A DNA stretch of 64,000 nt, taken from the NCBI RefSeq assembly GCF_026151205.1, contig NC_087076.1:8842902-8906901 (forward strand). The letters run 5' to 3'. The notes under the pieces are model-generated. The model was not told the DNA's origin. It saw only the letters and a list, made by a program, of their open reading frames with translations, and ran no database searches. How positions within the stretch are numbered: position 1 is the stretch's first letter; the number at the start of each line of letters is the position of its first letter. Shown here in pieces: positions 1 to 64,000 of this stretch. The stretch comes from Bolinopsis microptera. Taxonomy: Eukaryota > Ctenophora > Tentaculata > Lobata > Bolinopsidae. The translations under genes were made by a program, and so were the position numbers.

Positions 1-132
1 TGTGGGCGAGCTCAGTAATTTAGGTCCGATAAGGTACATTTTTATTTTAAAGCTTCCAAATCTCTTGTGCAAGAAATGAAGTAAACAAGTTTCTACTGTA
101 ACATTGAACTCCAATCATGTTGAACTTAACAG

Positions 133-691
133 GTCGAGTAGTCCAATACGACAGAACCAGATCTCACCGACCCCTGGAGGAGGACACAGTCCAATTAGTC
201 CGCTCAACCTGAGTCTACTCTCAAACGGCTCGTTTCTTGGCTCCAAGTAAGACAAAGATATATATATATATATATATAATATATATTATATATGCACAAT
301 AGCTTTCCACCGGCCATTTTGGGTGTAAAAATATGACAAAGTATTCGATATACAATGCAAAGACCAAATCTTTGACTGTAGAACCTGACGCAACTCCACA
401 GTGTACGTTCAATGTTGCTCAGGATCTTTAAATTATTAAAAACCACCTATTTTTTATAATTCCACCATATTTTGTATTTACAATTTTACCTGCTATTTTA
501 AAAATCCAAACAGGAACCCTTCTTTCAGGTATAACAAATACCCGAGTCCTTCTGTCCTGGAACTGACAGGAAGCTTACAACGATTTAACGCACTCTCGGT
601 ACTAGACAGACAGGCACTTCAGCATCAGAAGGAGAAGTTATCACGGTTCAAGGATATGGACAGACAACTCCTCAACCCTTCTTACTCCTAA
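133..691 (+). CDS. 3' terminal two coding exons of an unrecognised gene
   Basis: Two exons fit together as the 3' end of a + strand gene. Exon A is 133-246, with AG acceptor at 131-132 and GTAAG donor at 247. Exon B is 529-691, with a pyrimidine-rich TTTCAG acceptor at 523-528. Phases agree: exon A ends with two bases of a codon and exon B supplies the third. The joined frame is open to TAA at 689-691. The peptide is first Ser/Pro/Asn-rich and probably disordered. It ends in a more helical segment containing LELTGSLQRF and LDRQALQHQKEKLSRFKDMD, a plausible short coiled coil, and stops at NPSYS. I do not recognise the family. The 5' part lies off the left edge. It converges with the UBE2R gene on the other strand. 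Confidence 0.6.
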
Positions 692-1941
692 GTCCTACTG
701 CATAAAATGAGACATATGTAGCCTCCGTTGTCGCACTTCGAGAGTCATAGATTATTACAGATTACAGAACTCCAGCCCACGGGAGTACTACTACAAGTAG
801 TACCGGCCACGAATTTCGTGTGTGACAGGGAAATATGGTCCGACACCGCGAACTATACTAGGCAGCCCCGGTGGACAATATAATGAACTTATAGTGGACT
901 AGTGTACTACTAGTGTACTACTATAGTGGCGACTAGAAAACGACTTTGTATATCACGCATCTGCGGGTCTAAAACAAGATACTTTTGTGTACATAGCTTG
1001 TTAATCTTTGTGAAGTTAAAAGCAGAAGTCAATGTAATATTCATCACTTTGAGTGCCTTCTGAAGGACGATCGCGATGGTATCAAAAATGTATTTATGTT
1101 ATTATATCTTAACTTGGAGTTAGGACAGAGTGATCGGTTGTATCATAATAAAATCATCCATCAGTGTTTCTATTTTTAACTTTTAATATCGATTTTACCA
1201 CCTGGATTACTTTTGTACAATAACGGGGATTGATAACTTTTTCAAACAAGTTGTGTCTTCATGTAAATAAGCACTCCCTTTACTGCTCACAATTGAAATA
1301 GAGACTTAAGACGCAAAAATTGACACCTTGTTCTTTATTCAAGACCAGAATGATGATAGAATTCAACTGTGTATACTGTAATTAGCGCCAGGATAATGCT
1401 AGAAACAATAATGATGGTTCTCCTAGGACCGAGTCCACAGGTTGATTTAGAAAATTAGGTCTCTATTACAAGGTCAAATATGACAGGAAAGGCGTTGTTC
1501 TGATTTTCAACAGATTTATTTTGATTTATCAAGTGAAAGAATCGTTTTTATTTCACAATGAGATATACGGTCAAATAGATTTTACAGCATATACAATAAA
1601 AAAGAAATATCCCTTAAAAATATAAAAACAATTTTCCGGCTAATAAAATCATCTTTAAATTGGTTCCGTTTACGTTTCTGTCTTCCGTATCAGACGGGAG
1701 TTGGGAGAATTTCAAATTAGCTATTTTTGACATTTGATCCAGAGGAATCTATCATTCTATGGTAAACTGATCGTTAATTCAGTGGTCTTCATTGAGCAGA
1801 CAAAACGTTCACTACTCAAGGCGGAGGACAGTTTCTGTGGTGGATTTACTCTATAGAACTTGAAGGTTGACCCCCTTAAATAACACCGAAATTATTTCCA
1901 CAGAAAAAGCGCAAGACTACAAAACTACAATTGAATCTCTC
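692..1941. other. Convergent 3' region between two genes
   Basis: No coding potential seen. It should hold the 3' UTR of the + strand gene ending at 691 and that of the - strand UBE2R gene ending at 1942. Candidate - strand AATAAA signals (TTTATT on +) lie at 515-520 and 547-552 within the 1501 block, i.e. 1515-1520 and 1547-1552. The two predicted UTRs need not overlap. Confidence 0.4.
1147..1152 (+). terminator. Candidate polyadenylation signal for the gene ending at 691
   Basis: AATAAA about 455 nt after the TAA stop, in AT-rich sequence, is the first good + strand signal after the stop. Assigning it to this gene is an inference. Confidence 0.4.
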
Positions 1942-4900
1942 TCAATCATCATCATACTCCTCCTCATCGGAATAATAACAATCACTGTCGTTATAATCAT
2001 AATCATAATCAGAGTCAAGATTTAGATCGCCCATATTTGGGGCCTCTTCTATTGGTTTAGTTTTGAACGTGTACTCTGCCAGAGTCAACGGTATCGTCAC
2101 TCCATCACCGTCCGCTAAAGTCTTGTTCTTTTCTATCAGATCCCTGAAAATGGCGTGGTTAAAGCTTATGTGCAATAAAATGTTACTTAGATACTCAGTG
2201 CAGAAAATATCGAAACAGATCATCTTAATTTTACATCAGAACAGCAATTTATTCATGACCGGTTAACAGCTTAGTCTGGCAATAGAATCAACCACGGTGG
2301 CGAAGCTCATTATACCATAAAATAGACAGCATTTTCGTTTTGATGCGGTAATGATTATTTTCGTCGACAATAAACCGCCACCATGATCAGTTGTTAAATT
2401 CGGTTTTTGTGACCTTTGAAATGAGAATAGTAAACATCATCTCGAATTGTTTAGCTGCTTAGAGAAACCGATTGTCATGTAAGGGACGAACCGAAGTATG
2501 AACCCGCAATGTGCTGACAAAGGGAGGTTCAAGGTTACCGGTTTGAGCAGGTTCCAAAACGTGGTGTCATCAAAATTCGTCGCGACCGGCAGTTGGTTAG
2601 TCAGCGCGCTCGTAGCGCGCATTTCAAAGTGCTGTCAATACAGAATTTAACTACGAATCTCGACATAAATAAGAGTGCTAACACTGCGCGCGTAAACGAT
2701 TGTAAACAAAACTTCCGGAGAATACCTGCCAAACAAAACAGAGCGCACTGAATGGTTCGGCGGAGTCTCATGATGTATTTGTAAATATTACATCGTTATT
2801 TAAACTATCGATCATGCTAAATGGACTAGATGAGGTACTTGACCGGCGTACTGTCCAAGTCATAGAACGTGACCGAAACTGAGTGCTGAGTAGTTCTCAG
2901 ACCATCTCAAATTTCAGACACCTGGCTTTCTACCAACATTTCCAGGAATGCACTGTTTATTGGTTAATTAAGACCCTTGAGTTGAACGTGGTATCACATC
3001 GTAATCCGTTTTAATATTTTTTTAAGAAATAGCAATTTCAAGTCACGTACTTTGGCAAAAATCCAAGAATATCGACCAATTGTATAGTAAGCCTCCCACT
3101 TTTCCTAAGTGTTAAGATCGCATTACAAATCTTGGCGTGCCAACACAACTCTACCGGAAAACTTAGTAATTAAATGTTACTTTGTGATAATATAAAGTGG
3201 CAAAGAATAGAAACTAACTTTATTCGATCGACGTATGCTGGATCGTTGTTAGTGTTCCATTTCCTGTACATGACAGCGGCGTCAACATTAGCCGGAGAGT
3301 TGATATTTGGTGAGTTTAACATGCTGGCTATACTTATCAACACGGTCCTGAAATATAAATCCGTTATTGAGCTGTTATGTGTATTATTAGTGTAAGGAGT
3401 GAAATGTGTTATATCACAACTGGGTGTAATGTGTAGTGTAATTTGCAGTGTAATGTGTGGTGTAATGTGTAGTGTAATGTGCAGTTTAATGTGCAGTGTA
3501 ATGTGTAGTGTAATGTGTAGTGTAATGTGCAGTGTAATGTGCAGTGTAATGTGCAGTATAATGTGTAGTTTAATGTGTAGTGTAATGTGTAGTGTAATGT
3601 GCAGTGTAATGTGTAGTGTAATGTGTAGTGTAATGTGTAGTTTAATGTGTAGTGTAATGTGTAGTGTAATGTGTAGTGTAATGTGTAGTTCAATGTGTAG
3701 TGTAATGTGCAGTGTAATGTGTAGTGTAATGTGTAGTTTAATGTGTAGTGTAATGTGCAGTTTAATGTGTAGTGTAATGTGTAGTGTAATGTGTAGTTTA
3801 ATGTGTGGTGTAATGTGTAGTGTAATGTGCAGTTTAATGTGCAGTGTAATGTGTAGTGTAATGTGTAGTGTAATGTGCAGTGTAATGTGCAGTGTAATGT
3901 GCAGTGTAATGTGTAGTTTAATGTGTAGTGTAATGTGTAGTGTAATGTGTAGTGTAATGTGTAGTGTAATGTGTAGTGTAATGTGTAGTGTAATGTGTAG
4001 TGTAATGTGTAGTTCAATGTGTAGTGTAATGTGCAGTGTAATGTGTAGTGTAATGTGTAGTTTAATGTGTAGTGTAATGTGCAGTTTAATGTGTAGTGTA
4101 ATGTGTAGTTTAATGTGTAGTGTAATGTGTAGTGTAATGTGCAGTGTAATGTGCAGTGTAATGTGTAGTGTAATGTGTAGTTCAATGTGTAGTGTAATGT
4201 GCAGTGTAATGTGTAGTTTAATGTGTAGTGTAATGTGTAGTGTAATGTGCAGTGTAATGTGCAGTGTAATGTGTAGTGTAATGTGTAGTTCAATGTGTAG
4301 TGTAATAGCTGTTAACGTGTAGTAAGAGGTGAAATGAGAGCTGTGTTCAGTTTTGTTCAGTAGAGTGTAAGGGGTGAAGTGATGTGGTTGCGTTTGTTTG
4401 GATGCCACTTGTCAACTCTTAACAAGGGCTCGGTCACCGCTTTACAAGTCATCACTTTTCTCGCTTAATAATATACAATCACGTTATATGTTATATTTAC
4501 ATGGTACACATCTATATATCAGAACATTATAACGTAATACGGTCACACCCTTACATGTGTGTGTTTGTGTGTAAGTACAGTGACTACTGTTACAACTGTG
4601 CTAAAGCTGACTCAGTGATATAAATCTGTGGAACTTGGTGTAACGAACGTGTTGTGATTTGTTAATGTTGCAATAGCATGCTTCCTGAGCAGCGCTGCTT
4701 TGTACACAAGACACATTGACGCTTTACCATTTTATTTACGGTCTAACGGGATTTACGCTCTCATTTAAAACAGAAGATTCTGATCATCTAATTCGTGGCG
4801 TGATAGATTGGAAGAGAGCAATTTTTCATGATTTCAGCTATTTTTTTGGGATTATTCCAAATTTGTATCGTGGCAAGAGACCAGAGTCTAGGCTTGGTAA

Positions 4901-7900
4901 GGTGTAAAGTTAACTTTTGAAGAGAGTCTCGAATCACATTGAAAGCGATGTAACAGAGCCAATATATTTAATGTTGCCATGGGGTGGTAAGTCCCATTTC
5001 ATTGCAGTTACTTAGTCCGGAGAGATCATAGTTACAGGGTTACTGCCTCTCATTATAATCGTCTTTGTCTTTGTCCCATTATATTTATAAACGTATTACA
5101 AACGAATTATCTGAAATTCACCCCTTCCATGTAGAATTATGTTTCAAAGTTAGATGTCAAATTAGTAAAAACAATCCAATTACCAATACAACAATCCCTG
5201 TACACTCGTGACTCGATCAAATATTTCTTGGCAGACACAGAGCTTGTTTCAAACTGCTTTGTTTTGTTTTATAAGACTGTATCATTGGAGAAGTGGATTT
5301 AAGGTTTTACCACGTTGCTAGAATCAATGTTTAAATATCACGCCGAAATTACAAGATTTTGCAAGAACTTATCGATGATGCCCATATTTGGATATTACAA
5401 ATACCGTCTGATCATAAGATGGCTACTTTTAAAATAACAATTTAATTAAACAACTATGTTAACCTTTACATAGTTGTAATAAATAACTTAGGGCCCCCCT
5501 CCCCCCCCAACTTAATAATAATAACTGGAATGCCGCAGTTTCCGTAGCATAATATACCGCGAGCCATAAGTGGAATAATCTCATATTTTTTAGTAGCGTG
5601 AGCACCTTCGGCAGAAAATCAATTTCATGTTCTAATATTATAAATGTTTCCGCCGCGAATCAAACTCAAGATCATTAAAGAAAAATGGCCGCACGGCGCA
5701 CACGTCGAGATAACTACTTCTGCTGCAGATAACTAACACTATGCTGCTCTTACAGATCTAAGCTTTGATCCTCATGATGGAAAATGAGACATTCTCTCAC
5801 AAGTCGCACAATTTAGCCACGTCACCTTAGTCGCTGTTAGCACTCATCAACATTTGAAACTCATTACAACGACCTCCCCCAGCTCAGCTCAAATATTAAA
5901 TCCTATGTTACACATTCAATCACGTCACACTCATTTACATATTTCATCGCTCCAAACAATGAATTTGCCACCCACATCACATCTTAGAGAAACACGCCCC
6001 CCGAATCTCGCTCGAGAATTTTACAAAGAAGAAAATCAAACAATGGACACCGCTCTGAAGAGCTTCCCCAGAGCTTGTGAAACTTCTCACAGTACGTTTT
6101 TTCTCCTGGCAGCATGCCAGAAATAATCAAACATACGAGATATTACTGACAGTGAGCGATACAAAGGATCTTATATATCATTATCATTGTGATACACTGA
6201 TACGTGTGTGTGTGTGTGAGAGTTACAGTGCTAGCTTTCAACAACAGGCTAAAAGCTATGATGATAAAGACACATGTGTAATTCACTGTCAACGGTCCCA
6301 TTATCACATCTTGTTAACCTATAATCTCTGTTACATTATATGCTAGTTGGACAACTGTTATAAATTGACTAAGAGTATTGACTATAACTATTGAGGTAAC
6401 ATCATATTCCAACATAGCATCTTACGTAATGCTAGCAAACCAGCTGCACTAGATTTTAATAATAACGGAGGCTGTAAGAAGTATTATCATATTTGCAGCA
6501 GTGCGGAGATTATGTACATGTGGTTGTGATGGTGTGTGTGTGTTATTGGCAGGTTACATGGCAACAACACACAATTCAAACTACCACATTTCCACATATT
6601 ATTATGTGTGTAACTGTCATGTTGGTAGAGTCACGCACAGTGTGTCCGGTGTACTGACTACACAGCTGTGTTTACAGTGAAGAGGGTGTGAAGTGTGTTA
6701 ACAACATCCTACACACGCAACCTCTATTAGCAACTCAGTTACTGAGTAAGTGTGCAGAATCTGTGATGTTATCTTATTAGTATCTGAGGTTACTGACATT
6801 TAACCTTCAATACAGCAACCTAAATGATTTGATTTTGTTTCTTTGAAAAATCCAATTTTACGTAGATATCAAAACACCTTAGATCAAAGATATGAGGGCA
6901 GGGACTAGCAACCAGCAACCAGGGTCGTGGGTGGGCATTTTTAATATTATAAGTCAGATTTTTTTGGTAATTACATATGTATACGGGTACCGGCCTTACA
7001 AAATGACAGGCCTCACAAAATGACAGCCCACATAGACCATGCTGTAGCTTAGGTTCCCTATACATTGAACCCTATTCCTTTTACTGTATGAAAGAAAAAG
7101 CATTAATTAACACTTCCCAAGGAATGATAATGACATAGAATCTATATTTCTTACATAAATATGGACGTTTTTGCTGTTCAGTCATTGCCCCGTCAAACTG
7201 TTACCCAGCATGGAGACCAAAGTTTAGAATTTAACCCCAGAAAACCAGGTACTACCATGACTTATGTCAATCAAAGACTACTCTGGTCAAATAAAAAAAC
7301 TGATTTAGTGACTTTGGTAGAAGAAATGACAAAAAAATGACCTAGCCTCACAAAATGACAGTGTTATGCCTCACAAAATGACAGTTTTATTTTATGATAC
7401 AAAGATGGCATATTTATATTGGATGCCCCTTGCCTAATTATTGGTATTCTTAAACCCAGTAAGCTTATGATGAGCCTAAATGTGTTTGTTTGATCATCAA
7501 TTTTGAACAAAATGCCTCACAAAATGACACCGAAAAGCCTTACAAAATGACAATTTTTCAGATTGAATTACTTTCATCATCTAAAATGGATCAGAAACAG
7601 TCAATACAAGAAGGGGTTAAAAATAATCATCATCTGACAGTTAACAATCAAGTAGCATTAAAAAAGTGCAGTTCTGATATCAAAACTTTGATTTCAAACT
7701 CTTTGATTTCAAACTCTGATTTCAAAACTCAACGAAATAAAGCTTCTATTTTGTGAAAGCAGAGAGTAATAGCAACTCCTAAAACATGTTAAACGTTAAC
7801 TAAACACTGAAAAGTGATCTATCCAGTCATTGAAAATATCAAATATAGCCAAATACTGTGTTCAAGTATGAAAACAAAAAATGATTTTTACGCCTCACAA

Positions 7901-10900
7901 AATGACATTTTTAAAATTTTTTCAAAGTATAAAAAATGTTCCTTTTTTAATATATTCTAGTAAAAACAGAACTGGTATAATATAAACAACATATATATCT
8001 AACAGTAAGTCACGTGAAAGAATAATGAAACTTTTTCCCAAATCGGATTTGAAGTGATGCCGTTTTGGGTTGTCATTTTGTAAGGCACTATCTCACGCAA
8101 AATTGCCCAACTTTTTTTAATCATCCTTTTTCCTGTAAAAGCTATTCTAATCTTCAATCTATTATATTTATCTAACTGTCTTAGGTGAAATCAAATTTCT
8201 ATAGGCTGCTGTTAAAAAATTACAGCCGTGACGAAATTGTCATTTTGTAAGGCATGTTTTTTTGGAAGATTTCAAAGATGACAATTTTTATCGCAAAATT
8301 TACGGTTTTTCAATCAAATCAACCCCCGGGAAGAAAAATATACCTGTTGAACTACCTATCTGGATAATAAAACAAGAACAAAACTCATTTTTGTGCATTT
8401 CAGAGCCATCTCCTTTTTCGTGTCATTTTGTAAGGCCGATACCCGTATGTGCCAGTAAATAATATAAATGAATATAAATGAAGAATTATGCCATTAACCC
8501 ATTCTTAGTACCTTTGAGTTGAACCAGGTTGAAATGCGGTTTGATCTCCACAGTAAGACACCCAACTAGTAGCGGCCAGTTTTACAAAGGAGTGGACAGT
8601 AACAAAAATATAATCCATCCGACACTAACTACCGTATTTCCAATCTAGTTCACAAGTCATGTTATAACATGTTCTTCTGGCAACGTGGCACAAGTGTACT
8701 CGAGTGCTAATTCACCGCTGTGCTCTATATTATTGTGTGAACCACGTGTGAAACACGTGGTTATTATACAAAACGTGCCAACTTTTCTGAGAGGTAGCAT
8801 ACAGACGGACATTATCTGGGGTAACCTAGCGTCTGTTCTGCTGTCGATCCAGTGTCCTTACAACAACTTGTTTTGGTTGGAAAATGAGGTGTTTTCACTT
8901 TTGGTTGTACTGGTTTTTGTAATGACCCTAATTAAATTTAGATATTTGGCAGGTATCCTGTAGATGATAAAATAATATTTCCGTTTACCAGTGGGGGTTA
9001 ATTATGTGTAAGAATGTAACGGAGAAACATGATGATGCTTACGATAATATGGAGAGAGATTACGGATGAAGGAACAATATTCAGTATGTACGTGATCAAG
9101 TTAGTTGAACTTGGCTGCAGTCCAATAATTCTTTACTCTCCAATCTCCTCCTCCAGGGGAACAATGAATAAAAAGGTCGAATGATCCATAGTGGGCTGAT
9201 ATATCATTTTAAAACATTGGCACGAGTTCAAGTTGTTAACATACAACTGTGTGTAGTACTAGTGAGGGTGCCAGCCAGGCTAGTGTGTAAAAAGTGAGGC
9301 CAGTGTGCCAGTATTCAGTAACCATTGTTACGTGGCAGCTGCTTCCTTCAGATAACTCTCACCAATATCACAATTCACATCAAGATTCAAGCAGTGTAAA
9401 GTGCAGTTTGGGTAGAAGAATGATCTCTTATTTCTTGACTTATGACTGCTTGACACTATCAGTATCGTATGATTTCATTAATGGGATCATTATGAGCAAA
9501 GTTCAATATAACACCTTAAAAGGTACCTGAACAGTTGAAATATCAAATCCGTGTTGATGGTTCATGTGTCACTGCTAGTGATCCTCAACCCTGGTCAATC
9601 CTGAAAATGAAGTACGCTTGTAAATCGTACTCCATATTTCGGAGATCACTTTTAATCTTACAGTCTCTCGCCAAAGGATTCCGCAGAATTTTATAGTAAG
9701 TAATGCAATACGATTTGAAGGTGTGCGTGTGCTACTACTGTTTTTAAAAGAACTCATTACGCAAGGACAACACCTTTTCATTTAAAAACTCATGACGCAG
9801 CACCCAAAAAGTAATCAACTACTCTTGGAACAGGGGGAACATTTAAGGGGGCAATGAGAATTCCCATTTTTGTAATCGAGCATTTCCTGGTTAAGAGTGC
9901 AATTTTCGGAAAAAATTATTTTGTGGTTGAGACGCTATAAGTTAATTATTTCTTGCGGTATCGGGTTGAAATTTTGCTCGCCGTTTATTCACATCTATGT
10001 CAAGGTGTGTGTAAAATCTTGATATCGTATCTAAAAAGGCTGGTGTGTTATGAATTTTTAAAGTCAAAAAGCTAAAATTGTCCTTTTCAGGCTTATTTTA
10101 ACAAAAAGTCAGTCAGGGAAGATCGGATTATTTGATGCTTGACATCAAATTGTTCTCTGAATTCTGGCGCAGTTTTTGATGCCCTCAAAAATGTTTTTAC
10201 TCATTCACCTTCTGATCTATTGGACCTCAAAGCCAAACAACAAATTTAGGCACATTTTTCGTTTTTAATATTTACTGATTTTTCTAAAATTTTGATAGGA
10301 ATGTGCTAGTGACTTTTTGAAGGGTGCAAAATAACCGCAACTAGCACATTTATATATGAGTTATGAACAACAAAACACCCTAAAATGCTTCCCTTTGAAG
10401 TTATGGGAGAAAATGTGATTTTTTATCTGCAAAGCCAAAAAATCACATTTTCTCCCATAACTTCAAAGGGAAGCATTTTAGAGTGTTTTGTTGTTCATAA
10501 CTTATTTTTTTGTGTGGAAACGGTGCGCTAGAAGGTCACTGAACTGCCTATGAGGTCATTTGGTCTGGACGGCACAAACCACTGTTTTGGGGTATGCCCC
10601 CTTAAGGCCACAGGGGGGGTCCGAGGTCGATTTTGAGATTTTGAGATATGTTGTAGAGCTCGATCTAAATTTACAAATGCTTTTGTCCTTACCGAAAACA
10701 AAGTTTCCTATTTGAAGATATCGCGCGTTGAATTTTGAGGTTTACCTGTAATTCTATTGTAAATGAAAACTTTAAATGAAATCGTGTTCAAAATCTATCT
10801 TCTTTTTCAGTTTATGACTTAGAACCTTGTAACTTGGCAACAGTGTTCTTCAAGGTATTTTGAGTTTTTGTTATGTAACGATTTATGATATCTTGCTCCA

Positions 10901-12488
10901 AAGCTGAGATATGAGGTTAACCATGAGTGCGGGTAACAAAATGTAAAATGGTTAACCTCATAAAAAGAGTTAGGAGCAAAATTACAACAATCGTTACATA
11001 ACAAACTTTTAAATTTATGTCAGGAACATAAGTTCCAAATTTGAGGTGAAATGGATAAAAACTCTAGGAGAAGATAGATTTTGAAGTCAAAAATTCGAGG
11101 TTTTCAGGAGAGGCAAAAAACTGTTTTTTATGTTATGTGATTTTTGAGTATTTTGCCTTTATTTGTATATTTTTCAAAGTTTAAATGCTGAAATAACACA
11201 AAAACAATAAAAACAAAGCTTATCGTAGTTTTCAGTTGTAATGGCATCAATATTTCTGCCCTCCATTATCGATTTATCAAAAAAATGAGGTTAAATGAGA
11301 ATTGGTTAACCTCATTTATTAAAAAAAGTAAAATAGCTACAGACAAATGAGTGGTGGCAAAGTATCCACCACAAAAATATATATTGATTCAAAGCATAAT
11401 GTTTTTTTGCATTTTTTGAAGCCTCGGCCCCCCCCCCCCCCCCCTGTGGCCTTAAAACTTGTCCTTCTGGAACTCAGCCAAAACTTTTAACTACCCATCA
11501 AATCTGTGCCAAGAGAACTAAAATAGCTTATAGTTATACTCTCCAAGAGAAAGGTCGGTAATGAGTAGTTAGTAGTTACACAGCAGTTAAATGGTCCGTA
11601 TTGTTCAATATACTCAAAGTTCACTCAAAGTTCATGGTTGCTCTCTTTCGGTGTGTTTGTGTGCTATATTATTCAGAAACAGAGAGAGGACCAATACACG
11701 TTTGATGAGTCGTGTGATGAAAACAGAACAAAACGTATCACAAATGTTGGCCTCCAGCCCAGAAACTAGACAAATGGGATTAGTTTATGAACTGGAGAAC
11801 TGGAAAGTGTCCAATAAAAATACTTGGAATGGGCCCAGAAGTGAGATTGCACGAGTCCAATTCTCAAGAAATAAAGATGATTTGAAGTTCATTTGATATG
11901 TTAATCAACCATCATGTAATGCTATTATTTGTGGTAGATATAAATGTTCCAGTCACAAGACACAATCCACCACATTATTCAACGGAGCCCAGCCACATCA
12001 TTATAAATACTCTGGACAATGCACCTGTGACTGGCCCAGGGCCAACTCACAGTAGATTGTATAGGCTTGACTTTAACACCAGCCACACGATAAGGGTGTT
12101 ATATAACTGAGTGCCGGGGTCAGCTGCCAGCAACTCAGCTTTGTGTGCTGATATAACATATATATCAGGTGTTACAATGTACATCACTGTGTGCGCTTTA
12201 GTTTCCACATCCTTCACGTCTCAACTTATTACTTGTAGCATATCACTAGTAGTTTTATAACATAATACAGTCAGGTCAGAGAGAGAGAGAGCCAGGAATA
12301 GCGAGGTTGAGAGATATAGCAGTAGATCTAACAGACCGTGTATGATATAAGGTAACTGTAAATATATCTATCTGAGCGTGCTCCCAAAGGTATTCAGGAG
12401 ATGAAATTGTGGGACATTTTCGGCTCTTTTAGTCTTCTAATCAAGTAGATTATAATCAACTGATCAGAATATGGAGCTAGAGACATGT

Positions 12489-12519
<31 letters not shown>

Positions 12520-15500
12520 TAGAGAGAGAGAGAGCAGGGACTCTAATATTTATCTTCTTTATGTGTATGATAACAACACAACCCTTTTTAAATCGGACAA
12601 AAAATACTGTTTTGAGCTCTGATTAAGCTTTGTTTAAGATTGAAATTTGAAATACGCTAAATACGACGTCCGAGGTCGCCATAATATCATATTTCAACAT
12701 CTGGTATTCTGATAGACTCATTAGTCAATGGTGATCACGAATATCCACATACATGATATATCCACAGGAGGCTGGTCAGGTTAAGTAGGCTCTGAACCAC
12801 GTACGAGCACGCAGGCACTGATTGTCCTACACTCTCAAGCATGTACACAGACCACTGTGGCCAGATTGTATTGATTGTACAGATTTTATGCACATAACCA
12901 GCTTGTCATCTTGATTACCTGGTCCTTATCATTCTGTTGAGTTCGCACAAGTATTCCGCAAAAAACAGGTTCTAACTTGGGGGAGGTATAAAGACACATT
13001 GGCCCTTATTCTGGTCCATTAGCAAGTCTGCAAGTATATATAATCTTTATACCGCCCAATCTGGGTACGCTGTGCACTGTTTTAGATATAAATAACTGAA
13101 TCCTGTACCTTCTAGAAAAGCTGGTTGCTAAAAGCTAGTCATTAAAAGCTGGATTTGCAACAGATTAAATTAAAAGGTCTTTACTCGAGGACCAGCTTTT
13201 CAGCGGAGGTGATATATTAGCGATTTTGTAAATCTCGGCCATACTTAGAACTAAAATGTGTCAAATAAGAAATCTACGAAGAATTCACCTATATTTGTGC
13301 CGTCTTACTGTGTGTCCAAACCAAATTGAAATATTAAGAAGTTTCCCACAGGAACATGTCAGGAGTAGAACTGCCAGTTCCTGTTTTACTTATAAGTTCT
13401 GTGTTTGAAAAACAAGTTGCTAGAACTTGCTCACACCGTTTTATAATGCTGTTTGGGGTGGGGAGTCATCACAATTTTCGTAAAATTTATACTTTACCCC
13501 TATATATATACTACATCACCATGAATAATATACAGCGTTAAAAAGAAGGGAGGAAGCTTTCGCCATTTTCTCCCTGGTGAAAACGTGCAATTTTTGGAAT
13601 ATATAGCAAGCAATCACAACACACCTATTCCTCCACTGAGTCATACATAAACACTGATGAGTGATGACTCTAGAACTCTAGAACGATACGTTCATTTATC
13701 AGAATCCAGCCATTTCGCCATATAAATGGTACAATACGTCAGTGGTAGTCAGAATTAAGTGCATGTAATATGTGTAGCCACTAGTGGACATGTTGTAAGA
13801 GCTGACTCAGCTGATTTGTCATTATATAATGGTTTACCTGTAACCTTGGTACAGGAACTAAAGGAACTAAATTATGGGTATAAATCAAGAGGCTTGCATA
13901 TAATGAACATATTGAGGTATATTAGGTAGTTGGTACAAGGAACGTCACAAGAGTTTTATATATTTTCTCTCTCACACCTCTTATGATGACAGTACAAGTG
14001 ACAATAACCTAGTGGGGGGGGGGGGGACAATGGCATTAAAATGGAGAAAATAGAAAAACCCTTGGGTAATTCTCCATTTTATGCCACGAATTTGGATCAT
14101 CGAATTACATATCTGGAAGCTTACTTGGACACTAACATGTTTATTTTCGCATACCAGGCTACTCAAAGCTCATACCAAGCTACTAGAAGCTCATCCCAGG
14201 CTACTACAGACACATACCTGGCTACTTGAGGCCAAGATCAATTCGACTATTTTGTAATTCAAATTCCACTCAATTTCACTCTATAGTGAATTTAGTAGTA
14301 ATTTACTCTGATAGTGATACAATTTAGGAATTTCATTAATTTTCAGGAAAATTATCGAGGGCTAGGTACCGAAAAATGTTTTCGGCTCATAATGATCGGG
14401 GGTAACATGAATACTGGAGAAAAATGGTTTCAGGAAAACTTTTTAAATTGTTTACTTCTAAAGAAAACTTTAAAATGTTGACTTAAAAAACTTTAAAATT
14501 TTGACTTAGAAAATTTTCGGCCCGAGTTATTCGATTGATACGTACCTCTAAAGGCAGACTTCTCGCTTCCGAGCTCGTATTGCATAGGGGAGGCCTGCCC
14601 TTTGAGATCGCATTACAAAGGGGAAGCCTCGACTCCAAGATCGTATATCGAGGGTGATGTGGGCCTGGGGACTTTGAAATCGGGATAGAAAATACGAAAA
14701 CTTATAAATCTCGGAAATATTTTTACAGGATTGTTTTCAGCTTGGAAAGGCAAAACGTTTAGTACCAAAATTATGATATTTGAAAAACAAATTATTTAAC
14801 AATTTTTACAAAATGTATACAGCGCTAGTTGTCGCCATCCAGCGCTAGTTGTCGTATACGGGGACCTTTGTGTTCGAGCTGGAAAATTGTTGAAGGTCGA
14901 TATACGATAAAAGGGCAAAAATTGTCTATTTGGTGTTCGAAATGATATTCAGATTCTAGATGAATATTATATTTAAATTATTTCGTCAAAATTTTGTAAA
15001 AAATTGCGTTCGTTAAATTTTTAAGTTTTGAAATGGCATAAAATGGAGACTTTTTCTATGGAGAAAATGGAAAAACCCTTGGGTAATTCTCCAATCTCCA
15101 TTTATGCCATTTTATGCCATTGCCACCCTCCCCCCTCCCCCCTCCCCAACCTAGTGTAACGCAGGAAGTTCACACTTCACACAGTTACTCAATCCTAGGA
15201 GCTGTCAACATTACATACAGTCAACATATAATCAACCAGACAATGTATTAGGATATGTACTGTTATAGTCACGTACAGGAACACTGTTATGATACACTTG
15301 GTGGCTTACATGTTGACTTGTATTGTCACCAACAGTACGATAGTACGGCCCGGTGTCATTGTGCGCCGGTTATTAGTGGATGTATCTTAAATTATCAAAA
15401 CGCATTATGAATAGTGATAATTATAATGAACAATGAAAATAAATAATATATTATCATCATAGCACATAGCTCAAATATCCTGGCAGCACGATGACAAGGA

Positions 15501-16021
15501 TATTGGGTTGAGTATGATAAGATATAATCTACATTAAATGTTAATAAGACCATGATCACACAGACACCACTGGGAGAGTGCGATTAGAGTAATATGACCT
15601 CACTAGCTTACTTAATCTTTAGTCAGCAGCTGTGTGGTCTCCGCACAGAATATTCCCTTAAATAGAAGCCTAGACACACTCGTACCATGCCCACCACTTA
15701 ATTACATCCCAATTGTCTCCTCATTACGCAATAATTACTAGCCAATTATCTAATTAGTAAGGTAATTATCTAAGTAGGTAATTACCTGACAGTTCGGGTA
15801 GGATTCCACCTCTCGCTCGGTAACTCCCCGCTTACTTCGTCAGCAGTCGGTGGATGTAGGATGGATATACACACAGTTCCATTCTGAAGAAAAACACCAG
15901 GATTAGTTATAATACTATTTGATGTTATCGGAGAGATACATATTATGTTTCTTTTATGTTTGATTTTCTCAGAAACTAACACTGCTTAGCTGAGGTATAT
16001 ATTCCAGGAAATATGTAATAT

Positions 16022-16052
<31 letters not shown>

Positions 16053-18327
16053 TATATATAGTATATTAGTCAGTACAGTCTATATTCACAGTATATATTC
16101 CAGTCTCCTGCTGTAATCAGGTTGTATTTTTTTTAAACGACACAAAAATATAAAATGATTATAATATCCAGATTCAAGGAACATGTAAAACATGTTTTAT
16201 CAGTTGCAGCCTATTTTGGGAGTGTGTGGGTAAACACGTAAACTGCTGAACTCTGTGTTTCAAAGATCACGTGCCACTCAGACCTCAGGTTTTCGTGAGA
16301 ATATTAAATAATCTAATTATTATAAAGGCGAGTAAACTAGAACTACATAGTAAACTAGTCTCTTACTGTGCATGCTAGTAGCTAGTACTCGCTAATACTA
16401 GTAGATAGACTGGTTAACACCGCACTTACAGAATCGCACTGTGTGTTACATGATCTGTGTACAGCTCTTACACATTATTATAGACATGCACATCTTTAAG
16501 TTTGTTTTATATTTGATTATATATTATCATGCTCTTACTACATCAACTAACACGTGACACACATCAACTAACACGTGACAACTAACACGTGACACACATC
16601 AACTAACACGTGACAACTAAACACGTGATAATGTGTATTATTTTGAATGTTGTGAGCTACATTCACCATCTCTGTATTTCTATTATATTCCTGCTAATTA
16701 CATTTCCCAGTACGTCTAGTATTATACACAGAGAGTTTTTGGCTTCATCCGGAACAAAATAAAATTTGTTGAAGTAATGTGTCTAGACTTATTATTCATG
16801 TAAGTTTTTTCGATAGAAGTAAAGAATTCTTCTTGCGACACACTGAAAAAGGTAAAGATTTCATTGTCATGGAGTGCCGGCTCCTCATTTATGATCAGGG
16901 TCTATTCCTCAACATAATTCCTCATTATAAACACCAGAAAAAACTGTCTGAATCTTCTAATGAAATGATACATTGTGTCGAGCAGCCCTTGTAAGCAGCC
17001 AGGAGGACTTGTTGATTTAACATATTGCTACTAACTCTGTGAATTTAGAGGAAGGCCGGCAGCTGAGTTCCAACTGATCCCATGTTTACAAAACGCCTCA
17101 TTGGCTCACTGCCATGCCTTCTTACTCAGCTTGATAATCGATATTCATTCACAAAATTGCACATTCATCGATAATTTTTACCAGGGATAATTAAACCTGA
17201 GTTAATTGTGATATACAAAGCAGATATTTGTTCCTCGTACATTAGATTGAGGTAGAGGGTTCCTCCTATTCCTGTATTTGGCAAGAAAAGAATGTGTGGA
17301 ATTCACGACATGGCTGCTCTTGGCGCAAAATTGATAACATATTACAACTTCACTGCAGTCATAGCTTAACAATTTAACTTGGCAAAACACCCATCATTTC
17401 TAACAGGTGTAATAAAGAACCAGGAAAACTTAACAAGCTAATACAAGTTAGAGTTGACTATTAACAGAGGGCTTTGAGCACTGTCTTTCAGACTCACCAA
17501 CAAAAATAACTTCCTTGTAGTAATGATTTACATTACTTAAACAATGCACTAATTGTTTGCATTGTTATATTAACAGACTCTAGTGAGTGATGTTTACTTA
17601 CCGGATATACGTTAGGATGCCAGATATCAGATATGAACTTGATGCACGGAGGAGAGAAAGGGTAGTCCAGTGGGAAAGTCAGAATCGCCTGTAAACATAT
17701 TATAACCAGGTTACATCATACATACCTGCCATCAAACACTCCTTACCCCACCCAACATTCACTATGGTTCCTAGGTTACCAGTCGAAAATTTTAAAATCA
17801 AAACCAAAACTTTCATTAACACGTAACAGTAATATGATCTAAATTTACCTTGAAGTAAGCGCCCTGGAAGATGGTTTCAGGAGGTCCGAACAGTCCAACC
17901 TGCCATTCTAATAAGTTAGAATCATCAGTCAACCAAACTGCACATCCTTCCACACTGTCCTTTTGTAGGTCTTTGAACTCCTTCTGTAGTGATAGTATTA
18001 GATCACGTGACGTGGTATACTTTAAATCAAATCATTTTGGATGTATTTGCCAATTATTAACCAATGATAAATCATTTCGTCAAGTCGTTTTTATCAAAAT
18101 CTAATTTAAAGGTCATGAGAATTTATTGTATGATTATTATTTGACTATTTCTAGGGGAAGCAATATTGAAATATATAGATTTCTTATCGCTGATATTAAA
18201 GATAAGGTCGTGATGGCTCGAACCATCACTCAGAGATCTCATACAAATAAGGTTTAATTGTACACAAATTACTGTAACCCATTACCTGGAGTGATTTCAG
18301 AGTCATGAGTGGCACCTCTGACGACAT
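1942..18327 (-). CDS. UBE2R: Ubiquitin-conjugating enzyme E2 of the Cdc34/UBE2R class, six exons, complete
   Basis: Coding exons on the complement are 18327-18286, 17983-17849, 17688-17602, 15883-15786, 3347-3219 and 2143-1942. All have GT donors and AG acceptors, phases fit, and they join to 693 nt encoding 230 aa. Diagnostic features are HPN at residues 83-85, catalytic Cys93 in [10 protein letters not shown], and the Cdc34-type acidic insertion [17 protein letters not shown] just after it. [14 protein letters not shown] follows, then a conserved distal LAEYTFKTK segment and an Asp/Glu/Tyr-rich tail ending EEEYDDD. The insertion and acidic tail separate it from UBE2G enzymes. Cdc34 enzymes build Lys48 ubiquitin chains with SCF cullin-RING ligases, and the acidic tail binds the cullin. 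Human CDC34 also has its active cysteine at 93. Exon 1 encodes only 14 residues. Intron 4 is about 12.4 kb and full of repeats. A gene-wide tandem repeat lies close to the exon 5 acceptor. Confidence 0.93.
2144..3218 (-). other. UBE2R intron 5
   Basis: The donor after exon 5 reads AA|GTTAGT and the acceptor before exon 6 reads TTTTCAG|G (complement), giving phase 2 to phase 2. No further exon, RNA gene or repeat recognised inside. Confidence 0.7.
3409..4312. repeat. 12-bp minisatellite, about 75 copies, in UBE2R intron 4
   Basis: Tandem array of ATGTGYAGTKTA (12 bp) with very regular spacing. Variants are limited to TGT/TGC, GTG/TTT/TTC/GTA and rare GGT. The rare TTCA-bearing unit occurs at about 3689, 4013, 4181 and 4289, i.e. 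separated by 27, 14 and 9 whole units, and the unit order after the first two copies is the same for several units. This suggests higher-order block duplication. Because 12 is divisible by 3 and the unit lacks stops in several frames, long artificial ORFs appear on both strands. The array ends about 61 nt upstream (in transcript sense) of the exon 5 acceptor. Confidence 0.95.
6984..8445. mobile_element. Non-autonomous TIR element, 1462 bp, TA target duplication, iterated inward-facing motif
   Basis: The ends are imperfect inverted repeats beginning CGGGTAYCGGCCTTACAAAA and extending to about 25 bp. Each end abuts TA (6982-6983 and 8446-8447), as expected for Tc1/mariner-type insertion. The 15-mer CCTYACAAAATGACA recurs ten times. 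Seven copies are forward, at 6994, 7011, 7346, 7369, 7515, 7538 and 7893. Three are reversed, at 8071, 8238 and 8421. All point inward from their nearest end. No transposase ORF is present. It sits in UBE2R intron 4. The iterated motif could be a transposase-binding array; that is inference. Confidence 0.75.
9847..10601. mobile_element. Candidate TTAA-flanked non-autonomous element with a long internal hairpin
   Basis: Sequence between TTAA at 9843-9846 and TTAA at 10602-10605. It starts GGGGGCAATG and ends in TATGCCCCC, a short (7-8 bp) terminal inverted repeat. No ORF of interest. Inside is a near-perfect hairpin (see 10359-10502). TTAA duplication is typical of piggyBac and Kolobok superfamilies; the TIR is too short to choose. 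Its right TTAA is also the left TTAA of the next element. Confidence 0.5.
10359..10502. repeat. Near-perfect 66-bp-arm hairpin
   Basis: The left arm begins AGTTATGAACAACAAAACAC and its reverse complement runs from about 10437 to 10502. Arms are about 66 bp with a single mismatch noted and a loop of about 12 nt. A transcript through it would fold into a long stem, on either strand, including in UBE2R pre-mRNA. Confidence 0.9.
10606..11451. mobile_element. TTAA-flanked TIR element, 846 bp, with a large imperfect internal palindrome
   Basis: Flanked by TTAA at 10602-10605 and 11452-11455. Terminal inverted repeats are GGCCACAGGGGGG...CCGAGG on the left and CCTCGG...CCCCCTGTGGCC on the right. 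The right arm holds a run of about 17 C. The interior folds on itself: AAAATCTATCTTCT near 10793 pairs with AGAAGATAGATTTT near 11078, GTTATGTAACGAT near 10870 pairs with ATCGTTACATAAC near 10990, and GAGGTTAACC pairs with GGTTAACCTC across the centre. No transposase is encoded. The TTAA duplication suggests a piggyBac or Kolobok relative. Confidence 0.75.
12489..12534. repeat. GA microsatellite
   Basis: Mostly uninterrupted AG dinucleotides with a few GG/AT interruptions, in UBE2R intron 4. Confidence 0.95.
14015..15147. mobile_element. Non-autonomous TIR element, 1133 bp, 9-bp target duplication
   Basis: Bounded by direct AACCTAGTG at 14006-14014 and 15148-15156. The left end is a G run followed by ACAATGGCAT; the right end is ATGCCATTGCC followed by C-rich sequence. 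Near both ends the same block, ATGGAGAAAATRGAAAAACC plus CTTGGGTAATTCTCCA, occurs in direct orientation at 14041 and 15060. Each copy folds locally with flanking ATGCCAT/ATGGCAT words. A 9-bp duplication is usual for Mutator-like elements, though 8 bp (hAT) cannot be excluded. No transposase ORF. It also contains a 21-bp repeat (four copies) at 14150. Confidence 0.7.
14150..14230. repeat. 21-bp tandem repeat, about four copies
   Basis: Units beginning CATACCARGCTACT start at 14150, 14171, 14192 and 14213; the last is partial. It lies inside the 14015-15147 element. Confidence 0.8.
16022..16060. repeat. TA microsatellite in UBE2R intron 3
   Basis: Nearly pure TA dinucleotides with one AATA interruption. 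A similar smaller tract lies at about 258-290. Confidence 0.9.
16551..16627. promoter_or_regulatory. Cluster of five CACGTG E-box palindromes in UBE2R intron 3
   Basis: CACGTG occurs at 16551, 16572, 16586, 16607 and 16622 within CAACTAACACGTGACA repeats. Spacing shows a 35-bp composite unit duplicated in tandem. CACGTG is the core for bHLH-ZIP factors such as MYC/MAX, USF and MITF. Regulatory function is not shown by sequence; it could be only a short tandem repeat. Confidence 0.5.
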
Positions 18328-19339
18328 AGCTGCTCAGATCGGTCAAATATTCTAGATTATTGTGATATCCGTGGTCATAATGTTGACGATAAAATCTTCA
18401 TACTGTTCTCCAGCTTTCTAAGCGAGTTAGATTAATACCTTTTAGATACAGGGGAAAGTAGCTCATTATTTTACAGTTATTTTTCATACGTTAGAGATCT
18501 ATGTAATTGGGCAATTCAAATTTCATTCGACTTTGATTTTCTCGATGATTTCTAAAAAAGACACAAGTAAAACTGAATAATTGATTTAAATAAATTATCA
18601 GATTTCACTTTATACAGTTACAAATGATACCTTGTCACTCGTGACGAGGCTTCTCTTGACTAGTATTGGATTGGGGATCCTACTGTTTCACATTTCTTTT
18701 CGTTTCCGTTGGTAAGATATTAAAAGAATTCAAATTTTGGGTGAGCCAACATACAGCAAAATGAGGTACTGCTGACTTCCAATCAATGGTTCCTAAGATA
18801 AAAGACCAGCTTGAATTACTCTGCCTAAAATATTTACTAAAACACAAAAGGTCAGTTTCCAATAATATAAGCACCCTCAAGAAGTGTAATCTTAGAAAAC
18901 AGTCCCGGTTAACAATCAGCTTCATTTCTACCCACGACCAATCATTCATTAATTGGCAGCAATGTCTTTAATCATCAACTTGCCCAGACACATTTTGTGC
19001 AGAGACAAAATGTGTGTAACCTATAATGGGCGTATCTATTCCTAAAAGTAAAAACTAAATAATTATTCAACAAATTAACGCTGCCAAAATCTTTTGAACA
19101 GTCCTAAGAAAATTTATTTAGTTCTTTGCTTGGTGTAACAAAAAGCTAAAACTGTTAAGTTTAAAATTTTTCAACACGTACATTGTCTATCAGCAAGTCA
19201 ACAAGGTAGCATGGTGGAACACTCCCAAGAAACATATAACGTAGGTCGGGGATGATAAAATGCCAGTTGAAGCAGCAAGGTCACCTAGATGCAACAAGAA
19301 GTGGTTTAGATCATAGCTGAGCAACGGGGTCACCGGTCT
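18328..19339. other. Spacer between UBE2R start and UBALD stop
   Basis: Both neighbours are on the - strand, so this should hold the UBALD 3' UTR and the UBE2R promoter/5' UTR. A - strand AATAAA (TTTATT at 19113-19118) is a candidate UBALD poly(A) signal. No TATA box or further gene recognised. Confidence 0.4.
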
Positions 19340-19657
19340 CTAGCTCTTCAGCTGAGCATTCTCTGGGACCTGAGGGGTTGTCATTGAATCATTTGTGTGC
19401 AGCTTATGGAAGAGCTCCAGAGTTTCAGGGAAGTTAGGGGGAGTTGCTGGAGTGTTGCGAGGAGCTCTAAATGGCTGAAAACTGTTCTGTGCAGTTGGTG
19501 CCTGGCACAGCTGAGCTTCTCGCAGAAATAAGCTGAGTGCAACCTCAAAATTCCACTTTGATTCACATAAAATCTGAAAAGCTTGCTCTCGAGTTCCGCC
19601 ACAGATATTTATGAACTGGTTGATCATTACTTGCTGCCGAAGGTTGCTTTCGTCCAT
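19340..19657 (-). CDS. UBALD: UBA-like domain-containing protein, UBALD (FAM100) family
   Basis: A single open frame of 105 aa begins MDESNLRQQVMINQF. Its first 50 residues match the UBA-like helical domain of UBALD1/2, whose hallmark is a start near DELRHQVMINQF followed by an alternating helical segment ending in a FEVALS-type helix (here WNFEVALSLFL). The second hallmark is NTPATPPNFPETLELFHKL at about residues 68-86, the strongly conserved post-UBA motif. The C-terminal Pro/His-rich tail of vertebrate members is absent, so this homologue is short. Function in the family is poorly known; the UBA-like fold suggests a protein-protein or ubiquitin-related contact. TTCAG stands a few bases upstream of the ATG, so a 5' UTR intron is likely. 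Confidence 0.88.
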   Translation of the reverse strand: MDESNLRQQVMINQFINICGGTREQAFQILCESKWNFEVALSLFLREAQLCQAPTAQNSFQPFRAPRNTPATPPNFPETLELFHKLHTNDSMTTPQVPENAQLKS

Positions 19658-21614
19658 GATTACTGCTGAATAAAATGTTAATTAATATAAACAATCACAT
19701 TGGAGAGTGCACCAAAAACCTTGTTCAGGGCAGCAGCCAACTACTTGGACGACAATAATTTTATTAGATAAAATATATGGAGGAATGAATTAAGGAAACA
19801 GCTGAGATACCAAAATTTCTAACTGTCAAAATTGTTTCTAAATTTTGGTAATAACTCCATATGGACAAAGATTAAATAATATCTTGGCGCGACTTGAGAA
19901 TCAGGTCTAAAATTATGAAATTTAAATGTGGCTTGACTATTCATGTTTCAAACTTTTGAGAATTATTATAAGGAATAAGATTAAGAAGAGTTTGGGGATT
20001 TTTAGAGTACCACATGGAAATAATAATAAGCATGTACAGAAGGATATAAGGAAGCTTCTTCAATTCAAAATCCTTAGAACAACAGTGACTACTCTCCAAG
20101 GAGACAGAGGGTCGAGAAATAATAAAAGAAGTAATAAAATAACTTAATAGATATAGAGAGTCTAGATTTGATCTTGGAGCCGCAAGGCCAAGGGTGAATT
20201 TGAAATGTTTCTGCCAATATTTTAGTTGGGGAATATATTTAATTTTTGAAGGTTTCATTTTATATTATATTGTGATATTATGTGTATATTGTTATAAGCC
20301 TGTACAATAACAATATCGACCTAATTAAGTCCTCGGTTGTGGACATCTGTGTCTAGTCATTGAAATTGAACTCGTTAATACTGTCCAGAAACCAAACCGA
20401 TCTTTGATTTTGAATTAACATACAACAGTATATGCTGTAACACTTACTTAATCAGATCTTACGAATATTAGTGAAAAAAATTTTTAGTGAAACAAATTTA
20501 ATATTTTATCCTTTATTTTACAATCATAATATAATAATATTTATAAGCCTCCGTTTTGAAAGTTTTAAATTTTAATATATTCACATTTCTATTTAAAATT
20601 CAATTTAATGTATAAGTCGATAACTGGCCGCCAAAGCCGCGCATTCTTGAAAACAGGATTAAATTGATTATGATTATACGACAAATAGAAATAAATTTAA
20701 ACTATCCGTGGTTTTTTTTAAAATAAATTATAATCTTACCTAAATCCAAAGCCAGCTTTGTAAAATTTACTATTAGATCATAATATATCGTCAATTCTCA
20801 ATATTTACAATGCAACATTTCATTAATCTACACACAAGCGTACTCCAGCCCCTGCACGCATCCGTTCTTATGCGGCGCGGCTCAAGCCGCGCACGCACGT
20901 ATTATTTTATACTTTTTGCTTTCTAATAAATATCGTGTCAATGTGTACGTCTAAATGTTCATGTTTTGTGTAAACCGAATCCAATTGAGATTAGTGACAA
21001 GGATAAGGACCCAAGTGCCTGTACGGCTTTTTCGGACCCCTGTGGACCACTACTCTTGAAATCGCTCTACAACTATTAAACATTTGTAACTGTTATATAA
21101 TATATAACGTCATTTGACAATTATATTATCATTAATCTACAATCTAACTGTCTTGCTGAGGGGGAGGAGTAAACGCTTCACAAACTAAAATACAATACTT
21201 ACAACATACAAAATTTAAAACCATCAACACGGTTATAGTTAATATCAAGGGCCAATTTGGTATACCGCTATTTCGTTGTAATATCTAGTATTGAGTATAT
21301 CTTTACATTTTAATACAATAATGAAATACAATAGGATACATGTTTCGAGAAAGAAAGGTTGGTCCGATTATTAACAAAAGTAAACAAAAGTCCATCAGGG
21401 ACTCCACAGAGTCGAAAAAGGTACACGGCTGCTGTCTGGTGCTGCTAGGCATTTATTGATCAAGATGTTTTATTGTATTGGTTTTTGATGATTCTATTAA
21501 AACGTAAAGGCACAAAGATCAGATGAAATAACATGAAATATTTATATCCCGCTCATATGATTAACCAAAAACACTTAACCATGCCATGTCAGAGCGGCTG
21601 GTTGAGAGAGATAT
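19658..21614. other. Upstream region of UBALD and left part of the repeat island
   Basis: AT-rich, no coding sequence recognised. A GC-rich inverted word pair (GCGCGGCT...AGCCGCGC at about 20874-20892) forms a small hairpin. Candidate short exons were not supported by family similarity. Confidence 0.35.
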
Positions 21615-21622
21615 GCGCAAAT

Positions 21623-22436
21623 GGGGGTGATGCAACGTCAATTAATGTCAATTAATGTCAATTAATGTCAATTAATGTCAATTAATGTCAATTAATGTCA
21701 ATGTCAGTTTTGCAAAATTTTGGAATACTGACATTAATTGACACGATATTTTTCGACCCAAGATTATGTAGTTCTACCATATTTTTAGCACTTAAGAACG
21801 TTTATTATATCATCAATTTATTCACTACTATCACATATGGAAATGTGAAATGTGAAAAAATTCAGATCATTAAACAATAAAACTAAAATAATACGGTTTT
21901 CCGAAATTTAATTTTCTTAAATGGGCGTGGCCATCCAAGGGCGTGGTTCTCAACATCATCAGAACTTAAAACCCACATTAAACGAAATTCCTTCATGACA
22001 TTTATATTTGAATAACGAATCTTAAACAGCTAACAGTACTCCTTCATACTAAAAAAGCCGATTCTAGATATTTTACCTGTATAAGAAACCAATAAAATAT
22101 GGGCGTGGCCGGTGGGGACCGAAGATGGAAGAGTTGGAAGCTGAAATTTTTTTTTGTGATCTTTGAACCTAATGATCAACAGATAAGAACATACTCATAA
22201 TTATTCAAGGACATTTTGTTTTTTTGAACCGGTCTAACTTACATAGACGTGAATATCTTGAATATTTATCAAATAATGATAATCTCATATTTCAAGACAA
22301 ATTAATGTCAATTGATGTCAATTAATGTCAATTGATGTCAATTAATGTCAATTAATGTCAATTAATGTCAATTAATGTCAATGTCAGTTTGGGGTTTTTA
22401 TGGAATACTGACATTAATTGACGTTGCATCACCCCC
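21623..22436. mobile_element. 814-bp TIR element with ATTAATGTCA arrays, 8-bp target duplication
   Basis: Perfect terminal inverted repeats of about 28 bp start GGGGGTGATGCAACGTCAAT and are flanked by direct GCGCAAAT at 21615-21622 and 22437-22444. Inside each end is a decamer array of ATTAATGTCA: six copies at 21641-21700 and eight at 22301-22380, two of the latter reading ATTGATGTCA. Each array is followed by ATGTCAGTTT, a spacer, then GGAATACTGACATTAATTGAC, so each end is itself a hairpin and the two end modules are direct repeats of one another. An 8-bp duplication fits hAT and P superfamilies among others. No transposase is encoded. Confidence 0.85.
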
Positions 22437-22444
22437 GCGCAAAT

Positions 22445-23265
22445 AAAAAATCTGAAGTGTAACCCCAAAAAGCGGCAAAGACAAAATTAAAACATTTGTA
22501 TTAAAACCACACGAAGATAACTGCAAGTAACAAACTAAATGTACTACAATAACTTTGCAAGAAACATTATTTGATGCACGGTGCGGCTCAGTAGTGCATG
22601 ATTGATGATCGCGCTACAAGTACTCGCGTTTCTCATGTACATGCGAGAGGCTTGAAAACAGCGCTGCACATTGGGATTGGCGTACCAGGTAATAATCTAC
22701 CAAGACGTGCAAGCTGATTGTTAGACCCGCCGTTACCTAACTTGCTAGTTGATTACTCGAATATCGTTTTACAAGCCTGCAACGTACGCACGTCTGAAAA
22801 AATAGTTATTTGCTCATAACTCAACAAGAGATGATTTCTATGCTATATAATAGGCCTTATTCGAAATCAGCTTACACATTGCATTAATATAACTTACTTT
22901 AGCTTTCACAACACACAATCCTACAGCTTACTCTTAAAACAAAAATTTATAAGCATGTTTACAGAATAGTTAATTAATCTAATCCATAATCACGCCCCAT
23001 TGCATCGACGGTCAATATTTGAAACAAATATTTTACGAGTATCACATATCACCCGTTAATATCACCCGATTAAACTTTACAAAGTTATTTTTGAGCTTCT
23101 TGCATAGTGAAAGTAGCATAATCAATAAAACTAGCAAGATGGATAAAATTAAAATAAGATAGTTTTGAATTTTTACTAAACCACTTTGCTTTTAAAGGCA
23201 CGTATTTAAAATGCCTTCTAAATAATATAACGGGTGCTTTAATATAACGATCTTGTCAAGCAACG
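22445..23265. other. Repeat-island sequence without a recognised gene
   Basis: Contains the word GAAACAAATATTTTAC at 23021, followed by RAGTATCAC and then several ATCACCCGTTAA-like words. The same block recurs in the same orientation at 32418, beyond the retrotransposons. Origin unknown. Confidence 0.4.
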
Positions 23266-23317
23266 ATGCGAAGCAAAAATGCTAGTTTGCGCGGCGCGTC
23301 GAACCGGCGAAGTCCTC
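23266..23317 (+). repeat. 52-bp GC-rich inverted repeat, left copy
   Basis: Reverse complement matches 32158-32209 at 49 of 52 positions. Core words are GACTTCGCCG, CGACGCGCCGCGC and GCTTCGCAT. The pair brackets both retrotransposons. Confidence 0.9.
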
Positions 23318-23483
23318 TAACACTTGACTCGGGCCACAATCCACATATTTTGCCTCGGTGCTCGGGCCAGCAAGAAAACAACAATTTCAAGAAAACAACA
23401 ATTTTATTTAGTATCAATTAAAGCAGACAAAAATGTATTTCATATATATATAACTAGCACGAACTTTAGATCAGATATCTTAG

Positions 23484-23667
23484 GGGACTTGGAGTAGCAA
23501 GAGATTGACTAGAAGGTATATACCTTTTACAAAGATACGTCGAGAAGAATCCAGGGTGATACAGGATCGGAGAGTGCAGACCAAAAGTTTACGCACCCAC
23601 CTTTGCCTCCTGAGTTCTTGGGTGGACATAAATTTATGCAAACTTGGTCGTTTATACTCCAAGTCCC
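23484..23667. repeat. 184-bp segment with 13-bp perfect inverted ends
   Basis: GGGACTTGGAGTA at 23484-23496 and its complement TACTCCAAGTCCC at 23655-23667. No clear target duplication. Possibly a very short MITE; function unknown. Confidence 0.45.
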
Positions 23668-23945
23668 TTTCTTAAAAGAAGTAGTATTAACTATGTCTAG
23701 AGTTAGCTTCGTTCAATAATAACAATTTCAATATAATCAATATCAATACCAGATAAACCTACCGAATAAATTATTAAATATCAATTAATTCATTCCGATA
23801 AAAAATGTTATAAATTTAGATATTTAGTATCTAAAAACATTACAACAAATGGTTAAAAAGCGCCCAAAATCGATTTGAAAGATTTTCTGTCTATAGTACA
23901 ATCATGATAGTAATAGTAAGTGTGTGCCGCTGCAATTAGATTTGA

Positions 23946-25541
23946 TTACTGCAATTTAAAATTGTTTGGAGTCCAAGTATCTTTTAAGTCAGCTGCCTGT
24001 GCTTGTATTAATAGTGTTTTTAAGCTAATGGACGTTTCTAGGCAATTGCTTGAAGTTAAAATTTTTTTATGAACAGCGTTCCAAAGCTTGGCTGCATTAA
24101 ACAAAAAGGTATTTGATTTATTTAGGAGAATAACCGTGAGACTCGTTGCACGGTTTGAAATGTTGATAGCCTCATAAAGGGAGTATGGGCAGTGGTACTT
24201 GATAATCTTAGAGAATTCTAAGATGCAGTGATATTTGTACAAGTTTTGAGCCGTAAGAATTTTTAATCTATTAAAAATGGGTTTTGTATGCTCCTTTTCA
24301 AAGTGTTTATGGTCTAGTTTTTGCATACCGTATGGTCTAGTACGTGCACATGTTGATTGTTTATCTAAATATGAGTCAAGGTCGCCAAAAAGGATCCTTA
24401 TACAGTGCTTCTGTGTGATGAAAAGACTATCATTGGACCGTTCTTTGAGGACAACACCCCAAACACTTATACCATAACTGAGATGTGATTCAAAAAGAGC
24501 GTTATATATTTTCAAATATAGTTCAGAAGGTATCGATTGCCGAATTCTGCAGATTGCACCAGTCATAGATCGCAGTTTTTTACGGATGTAGTGCATGTGG
24601 GCAATCCAGTTTAGCTTACTATCTATAACAACACCTAAGAATTTGGTATCCTTGACTTTAGTAATAACCTTACCATTGATGAATATTGATCTAGATTCAT
24701 CTAGCAGGATAGCAAATGGTCTGGTCCGTGCACAGGTGTCATCATATTCAGAGGCAGGTTTAAAATGTATGTAGCAGCATTTGGACATGTTGATATGAAA
24801 TAGATTACATTTCATGTAAATCGAGACATGTTTAAGTACTAAGTTGGCTTTTTTGTATGTTGCTTCTCTAGATGGTCCTGATATGAAGATATTAGTGTCA
24901 TCAGCATAAAGTACAAATTTCACCTCACTGTCTGAAAAGCAGTTTACTATATCGTTCATATAATACAATAGGAAGAGTAACGGCCCTAGAATTGACCCTT
25001 GTGGTACTCCAAATTTCACGTCCATTGTTTCTGATGGTACATCGTTATACATAACATACTGCTTTCTGTTAGTCAAATAGCTTTTTAGTAAGGCAAGTGC
25101 TGTGCCCCTAATACCGTAGGAATTTAATTTGCATAAAAGAATATCGTGATCAAGGGTGTCGAAGGCTTTGCTCAAGTCAATGAATATCCCTAGGACATGT
25201 TTATTGCTTGCCAGAGACTTAGTAACGGAGTCTATAGATTTGTGAAGAGCATGGGTGGTAGAATGGCCTTTTCTAAATCCAAACTGTGAGTCTGTTAGTA
25301 CACCTTTAGATGTGAAGAAATTATAGAGGCGTTTATAAATGACCTTCTCAAAGATCTTTCCAAATAAAGGTAATATTGATACAGGCCGATAATTTTCAAT
25401 GCATTCCTTATTGTCTTTCGTCAATATAATTAGCTGGCTCATCATCAATGAGGCCATTGTTTGCAAAGTGGGGAGCTTGGTAGAAAGGGTTATACCGAAC
25501 GATATCATTGGCATCAGTGCATATTTTGCAGTATGTTGCAT
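23946..25541 (-). CDS. Retrotransposon ORF2 remnant: reverse transcriptase of CR1/L2 type
   Basis: The open frame is 531 codons, but the first 30 or so overlap the zinc-finger ORF in another frame and are probably not native. Real homology starts near LTKDNKECIENYRPVSILP (RT motif 1 region). The fingers and palm follow: KAFDTLDHDILL with the motif A aspartate, FGVPQGSILGPLLFLLY (motif B), and FVLYADDTNIF with the catalytic YADD (motif C). After these come KFLGVVIDSKLNW (thumb side) and a C-terminal region with CARTRP repeats and LWNAV. No inactivating stop or frameshift is seen within RT. No APE endonuclease is encoded upstream. Such a copy could still supply RT but would need a nick from elsewhere. 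Confidence 0.85.
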   Translation of the reverse strand: MQHTAKYALMPMISFGITLSTKLPTLQTMASLMMSQLIILTKDNKECIENYRPVSILPLFGKIFEKVIYKRLYNFFTSKGVLTDSQFGFRKGHSTTHALHKSIDSVTKSLASNKHVLGIFIDLSKAFDTLDHDILLCKLNSYGIRGTALALLKSYLTNRKQYVMYNDVPSETMDVKFGVPQGSILGPLLFLLYYMNDIVNCFSDSEVKFVLYADDTNIFISGPSREATYKKANLVLKHVSIYMKCNLFHINMSKCCYIHFKPASEYDDTCARTRPFAILLDESRSIFINGKVITKVKDTKFLGVVIDSKLNWIAHMHYIRKKLRSMTGAICRIRQSIPSELYLKIYNALFESHLSYGISVWGVVLKERSNDSLFITQKHCIRILFGDLDSYLDKQSTCARTRPYGMQKLDHKHFEKEHTKPIFNRLKILTAQNLYKYHCILEFSKIIKYHCPYSLYEAINISNRATSLTVILLNKSNTFLFNAAKLWNAVHKKILTSSNCLETSISLKTLLIQAQAADLKDTWTPNNFKLQ

Positions 25542-25683
25542 CTCGAAATTTGACTATGTTATCATCAGTTTTGCACTTTTTGTGCATTATTTTGTCACAC
25601 ATCTGACAAGTTATGAATGGATGTCCAGCACGCACAGGTCTATTGCAGCAGCAGCAAATTTCGCATATTAGTTTGGCTATCAT
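25408..25683 (-). CDS. Retrotransposon ORF2 N-terminal PHD-like zinc finger (truncated ORF2)
   Basis: 91 aa. Start ATG overlaps the ORF1 stop in ATGA, a stop-restart arrangement seen in many LINEs. The cysteine/histidine pattern is C-rich CEICCCC, then CQMC, MHKKC and YCKIC, which fits a PHD (C4HC3-like) finger at residues about 8-58. RYNPFY follows, a linker type I associate with the region just before the APE endonuclease of CR1/L2 ORF2. The frame then ends at TAA without entering an endonuclease or RT. Taken as the N-terminal remnant of ORF2 after deletion. Confidence 0.7.
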   Translation of the reverse strand: MIAKLICEICCCCNRPVRAGHPFITCQMCDKIMHKKCKTDDNIVKFRDATYCKICTDANDIVRYNPFYQAPHFANNGLIDDEPANYIDERQ

Positions 25684-27728
25684 GACATAACTACGGATCT
25701 ACGAGAACGTGGGGAAAATCTTTTTTGGGCCTTGGTAACATCACTGAACAACCTCCCATCAACGGGGCTACCTAGGATCTTATGTGCAATTGCCCGGGAG
25801 AGTTTAAAGATACCGCTTGACCCCAGGTGGATTGGGTCATCCGGCTTCTTGTATCTACAAAACTGCTTGTCCAGTAGACCCTCCTCATCAACAAAACTAT
25901 CAAAATCTAAAGTGCCTATTCTAGTATTAGTATTACAGTACCCAAATAATAAACTATTAAACTCCATGGCTCTGTCATTCAGCCAGGAGGACCTAGTTGG
26001 AAGGATGGGTGAGACAATAACTTTAGAATATGGACACATATCACAAATATTCTTGAGCTTCTTCGTCAGCTCATTAGCCCAATGTTTAACATCACCCCCT
26101 CCCCTCTTGATATCATTTATACCACAGTGTACTACAACGTTCTTGTATCCAACACAAAGAACAGGGTCTAACTGATCTATTGTGAAACATTCGATTCTTT
26201 TCCCAGGCAGCTTGTGTCCAAATGTTCCTTTTCCAGCCCCGAATTTGAGGAACCGGGTGTTTGAATCACCGACAATCAATGTTGCATTGATGCTCCTGCT
26301 TACGTAGCGGAAGGTAATACTGTATCTTAAGTCCCTCCTTTCTGTGCTTTTATCAATTCGGTGGTCCCAAAGAAACTGGGACTGTTTGCTCATGACATAG
26401 AGACTACGTCCCTCTATTGTCTCTACGACCTCTCCTTCAAGCTGATCCTTTTTTGTGAATTTTACAGAGCAATCACCACCTAAGGATACTGTAAATATGG
26501 AACTATCATGGACCAGAGATTGCTCGTTATCAGAGTGCTTAGGAAGAAAGCTGTTCCCATCAGTGTACCGATTTATCAAGCACTGATTGATTGTTGAACT
26601 AGGACATTCTTCCTTTATCTTGGAGACAAGCTCATTCAGAACATCAGGGAAGTCTGTCGATTTTGGTTTTTCAGCTTTAGCCCCGGGGTATTGATAAGGT
26701 TCGCCAAAGCTCAGAACCCCATGCCCATTTTCGGAGTTACTATCAAAGGCTTCCTTATGTTGGTCTAAGAAAACTGAAAGCTCAGAGTTCAATTTTTCAT
26801 CTACAAATTCTGGGACATACGACAGAATATGCTTGGACTTAGGGTCGTCTACACTTGCATGCTTCTGTGCATCTAGGAGAAGCTGTTCTTGGTCCATTTC
26901 ACATGGTGCAGGTGACCCTATATTAAAAGGAGGCATGGGCAGATCAGGGGTGGAAACATTTGATGACCTACTGTTTTTAAAACAGTTTATGTCAAGTTTG
27001 AGCTCAGCAAGCTTGCTGTTGATGGAGTCGAGAGTTTTGAGATGGCTATCGTTGTCTTTAAGGTTCTTGATGGACTTCTGAATGGCTTCTAGAGAATCTT
27101 GTAGAGAGCTACCATCCGAGGTAGTGTGACCCATTGGCATACTCAAGCTGCAGGGAGCTGACAAGTAGGAAGAGGACTTGACTTCGTTTTCATATCTCTG
27201 TCCACTTACTACAGCACAAACACTTTCAGCAAGACCTAGCAGGGATAGGAGACCTTCTGCTAAAGTTAGTTTGTTCAGGGATGAACAACTCTTGATCATG
27301 GCTGGTGTAATGATCGCAAACTTGTTTACTTCAAGTTTCAGGATACTGCAAATGTTAAACTTGATTAAGTCTACCTCTGAGCGTAGGTTCTGTGCGTGGG
27401 TTAACAGATAGGTGTCGAGGGGAGCAGATCTATTTGAGAAGAAACTAAGGAGACTGCTGACATTTTTGTCTTCTTCTGAGTCCTGATTTTCTGAATGAAT
27501 TAGTTTATCGACATCTCTAAGCATTTCGTCAATATTGTCAATGACTGAAGCTGAGGAAGTGGTGGGTGTATCCTGATCGGGAACCGTAGTGGATGAAGTC
27601 TGGTCTGCACCAGGTTGAGGTTTCTCACACTTTTCTTGAGCGTCAGTGGGGGTTTCCATCATGGTGAAGAAGCAATGGGGGTACCAGGCAGACCAGGGGG
27701 CACCTTCACGTCCAACTAGCACACTCAC
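25680..27728 (-). CDS. Retrotransposon ORF1: AlkB-like 2OG-Fe(II) dioxygenase plus SGNH esterase
   Basis: 682 aa. Residues 25-120 are low-complexity and acidic. About 205-250 can form a coiled coil, a common ORF1 trait for multimerisation. Residues about 335-476 look like an AlkB-type dioxygenase: NRYTDG at 386-391, iron ligands His398 and Asp400 in KHSDNE, the VSLGG strand, distal His456 in LWDHRID, and arginines at 468 and 474 in LRYSITFR, the usual 2-oxoglutarate contacts. Residues about 482-655 look like an SGNH hydrolase: GDSN with Ser489 (block I), CGIND at 535-539 with Asn538 (block III), and DPIHLG with Asp631 and His634 (block V). AlkB enzymes demethylate nucleic acid bases; SGNH domains are lipases/esterases. 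An RNA-protective or repair role on element RNA is inference. The alternative start is MMETPTD at residue 23. It ends in ATGA, shared with the next ORF. Confidence 0.85.
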   Translation of the reverse strand: MSVLVGREGAPWSAWYPHCFFTMMETPTDAQEKCEKPQPGADQTSSTTVPDQDTPTTSSASVIDNIDEMLRDVDKLIHSENQDSEEDKNVSSLLSFFSNRSAPLDTYLLTHAQNLRSEVDLIKFNICSILKLEVNKFAIITPAMIKSCSSLNKLTLAEGLLSLLGLAESVCAVVSGQRYENEVKSSSYLSAPCSLSMPMGHTTSDGSSLQDSLEAIQKSIKNLKDNDSHLKTLDSINSKLAELKLDINCFKNSRSSNVSTPDLPMPPFNIGSPAPCEMDQEQLLLDAQKHASVDDPKSKHILSYVPEFVDEKLNSELSVFLDQHKEAFDSNSENGHGVLSFGEPYQYPGAKAEKPKSTDFPDVLNELVSKIKEECPSSTINQCLINRYTDGNSFLPKHSDNEQSLVHDSSIFTVSLGGDCSVKFTKKDQLEGEVVETIEGRSLYVMSKQSQFLWDHRIDKSTERRDLRYSITFRYVSRSINATLIVGDSNTRFLKFGAGKGTFGHKLPGKRIECFTIDQLDPVLCVGYKNVVVHCGINDIKRGGGDVKHWANELTKKLKNICDMCPYSKVIVSPILPTRSSWLNDRAMEFNSLLFGYCNTNTRIGTLDFDSFVDEEGLLDKQFCRYKKPDDPIHLGSSGIFKLSRAIAHKILGSPVDGRLFSDVTKAQKRFSPRSRRSVVMS

Positions 27729-27760
27729 TGAAAAGAAGGAAGAGCAGAAAGCAGTTTGAA

Positions 27761-28204
27761 ATGTTCTGTTGTGGAAAACAATGAAAGTGTAAACTGGATT
27801 AGTCAGAATGATTCAAAAGATTGAAAAATTGAACAGACTGACGGACTACGACACATTGGACAAGAGAGTGAGTGAGTATGAAAAATATGAGGTGGTTGGA
27901 CTGGCAAGCCCTATCATTTAATCAGAATACATTACATATAATCCATAAGCCATATATATATGTCAGCCTGTTCTTGGAGCACAGCCCCAAAAGATATCAG
28001 AAGCACCTCTGATAAAATATTCAAACAATATACACATAATATAACAATGACCCTATATAAAATTCTGTAAAAATGGTACAAATTTTAAAACTGAGGTAAA
28101 AATAAAAATAAAACCCTTTGTAATAATATATATAAAATCCACTAAATCACATCACAACAAAAAGCAGTTTAGACCCCCATCCAACTAGAGCACTCCATGA
28201 CCTT
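27761..28204 (-). other. Junction of two retrotransposons: 3' UTR of the upstream element and 5' UTR of the downstream one
   Basis: Non-coding, AT-rich. Lies after the stop of the PHD-RT element (28205) and before ORF1 of the AlkB element (27728), both reading leftward. The exact junction is not visible to me. Confidence 0.45.
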
Positions 28205-31200
28205 TTAGGGTTTAAGAGTGTTGATCAGGTTAAGGTCCAAATCACTTATTGCCGTGGGTGGAAGGGTTCTGGTACCTCTGTATCCCCTGATAGAGATTAT
28301 ACAGGTTCTCAGTAGATCAAAACGCAGTCTGCGTCTGACAAATGACATCACATCACAATACCGTTGGCCTTTCTTTAGGCTGATCTTTTCAGCGAGATGT
28401 TTTAGAAACTGTGAAGCCTCAGTTGCCATTCCTCCTGTAGTACTGAACACCAGTGGCGTGAAGGTAGCCTTTTCAACATTGAGGACTCTGTCATTGTACT
28501 CACGTTTTTTGCTTTTCTCGTGAGATTGGTACATCTGTGAGATGCTCTTGTCACTGTTGGACTGGGCTTGAGGGTGAAGTACCCTTACATCTGTGAATGC
28601 CCTGTCCAGCGGCGACCAAAACGATCTCGCACTGATGTCCAGTCTTGCACCATCCTGTCTATTTGTTCCATTAGATAGTTCAAGTGTGTGAGGAACGGAG
28701 AGAAGCTGGGGTTCTGTTTCAACGTCTTTGCAAACAGTGGTTAGGAGTTCAGCTATTGTATCTCTTAGTGAATTGTGTCTAAGTGAAACGTAGCCTCCGA
28801 TTTTGCAGGTTAGAGTATGGTTGATATGATTTTGATTTCCACATACACATAGGGGACTTCTGTTAGCTGTAGACAGTGTAAGATTATATCTGAGTGAGAG
28901 GGCATCAAAGAATTCTTGTTTGTTAAGGACGTACCCACATGCTTTTAGAGGGAGTGTGGATAACCAAATGGATGCTCCTTTTTCACTAAGGAGTTCTAAT
29001 TGCCTTTGTGTTGATGGGGATACCTCATTCATAAGAGTTTCACGTTGGTGTTTGTAAAGCTCTTCCTTACGCTTCTTTACTTCACTTATGATGTCATGCT
29101 GCAGTTCTTCGTTTAGTTGGAAAGTAGTAAGCTGTTGAAAAACTGCTTCTGTGAGCTGTTTTGTAGCATTTACTGAGTTAGTGTACTCCATCTCTGCTGT
29201 TGATGTGCAGTCTGGAATGCTCAGCCCGCCCATTCTTGCAGGAAGTGAAGCTATTTTTCTGATTTGATCAGGCACAAAACTTTTGCCCATAATGGCTGGT
29301 ATAAAGTCTTCCTTGACACAATATTCCAAGTGTTTCAGATGGTCGGAAATCCCTGGGGTTGTACGGCAAACAAAATTCCATCTTTTGGAGGTTCCATAGA
29401 TGAAAGCGGAGTAGGCTAGCTGGGGTTCGTTTGCAGCTATTTCGACGAGTCCAAGAATGTCTGCTTTCCAACTTTCGGTCTCCTTTAGTATGAACTCTTT
29501 TACCCCTTCTTCTGATCCAATATATGATCCAAGATAACGGTGGCCTTTGGTAGTGATCTGAACATCTGGAAAGAGTTCCTTAGCTTTGGTTGCATGCTCT
29601 GGTTTCACTATCAACCATGTCTTGCTGGGTTTTGGGTAATACCCATACATGGGACCATGATCTTTAAGGTCCTCCCACCATTTCGTGAGTTGATCAAGTT
29701 TACCCCCTGCTGCTGAGTCGTCAGCATACCAAACTTGTTTGGGATAAGTGTTTGGTTCCCTGTCTGATTCTGGTTCTGTTTCAGCTTCTGTCTGTTTAAC
29801 CTGGACTTCTCTGAGCAGAGGCATTAGGCTCAGTGCATACCATCCGAGTGCACAGGTATCTCCCTGTGTAGTTCCTTCCTGAGATTGTAAGTGGTCATCA
29901 CTGTTGGCAATGAATAGGTTAGCTTCTTGTCTGTATGTATTTAGGATGTAAGTGAATAGCTCTGGACAGGTGTATCGAAGATTCCTAAGGGCTGTGTTGC
30001 GATTTAATGCATTGAAGGCGTTTTCAGCATCAACAAGCAGGATCGCTTCTGTGGATTCCTCTTCAAAGATCTTTCTGACTGCATGAATGGCCGCTTCCAC
30101 TCCTCCTTGTAAGCCACCACACAGTTGCATGGGTGCTGTGTTCATGATAATGTCCTGTTTCAATGTGGTCATCACTGCTTTTCCGACTATTCTTCTAAGG
30201 ACTTCACCAATCCCAATGGGTCTAACCCCTGGGTCTTTATCAAGGGGGATGAGGCGACCTGCTGTGTATGTTTTCAGGTGGTCGGGCTGTATCTTTTGGC
30301 AACACAGCTTTCTGGCCAAAACTGCAACTGCTTCTTTTAGAAGTTCAGGCTTTTTCTTAAACTGCTTAGAGCAGAGAATATGCTGCCATGTCTCTGCATC
30401 AGTTCCTGAGGGCCCACCAGATCCGCTGAGGTCTCTTGCAACCTTTTCAATTCTGCTGGAATCAATGGAATCAAATATGACGTTGTCTACTTCTTCAATG
30501 GGTCCCTTCATCAGACTAGATTCGAGTGATGGGCTGCTTTCGGGGTGTTTCTTTATGAGTTCCTGTATGACAGTAGGGCTTGTGTCCAGGAGTTTACTTC
30601 TCTGGCTCCCATTCCATCTTAAGGCTGCGGATACTTTTCCTAGTAACATGAGTCGTGTAAAGACTTTGTTGTGATGTCCTGGGCTGTACTTAGATTTGAG
30701 TAGACGATCTTGTATTGATTTACATTCCCTAGCGAGCTTCTCTATTTCGCCATCTTTCCATAGTTGGAGTCTTCTTTCCAGGTGTGCTACATGGTCTTTG
30801 GCTTTAGAGGATTTGGAGGGTTTCTGGAGCAGGAGGGGAAAAATTATAAGCGTCATAGTAATTGCAACACTCTCAAGGTTAGAGCCACTGTTAAGGAGAT
30901 TGATGGTATTGGCAACTTCCTCAATAAAACTCTCTCCTATCTTGCCTTTCGGTACCTTAAACATGTTCTTCTTCCAAAGGACTACCCTCTTGTAGATAGA
31001 GTCTACAGCTGGCCTTATCTTTAAACCTTTTAGGACTCCCCATTTTGCATTGTTGATCGATGCGATGACTGCATCCGGGGGAGGTAAAGTGGATGTAGTA
31101 AGGCGTTGTTTTTCACAGTTACCACATACAAATGCTATGTCAAACTTTTCATCTTGGAGGTGTTTGTATTCTTTGGTGTTGATTTCCTCACAAATGGGAT

Positions 31201-31620
31201 GGTGCCAAACATTGCACTGTTCACAAAGGAGCCCATCTTGTTCAGCAAGAACACCTAGGTGGCATGTTGGACAGATATCTTCTTGGGTGCTGTGGTCTGA
31301 TATTAGGATCTGTTGTCTGTTAGATTTCAGTCTTTCCGATGTTATGAACTCATCTATGGCTGTGTTAGGAGCTTGGATTTCTTGTGCTCTTTTGTGAATG
31401 TGGATAGGGAGAGCATGCTTTTCACTTAAGGAGGTGGGATTTTGAGATTTACGGCTTCTAGGAGGGGATATAGGAGCGGTAAGTGTGGATTCTAACTGTT
31501 CATTTCCAACCCAAAAACGGGGACCACTACTGTTTTCCGAGTCGATTACCAGCAGGAGCTGTAGCTTACCGCCAACAGTCCCTACTGGATGCGGGTCTCC
31601 TTAACAGTAGTGGATCCAAA
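28060..31620 (-). mobile_element. Non-LTR retrotransposon with C-terminal endonuclease-like domain (limits approximate)
   Basis: Contains the long frame at 28205-31600 and a 3' UTR of at least 100 bp. The 5' end seems close to 31620, since the frame lacks an ATG there; 5' truncation is usual for target-primed reverse transcription. Oriented like the AlkB element beside it. Confidence 0.6.
28205..31600 (-). CDS. Non-LTR retrotransposon polyprotein: PHD finger, reverse transcriptase, zinc knuckle, PD-(D/E)XK-like domain
   Basis: From a TAA at 31603-31601 the frame is open for 1131 codons. The first ATG is only at 30964 (MFKVPKGK), yet the upstream 212 codons encode a clear PHD finger at 31273-31115 (CPTC, LLCEQC, WHHPIC, VCGNC). 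The native start is therefore lost, non-ATG or on a spliced leader. The RT region has GVRPIGIGEVLRRIVGKA, AILLVDAENAFNALNR (motif A), GTTQGDTCALGWYAL (motif B) and VWYADDSAAGGKL (motif C). C-terminal are a CxCG...H..C..GG...RHN knuckle and NRQDGARLDIS...FTDVRVLHPQ, which resembles the restriction-like endonuclease of R2/NeSL/CRE-type elements. That last call is from pattern, not alignment. The frame shows no internal stops, so the copy is fairly young. Confidence 0.8.
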   Translation of the reverse strand, partial: GDPHPVGTVGGKLQLLLVIDSENSSGPRFWVGNEQLESTLTAPISPPRSRKSQNPTSLSEKHALPIHIHKRAQEIQAPNTAIDEFITSERLKSNRQQILISDHSTQEDICPTCHLGVLAEQDGLLCEQCNVWHHPICEEINTKEYKHLQDEKFDIAFVCGNCEKQRLTTSTLPPPDAVIASINNAKWGVLKGLKIRPAVDSIYKRVVLWKKNMFKVPKGKIGESFIEEVANTINLLNSGSNLESVAITMTLIIFPLLLQKPSKSSKAKDHVAHLERRLQLWKDGEIEKLARECKSIQDRLLKSKYSPGHHNKVFTRLMLLGKVSAALRWNGSQRSKLLDTSPTVIQELIKKHPESSPSLESSLMKGPIEEVDNVIFDSIDSSRIEKVARDLSGSGGPSGTDAETWQHILCSKQFKKKPELLKEAVAVLARKLCCQKIQPDHLKTYTAGRLIPLDKDPGVRPIGIGEVLRRIVGKAVMTTLKQDIIMNTAPMQLCGGLQGGVEAAIHAVRKIFEEESTEAILLVDAENAFNALNRNTALRNLRYTCPELFTYILNTYRQEANLFIANSDDHLQSQEGTTQGDTCALGWYALSLMPLLREVQVKQTEAETEPESDREPNTYPKQVWYADDSAAGGKLDQLTKWWEDLKDHGPMYGYYPKPSKTWLIVKPEHATKAKELFPDVQITTKGHRYLGSYIGSEEGVKEFILKETESWKADILGLVEIAANEPQLAYSAFIYGTSKRWNFVCRTTPGISDHLKHLEYCVKEDFIPAIMGKSFVPDQIRKIASLPARMGGLSIPDCTSTAEMEYTNSVNATKQLTEAVFQQLTTFQLNEELQHDIISEVKKRKEELYKHQRETLMNEVSPSTQRQLELLSEKGASIWLSTLPLKACGYVLNKQEFFDALSLRYNLTLSTANRSPLCVCGNQNHINHTLTCKIGGYVSLRHNSLRDTIAELLTTVCKDVETEPQLLSVPHTLELSNGTNRQDGARLDISARSFWSPLDRAFTDVRVLHPQAQSNSDKSISQMYQSHEKSKKREYNDRVLNVEKATFTPLVFSTTGGMATEASQFLKHLAEKISLKKGQRYCDVMSFVRRRLRFDLLRTCIISIRGYRGTRTLPPTAISDLDLNLINTLKP

Positions 31621-32157
31621 TTTGGGATCTGATGGAGTAATCTCGACACCAGAGGGTTTTACAGAATATATCAGTTTTACAGAATAAAAATTTCAGCTTT
31701 TCGCAACCCAAATTTCAATGGACTGAATTTTTTCAGTGATTTTCAAGTTTTAAGTTTAAAATTCTTTCAACACTATCTACACATTAATCAGGGTTGTCCA
31801 ATTGTCCAATTGTGGATTGTGGTGTGAATGGAGTTATACATTGCCAAACAGAAACATTATTCACTACAACTACTTAACTTCTTAACAGGTTAAGAGTGCC
31901 AGTCTTCTGTTTCAGCACCCCCTGGACCATCATAGTACCCCCGATGCAGTTGACTTTAGCAAGCCATGGACATATTGGACATCCTCAAATTATTTGTTAT
32001 ATAGTAGTGTTGAAAGTATTAAAACAGCATTTCGAGAAGAACACAGATAAAAACCTAGAACCTTTTTGGCTGGGTCCTAACTCCGAAAGTTTTAAAAATA
32101 GAGACTTCCGGTTTTTTGCAAAATGCTCGCCTCATGAAAATAATGTTTCCTCCCTTG

Positions 32158-32209
32158 GAGGACTTCGCCGCTTCGACGCGCCGCGCGAACTAGCATTCTT
32201 GCTTCGCAT
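32158..32209 (-). repeat. 52-bp GC-rich inverted repeat, right copy
   Basis: Partner of 23266-23317. Immediately to the right is a second short hairpin, GTTGCTCTGC...GCAGAGCAAC at about 32219-32241. Confidence 0.9.
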
Positions 32210-34500
32210 CGTCAATCGTTGCTCTGCTTCGCAGAGCAACGATCTCGATGGGTTGACATCGTCAACCAATTTCCTCCCCAGAAGGAAAATTAGGGATATT
32301 GTAAATTTTAAGTTTATGTTCCGAAAAGTATGATTCTGGGCTGAATAAAAAGGTCGTTGTAGGTTTATAACCTACAATGACACGCACCGAGTTGGACTCG
32401 TCGACGACTGACGCGGTGAAACAAATATTTTACAAGTATCACCTTGCTCTAACCAGAGCCCTCTCGCTTGCAGTAGCGCGCGTCACGCAGTACGCGTATA
32501 CACATGGCTAAGTGAAAGTATCACCCGTTAAAACAGTCACCCGTTAAAACAATTGCACATTATATATAATTTTGAAAATAAAGTACAATCAATAATATAA
32601 TAACAAATAAATAATTTAATTAATACTTTCACATTGTAGCTAAATGATGAAAATATTTGTAATTGTTTTTTGACAACCCTACACCATACACTAAACACTT
32701 AATTTGTGTGTTTTTAATTCCTTTGCTGGAGTCTGAGTAATGCAATAGAAAACAATAATTCAAAAAGATAAGCATTTAATTTATTGTATTGGTTAATCAT
32801 TCAATCATCAATGGCGCAGGTTATATCCCCACTGCACTAAAAGCACATTCCCTAAATTGCGCGCATAATTGCAGTAACTTTCTTCAAACTTCTTACTATA
32901 TATATATACTGGGCCGCGCTCAGCCTGTCATTCCGCCTAATCTCTATTCATATGTTTATGAACATGATAGCCTGAGGTCCCCAGGTAACAAACTTCATGA
33001 ATTTGAGATCAAATATTTTGCAATGTGTTCAGAATCAATATATGCACTTATGCAAATTAAATCACTTGGAATAATTTTGAAAGAGAATAACATGCTCAAA
33101 AACACTACTGTCTAATTTCTCCATGATGTGCCTCGAAAGTGATCTTAAACGATTCCCCGTTTATTGTTTAATCTTGACCGACTTACTTCAACTTAATGCA
33201 GAACCAAGCAAGTTATAGACATATTTCATACGAATCAAATTTGATGTGCTTTTGGTGGAGATATAGCATTATAGCGCACGCCTTATTCAATTTTGAGGGT
33301 GTTATATCTAGACAATTATCATTGTTGAAATTATCTGGTTATATTGTTTGAATAATTTTAGAGCTCTGCAATATTGAAACAATATATATACATTCAATTA
33401 ATTAAATCAAGTGATGCAATTGGCAGAGCACAATACACAGGTAACGGAAATTTTCCACTGCTACCAATATTATATGAAATATCAACAACCAACTATATAC
33501 ACATCTACTCCATCATAGGAGGAATGAGGTTGTGAGAGACCTCTGATAGAAGGCCCAACTAACAAAATAAAAAGACCTAGCATGTAAAAGCATGTTCATA
33601 GTTCTTCAAACGCGCATACTTAGGCTGTAGGGGAATAGCTATAATTCTACGTCATATTAAAAACTCAACATCATTTTTGAGATACAAAAATAAATTTTAT
33701 TAAATTTTAAGTAAAATACAATTTTTAAGTAAAATACAATTTTTATTTTCCACAGAAGAATCAATACATATTGAATTATAAATATCCGATAATTCCATTA
33801 ATAACCATTAAAAGTTGCTTTGTCATTTGTAAAATCAAAAACGAAAAGCCCCACGCTGAACGCGCGCGGCATTTTTTCTGCAGCTGCCTAGCTTCAAGCT
33901 TGTAGCCGCTAACATCAAAGCCGCCGCGCGCGCCCAGTGCTGGGGTGCATCCTCATTAACAATTAAACTTGGTCAAAGATATTTATATACAATTCCTAAA
34001 TTAAATCAATAATCATGTTAATATGAGTATTCAACACTACTCGACAACAAATATTTGCCGGCCCATCAACGATTCAGTCGCCGAAACAAAAATCAAATGT
34101 TTGCTTTTTCGTTTCGGGGACTGTTTGAACTCAGTACTATATCCGACTAATCACACTTTATAATGGTTAAAATACAAAGTAAAAAGATTTTCCTCGATGG
34201 GCCGGCATTCGCAACCGCGAAACGTTTTGAGTACGACAAACGATGACACCACCACCAGCCGTTAATTGATAAGTCCATGGGTGACGGGATAAAGTTAAAG
34301 TAAGATCTGTGTAATTTCATATTGCCTATCACCTATCACCTAAGTTACTTTGCATATACTGCTTCTAGTTACACGATAGCGATCTCAGTTCCCAATTAAA
34401 GAATATCAACAGTCAGAACTGATTGGCAGAACACAGTATGTTAAAAGAATTTGTCGAATTAGCTGGTGCACTTGGTTTGTTGGTTCAATAACTGTTACCC
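32210..34500. other. Right part of the repeat island
   Basis: No gene recognised. Holds the direct copy of GAAACAAATATTTTAC at 32418, TCACCCGTTAA words near 32520 and 32540, GC-rich CGCGCGGC-type words near 33860-33930, and an inverted pair GCCGGCCCATC near 34056 with GATGGGCCGGC near 34195. Confidence 0.35.
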
Positions 34501-37500
34501 ATCTTTCCCCTTTAACAATTTTTATAGATATCTTCTCCATTAGGCTATATAGTATATCCTCGTAGATTGAGTCCACAAGATATTAAATACCAAGCCTTCT
34601 GTAGCCATTCCATTTGATTTAACCGCGATTTTGTTTTCTCGTGACTCTGGAGCCAAAGTTTAAATTATTAAGTGCAATCCGATTAGAGGAAACTTTCTTC
34701 TGAGACTATCAACTTAACATTATCATCGCTTCACCTACTTTCTATAGTTCACACAACAACAACAATGACAACCATGACAGCACCAATGACAGCACCAAAC
34801 CCGTGGCCTGGGGATAAATAAATCATTCCTTGGAAGGAATATCCCAGGTCAGCTCTTGGGTAGGTTTGTTAAAAAAAAATTGTAATCATGTATGCGGTTG
34901 TTGCATTGGTATCTCCTGTAATGTCAGTCATCATAAGTTCAGGGGAGTTTGCTATAGAAATGCAGGTTTAGGATAAACAATAGGCTCCCAAAACAAGGCC
35001 AGTGATATAGGATATCTTTTTTAGTCTAGTCAGTATTTTGTCATGTAAAATGGAATCATCCCATGATGTTAATTATGAACTACCCTATAACTGCTTCGGC
35101 ATGTAATTGATGCACCTTTTACAAGTAAGAGCCTCTTTGGTTTACTTGCTGTGAGATGTCTCAGCTACATGGCTTGGAGGTCCCCTTGTTTCTTCTTTTT
35201 TACTACCTAACTGTGTCCCAGAATCAGTATAATGAGGCTGTGATAGGATGTGTAAATGTAAGAAGATATTTGTCCTTTCCATAGTCATCAGATTTGTGAA
35301 ATGCTTCTTTTTGGAGGTTTAAAATCCTTATTTAAGAGGGAAACATTTCTCAACCAGGTTTTTTACATTGGTTGTGAATCAGAATATGTCGCACATTTCA
35401 AAAAATGAATATGTGGCTTAATTGTCTGAGAGAATCCATTTCTGGAGTAGCAAGACTCAGCTATCTAGTGTAACTGTTAAATGATGACCACTGCACAGAC
35501 AAACATGCACCACCTTAGATGTTTTTATTTTTTATATACAAAATCATCAGAAATCAGCCTTATTTTAACAATTGCCCTTTGTAGCCATGCTGTGATAGAG
35601 TATACACAGCATGACTAAATCAGGTTCTACAGTTTGTTAAACATACATTGATCAACATCACTGTGTCGTGAGTTGTGACTAGAAGAACTATGTTGGAAAT
35701 GTTGCTGTCCTGTAATTAAAAAATCTTACTTTCTGGATATGGGAATACCATTCTCTTTTGGAACATCTTCTGTCTACATTTCCAAGATTTTAGAGCAGGT
35801 TGAAATTATTGAAATGTTCTCCTCTACTCCTGGTATTTGTGAACTACTTAAATTCTGCTTCTGTTTTTATTGACTCTACAAGTATTTAACGAATCCATAT
35901 CAGGTTGTCATTGTATTTATCTATTTTCAATACACTTCTGAAATATAACTTTGCAAGTGGTTATATGCACACTGAGTTTTCCTCTCTCCAGTAGCGTAGT
36001 TGGCACATCATTAGATTAGGAAGGTTTCCAAATCCAAAATACCATCAAATGATTTAGAATATCAACTTTAATCTGTTGCCCTCAAGGTAACACTCTTCTA
36101 GACACAAGTGTGAAAAAGCAGAAGCTGTGGTTCCCAGCATCTTTAATTAATTTGACACGACCCTAAACTTAATATAAGCACTCTTATCTCCCACCGATTA
36201 TTGAATTTGACTTCAAATATTTTTCTAACGCTAGTTGATAATAAGGCTAAGGACGTGTATTTATTTTAACATGCCTCCGTGACTGGGAATTTGTACCAGT
36301 AACGGCATGACCCCTTTGCTGTGGATCAGTTTTACAAGGGGTGGCCCATCAGAGCCAGATTCTTGGTGCTATGGCCTAATTATCCAAATTTGCTAGTCCT
36401 GTTAACGTGTAGCTAGAAGCTAGCACAAAATGCTTTGAAAGATTCAGCTAATTAGAAGGAAAATTTGACAAGACTCAAAAAAAATTTTTATCAGAATGTC
36501 ACGTTTCTGTTGACATGACTAACGGCGGTGTCAAAGTTCAAATCTGGTTTTTGTAGTACCAGTCCAGCAATTACCACAGTTTACAATTTTACATACGAAA
36601 CATATTCAGTTTAATTTATTACGCTTATAATATGCACATGTCAAAAACTAGGAACAGTTCTATCAAGGTGCTAACTAGACTGCCTTACAAATTGATATAA
36701 TATTTATCATACGCTCCCACGCTCATCAAGAGGGAAATAACAAATTAGTAGTTTTATTTGTACCTGGTTTCTCTCATTCGCTCTTACTACATAATATGAG
36801 AAAAGTCTACTAGTAGCTACTAATAAGCACTTGTATAACTTACTTGGCATGACCCAGACTTGTTTTTCAACTATAATCCCCGAATGGAAGGCCCTTGCCA
36901 GTGCTCCAAACTTACAATATATTATTATTTAGTGCTGGTATGGGCTCCCTGTGTCTGGGGGTGGTGTAACTTACCAAATGTTGCCAATCTTGTGTCCATG
37001 ACTCGTGCACTGCTGACTTGCTCCTAGTCGTGCCACTTCAACTCTGCGTTCAGATGAGACCTTACTGAGATGATATTTCTAAGATTAACGTCTGGCATTG
37101 GTATTGAGACTTGTAGGACCTCATCTCCTGACGCAAGGCGATGTCGATGATGAACAAGATGACGAAACTTTGACTTTAAAATTATCCCTACCTTCCGGTG
37201 TTGATTAGCATTGGAGCTAAGTAAAGAACACGGTGGACTTAGCGGACTAGTGAGCTGAAGCTGTGAGCTAGTGAGTTTTGTCATACAACAATGTGCATAT
37301 AATATAAAGCCCGGCATCACGTGGTGATCTTCACAGCATTTAGGAGGATTCCGTTGTGGTCACCCATCTGATAAGATACCATCACAAAGTTGCTGTGCCT
37401 ACTGTACCATACCACGCACTCCTTCTCTTATTGTATCTAGTGTGTTGTGAGTACTGCATTTTATGTGATCCCACATTAATTATGACTTTATGTCCCACCA

Positions 37501-40500
37501 TTGTTCATTTTATTTGTGGTATTTGTTCATTGTAACAATGTGACCATCAAAGTCACTAGATCAACTTCACATGTCACATGTGAGGCCTCAGCCACGGTCT
37601 CTGTCACGTCTGTTAGTCTAATCAAAAGCCGACAGTGTTTTATCAAATTATATTGTTAGTGATAAGTATGTCTACCAACAAATTGACCTCTTGATATCCG
37701 ATTATTACCACCACCATTGTCTTCATCATTCAGCAGAGGTTTTAAACTGATCGTTAGTCCATTGAGGCCCAATGATTCCCATAAATCCGTCTTGACTCAC
37801 GGCCATCCTTTAGTCAGCGGACATTTCTTTGTCACTCAGTCAGCGCCCTTTTGGTCTTAGGGTGCCGAATGCCGAGCCATTGATATAGATTCATAGATTT
37901 GCTCCGTTATCATTATTCACGAGGATAAATGGTTATGTCTGATTCACAAGTAGCATTTCCTCTCTGAATTGTGGTTTGACGTAGTGCTTAGAACATGTTA
38001 TCTTCAATCGTCTGCAATTGGTCTTTAGTCTCTAGATTGACGTGAAGCAACCTTTATAGGCCCGGAAATTGCACAATAAACAGTTGAATTTCACTTCTTC
38101 CGCTTCCCTGGTCAGAAAGTCCAGGTTTATGAGCTGTTCTGGAATCCTTAGCTTGGAATGCCTTTGCCAGTTTTGTCCCGATTTAGAGGAATCGGCAGAA
38201 GGTCAAAATTTGCAAGGTTTTCTAGTTGTGCCGTGCCTTTGTGATTTTCATTGGTCGACTATCGGCTGAGTATTAGTACAATATATAATAATACTTAAAC
38301 AATACTTATAGCTTGAGGTAGCAAGGTATTACTCCTGATTACTGATGCACTGTATCTCTCTCACATGTGACAGTGGTGTTGTCAGATGTACACAGTCAAC
38401 CTCTGCCCGATAAAACACTTTAAAATTGCTCAATTTATATCTTATATTGCTTGTCGAATAGTATAATTTACTTAGCAGTGTCGTTGATTATTTTAGATTG
38501 TTTGTTTTTTAAAGTCTTTCTTGACCACTACCCTTATTCTAAATTCTTAGACCACTACCCCGATTAGTTAGACCATGTGTCTGACTTCACCAATTACCTA
38601 ATCAATTGTCATATCAAAAGAATTGAGGCCGTGTAAGTTTTAAAGTTACCTTATCTCTCCCCCCACAAAGCGACTGACTTAATGACAGTTTACGTGCTTG
38701 TTTTTAAAGGTTTTTAAAACTAATAATCTGCAGCACGGATATTGACTCACGCCTGGAAATACAACCGAAACCCTCCAACTTGTTCCAAGCCAGATTGTTT
38801 CGGAGCACTTGCCTCCATGGAACATTCGGATCTGATCAGCACTAAACTTCCTCCTCATCATCGACACAACCGGCCAACTTCCCCCACTAATCGTTATGTG
38901 ATAAGGAGTATATTTGTACTGCTCTGAGATTGAGAGAATTATAGTAGAGCGTGTACACTGTGCTCGCTGCCGCTCTCCGGGGCGCGCTACTCCGGCTTCT
39001 CCAACTCTGCACGTGCTAAGAATTTGAGCTGGAAGCTGTATAACAAACACAGCTCGGTACAGATTTATCAGAGTATGATGCGTGATGTGATAGACAGCTG
39101 CCATCTGTTGTGGGGATATTTCTCGCTCGGTTGGGATCTGTCACCAGCACACTTTATCAGACCTTAACTGCCTCAGTTTGCTCCATTCTTTCTACCTCCC
39201 TATTTCTCAATAAGTGGTCATGCGTTTAAATTGTGTTCTCCAGGGTGTTTTGGTTGTTTTTGAATTAATGAGGCGCTGGGAAGCGTTCTTTGGGTGTTCG
39301 TAAACCTTTAAACTGAGAGGCATATAATAAGTCTGAGTATAAATTACTCTTTCTAGTGTCTGTAAGATCATGGTTTTTCAATCAAATCTTTATTTTAACA
39401 TTTCTGCTCATATAACCCGTTCTGTTCAACCTCTATTAAGAGTCGTCTGAGACGAACTCGCAATATCAAAGATCAGCCACATAACGATTTAACTGTACAG
39501 CGCTTCGTAAGGTCGGCTGTTCAGCGAATCACGATTCTCTCCACTCAGTCTCGCTCCGTGATTGGTTGGTCGTGATCTGCGAATTCTGACAGAATTCAGT
39601 TTATCTATTTCGTTGTGTGAGGTCCACGACTTCTTTACTTTCCTTGTGTGGAGTTATATAATATCGGGGGAGGGGGAATGGGGGGGGGGGGGGCCTGGGA
39701 TTCGCCGTCATATTATTAGTAAATACAGCTATATTTCAGCTAAACAGAGTAATAGTATGGTATCAAGAATATTTATTTTTCGATTTTTACCGTAAAAATT
39801 ATGAAAATGCTGCCTATTTTGCCCATTTATTCCTCAATTTTTTGTCAGAACTCAAATGGACATAGGCATCGATGGGGTTGCCTCCCCCTCCCAATATTGA
39901 TAATATGTACCTTGGGCAGTACGGTAAATTAAGTTAAACCACTCTCATAATATTCTTTATCTGTTTTTGCGGTTTGGTAGTTAGACAATTAAATTGGGGG
40001 TTTACTTAAACCTTACTCCCCTGCTATAACCGAGTAGAGTGGTTTTCCTCAGTATTTGTATCTTCTGGAATTACTCTCTATTTAAAATGCTAACCGACCG
40101 GTTACAAGCTCCATTTCCCGTTAGCAAAACCCTACATTTCCAATTGCTGGAATTGGCTCAAAGTCTAACACCTCTCGGCTTTTGTATGGAAGCTTTTGAT
40201 TTTGAGCCCTTCATAATATTACATTTCATGCAATTTTACGCTATAATAATTGACGCGACAAAATTGTAATTTTCTTCGAGACCGTGTTGAGCGTATAAAT
40301 TAGTCCGACTCAGTTTGTCAAGGCTTCATATATTGGTAGTACGACAACTGGTATTTTCTGCTTACAAGCATTTAGTAACGCTTTTTTAATCCTGTCAATT
40401 ATTTTCAATTATAATATAATGCAGTCTGTTTTCCCCCATTTCTATTTCTCTAATTTCCACTTTTCCATCACGCCCCGTGTTAGTATATAACTTATCTCCC

Positions 40501-41000
40501 TCATGTCCCTGGTGCTTCCCTGGTACTGGACTGTCACTGGTAACTGTTTGCCGATAGTACGGGTCAATTAAAGCAAACCTGAAACATTTGACGGTGCGGG
40601 TAAACGCTGATAGTTTATTTGTGTGATATAGGGTAGGTCAGAGCTGGAGCTAGGCACGCCGTGGTTAATGTCACCGTGTGGTAACGAGCGGAGACCGGCC
40701 TGGCGTCGCCGATTCCTCCCAACTTCCAACCTATCAGCTCTTTGTTTTTTACTGTTTCCGACTCATTTACTTTATTGGTTCAGGATTTTTACTTTGCAGC
40801 GCGTTTTTAATGTCTCATCGACCTGTGAGTGTTAGATTTTTGGATGTTTGTACTCCTTAAGCAGTAATAAAGTAATAACGGTCCTGTAATAATTCTTCTT
40901 TTACCGATCGATCGCGTTCTTCCTATGACGATTGTTATCGAGTAAGGATTCCAGGACAATATAACGGATATGAAAATATAAGGAATCCTGTCAACTGTAG
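34501..41000. other. No gene recognised
   Basis: AT-rich non-coding sequence as far as I can tell. Short ORFs (for example 37024-37320 and 38679-39104, both -) have no family features and no convincing splice context. A G-run segment near 39665-39695 faces a C-rich segment near 39882. Confidence 0.3.
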
Positions 41001-42074
41001 GGTTTTTCCCGGTCTCTTCGACCTAGTTACTTGGTGTTACGTGAAACTAATTGAACCTCCTTCTCAATACAATGGGTTCTATCCTGCATGAAACCCCCAC
41101 CGTCCCACTGCATCACGTGATCTTCTTATCGGCTCCTTACTGGCTGGATTAAAGTAAATCAGCTCGTGATTGGAACACCCTGAGAATATATATAATTAGA
41201 ACCTAGTCAAGTTTCTCATCAGTTAAACGTTGAATTAGTCTTGAGATTGTCCGTGAGATATATTCAATTAGCTCCATACTTCCTACTCAGTAATCTGGGG
41301 GTGTAAATGATAAAACCACTGTGTGATCTTAAGTTACTCAATGTAATGTATTGTATTTTATTAGATTTAGACCCTGATATTCTAGAATGCAGAATTGCAT
41401 GTTTGTAGAAATACGAGCCATTAAATGGTCGTGTTGTTTTCAGTGTGTATTTTGTTTTTTTTTGCTAAAATTCTGTGAAGTGTTGTTTAGAAAAATAGTA
41501 TTCTGCTTGGTAGGTCGAGGAGAGCGAATACCACACGTTCTTTTGAAGCACGCTTGTGCCATGATACATGACATTAAATCAACTTAAACTTGCGGAGGAA
41601 TTGGGAGGAATAAAACGTCATGGTGAAATTGGTGAGATGAGACATTGTCCAATAAAATGACGACACTTCGGCATCATAAGAATCCCTTTGTAGCATATTT
41701 GTACCTATTTTGGAAATACATGTGTCTCACAAAATCTGATAGGTAAGTATTTAGTCTCAGAACAGCAGTGCTAATGGAATATTTGACCGACAGTCACGAC
41801 CCTGTATCCGGATACACAATATCTCCGCTTCGTCTTCTACTTCTTAAACTCTGAATCATGTTTACTGCATGCTCTCCTGCCAATAAAATCATCGACATAT
41901 CATCTTCATCCAATCAGAGCCTCTCATTTCGGTCGCGTGACTAACGTGTGACTAAGACAAAGGCTCCAACTGAGGAGAAGCGAACACCTTACGAGCATAG
42001 AAGAGTGCTCTCCAGTATTAAAACATTGTAACATTCGAACACTGGCACCGAAATCCTTACCTTGAGGTCAGAGT

Positions 42075-42232
42075 CACGTGATTTCAGACCGGGGCTTGTG
42101 ATTGGTTGAGCCGGAAGAGATTAGCGCTGTCATTGGATGAAAGACGCTGGATCGGCACAGTGATTGGATATCTTTGGGTTTTTGTGGGATATTTTATGAG
42201 GATTTTGGTGCACCCTTGCTCAAGGTATAAAT
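42075..42232 (+). promoter_or_regulatory. Promoter-like cluster: CACGTG, three ATTGG boxes, ETS site, TATA
   Basis: CACGTG at 42075-42080, ATTGG (inverted CCAAT) at 42101, 42132 and 42163 spaced 31 bp apart, CCGGAAG at 42111 and TATAAAT at 42226. The regular 31-bp spacing of three CCAAT boxes followed by a TATA-like box 59 bp later is promoter-like. No transcript is recognised downstream. Confidence 0.4.
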
Positions 42233-45200
42233 GTATTACAACGGTGTTTATACTTCTTCGATCGATTCCTCTGTGTGCAATGTTCCAATCTTTGAGCTCG
42301 GAGATCTCAAAGACCACCAAGTACCCCCCAAACACTCGTACAACGACCGGCCTGTGTTTGTTGTGGATACTCACATACATCACGTGATGTGACGTAATTA
42401 CCACGGGACGTGACGTCACCTAGTTTGCTGAGTAGCTCCGTAACAATGTCACGGATCAGCAACCTCTGTTGTCTTGTCCGCTGTCTGCTTACCCGCCCTA
42501 ACTTTGCGAGTCGTGACACCTCCTCCAAATATTAATTTACAGCTAATTCCGGGCTGAGCGATCTAACGATTTCCCCGGACCCCGGGTTATTGGGGCAATT
42601 TACCTTACAAGGGGTTCTGAGATTTTCTCATAATCGAGCCGAGTTGTCATCTGTCCTGTTACGTATCGTCACGTGAGGGCCGTTAAAATATGTTTCAAAT
42701 AAATACCCATATTAAATATCTCTAAATCCATCTCCACAGTTTTCTACTCCCTAAGTTGTATTTGTTTCACGGCGGTCGTCCCCCCGTGTTGGGTTGTTGT
42801 TGCACAGTTTTAATAACGGTGACATATCTGTGAATAATGGAAGTATCCGGGTCCGAGTGACTTGCGACTATATCCTGACATCACGGCGGTCACGTGACCA
42901 CCGCGTCACACGCTAATGGGGCTAAGTTACCGTTTTTAATTCGCAACAATCCACCTCCAACAGTCACTAGTCCGATACAGCAGGGTGCGTTAGTCTTGAC
43001 TTGCTGATCCTTTGCCCGGGGCAGAGTTTCAAATAGGTTATTAGTATCCTTTTGCACGCTTAACTGAATTACATGCAACTATTTGAGCATGTTTTGGTCA
43101 GATAGTGTTTCTAAAATCAATTGCAATTAGTCTTTGAACCATTTGACAGCTCCAGTTCCCGTTTCACTTAATTACAGTTATTATTACTGCTTTTTAAAGT
43201 GTGTTCCGAATATTTCTCTTTTGTCTTCAGTCTGAATTGCTGGTTATATTGCATTTGCACGGCTCCAGATTCATCTCCATTATTTTTGCTGACGTGAGAT
43301 TGCACCACATTTTAACTCCCATGATTCGAATCCTTAACTCGCAAAACTCTTTAGATTCGGCTCCCCCATTCTTCGTGGGTGTTCTCCCCAGAATTGGAAG
43401 TCTTTACACACCTCTCTGCTGTTCTGAGCTGACGTGTTGTTTGGTGAATGGTCCTTGGTATCCCAGAATAGGACATTACGGTCGATTCAGGGGAACCCTG
43501 ATGACCTGCTCCTCGTTATAAAAATGCTCCTGTGAATTAAATCCGGCTGCACACCAGGAACCTCGTTACACTTGATACGGTTTGGCGCTGAACATCACGC
43601 CCAGATGTTATTATAGAAACATGTAACGGCTCTCGCAGGTCAGTTTAAACATAGTTTAGCACTGCAAGTCATTACCCTGAAACGCTTCCCGAACCTCCCA
43701 CACCACCCCTCCCCGAAACCATGTATTATCAGATATCTCCTGGAGAGAGTGCTGTCACTAAACCGGGCCGTCTAAATCCTGCTGTAACGTTCTTACTTAA
43801 GCTTGCGCGAGATAGAGCACTGTTTAAAGTTACCTGTTAACAAGCTCGCGCGAGAGAGAGCACTGGAACTTGTGAGCTTTATGTGAGGCTGTTGTATGTC
43901 TGCAGTACCTCTGCACGCTTACTGTGGTTAAACATGGCTTGTTTGGTCTCCTTGGAAACCACCTAACTCAGCTCCCAGTTCCGACCAATCACAGTGCAGA
44001 TGTTCCATCACGTGATGCTCAAGGGCGCAGACTCAACCATCGGAGCTGATTACAGTTACTCCTACAGTTAAAATATGTAACCACATTAAAACTCGAAACT
44101 TCACCACCCAGGCCTTTTTTGCGAGACACAAGCCACAATTTCACCCTGGGAGTTCTGTTTAGATTTGGTGAAGTGATATGGTTTTAAGGCCCTGGTGTGG
44201 GTCATGTGGGGTGGACCACGATCTACCATCTCATTGATAGCAATCAGATCTGAAGCTCTACAAGGTCATGTGTTAAAGGAACGTACATGAAGGGATATGA
44301 AGTGTTTTAAAGATTCCCTTATCTCCCACAAACGGTGTATTAACAAATCGTTTTGTTTGATCAGTTTGACAGCTCCTGTTTATTTCCCCAGCATAATTTA
44401 CTGCCTTTATTTGTGATTTAGAAAATCCTAGAGCTTCACCTTGAATTCCGACTTCCCTTTGTAGCAGCATGGCGTGCCTCCTTTGATAATTATAATTGAC
44501 TCTGACTGTCACGACGCCTCAGTTAGTTCTCATCCCTGTTTTGCGCTCAGTTTAACTAACGTTGTTCTGCCATTAGTTTGGAGTTGCATTCCTTTTTCGT
44601 GTCCAGTCTTGAGATTTTCTCAGATTTTCATCATGCTACTACACCTCGTTAATTCTTTCTCGTTGTCCTTTTTATTGATGTCTTATTTGTCTAACCTGTC
44701 TTCATGACTGACAAATCTAACTTGAAAGCTATTTGATTGGTTTTGTAGCCTGTTTCCTGAACATAACAAAATACCCAATTAAACAGATACATAGTTAAGC
44801 TAAATTGTTATTATTATCGTACATATTCTCTGTTTCTCAAATAGTCTGTCTGGTATTTGAGGTGAGAGGGATTACTTCTCTTATCACACTCTGCAAGGTA
44901 TACAGTTCTCACAGCTAGTTTCTAGTGATTTAACACATTCCGAGATGTTGTATTGCTTTTCACTAGTTGTAAGAATCTATCTGTTTGTGTGCTTTTTGTG
45001 TTGTTTTTGTGATTTCTATGCTGTTTTTGTAGCTGGTTTAATCAAAAATATGATTAGAATTCATGCCATGTTTGAAAACTTCTTGTTGTAATCGTTGTTT
45101 TCACTGATGTACACTTGGGCATAAATTAATATCATATTAACCTGCCCCAGTAAAATATCGCATAACTTTTAATGTATGTTGTGTGTTAAAGTTTCCAAAA

Positions 45201-45456
45201 ACAGCCTTCATTGCTACACCACACACAGTTGAACCCAGAACCATTGTATTAAATGGCTGGTACGGCTCTGCACACATGATATCTCTCTCTGCCATGAAAC
45301 ATGGCTAACCTTTCAAACTATGATTTAAAACATAAACCTAAACTAAAACTCAACTGGGCTCTCCTATGTCACCAAACTAGACCAATAAGCAATTTTAGCT
45401 TAGATAATTATATTTTTCTATATTTGTATAATAAGTTTTATATTGACGTAGTGGAT

Positions 45457-45538
45457 GGTTGAGGGGGTTTCAAGCACAGGTCACTCTCAAATCCTAAAGA
45501 TAAGCAGTGGCCTTCGGCACTTGAAACCTCCTCAAACC
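45457..45538. repeat. Imperfect inverted repeat (short hairpin)
   Basis: GGTTGAGGGGGTTTCAAG near 45458 faces CTTGAAACCTCCTCAAACC near 45520, with about 40 bp between. Confidence 0.6.
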
Positions 45539-45820
45539 TCCCCTGATTTATTTATTATTGATATTGTTTGATTGTGCCGTAAAAATAAATATTTGTTTTA
45601 TTAAAATATTTGTTTTATTAAACTTACTAATGGGCCATATATATATCCAGGTGAGACATTTATTCACATTCTCCAGTTGTGATGTTGCAATCTATCAGTT
45701 ACTTTGACAACCCCCTCCATTATACCCTCAACACAATCTATACGACCCAGACTTGGTGGTCACGTTCTACCTTTACAGAGATCAGTAGCTTGTAGAGAAT
45801 GTAGATTCCTGTCAGAAACC

Positions 45821-46011
45821 TGTCCCAATACATTCCGTCTAGTTAACATTCTGTCCCAGTACATTCCGTCTAGTTAACATTCTGTCCCAGTACATTCCGT
45901 CTAGTTAACATTCTGTTCCAGTACATTCCGTCTAGTTAACATTCTGTCCCAGTACATTCCGTCTAGTTAACATTCTGTCCCAGTACATTCCGTCTAGTTA
46001 ACATTCTGTCC
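45821..46011. repeat. 31-bp tandem repeat, six copies
   Basis: Unit starts TGTCCCAGTACATTCCGTCT and continues AGTTAACATTC. Copies start at 45821, 45852, 45883, 45914, 45945 and 45976, with a partial copy at 46007. Only single-base variants (CCCAA, TTCCA), so recently expanded. Confidence 0.95.
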
Positions 46012-46366
46012 TCTTCATCTCTCCACGCTGGAGAGTTTTTCAATTAACTACCTATCAGACTTATTGGTATACCACTACAGTTGAATCTTAATAAGCCCGG
46101 CTTATTAAACTGTGATACACTTCTTTTCTCTCTCTGCCTTGTTAAGATATATTGGTGTTGCGCACGTGACCGATATAATCTCTGAACTGTAGTGGTACAG
46201 ATCGTGTAATACAGGTCTAGCACGTGTCACAAGCATCACCCTCAAGGTCTGGATCTTTTAAACTTGGAAGCTTTCTCTTTACAGGCTTATTGGCCAATTA
46301 ATTGCATCCTAACCTTACCTTACATAACCCTCATCTGATACAGCATGCTCAAAAACTTAAAGGGAT

Positions 46367-46460
46367 CACGTGGTATCATTAGGGTTGCCTCATTGGCTGA
46401 ATCACATATGATGAGAGCTTCTTATTGGTGCATGTGATTGCCGTACCGTTCCATGATTGG
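46367..46460 (+). promoter_or_regulatory. CACGTG plus three ATTGG boxes
   Basis: CACGTG at 46367 and ATTGG at 46392, 46424 and 46456: two intervals of exactly 32 bp, much like the cluster near 42.1 kb. Lies 2.7 kb upstream of the plexin-like first coding exon. Promoter role is inference. Confidence 0.4.
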
Positions 46461-49128
46461 TAGAGTTCACGCACTGTCACACTATCTCCCATCACACCTA
46501 GAGAATCGTGGCACTTTTTGCTAAACACTTAAATAGTTTTCGTTAAGCTGTGCAGCTAGGTGGGTCGAGTTAGCAGGCGCAGTACCAGTCTGTTAGTCGC
46601 ACTTTTAGTCGCACCTTATATCTTCAGGGCTAGTTAGTGAGCTATTCTGTTACTTGTACCTGGGTGTATGAAGTTGCTTCACTCAAATATTGGCATGTTT
46701 TTTAACCCTGATGAAGTGTTATTCATTTGATGTTTTACCAGTCATCAGTTTAGTTTCTGTCAATTGAGACCTGTTTAGTACAGTTACAGGGTGAAAGTGT
46801 TTGTTTTTAACCATCATCAGGTTGCGGGGTAGCCAATAATTCTGACTATAGATTGGTTCTTGATAACTGGCACTTTGTGTTGTGCTTGCTGCTACCTCAA
46901 TGATATGTTGGCAGGTATATGACCTCATGATCTAAAGACAGATACATTAAATATATAAGCTCAGTTAGTATCTACCACTACAACCTAAGTAACTCAGTCC
47001 CCTAGTGCCTGGTTCCTATCCACATCAACCTGTATCAGCCCCACCAGGTCCTGCACCCTCATTTCAGAGCCACCTGTTCCATTTCAGTCCCTGGCCCTAT
47101 GTGGCCCGGATCCGATCCCTTAGGTCCCCGTCCCCTTTGACAACAGGGTCAGAACAGTGTAAAGGTGCCATGCTGGGCAGGGTTTATTAACCTCGTGTTT
47201 TCTTAATCAGCTTCACGACACACTGCCCTATTTCAGGGGTCCCAACCTCAAATTATTGACATCCACTTATTGTTATTGAACTTTTGTAATGAGCTGTTCG
47301 GTATAAAGTCACGATCTATATCCTTGTTAGAGTGTGTCGGCACACTGTGTTTACTCTGCTAATTGGGGTTGTGATAGCGTATTTAAGCTATTCAAACAGC
47401 CAATTAACTGTCGTTACCGATTGTCAAGCACACAAGTTAGTTGTAATCCGAAACTATGTCGCTGATTATTGGCCCGTATATAATATTAAAGGACCACTGA
47501 TTGGGGGAGAAGTTGGTCGCCACAGTTCACGGCATCTCTTGTTGTTTGACACTCAAACTGGGGAACTCAATTGTCATTTCAACAGTTCGCGCAGCAGTCA
47601 GTCACTTGCGTGTGAATTTAGATGCGGGACGTTCGGCTATGTTGTAATTCGTTATCGTTTATGTTGTATATTGTTAATGTGTTAGCAGTAGTGGATAACA
47701 GGTTATTGTTTTGGAATACTGTCCTGACTCTGCAATACTGCTGCTATTTCGTCAACTGTCTCGCTCTACCTTCTGTCTGCTTTTCTAAATCCCCCGTCTG
47801 TCAGTGTTACTTATTTTCTAAATTCTCTGTCTGTCACTTATTTCATTTGATCACGTCTGTTCTTTTCATAGCATCAGGAAACTGCAAATTTCTCTCCTGT
47901 AGTCATATGTCACACGTGACTTCATGCGAGGGCACCTAATCATGAAATCAGAAATACCAGCACATAGCACAACATTTCACGGATAATTTTCACTGATTTC
48001 TCTCTCTCCCCTGGTTGGGAAGAAGCTGGTGAGTGGAGGAAATAAAGGAGCCGTCAAATGCTGGTTTTAATGACGTGATAATTATGGTATGAAAAACACG
48101 AAGCCTTTGATTAATCAGGCAGTGAGCTGTGTAAGAGGCGGTTCACGGTGTGGTGTACTGCAGCCAGGGGAAACTAGGGCTTTGTTCGCCTCTCGACTTC
48201 GTGATCTCCTCATTGGACACTATATACTCCTCCCCCTTATACTTCAAGTAGGGGTACTCCCCGGTACCTTGTATTTTTATATTTTACCTTTTGTATGAGG
48301 TTGTAACGTTTGTGTTGTGAAATATTCTGATATTTTAATGGGATCGGAAGGACGCTCCCTTTCCCTGCATTATTTCACTTTATCGTGCTGGCTCGTGCTG
48401 AGGTATTGTTTTTGTTATCCTTGTGATTCACTTATAGACTTATGGCATGCACGGAATTTCAGTGTGGTTTTAATGCGGGTTTGTTTACTGTATAAAATAT
48501 GGAACCAATCAGAGTACCGTGTATTGTTATTATCTTATTACGTAGCGCTAACTTGATCGAGTATTGATCAGACGCCAGTAATGAGGAAAGTTGAGAATTA
48601 GAGGGGAATTATGTACAGAGTATTAGCATTTCTTCGCATAATATCATCATACCAGAATTATCCCAGCTCCCTTTATTGTCATCACTTTGGTGGAGGATAT
48701 ACATAATCGGTATAGTTAATGCCAAGCTGTGTTTGTATCAGCATGTGGCGTGCATTTGAGTTGTGAATTTGTACTTTTTACCGTTTATTGTAGTGTTAGT
48801 GAGTACTGTGACCACGTCCACTATTTCACCCTCGATCTTTGTATCAGTTTTGCCATTCGTTGTCTTATGTATTGAATTGTGCATATTTTACTATAGTTCC
48901 CTAGCGTTGATATGACAATTCGAAATCAATATGTTTAGAGAATTATTTGCTGTCTATTATTTGAAACTGGACTGCTCCAGATTCCATTGATGCTTTTACA
49001 GTATGATCTATATTACTGATAATACATTATTTTTTAGAACCAGTTTTAGACCGTGTTCTTACTCCCTTTCGTTTCTTAAATTCTAACGACTAACAATCAG
49101 GACAGAAAGCTATGATAACAATAATATC
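46461..49128. other. Upstream region of the plexin-like gene
   Basis: No coding exon recognised. A Pro/Ser-rich open stretch at 47005-47190 (+) lacks a convincing start and family match. Probably holds the 5' UTR and promoter of the plexin-like gene. Confidence 0.3.
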
Positions 49129-52100
49129 ATGAAGTACAGAATAATATTGCCCATATTGGGCACTCTGGTGGCTACCTGCCTGGCGGCCCTCTCATTCGAA
49201 TCAGAAGATATTTTACGAGGAATGGTCCTCGACAGCAGAGGTCACATCTACCTAGGTTGGTAGTGTCTTTAAAGTCCTAATTTCCCTAATTTTATCGAAA
49301 TCATGAACTGTTGTCTGCCATTTATCTGTTTTCTGCTCGCGTGAAGTCGAGATAAGGGATTGATATCTGTCAGTTTTAGAATTGATTTACGTCAAATTGG
49401 GGCATAATGAATTGTGATGGTTGACAGGATTTCTCTCTTTCCTGGCTTCGTCATTACTGAATTAGGGTTCCCTAACTGTTCACAGTTCCCCCAACCCTTC
49501 ACAACAAGCGCCAGCCAGTATATGGTATGTGTTTCTCATGGGACAAAAATTTGCACCTCAAGATTTTCTTTAAGATAACCGCTAATATAACTATTTTGCC
49601 TGTCCAGGAGCGGTGAACGCACTTTACCAACTAGACCCCGAACTTAACGTTCTGAATTACACGATAACGGGACCAGTGCAGGACAACCCCAACTGTGCTC
49701 CCCCTCAACTTGGTATGGAGTTCTGTCTGATCGAAGGAGAGGAAATGAGGTGAGGCCATCTTGAGTTTGGGAGTTTGATCTATAAAACTAGCTTTTTTGC
49801 CTTTTATTGTGATTAGCCATGTTTAAACAGTTTTTAGAATTTCTTATTTTAGGCGGTTACTGCAATCTAGAATGTTAGAATGAAATTGTATACGATCTTC
49901 ATGACTCATATCATCTCCATTTGAATGGCACAGTAGTTCATAATAGTAATACTGTCTGTAAATTATTTCATCGGCAATGTAAGTGAGGCACATATTGTAT
50001 TCATTGTAATATTCACTTTCCGATTGGACCTATCAGAGCTATTACATTCCTAAGGTAGCTATTGGTTGGAAGTGTAAAGTGTCTGCACACTACACCTGCA
50101 TTGTTAGAGAAATACCTACTTACTTATTATTTTATAGCACGGTATTGGTATTTGGTATTATGCATTTTTTTACCCGGCGTGGTGAAATGCGTTTGAAGGC
50201 AGACAATTATCAGGCAGTTCTACACATAGAACAGCCTTGAAATACATTTACCCAACATTATCTTTTTTCTGCAGGCGACACATTTACTCATTTCTTCATA
50301 ATTTTGAGGAATAATCTTGCAATCATGCGAGCCGCAGAGTATGCTATGTGGTTATGGTTATGGCAACATACGTACACACTATTCTCCACTGCTTGATTTA
50401 TTTATATGAGTTATTCACTAATAGTATCACTCATAACGCAATGTTTATTGTACATTGCAGTCAATGCAGACATTGTGTGTCCGCTACTACAAACACAAAC
50501 AAACACTTACCACCTCCCCACATACAGCTATAATAATTAATAAAACCAGCACCCTCATCATCATCATGAGATAATGCATCATGTCCACAAAAGTCACAGG
50601 TGTAAAATAATAATTACACGTTATTTCCTGCTGTAAGTGAGCGTGCGAGTTTGTTTCAGTAAATTAAGCTTATTAACCGGAGATATTAACGTAAAAATTC
50701 ACATACGTAAAATCGAGTCAATATAATAATAGAATATATCCCTGCCCACAGATTTCATGAAAAAGAGCCTGAATTTTCAATTCTTCTGACCATTTTAATG
50801 GAGAGTAACCGAGATGACTATAATAATATCTTAGTGCCACTCTCGCACTCACTTTCTGACTGGCTGCTTTGACGGTTAAGAAATTTAGAGATGGGTATTA
50901 CACCACTATTCGTGGGACCACAACCAATCAGATGGCCCGAATGTCATGTGGCTGAATTCTTCTTAATTACGGTAATTGTGCCCCGAAATCTGATATGACA
51001 TTCTTAACAATCGGAGGATCGAAACATTGAATTTCAAGAATTTTCTGACTTGAAGTAAATGTTGGAGATAAAAGGGGCCGGGATTGTAGAAACTAGAAGT
51101 GAAATTTAGACTTGATTAGACAGAAAATTAAGGAGAAGTAAATTAAGGCGGGCAACATGACCTGAATCTACTGCTAACCATCTCAATTATATACTTAGTT
51201 CGGGGGATGTTCCACGAAGGGACAACGACAGATAACCGCAATTATTATAATTTATTCAACCCTGGTCCAGGAAATGATTTACTCATTTTAAATGCACTAG
51301 TACTAGTAGGCATTGTCTAATATTCAAGAGATAATATGTAGTTAGCTCTATGGTATTCCAAATGGGGTACAACATTAAGATTTATTTCAAGATACGCGAC
51401 GATCGTATTCTAATTCAGGAATCTTAAAGATATCAGCTAAATATCCAGTAGCTATATTCCCATTTCCCATCCTTTGGTTCCCAGTTCCCTAACCTCCCAC
51501 CCCAACCTCAGGACAACAGACAATTACAACCAACTGATTCTGATAGACGACATAGCAGGATATCTCATCTCGTGCGGCAGTGTTTTCCAGGGTACTTGTA
51601 CAGCTCGCCTGTTGGAGGATATCTCTTTTGCTATACCTGACTCTGAGTCTTTCTACCCTGAGAACTATGTCGTTGCTACTGACCACCGGTAAGATAGTGG
51701 AAGGGTTCGGTTTTGTGATGATAATTAAGCACTTGTCTTTAATTTCATACCTATCTGTTATAAATTGTATAGTTTGAGGATTCATTTATTTACATGTTAA
51801 CAGTAAACATGACTTTTTTAAACACTCTACCCCAGGTTGAAATCAGTTGGTTTCATAGGAGAAGTAGAACCCGGCAAACAGTCTCTTTTTATTGGTGGCT
51901 ACGTCTCCGCAGACGACGAGTTCACAATCCAAGAGAACAAGAAAGCGGTCATCGCAAACCGAAAACTGCACAGCTACGAATCCGGAGCGTCCTTCACCTA
52001 CTACACCAGCATGCAACGAACCCTCTTCTACCAGCGATCCTGGCACGTAAAACCCTACGTCGACATCTCCTACGTCTCTGCTTTCCAAGACGAACGCTTC

Positions 52101-54138
52101 GCTTACTTCTTCTTCCACGAGCGCCAACTAACAACCCACATGGGCACAGACACCAGGATAGCACGTACCTGCCTCTCAGACACTGGCAACACCAACTCTC
52201 CCCTCTCAGACAGCACCTATACTTCCTATATCGAGATACCTATCTCGTGTACCTACGATGGGGTGGAGTATCCTGCCATGACTTCTGTGGAACTGGTGAC
52301 GGTGGAGGGAATGTATCAGGGAGATGAGAAGGTCCTGGTCGGGACTTTCAGTAACGAGAAGAACAACACCCATACCGCTATTTGTACTTTCTCTTTTGAT
52401 GAGGTAAGAGAATTGTTGGTATTTGTTTTTTATATTGATAAAAATGAGAAATTGAGATTCTAATGTTTGTGTTGGAAAAATAAATTTATTTTTAGTTATC
52501 AAACAAATCACATTCGTGGTTTAGAAATCAGTTTTATCATTATCAAATCAACAGTCTTACGTCATACAAATTGTCATGCACATTTGACCAACAAACCTTT
52601 GCCTTCTCAACTAAACAATCGTTTACAGCTTTTTGGACATCCTTAAAAGATTTCAGTAGCCAATAATGTAAAAGTTTCTTACTCTTGCCTTTAGTTTGTC
52701 GTGTTGTCGTTACCCAACATGCTCTTCGTCAGTCTGTTATTATAACTTATTTATACCGGCTAAAACATCTCCCTCACAACTTTAATTCGTTGTAAGCGAA
52801 TATTATCACTATCTTGAGACAAGAAGTTTGTGTCTGTAGACAAGAAGTTTCCAGCTATAGCTGATCATATGGAAAAGCATCGAATTTTCCAGTTTTCAGC
52901 ATGTTCCAAAGAGCCGTTCTGACGTCTAAGTAGGAAAACAAGACGTAGAGGGAACTCAAGGTAGCCAGAAAGGCGGGCAGAATGTTGTTCTGAATGTAAA
53001 CGAAGTAGAAGTACTCGTAAGGAAGTACGTACAAGTCGCTGAAGCTGAACATGAGGGCTGAAAGTGTGATCTTTATCACCATCCACACCAGAACATTAGC
53101 CACGATCAGCCCGATAACCCGGAAATCAGATCGGATCTTGTCTGTGAGTTCAATATCAGTGTTCCAGCGGAGATTCCTCCGAGTGATAATGTAAAGAACC
53201 AGGGAGGCTACTACGAACAGATAGTCCGGAACTTGTACACAAATTACCATCAAGATCACCGCCGTTATATCTTTTGCGTAGAAGGTTTCAAAGCTGTTGC
53301 TGAATCCAAAAACCGTTTGGTTGCTCACCGAGAGTGACAGAATAAATGCGACAGTAAAGAAAAATATCACAAAAACCAGTGCCATCATCATCAGCTTCTT
53401 GAACTTAACGCCGTGAAGAATAGTCCAGTAAGGATGGTGAATGTAAAGGTACTGCATAAGACAGAGCATGAATATGAGGATCTTGTGATACGACCACAAA
53501 CACTCACCTACCAGCTCCAAGATCTCGTTAAACACCTTCAACCCTGTTTCGCTCTCCATCAAGAACCCTGGCATGAGCAAGTAAACACCCTGAGGTAGTG
53601 CTTCTAACAAGACCAGTCCTAGATTCGGGACCGACAAAAACCGGTAGAACCTGGCCGTCCAGGATACCCTCTTCTGCCAGTGAAAGTAGTAGAGGTAGAT
53701 GTTGAGAGGGGCCCCAATTAGGACGAGGAGCAATTGGAGAGAACCACACCCGTAGTTCATGACATCGTCCCAAAAAGTGGTCGAGTTGTGGGAAAAGTTG
53801 AACCCTTCATTGCTGTTTATCTTTCCGAACAGAACCATCTACCTCCTTCAATGTTTTTGATTAACTTTTACCTATAAAAATATCTTGATTGAAGTTTATA
53901 ATAAGCTTGATCAAAGGAGAAACTCAAATACTTTTACGATTTCATCCACGTACATCTTCTCTGAGCTCATGATTTATTACCTCTTGTCTTACTTCACTCG
54001 GTAAATACTTACAAGGCTCGTATTTTTCAGATAAACCGACAGTTAAACGCCAAAACCCTCGCGTGCTCTAACGGAGAAGGAGTTAAAAAGATTAGATCAG
54101 AGGCTCGGGATAACGTTATACCCTGCACAAACTCCAAG
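49129..54138 (+). CDS. Plexin-like receptor, 5' five coding exons (semaphorin domain); 3' part not found
   Basis: Exons 49129-49255, 49608-49749, 51512-51688, 51836-52403 and 54031-54138 all have AG/GT borders and compatible phases, and join to 374 codons. The protein starts with a signal peptide (MKYRIILPILGTLVATCLAA). The N-terminal semaphorin domain follows: GAVNALYQL, then TGPVQDNPNC with the first conserved cysteine, and YLISCGSVFQGTC with its paired cysteines. YFFFHE and RIARTC come next, then LVGTFS with a conserved cysteine in CTFSFDE. TGPV-D-N-C followed by the CGS-FQG-C element favours plexin over semaphorin. Plexins are transmembrane semaphorin receptors with PSI, IPT and a cytoplasmic RasGAP domain. 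None of those parts is seen here; after 54138 (donor GTAAGA) the remaining exons must lie farther right or were missed. A GPCR gene lies in intron 4 on the other strand. Confidence 0.85.
52404..54030 (+). other. Plexin-like gene intron 4
   Basis: Donor GAG|GTAAGAG and acceptor TATTTTTCAG, phase 0. It contains the antisense intronless receptor gene at 52855-53838. Confidence 0.8.
52855..53838 (-). CDS. Rhodopsin-like seven-transmembrane receptor, intronless, nested in the plexin intron
   Basis: 327 aa with seven hydrophobic segments at about 33-52, 70-95, 110-132, 148-172, 190-215, 237-263 and 272-297. Class A traces are present but degenerate. TM1 has IGAPLNIYLYY, where LN stands for the usual GN. 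TM2 has NLGLVLLEALP, with no Asp2.50. After TM3, QYLYIHHPYW sits where DRY..I.HP is expected, without the arginine. The NPxxY motif is replaced by LSSLYVLFSYLD. The N-terminus carries sequons (NST). Ligand and coupling are unknown; loss of the DRY arginine suggests unusual or no G-protein coupling. It is lineage-specific in appearance, and a large orphan receptor family is likely. The start is the first ATG. Overlap with plexin pre-mRNA in antisense could matter for expression. Confidence 0.8.
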   Translation of the reverse strand: MVLFGKINSNEGFNFSHNSTTFWDDVMNYGCGSLQLLLVLIGAPLNIYLYYFHWQKRVSWTARFYRFLSVPNLGLVLLEALPQGVYLLMPGFLMESETGLKVFNEILELVGECLWSYHKILIFMLCLMQYLYIHHPYWTILHGVKFKKLMMMALVFVIFFFTVAFILSLSVSNQTVFGFSNSFETFYAKDITAVILMVICVQVPDYLFVVASLVLYIITRRNLRWNTDIELTDKIRSDFRVIGLIVANVLVWMVIKITLSALMFSFSDLYVLPYEYFYFVYIQNNILPAFLATLSSLYVLFSYLDVRTALWNMLKTGKFDAFPYDQL

Positions 54139-57100
54139 GTAAGAGCAAAGAGCTCCTGATCCTGTCGACGCCATCCTGTCGGCCGGGGTTTAAACCCTAC
54201 TTTTCTTCTTAAACCCTCTTCTTTCTCACCCAATCCCCAGCTATACGGCTGGGAAAGGTGTTAAAGTTTTACTGGGGATATGTTAGCCAGCAGGGTTAGT
54301 GAGGTTACTCAGGTTAGAGGGGTGTGAGGTAAGTGTTGAGGTGAGATGCGTGGAGCACGTTTAAAGTAGCGGTTTTGCAGTGTTGTCACAGGGTTTAACA
54401 TTGATGTTGTGACCTACCCCGCCAACTTCTGCTTCTAACTTGAATATTTCCGCTGTTATGTAGGGGTAAACTGTCCTAGTTACTAAATAACGGAAATTCC
54501 GGGGATTACTTATACGTTTTTATTGAATCATGAATATACCGTACCGTAATACTTTCGCCGGTGACAAATTTGGGCGGTTATTAACAATGAAATATGTGAA
54601 ATACGGTAAACATGTGATGGTACGTCAACTTGAAGTTTAAGAATGAGTAGCAAATATGTATACGAACTCACGATGAACAACTTTTAAAAATACCTAGCAA
54701 TATGGATTTTCAGATCAAATTACAGATCATTTTGGAATATGCCGTATCCCACAGGATGTAGGTGGGGCCAAAATTGACTCCACAGAGTTTTCTAGACCAC
54801 ATTAAAGTAGCAATGTAGCAATGTAGTGATTGCTGATGTCACGAACTGCCTATGAGTGTGAATGGACGAAGTGTCATCCTAAAGTGTACCAGATACCCAT
54901 TTTAAGAGCTCGTCTGATATCTTTAAAATATCATTTTAACGGTCTTTACTGAACCCTGTCTGAGATATAAAGTACTATTTTAGCATCTATTTTCGTAACA
55001 CACCTAAGTGACAATATTGTAACCTATTAGTATTACCAATAACAGGAATAATGGCCAACAATGAAAACCACAGGATCTCAAGAGCCCTGGTATATAACAT
55101 ATAATGACATCATGGCCAGGATCTCCCACCAAATATCATGTCAGACATCAATCAACCTGTCCACCGTTCGGCTGACAATCTAATTTTGACGTTAAGAAAT
55201 TACTAGCCGGGCATTAAGTGAGATTCCAATGGTATCTCACGTCCCCCCTATGTGTGTATCCTTTATCACAAGACACTAGACTAGGACGCTAGAGGCTACA
55301 GTATCTTATATAGAGGCCTGGTATCTTGTAGAGGCCTGTGTTCGAGGGAGGGCTCTGGAATCGGAATGTTACTGATCGTCTGGTATGATCGGTAGTGCGA
55401 GATGTATGGTAGTAGCTGTTCGGGTTCATGGAATGCTGAATATTTCCTCCTCATCGCCAAACATACTGAGCATAACTTGAATTTTATAACTGAGTGTCTC
55501 TTAGTAAACCCCTTTTATTGGCTCGGACTCCCTACAAAGTCAAACGGTGATTGCCACCTGTAGAGCCGTACACAAGACATGATTCTTACCCAATAAAAAC
55601 CACCAATTCATATCATATGATCACTGTATATTCTATCACGTGACCAGAGAAGCCAGGTAACAAACTATGCACACCCTTGTTAAGGTGTAAATTTGTGGTT
55701 CTAGATAACAGACTTCACATGTTTGTGTTCCCTCCCAAACAAACCACTTAATTAATTAGCACACACATGATCGGTGTGATTGCTCTTTGAAGCACAGTGT
55801 TATCAGACATAAAGAGAAATTTAGAGGAGATGAGCATTATTATATTTTCTTATCTCTCTTACACACTTTTAGAGGATTCACATTACCGAGTTCTGATTAA
55901 TTACATTTTGGCAAAACTCTCGTTGCATGACCTCTGCAGTAGGATAGGACGGAAAGTTCGCAATTAATTTGTAACTCCAGGGCTGGGTCAATCAATTAAG
56001 AAGACGTGTTATTATCTTCTGAAACAGTTTCCATACACTGGCTGCCACTCTTTAAAAGAGCTTTCACATGACCTCATCATCTCCACTTCCTCCTTATACA
56101 CAGAACCTGTACGATCCAGTCTCTATAGAGACAGTATGTAGAGCATTCTAGAACAATTGTGCAGGACGCACACCACCAGGCTTGACATTTGACATTGTTC
56201 TACACAGAGATCCATTTGTACAGGTCTTCAGTCTGTAGAATAGCACAAATGTTTTACTATTATTCAGGCTGAAGAGAGGTTTCATTTAACGCAACTCCGT
56301 GACAATGGCGCCTCTAGCTTATCATTGTTATTCTTGCTACGTTTGCACTTGTAAACTGTAAAGTAGCAATTGATAGGTTGTCTACTGTCTAGAGCCTGCT
56401 GTACAGACAATACTGCATAGTCTGTAGGATTAAGGAAGCTCCTATAAGATGAGATATATACAAAGAGTGTCCAATAAGAGGTTACATATGAGGGGTTAGG
56501 AGGGTGCAATAGTTTATCAACCTGGTCCTACTTCATTATTCATGATAGGGCTGTGGAGACAATGAGATCCCAGCTGCACTGAGATAGTATATCTGCATAG
56601 AATTGAAGTGTGAGTGTAAAATTTCAGCAGCAAAAGTTTAGTTTAACGTTCAAAGATTAGGGTGTATTTAAACTGTATAATGATAAGGTGATAAGCCGTA
56701 ATGATAAAGTTGATCTTAAACGGCTTTATGATAATACCTATGTTGATGAACGGTCCCTTACTGAGAATTGTGTTATAGTACAGCTCCTAAAAGCCTCTGT
56801 CCTATTTCACGGACTCCCCCAAGGGCCGGATGCATGCTTATTGTCCTACTTTCACTTGAACCGTTTAACTCGGTCTATGAGGGTGTGGTTACCGGCTTGA
56901 ACTACCATTTCCTCCCAACAAGCACGAACTGAGCGAGTATCTCACGTGCTCACCTCGGACTGAGCTATTTATAGAACTAATCTGGCCAGCCGTTAAACTA
57001 AAAAGTGGTGGTTTTAACTAACGAACTGTTGCAGGACATGGTTAAACGGAAAACCACAAAAAAGGTAAAATTAAACAGTGTCGTGCAGAATTCAACTCGG

Positions 57101-58770
57101 CAAACAAGCATGAATACGGTTTTTATACGTCTCACATTTTTTCAGTACTGGTCACAAGGGGAGTTTGGCTCTTTGAAAGTTGAAACTCTAAACCGATTGG
57201 TTTATGATAACAAAACTCATACTTACTTCACACTTGATAAGAATAATATGAATTTCACGATTTCATGTTTATTTTCCCGAATTAAAGCCGCTTTAAGCAG
57301 AATTCAAGGTTTGATTCCTGGCCCATGTTTCGACTTTCGAAGGATAAGAGCACAACTGATAAGAACAAATTATCTTGGCGCCTAGTTTCCATCCTGTTTG
57401 ACTGAGTACCCACTCCATTGGGTGTTTTTATCAGCTTATCACACGCATGTTAAATCAACCTTAAAATCTTTCATGTGAAAACTATGAAGTATGAAATCCC
57501 ATATCATGACGCAAATTCCCGACCGGAAACAATTTGATTATCTGCATGTTATTTTGGGCCGTAAAATGCGAAAGGTTAAAATCAGAAAGCAGATTCAGTG
57601 CGACATGTTGCTTTGCTTGGGTTTGCTTGTAGCTGCCCAAGCCACCAATATCCTGGTATGTCTATAACATGCTGTCTGTCCACTATTTACTGTCTGACTC
57701 CTGTCTACTTTGAAATTGAGCTAAAATCTCATTTACAACATGACCAAATCAGTTGTGAACTCACCGTATTTTTAAAAACGTCTCCAGCGTTGATGTTACC
57801 AATGACCTCAACCTTCCAAAATACCACCACCCACTTAACCGATAAGTAATTGGTAGACGTCATTACTTAGCGATCTAATTTCACGCGTTTCTAACGACAC
57901 CCAAAGTAATAATATTCTGAAACACGAGCCGTGTACCCACCACTGCGACACCCTGACCACAACCCCCCTATTAAAATACCATTACTTCATACTTAATGGG
58001 GATTAACTCGGAGGTAAATCACGTGATCACTATAAATACAGATACAGGTCACTAAATAGGGGCTGCTAGGCGTGTCTTGACATGTCCCCTGGGCTCACGA
58101 CACATCGTTAACTGCCTGATTAGATGTAAAATATTGTTAAACTATACTATGCCCGACATTCCGAGTGGTATAATGGTATAATGACAAAGATCTGGATTGA
58201 GTCATTTGTGTTTTCAGTCCTCAGAATAGAAAGAGGAGCACCCCAAATATGGTAGGGTGTTGAGACCAACTGACAAGTCCTCAGTCAGAACTGTGGTGGT
58301 GATCTCTTACTCCCCGTCAATATACTCGAGACTCTCAGTCATTTCCCCAAATAGCAATCCCTCTAATTTTATTAGATTCGTTACCAAAAATTTGATTTAT
58401 TAATTCGAAGCGAATTTGGTATCTCAAATTGGCGGTAAGGCGGTACCAATCTACAAACTAAATATTTTGCGGACCATGAGTTATCAACAAATTATACATG
58501 CAAGGCACAGGTCTCCACAGAGGTTCCCTTACAGGTCCTCCTCAAAGGATTAGCATAATAACAGACACGGCCGACTAGTGAGACCCTGATACTCACAGAG
58601 CCTGACACAACTCTCCCTCACCTGGCATAACCTCTCTTTGTCAGTAATTACACAGTTTTTACCCTGTGACCCTCAGAAGCGGGAACGAAGTCGTCTGTAA
58701 TTTGCATCCTCGTTGTCTGGTGGTATAATGTAAGCCGAGCTATCTTGTCAATATCTTGAGATTTTAAACA
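54139..58770. other. No exon recognised; possibly plexin-like intron
   Basis: After the GTAAGA donor at 54139 I find no segment resembling the rest of the semaphorin domain, PSI or IPT repeats. An open frame of 126 codons at 57005-57385 (+) has no features I can place. CACGTG at 55637 lies near CCAAT at 55590 and 55603. Confidence 0.35.
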
Positions 58771-58855
<85 letters not shown>

Positions 58856-58872
58856 TCTCTCTGTATCTCTCT
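58771..58872. repeat. CT/GA microsatellite, about 100 bp
   Basis: Long CT dinucleotide run with a few CC and TGT interruptions; on the complement it makes an artificial RE/GE repeat frame. A second short GA tract follows at about 58926-58940. Confidence 0.97.
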
Positions 58873-61800
58873 GAGAACTTCCAGAGAACTTCACCCTAAT
58901 TGTTAGAGACCAGGACTTGTCAGAAAGAGAGAGAGAGAGGGAGAGCTGTGACAAGCTGGAGAAGACGAAGGAGTTTAGAGTGGTTGTGGTGAGATATAAG
59001 CTGGTCCTCTGGCAGGGTTGTTAGGGAGCTGATATCTGTATTCTCTAGCTACATTGTTAAACTGTATCGGTTATGTTTAACAAGATGGGCAGTGTAGAAA
59101 TCACGTTATCATGAGAATGTTCAGCTCAGGTAACATGATAAATACATCGCTCTGGAAGTTGGAAAAGCTGTAGTCGTATAGGCTGCAAGTTGTAGGTGAA
59201 CCAGCCTCAGGGTTTTTAGTTGTATTTTTAGGTCGGACACAATAATGCCTAATACAATATGCAGGTTGAATATAAATGCTTTTGATGGTGTTATAATGGA
59301 CTCGGCCTGACGCTATTTCAACCTTTTGTCAGACTCTAGAAGGTGTCATTTCATTCTGTTTAAGCTCAAGCAGCTCAGTTGGGTGATATCTAATCCTAGA
59401 GCTTGTTCATTAAACCATTGATCTCGGTGAGTGACTTTCCATCAAAAATACGATTTATCATTATTATTGCCAGAGCACAGATCCTTTCAACCGTGTCAGA
59501 TATGATCGTAAAAGCAGGTGACTCTCAGTATTGCTTGGCGATATATCTTATTAAGAGAAATTGAAAGCCATTTCCATTTGATACAATCCATTAGATTATA
59601 TACCTTAACTGTGCCTTCTTCCACTCACTATCTGAGCCGTCAATTCTCGACAGCCGAGATTTGATCGTTAACTCTCTCTCCCACTCTCTCTATCTCTGTC
59701 TGACAAGAATATATTCCCAATTCCCATGATCTTTATATCCAGGTCAAATAACTTAAATAGCTCCTGCATAACTGGTAATAATTCTAAAAGAATTTAAATC
59801 TATCTTGCTAATGGGTCAGCTGTCCCGTAGAAGTAACATCTTCCCATTTACTAAAGTTCATTTACCGGTGCGGCAAAATATTCCAGCAACCAATGAGTGG
59901 CCGGCTGTTCGTGCACGTGCAAATAAGAACCAATCAGCGACCAGCGTGGGGTTGCCCTCACAATGAGGGGCATTAAATGTGCAGAAACATGTTTCTTTAC
60001 CATTACAGAGTGAAAGCAGCCCCCGCCATCCACATTCCTTTCAGAAAGAGGATATTTTTAGAAAGCAAAATCAAGATTGATTATAATATACGGTGATGGA
60101 AGAAGCATGTATAATTTGCGAAGTCCCTGAAAGACCACTTTATTTAAAATTGAAATCCTCCAAGTAGAGTAGCGTCGAAGACAATCGTTACAGAACGCCA
60201 GGGTGGTCACATGGTCCATCATTGCAAAAATCAACACGATCACGGTAAATAATTTAGGATCTGTTGAGCAAAATAAATTCTTGGAATATTCTTAGTATTT
60301 ATAATGACGCCACTCTGGTCCCTGCCTACGTTCTACCACTTTTCTTCCTAGATTGCTCTGACTTCTCTGAGGGGCGTGTCTTGCTGTGTGTGCTGTGTCT
60401 GTTGATCTACTGTAAAAGTGTAAACAATACCAGGATAATAGCTTCCAATTGTAAACAACGAACTTGTGACGACTGTCGAGTGTCGCTGCTACAAATATTA
60501 CAAATCTAGCGACCAATAATTATTTATCACATACCAGAGTAGCCGTTAAAGAAGAATTTGTTTTAATGAAAACTTACTTACTCCATAAATTTGAGTTTCT
60601 CGGTTGACCTTAGAATGAGTGAGATTTCCTGAACTGTGAATTTTACAAAATACTCCACATATTTTATTCATGGATGAAGTAATATTCATAAGTTCATAAT
60701 CCATTGTGTTTCGTTATCTGAATTTATCTCAATTGTCCTTGCAATTACTTCCCAAAATCCCACAATGAAAAATTAGTGCAGCGTTCACCTTGCAGGGCTT
60801 CATTGACAAGTTACATCGTCCCAAAATACCCAAATATGAATAACTAGATTTTCACAAGAGTAAATTAATCTTGAGTTACCTTTAGATAAGTAACTGCCAT
60901 TCTGTAACTGTCTCTGTCAAAATTCAATCACAGAGTTGTATGAATATTTGATTTTTACGCCCACCAATTTAATCATTTTGATATTATACCACTTAACTAC
61001 TTGAGTAAAATCAGCTCCATTTGTCAGAATACAACGAAGGTGCCTAGAAGCAAGTATCACTATCTCCCCAAGTACATCTCATCTTCACCCCACCTTCCAC
61101 CTGCCCCTCTCCCCGGAGACTGTCACCACATCCCACCATCAAGTATCCTCCAGTGACCGTACATATCACCTCCAGGTGCCGTGAGTGTCACCGGGTCCCA
61201 CCAGCAAGTATTTCCTAACTCCTTCGTCATGCTCGCATCTGAAACTTCACATTCATACTTGATTCTCCCACACTGAGGTGGAAATTAGACTGAATGGAAC
61301 TGGAAGAGAACGACGTTAGACCGTACGTCTCACTCTTTATTTCATGTGCTAAGCACGACCAGGACTCTGTTTTACACTCCGGTGATAAAGATTACTGTAA
61401 AAAGTTGACCAGACATCAATGGTTTTAGTACCTGTTACCTCAACCCTATCATACCCTCAATCCAGCTTATTTTCATTGTGGCAAGATTAATTCTCCAACA
61501 TATTTGTATCGCCACAAAATCACAAGAATTTCACTATGTTACTGTAAGACCAATCCTAACTGTAACAGAAAGTATTGAATCTCCGAGAGACCGCTGTGTG
61601 GTAAACTTGCCCTTATCATTCGTCAACAAGTTTAGTTGTAAGACTTGCGGTTGGTTAACGGTCCAGCTAGATGATATCAACAACTCTTCTGACATGTTTT
61701 ATCCGCCGAATATCCACGGCATAAAGCATAAATATAGATCTTTACTGTTCTGTCTCGCCCAGAACGGTACATTTCGAATCATCGGACCATGCATCATCAG

Positions 61801-64000
61801 ATAATAAGGAATGTATAGAATGATGTTTAAATACCATGGGTAGAATTATCAGTGTCTCTATCTTATGTATCGATGATGGGTCAAACACCCGAATCTCAGT
61901 CTATCTCCGATCACATCCTCATATCTTCCTGTCAATATCACACATTCACTGTCATTATCACACATTCACTCTTATTATCACACATTCAGGGCAGACACCA
62001 GACGCTTTGCTGCATCATCACACCCTTGAAATTGTATCCCTCTCTCGATTATACGTTAAAACAATTTCCTGATCACACCGTTACTAGTAATCTCTTATGT
62101 TGGCAGCAAGTTGACTGTATGCTAATGTATGCTAATGTATTCTGATATTCATATATGTTAGAATAATATTCATTAGCCTCTATCACAGCACTGCGTATAA
62201 TAGTGTAGTGCCATCCTAGAGATGCACAATGTGTACAGAACATACTATTTTCAGTGTACACTTTCCGTGCTGGTAGTACGAGATTTACTCTAAATGTGCT
62301 GTGAGAGAGAGCGAGAGAGAGAGAGAGAAGAATTATTAATTTGACAAAATTTCAATTAATCTCAATTAACACGGTTTCCAAATACATTGATACTCTTTTT
62401 CCGGGGGTATCAGGACAGCATACCAAAGGTGCTTCAGCTTGAGGGTTGAATGTTTTTGTCGTTAGACATTGGTGACAGAATAATTTGATGGCGTTGAGGC
62501 GCGAACTTTTAATTAAGAAGACAAATTCAATACAATGTGTTATGTGTTGGTGGATTTCAGACAGGGCAACAATGATATTCAAATTTGATGAAATTTGGTG
62601 AATTCTTTGAGTCTATGAAGTATTGAAACGCCCTATCATACATTATGTGATGACTTAGAATTGTAATAACATTACATTCAAATTAGAAAATATGCATCAA
62701 GAACCTTCCCACGAAAATCAATTATGTAATTAAGGAATTTTCTGAATAAAGGCTTAAATGTAGAAAATAGAGAAATGAACGCCCAGTGACATAACAATTA
62801 TTTTACATTATAGTTAACTCTACAAAGGCGGCCACCAACGAATCATAAGCCGAGCATGTCTTGGAGTTCATGTTTACGCCTAGCATGTACACTTGCAGAT
62901 TTAAGTACTGAAGCATGCTGTTGAATAATATGCTATTATTATGTCGAATTCATTACATTTCATCGTCCGGAATATTTTTATTGGTGATTTAAATATTATT
63001 ATGTTCTTTTAACAGAAAACATCCGAGTGAGTGTCCAACATTGGATTCATTCGTGAAACGTCTGTGTCATGCAAGTTAGGAATTTTAGATGAAATAATGT
63101 TTATTTTAGGCATTATGGAATTATAATTAAGTAGGTACTGTCAGTTTCACTACTCATAATAAGCTTTGGGTAAAATTTGGAATTTTGTCAAAGTTTTTGA
63201 AGATTAACAAATAATTCCAAACAGTAAACACACCTCGAAATGACGATAATGCGCAAACTTTTGAATATTTGAGGAGTTGTTCAGTCCAATGTTATGGTAT
63301 GTCCCAGATAATTTTACCACATAATATTACTCTGCAGCCCCTGAACGATCAAAGGTGTCAAGAGCCCACTAGCCCTCCAAATTAATAATCTTGCTCCGAC
63401 CCCAAAAACATTGTTAAGAACATTTACAGGACCACACGGAGGTGCACCTTCCTGGATTAACCAATCAGAACGTCTTATTATCATCACGTGACCAGATCCA
63501 GCCAATGGCAGCCAAGTAATTGCAGTAAAGAGATTCAGTAAAGTATCCAATAAGTTGCACCGCACATTGTTCCTAGATCAGGAAATGAGTTTATCACAGT
63601 GTTTCACTAAAGTGCACGTGCAGCTCTTCTAGCGCACGTGCGACAAGAAATGGGGCCTGCTTCCTGGGGACCGCGAACAATGTGACTGATATTGTTTCCA
63701 TGATACTTCAAGTACTTCAACTAATTGCTACTTTGTTCGTACTCATCTGAACAATGGCTCATCAATAACTTATAAAGTATCATGAGTGTTCTATACGTAA
63801 CAGTTTGAACCCAACAAAAAGCCTCTTCGCCTTATATATTTCCTTTAACAGTCCGTATCTTGAATTACCCGAAATGTTAATACAGTCTACTACAAGAATC
63901 CATATCCTACCACCGTAATCACAAGCTAACAAGAATATCCCCAAAAAACACGAGATACCAGTCTGTAAGTGCCCGTAAGTCTGAGAGTCAATGTTGTGCC
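58873..64000. other. No gene recognised
   Basis: AT-rich, no coding sequence I can support. Small features are ATYATCACACATTCA repeated three times near 61937-61988, a GA tract near 62305-62328, and two CCAAT/CACGTG clusters at 59890-59934 and 63461-63506. Confidence 0.3.
63461..63506. promoter_or_regulatory. CCAAT - CACGTG - CCAAT cluster
   Basis: CCAAT at 63461, CACGTG at 63485 within TCACGTGACC, and CCAAT at 63502. Resembles clusters at 42.1, 44.0, 46.4, 55.6 and 59.9 kb. Promoter role not shown. Confidence 0.35.

Follow-up and report, generated by a model that had tools for sequence, protein, structure and literature searches.

The window, by which we mean the whole 64,000-nt stretch of Bolinopsis microptera DNA that was analysed, contains on its minus strand a LINE copy (23371-28003) that is both 5'-truncated and internally deleted. 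It aligns to a longer copy, L031, in two blocks of 98.9% and 97.5% nucleotide identity, and the homology ends at 28003 and 23371. What remains of the 5' untranslated region (27729-28003), as recognized by alignment to L031 and other copies, lacks the spliced-leader 5' end of full-length copies; relative to L031, the first 277 nt are missing. ORF1 follows (25680-27728), and its product carries an AlkB-type Fe(II)/2OG dioxygenase domain (residues 321-478; 26295-26768) and, downstream of it, an SGNH/GDSL esterase domain (residues 481-660; 25749-26288). The start codon of ORF2 (25681-25683) overlaps the ORF1 stop codon as ATGA. ORF2 begins with a PHD-like zinc finger (25421-25683), which matches L031 up to position 3004 and is cut there by a 1656-nt internal deletion (junction at 25419-25421; L031 positions 3005-4660 absent) that took the end of the finger, the endonuclease, and the N-terminal part of the reverse transcriptase. 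The 3' part of ORF2 encodes the rest of the reverse transcriptase and the C-terminus (23946-25419; RVT_1 E=3e-34; 97.5% identity to L031 positions 4661-6722), and the copy ends in two units of the tandem repeat AAATTGTTGTTTTCTTG without poly(A) (23371-23404).

As the alignment to L031 resumes in a second block across the 1656-nt deletion, the reverse transcriptase ORF at 23946-25541 is the remainder of the same element's ORF2, not part of another element. Owing to its 5' truncation and the loss of 1.66 kb of ORF2, the window copy is a dead relic, immobile on its own. The motif TCARTRP occurs twice in the ORF2 remainder (23946-25541, minus strand) and once in another copy, L037.

The 682-codon frame of ORF1 had been picked out in an earlier note on this DNA, made from the sequence by a model, and its coordinates, 25680-27728, are confirmed exactly; it lies on the minus strand, a point that the note left unstated. 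Since the frame starts at a GTG (bacterial table) and its first in-frame ATG is residue 23 (27662), the protein is likely about 660 aa long. The residues assigned to AlkB (the ligands His398, Asp400, and His456, with Arg468 and Arg474) and to the SGNH hydrolase (Ser489, Asn538, Asp631, and His634) all stand where the note had placed them. For the AlkB assignment, the profile search that had been proposed gave a significant match of Pfam 2OG-FeII_Oxy_2 (PF13532) to residues 342-474, over its cut-off (E=1.2e-17), and the best solved relatives of the window ORF1 alone, searched by phmmer against structures, were ALKBH8, ALKBH3, and ALKBH2; the profile match to ALKBH3 is given below. The Lipase_GDSL_2 profile (PF13472) matches residues 513-638 with E=3e-4, at 21.7 bits compared with a cut-off of 32.9, and the Helitron copy described below reaches 31.6 bits against the same curated cut-off. 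Because these scores lie under the cut-off, the SGNH assignment is based on the catalytic blocks and on how well they are conserved, and the presence of an SGNH domain downstream of AlkB is borne out by catalytic residues that are conserved across lineages. The possible coiled coil that had been suggested in ORF1 was not confirmed, as 41 of 300 shuffled sequences did as well in a heptad test; coiled-coil matches in two related loci, L045 and L046, are weak. No RNA-binding domain was identified in ORF1, and a single-sequence AlphaFold prediction of residues 319-682 gave no usable fold (pLDDT 35).

Intact relatives of the element show what the window copy has lost. In L034, L035, L036, L039, and L040, and in L041 and L042, which belong to a family only 53% identical, an AlkB-SGNH ORF1 (about 680-711 codons, stop to stop) and an ORF2 of 1139-1183 aa meet at a start/stop overlap, and ORF2 encodes a PHD-like finger recognized by inspection, an APE endonuclease, and a reverse transcriptase. 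The reverse transcriptase matches RVT_1 with E values of 1e-36 to 5e-40, the endonuclease matches are weak to marginal (Exo_endo_phos 0.008-0.011; Exo_endo_phos_2 0.036 to 1.7e-4), and the domain search gave no RNase H match. The ATGA overlap is common to the window copy and seven others (L031, L034-L037, L041, and L042), the 53%-identical family included; in place of it, the L039/L040 subfamily has ATGGTAG at the boundary. The 3' ends of these LINEs, like that in the window, consist of the short tandem repeat and have no poly(A). That the AlkB-SGNH frame is the ORF1 of a LINE, as had been proposed, is thus supported by the PHD-APE-RT ORF2 of the intact copies. The element fits the CR1/L2 group by architecture; its reverse transcriptase was compared with solved structures and matches those of LINE-1 and R2.

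The 5' ends of the full-length copies have a feature of their own. Their first approximately 42 nt (TTTTAATACTTTCAACACTACTATATAACAAATAATTTGAG) recur with 97-100% identity in the family with the 53%-identical ORF1, and beyond them the similarity ends. A 32-mer of this leader occurs 1,123 times in the genome, while its reversed control does not occur at all. GT follows 244 matches of a slightly shorter core, and more than 30 of these matches form a tandem array whose period is 591 nt (C3:13511056-13533390). Each unit of the array consists of the leader, GTAAGA, stem-loops, and an Sm-like site (ATCTTTTGG), with a sub-threshold match to SmY snRNA, so that the array looks like a cluster of spliced-leader RNA genes. 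As this putative cluster carries the leader, these LINEs probably give rise to trans-spliced transcripts that are copied with the leader attached. The end of the leader itself (TTTGAG|G after TATAAC) might serve as the trans-splice acceptor in the next cycle. Other AlkB-carrying LINE families have the leader as well, although not all of them, and it was recorded at the LINE start in L031 (7118-7144) and 24 other loci.

The window ORF1 is one of many. Counting itself, it has 65 scored matches in the genome it comes from, at 49-98% identity; they fall in steps of about 98, 94, 77-80, and 49-58%, and most are free of internal stops. The AlkB family search of the genome yielded at least 150 scored matches among 588 candidates, nearly all with E<=1e-15 and situated in open frames of 142 to 3388 codons, and a LINE AlkB query gave 714 candidates. 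AlkB candidates thus number in the hundreds, mostly within long open frames of mobile elements. A scored AlkB match lies directly upstream of SGNH in 95 of the 119 matches to one SGNH domain. When five of the remaining 24 were read, four contained AlkB with its ligands and the fifth was truncated inside AlkB; the notion that some related SGNH ORF1s lack AlkB was therefore rejected. Among the representatives read, the order AlkB then SGNH is found in L044, L047-L050, L059, L062, L063, and L065, and an endonuclease-RT ORF2 comes next wherever the DNA extends so far, with the PHD-like finger present or absent. In L059 a PHD finger occurs in ORF1 too, and in L045 and L046 AlkB is N-terminal and SGNH C-terminal.

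Both histidines, the aspartate, both arginines, and a glutamate four residues after the first ligand histidine (H+4) are invariant in 16 divergent AlkB domains that share 20-78% identity with that in the window, and the Fe and 2OG ligands are invariant even among lineages only 20-33% identical. The SGNH serine, asparagine, and DxxH block are kept in all lineages compared, with the exception of one aspartate: in L049 (1501-2097), whose ORF1 is otherwise open, the DxxH block of the SGNH domain lacks its Asp. The earlier note had proposed comparing dN/dS and ligand conservation across copies; between subfamilies, the NG86 dN/dS is 0.04-0.20 for AlkB and 0.07-0.11 for SGNH, the lowest ratios being rough since dS is saturated in some pairs. 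These low values indicate that both domains are kept by purifying selection in active lineages. The same note had named a non-significant AlkB match, copies without the HxD...H residues, and a segment confined to one copy as grounds for abandoning its reading; what was found instead is a significant match, retention of HxD...H in other copies, and an abundance of copies. The AlkB segments have also moved. Between L001 and L014, dS is about 2.0 in AlkB and 0.28 in SGNH, and the identity jumps near residues 450-500, which points to exchange of AlkB segments between LINE subfamilies. In the comparison of L001 with L014 and L023, the swapped segment covers ORF1 residues of about 320-480.

The same pair of domains occurs in Helitrons, in frames of up to 3388 codons and in the order SGNH then AlkB (L051, L057, and L058). 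L057 matches PF13472 with E=2.8e-7 and PF13532 with E=8e-23, and farther along the L051 frame, in L060, are matches to Helitron_like_N (2.7e-23) and PIF1 (3e-21). Proline/alanine-rich and EGVSSSGPVSL repeats lie between the SGNH, AlkB, and Rep/helicase parts of these frames (L051, L057, L058, and L060). AlkB-SGNH is the usual ORF1 of many LINE lineages, and Helitrons of this genome possess the pair too. The genome further contains host-like AlkB genes (L052-L054). In the AlkB tree, in which the only outgroups were ALKBH2/3-like host genes and bacterial AlkB and the transposon AlkBs form a separate branch, the Helitrons and the main LINE group join with support of 99/95, apart from the host-like genes and bacterial AlkB. 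All transposon AlkBs, that of L045 included, fall on one side of a branch supported at 94/93, which is not decisive, and a separate origin of the L045/L046 AlkB is possible. The simplest reading of these sequences is that the AlkB-SGNH module was exchanged between LINEs and Helitrons in this host lineage.

As to the subtype of the dioxygenase, a profile of the transposon AlkB domains matched ALKBH3 (4e-27) and ALKBH2 (3e-24) far more strongly than ALKBH8 (6e-13) and E. coli AlkB (about 1e-10). There was also a weak match (3e-4) to a structure named 'DNA N6-methyl adenine demethylase', and neither ALKBH5 nor FTO was named among the matches to E=0.001. By these similarities, the element's AlkB is of the ALKBH2/3-like type. 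All 16 transposon AlkB domains have Glu as the acidic residue at H+4. In AlkB the corresponding residue, D135, is needed for m1A, and its replacement in D135N lowers kcat/Km from 3.7 to 0.018 (PMC11065319). The substrates of ALKBH3 are single-stranded DNA and RNA; it is also listed with m6A in RNA, and the substrate ranges of the AlkB family overlap (PMC11065319). Taken together, the ALKBH2/3-like profile and the acidic H+4 residue make erasure of m6A a less likely function than repair of m1A/m3C-type methylation, be it in RNA or cDNA of the element itself or in Helitron single-stranded DNA. The suggestion in the earlier note of a base demethylase acting on element RNA or cDNA is compatible with this and would be narrowed to the ALKBH2/3 type.

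Where a template contains m1A or m3C, base pairing is blocked, and reverse transcription with it. On balance, we lean towards the view that this abundant CR1/L2-like LINE uses its AlkB-SGNH ORF1 to clear pairing-blocking base methylation from element RNA or cDNA, and that Helitrons do so from their single-stranded DNA. The ORF1 protein would coat the element RNA in cis, as in other LINEs, and AlkB would oxidatively remove m1A, m3C, and similar lesions, whether they lie in the RNA template or in the cDNA strand, and thereby let reverse transcription run through. If the ORF1 protein does coat the RNA, a demethylase borne on it could clear the template in cis. In Helitrons, the substrate of AlkB may be the single-stranded DNA intermediate. 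For the esterase, membrane or RNP targeting is the probable role, as proposed for zebrafish ZfL2-1, and the fusion would bring both activities to one particle. The feature common to LINEs and Helitrons is a single-stranded intermediate. All of the evolutionary evidence comes from one genome, which by itself cannot demonstrate that AlkB aids transposition.

Other explanations have to be weighed against clearance of pairing-blocking lesions. AlkB could instead erase regulatory m6A on element RNA and thereby free the element from host epitranscriptomic control, as proposed for an orchid Ty3/gypsy element. This has a precedent in that orchid enzyme, an AlkB that a transposon encodes and for which m6A demethylation has been measured (PMC9289625), and the listing of ALKBH3 itself with m6A in RNA (PMC11065319) agrees with it. 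We nevertheless consider it unlikely, because the orchid enzyme is nested within ALKBH5, whereas the profile of the transposon domains finds ALKBH3 and ALKBH2, and neither ALKBH5 nor FTO is named among its matches to E=0.001, because the acidic residue of the m1A/m3C enzymes is kept, and because Helitrons, which move as DNA, carry AlkB too. The exposed single-stranded DNA that LINEs and Helitrons have in common is in keeping with an action on DNA at the target site or the new copy, for example removal of 6mA or repair of the single strand exposed during target-primed synthesis, by which chromatin would be opened or silencing prevented. The weak profile matches to the 6mA demethylase structure and the PHD-like fingers in ORF2 and in one ORF1 also speak for such a role; yet the strongest similarity is to ALKBH3 and ALKBH2 and not to the 6mA enzymes. 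Moreover, the ORF1 protein is expected to be mainly an RNA partner. We regard a role on DNA as quite unlikely.

A third view would leave the enzymatic activities unused, with AlkB and SGNH retained for their folds, which would serve to bind RNA or assemble the particle. The ORF1 of ZfL2-1 enhances retrotransposition but was reported to be non-essential (PMC3905857), and the lineage represented by L049 lacks the aspartate of its SGNH DxxH block. A mere scaffold would have no need of the Fe and 2OG ligands, all of which are invariant at identities of about 20-30%, and this makes a purely structural role very unlikely. As host-like AlkB genes are present in the genome, one could also imagine a chance insertion of such a gene in a single LINE copy; the probability of this is practically negligible, for the domain is in frame in many copies, many subfamilies, and two transposon classes. 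With 65 matches to the window ORF1 and ligands invariant in 16 AlkB domains, a one-copy insertion of a host gene was rejected. Beyond lesion clearance by the LINE itself, we can imagine, as a speculation to which we give little credence, that AlkB and SGNH together constitute a portable two-enzyme module needed by unrelated selfish elements, LINEs and Helitrons alike, to strip from their single-stranded nucleic acids base modifications placed by the host or the environment. In such a counter-defence, both enzymes would work on the same substrate or particle.

AlkB domains occur in plant RNA virus replicases. Those replicases and the LINEs described here are alike in being, or serving, selfish RNA replicators with AlkB; the former belong to RNA viruses and not to LINEs, and the comparison made here is one of domain content. 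Viral contigs contained no relative of the proteins of the window ORF1, L059, L057, L044, L045, or L063. Among known retrotransposons, the closest counterpart is the esterase (Type IV) ORF1 of CR1/L2 LINEs, e.g., zebrafish ZfL2-1, which is similar in having an SGNH esterase in ORF1, APE and RT in ORF2, and PHD fingers in the same LINE groups (PMC3905857, PMC4120745). The ZfL2-1 esterase is active and binds lipids (PMC3905857). In contrast to Type IV, the ORF1 described here also includes an AlkB dioxygenase, which usually sits immediately ahead of the esterase. For the CR1/L2/Jockey group, the published list of ORF1 types comprises RRM, CCHC, L1-type, PHD, and esterase (PMC4120745); AlkB is neither among them nor mentioned in the paper on the ZfL2-1 esterase (PMC3905857).

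Transposon-encoded AlkB-family enzymes are also known from Phalaenopsis, in which Ty3/gypsy elements contain an ALKBH5-like enzyme with measured m6A activity (PMC9289625). However, that enzyme is encoded by a separate ORF of an LTR element, belongs to the ALKBH5 clade, and has been shown to act on m6A, whereas the present one is part of a LINE ORF1 fusion and is of the ALKBH2/3 type as judged by sequence. Accessory enzymes common to unrelated element classes have a parallel in bdelloids, whose LTR elements and Athena/Terminon elements have GDSL and DEDDy ORFs in common (PMC5408684). The bdelloid elements are without AlkB, while the pair described here links LINEs with a DNA transposon, the Helitron. 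Finally, an SGNH gene captured by a Helitron is described for platyfish (PMC4021074), in which, as here, an SGNH hydrolase is found in a Helitron; that gene was captured from the host, and no mention of AlkB was found in the portion of that source searched, whereas the Helitrons described here encode SGNH and AlkB within a single giant ORF. The earlier note did not know the fusion as a described ORF1 class. Likewise, our literature search, with Repbase and most subscription papers outside its range, found no description of an AlkB-SGNH ORF1 fusion or of AlkB in Helitrons.

With these elements, a predicted nucleic-acid demethylase joins the domains known from LINE ORF1 proteins. Its pairing with an esterase recurs in a DNA transposon, and the needs of parasites in one animal lineage can thus be read from their genes. 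The elements also allow a test of whether transposon replication is held back by base methylation of RNA or single-stranded DNA, a limit already suspected in some plant viruses and in the orchid elements. Copies with open frames could serve as compact new AlkB enzymes for m1A/m3C mapping.

Apart from the LINE copy, the window contains a 919-aa frame (28205-30964, minus strand) that ends about 200 nt upstream of it and matches RVT_1 below the cut-off (E=1.8e-6); it had no solved relative at E 0.01 and represents an unplaced retroelement. A long array of a 12-nt tandem repeat extends from position 3292 onwards and registered as 73 copies of a 300-nt reference, and a second tandem array, with a 31-nt unit (CTGTCCCAGTACATTCCGTCTAGTTAACATT), occupies positions 45789-46036.
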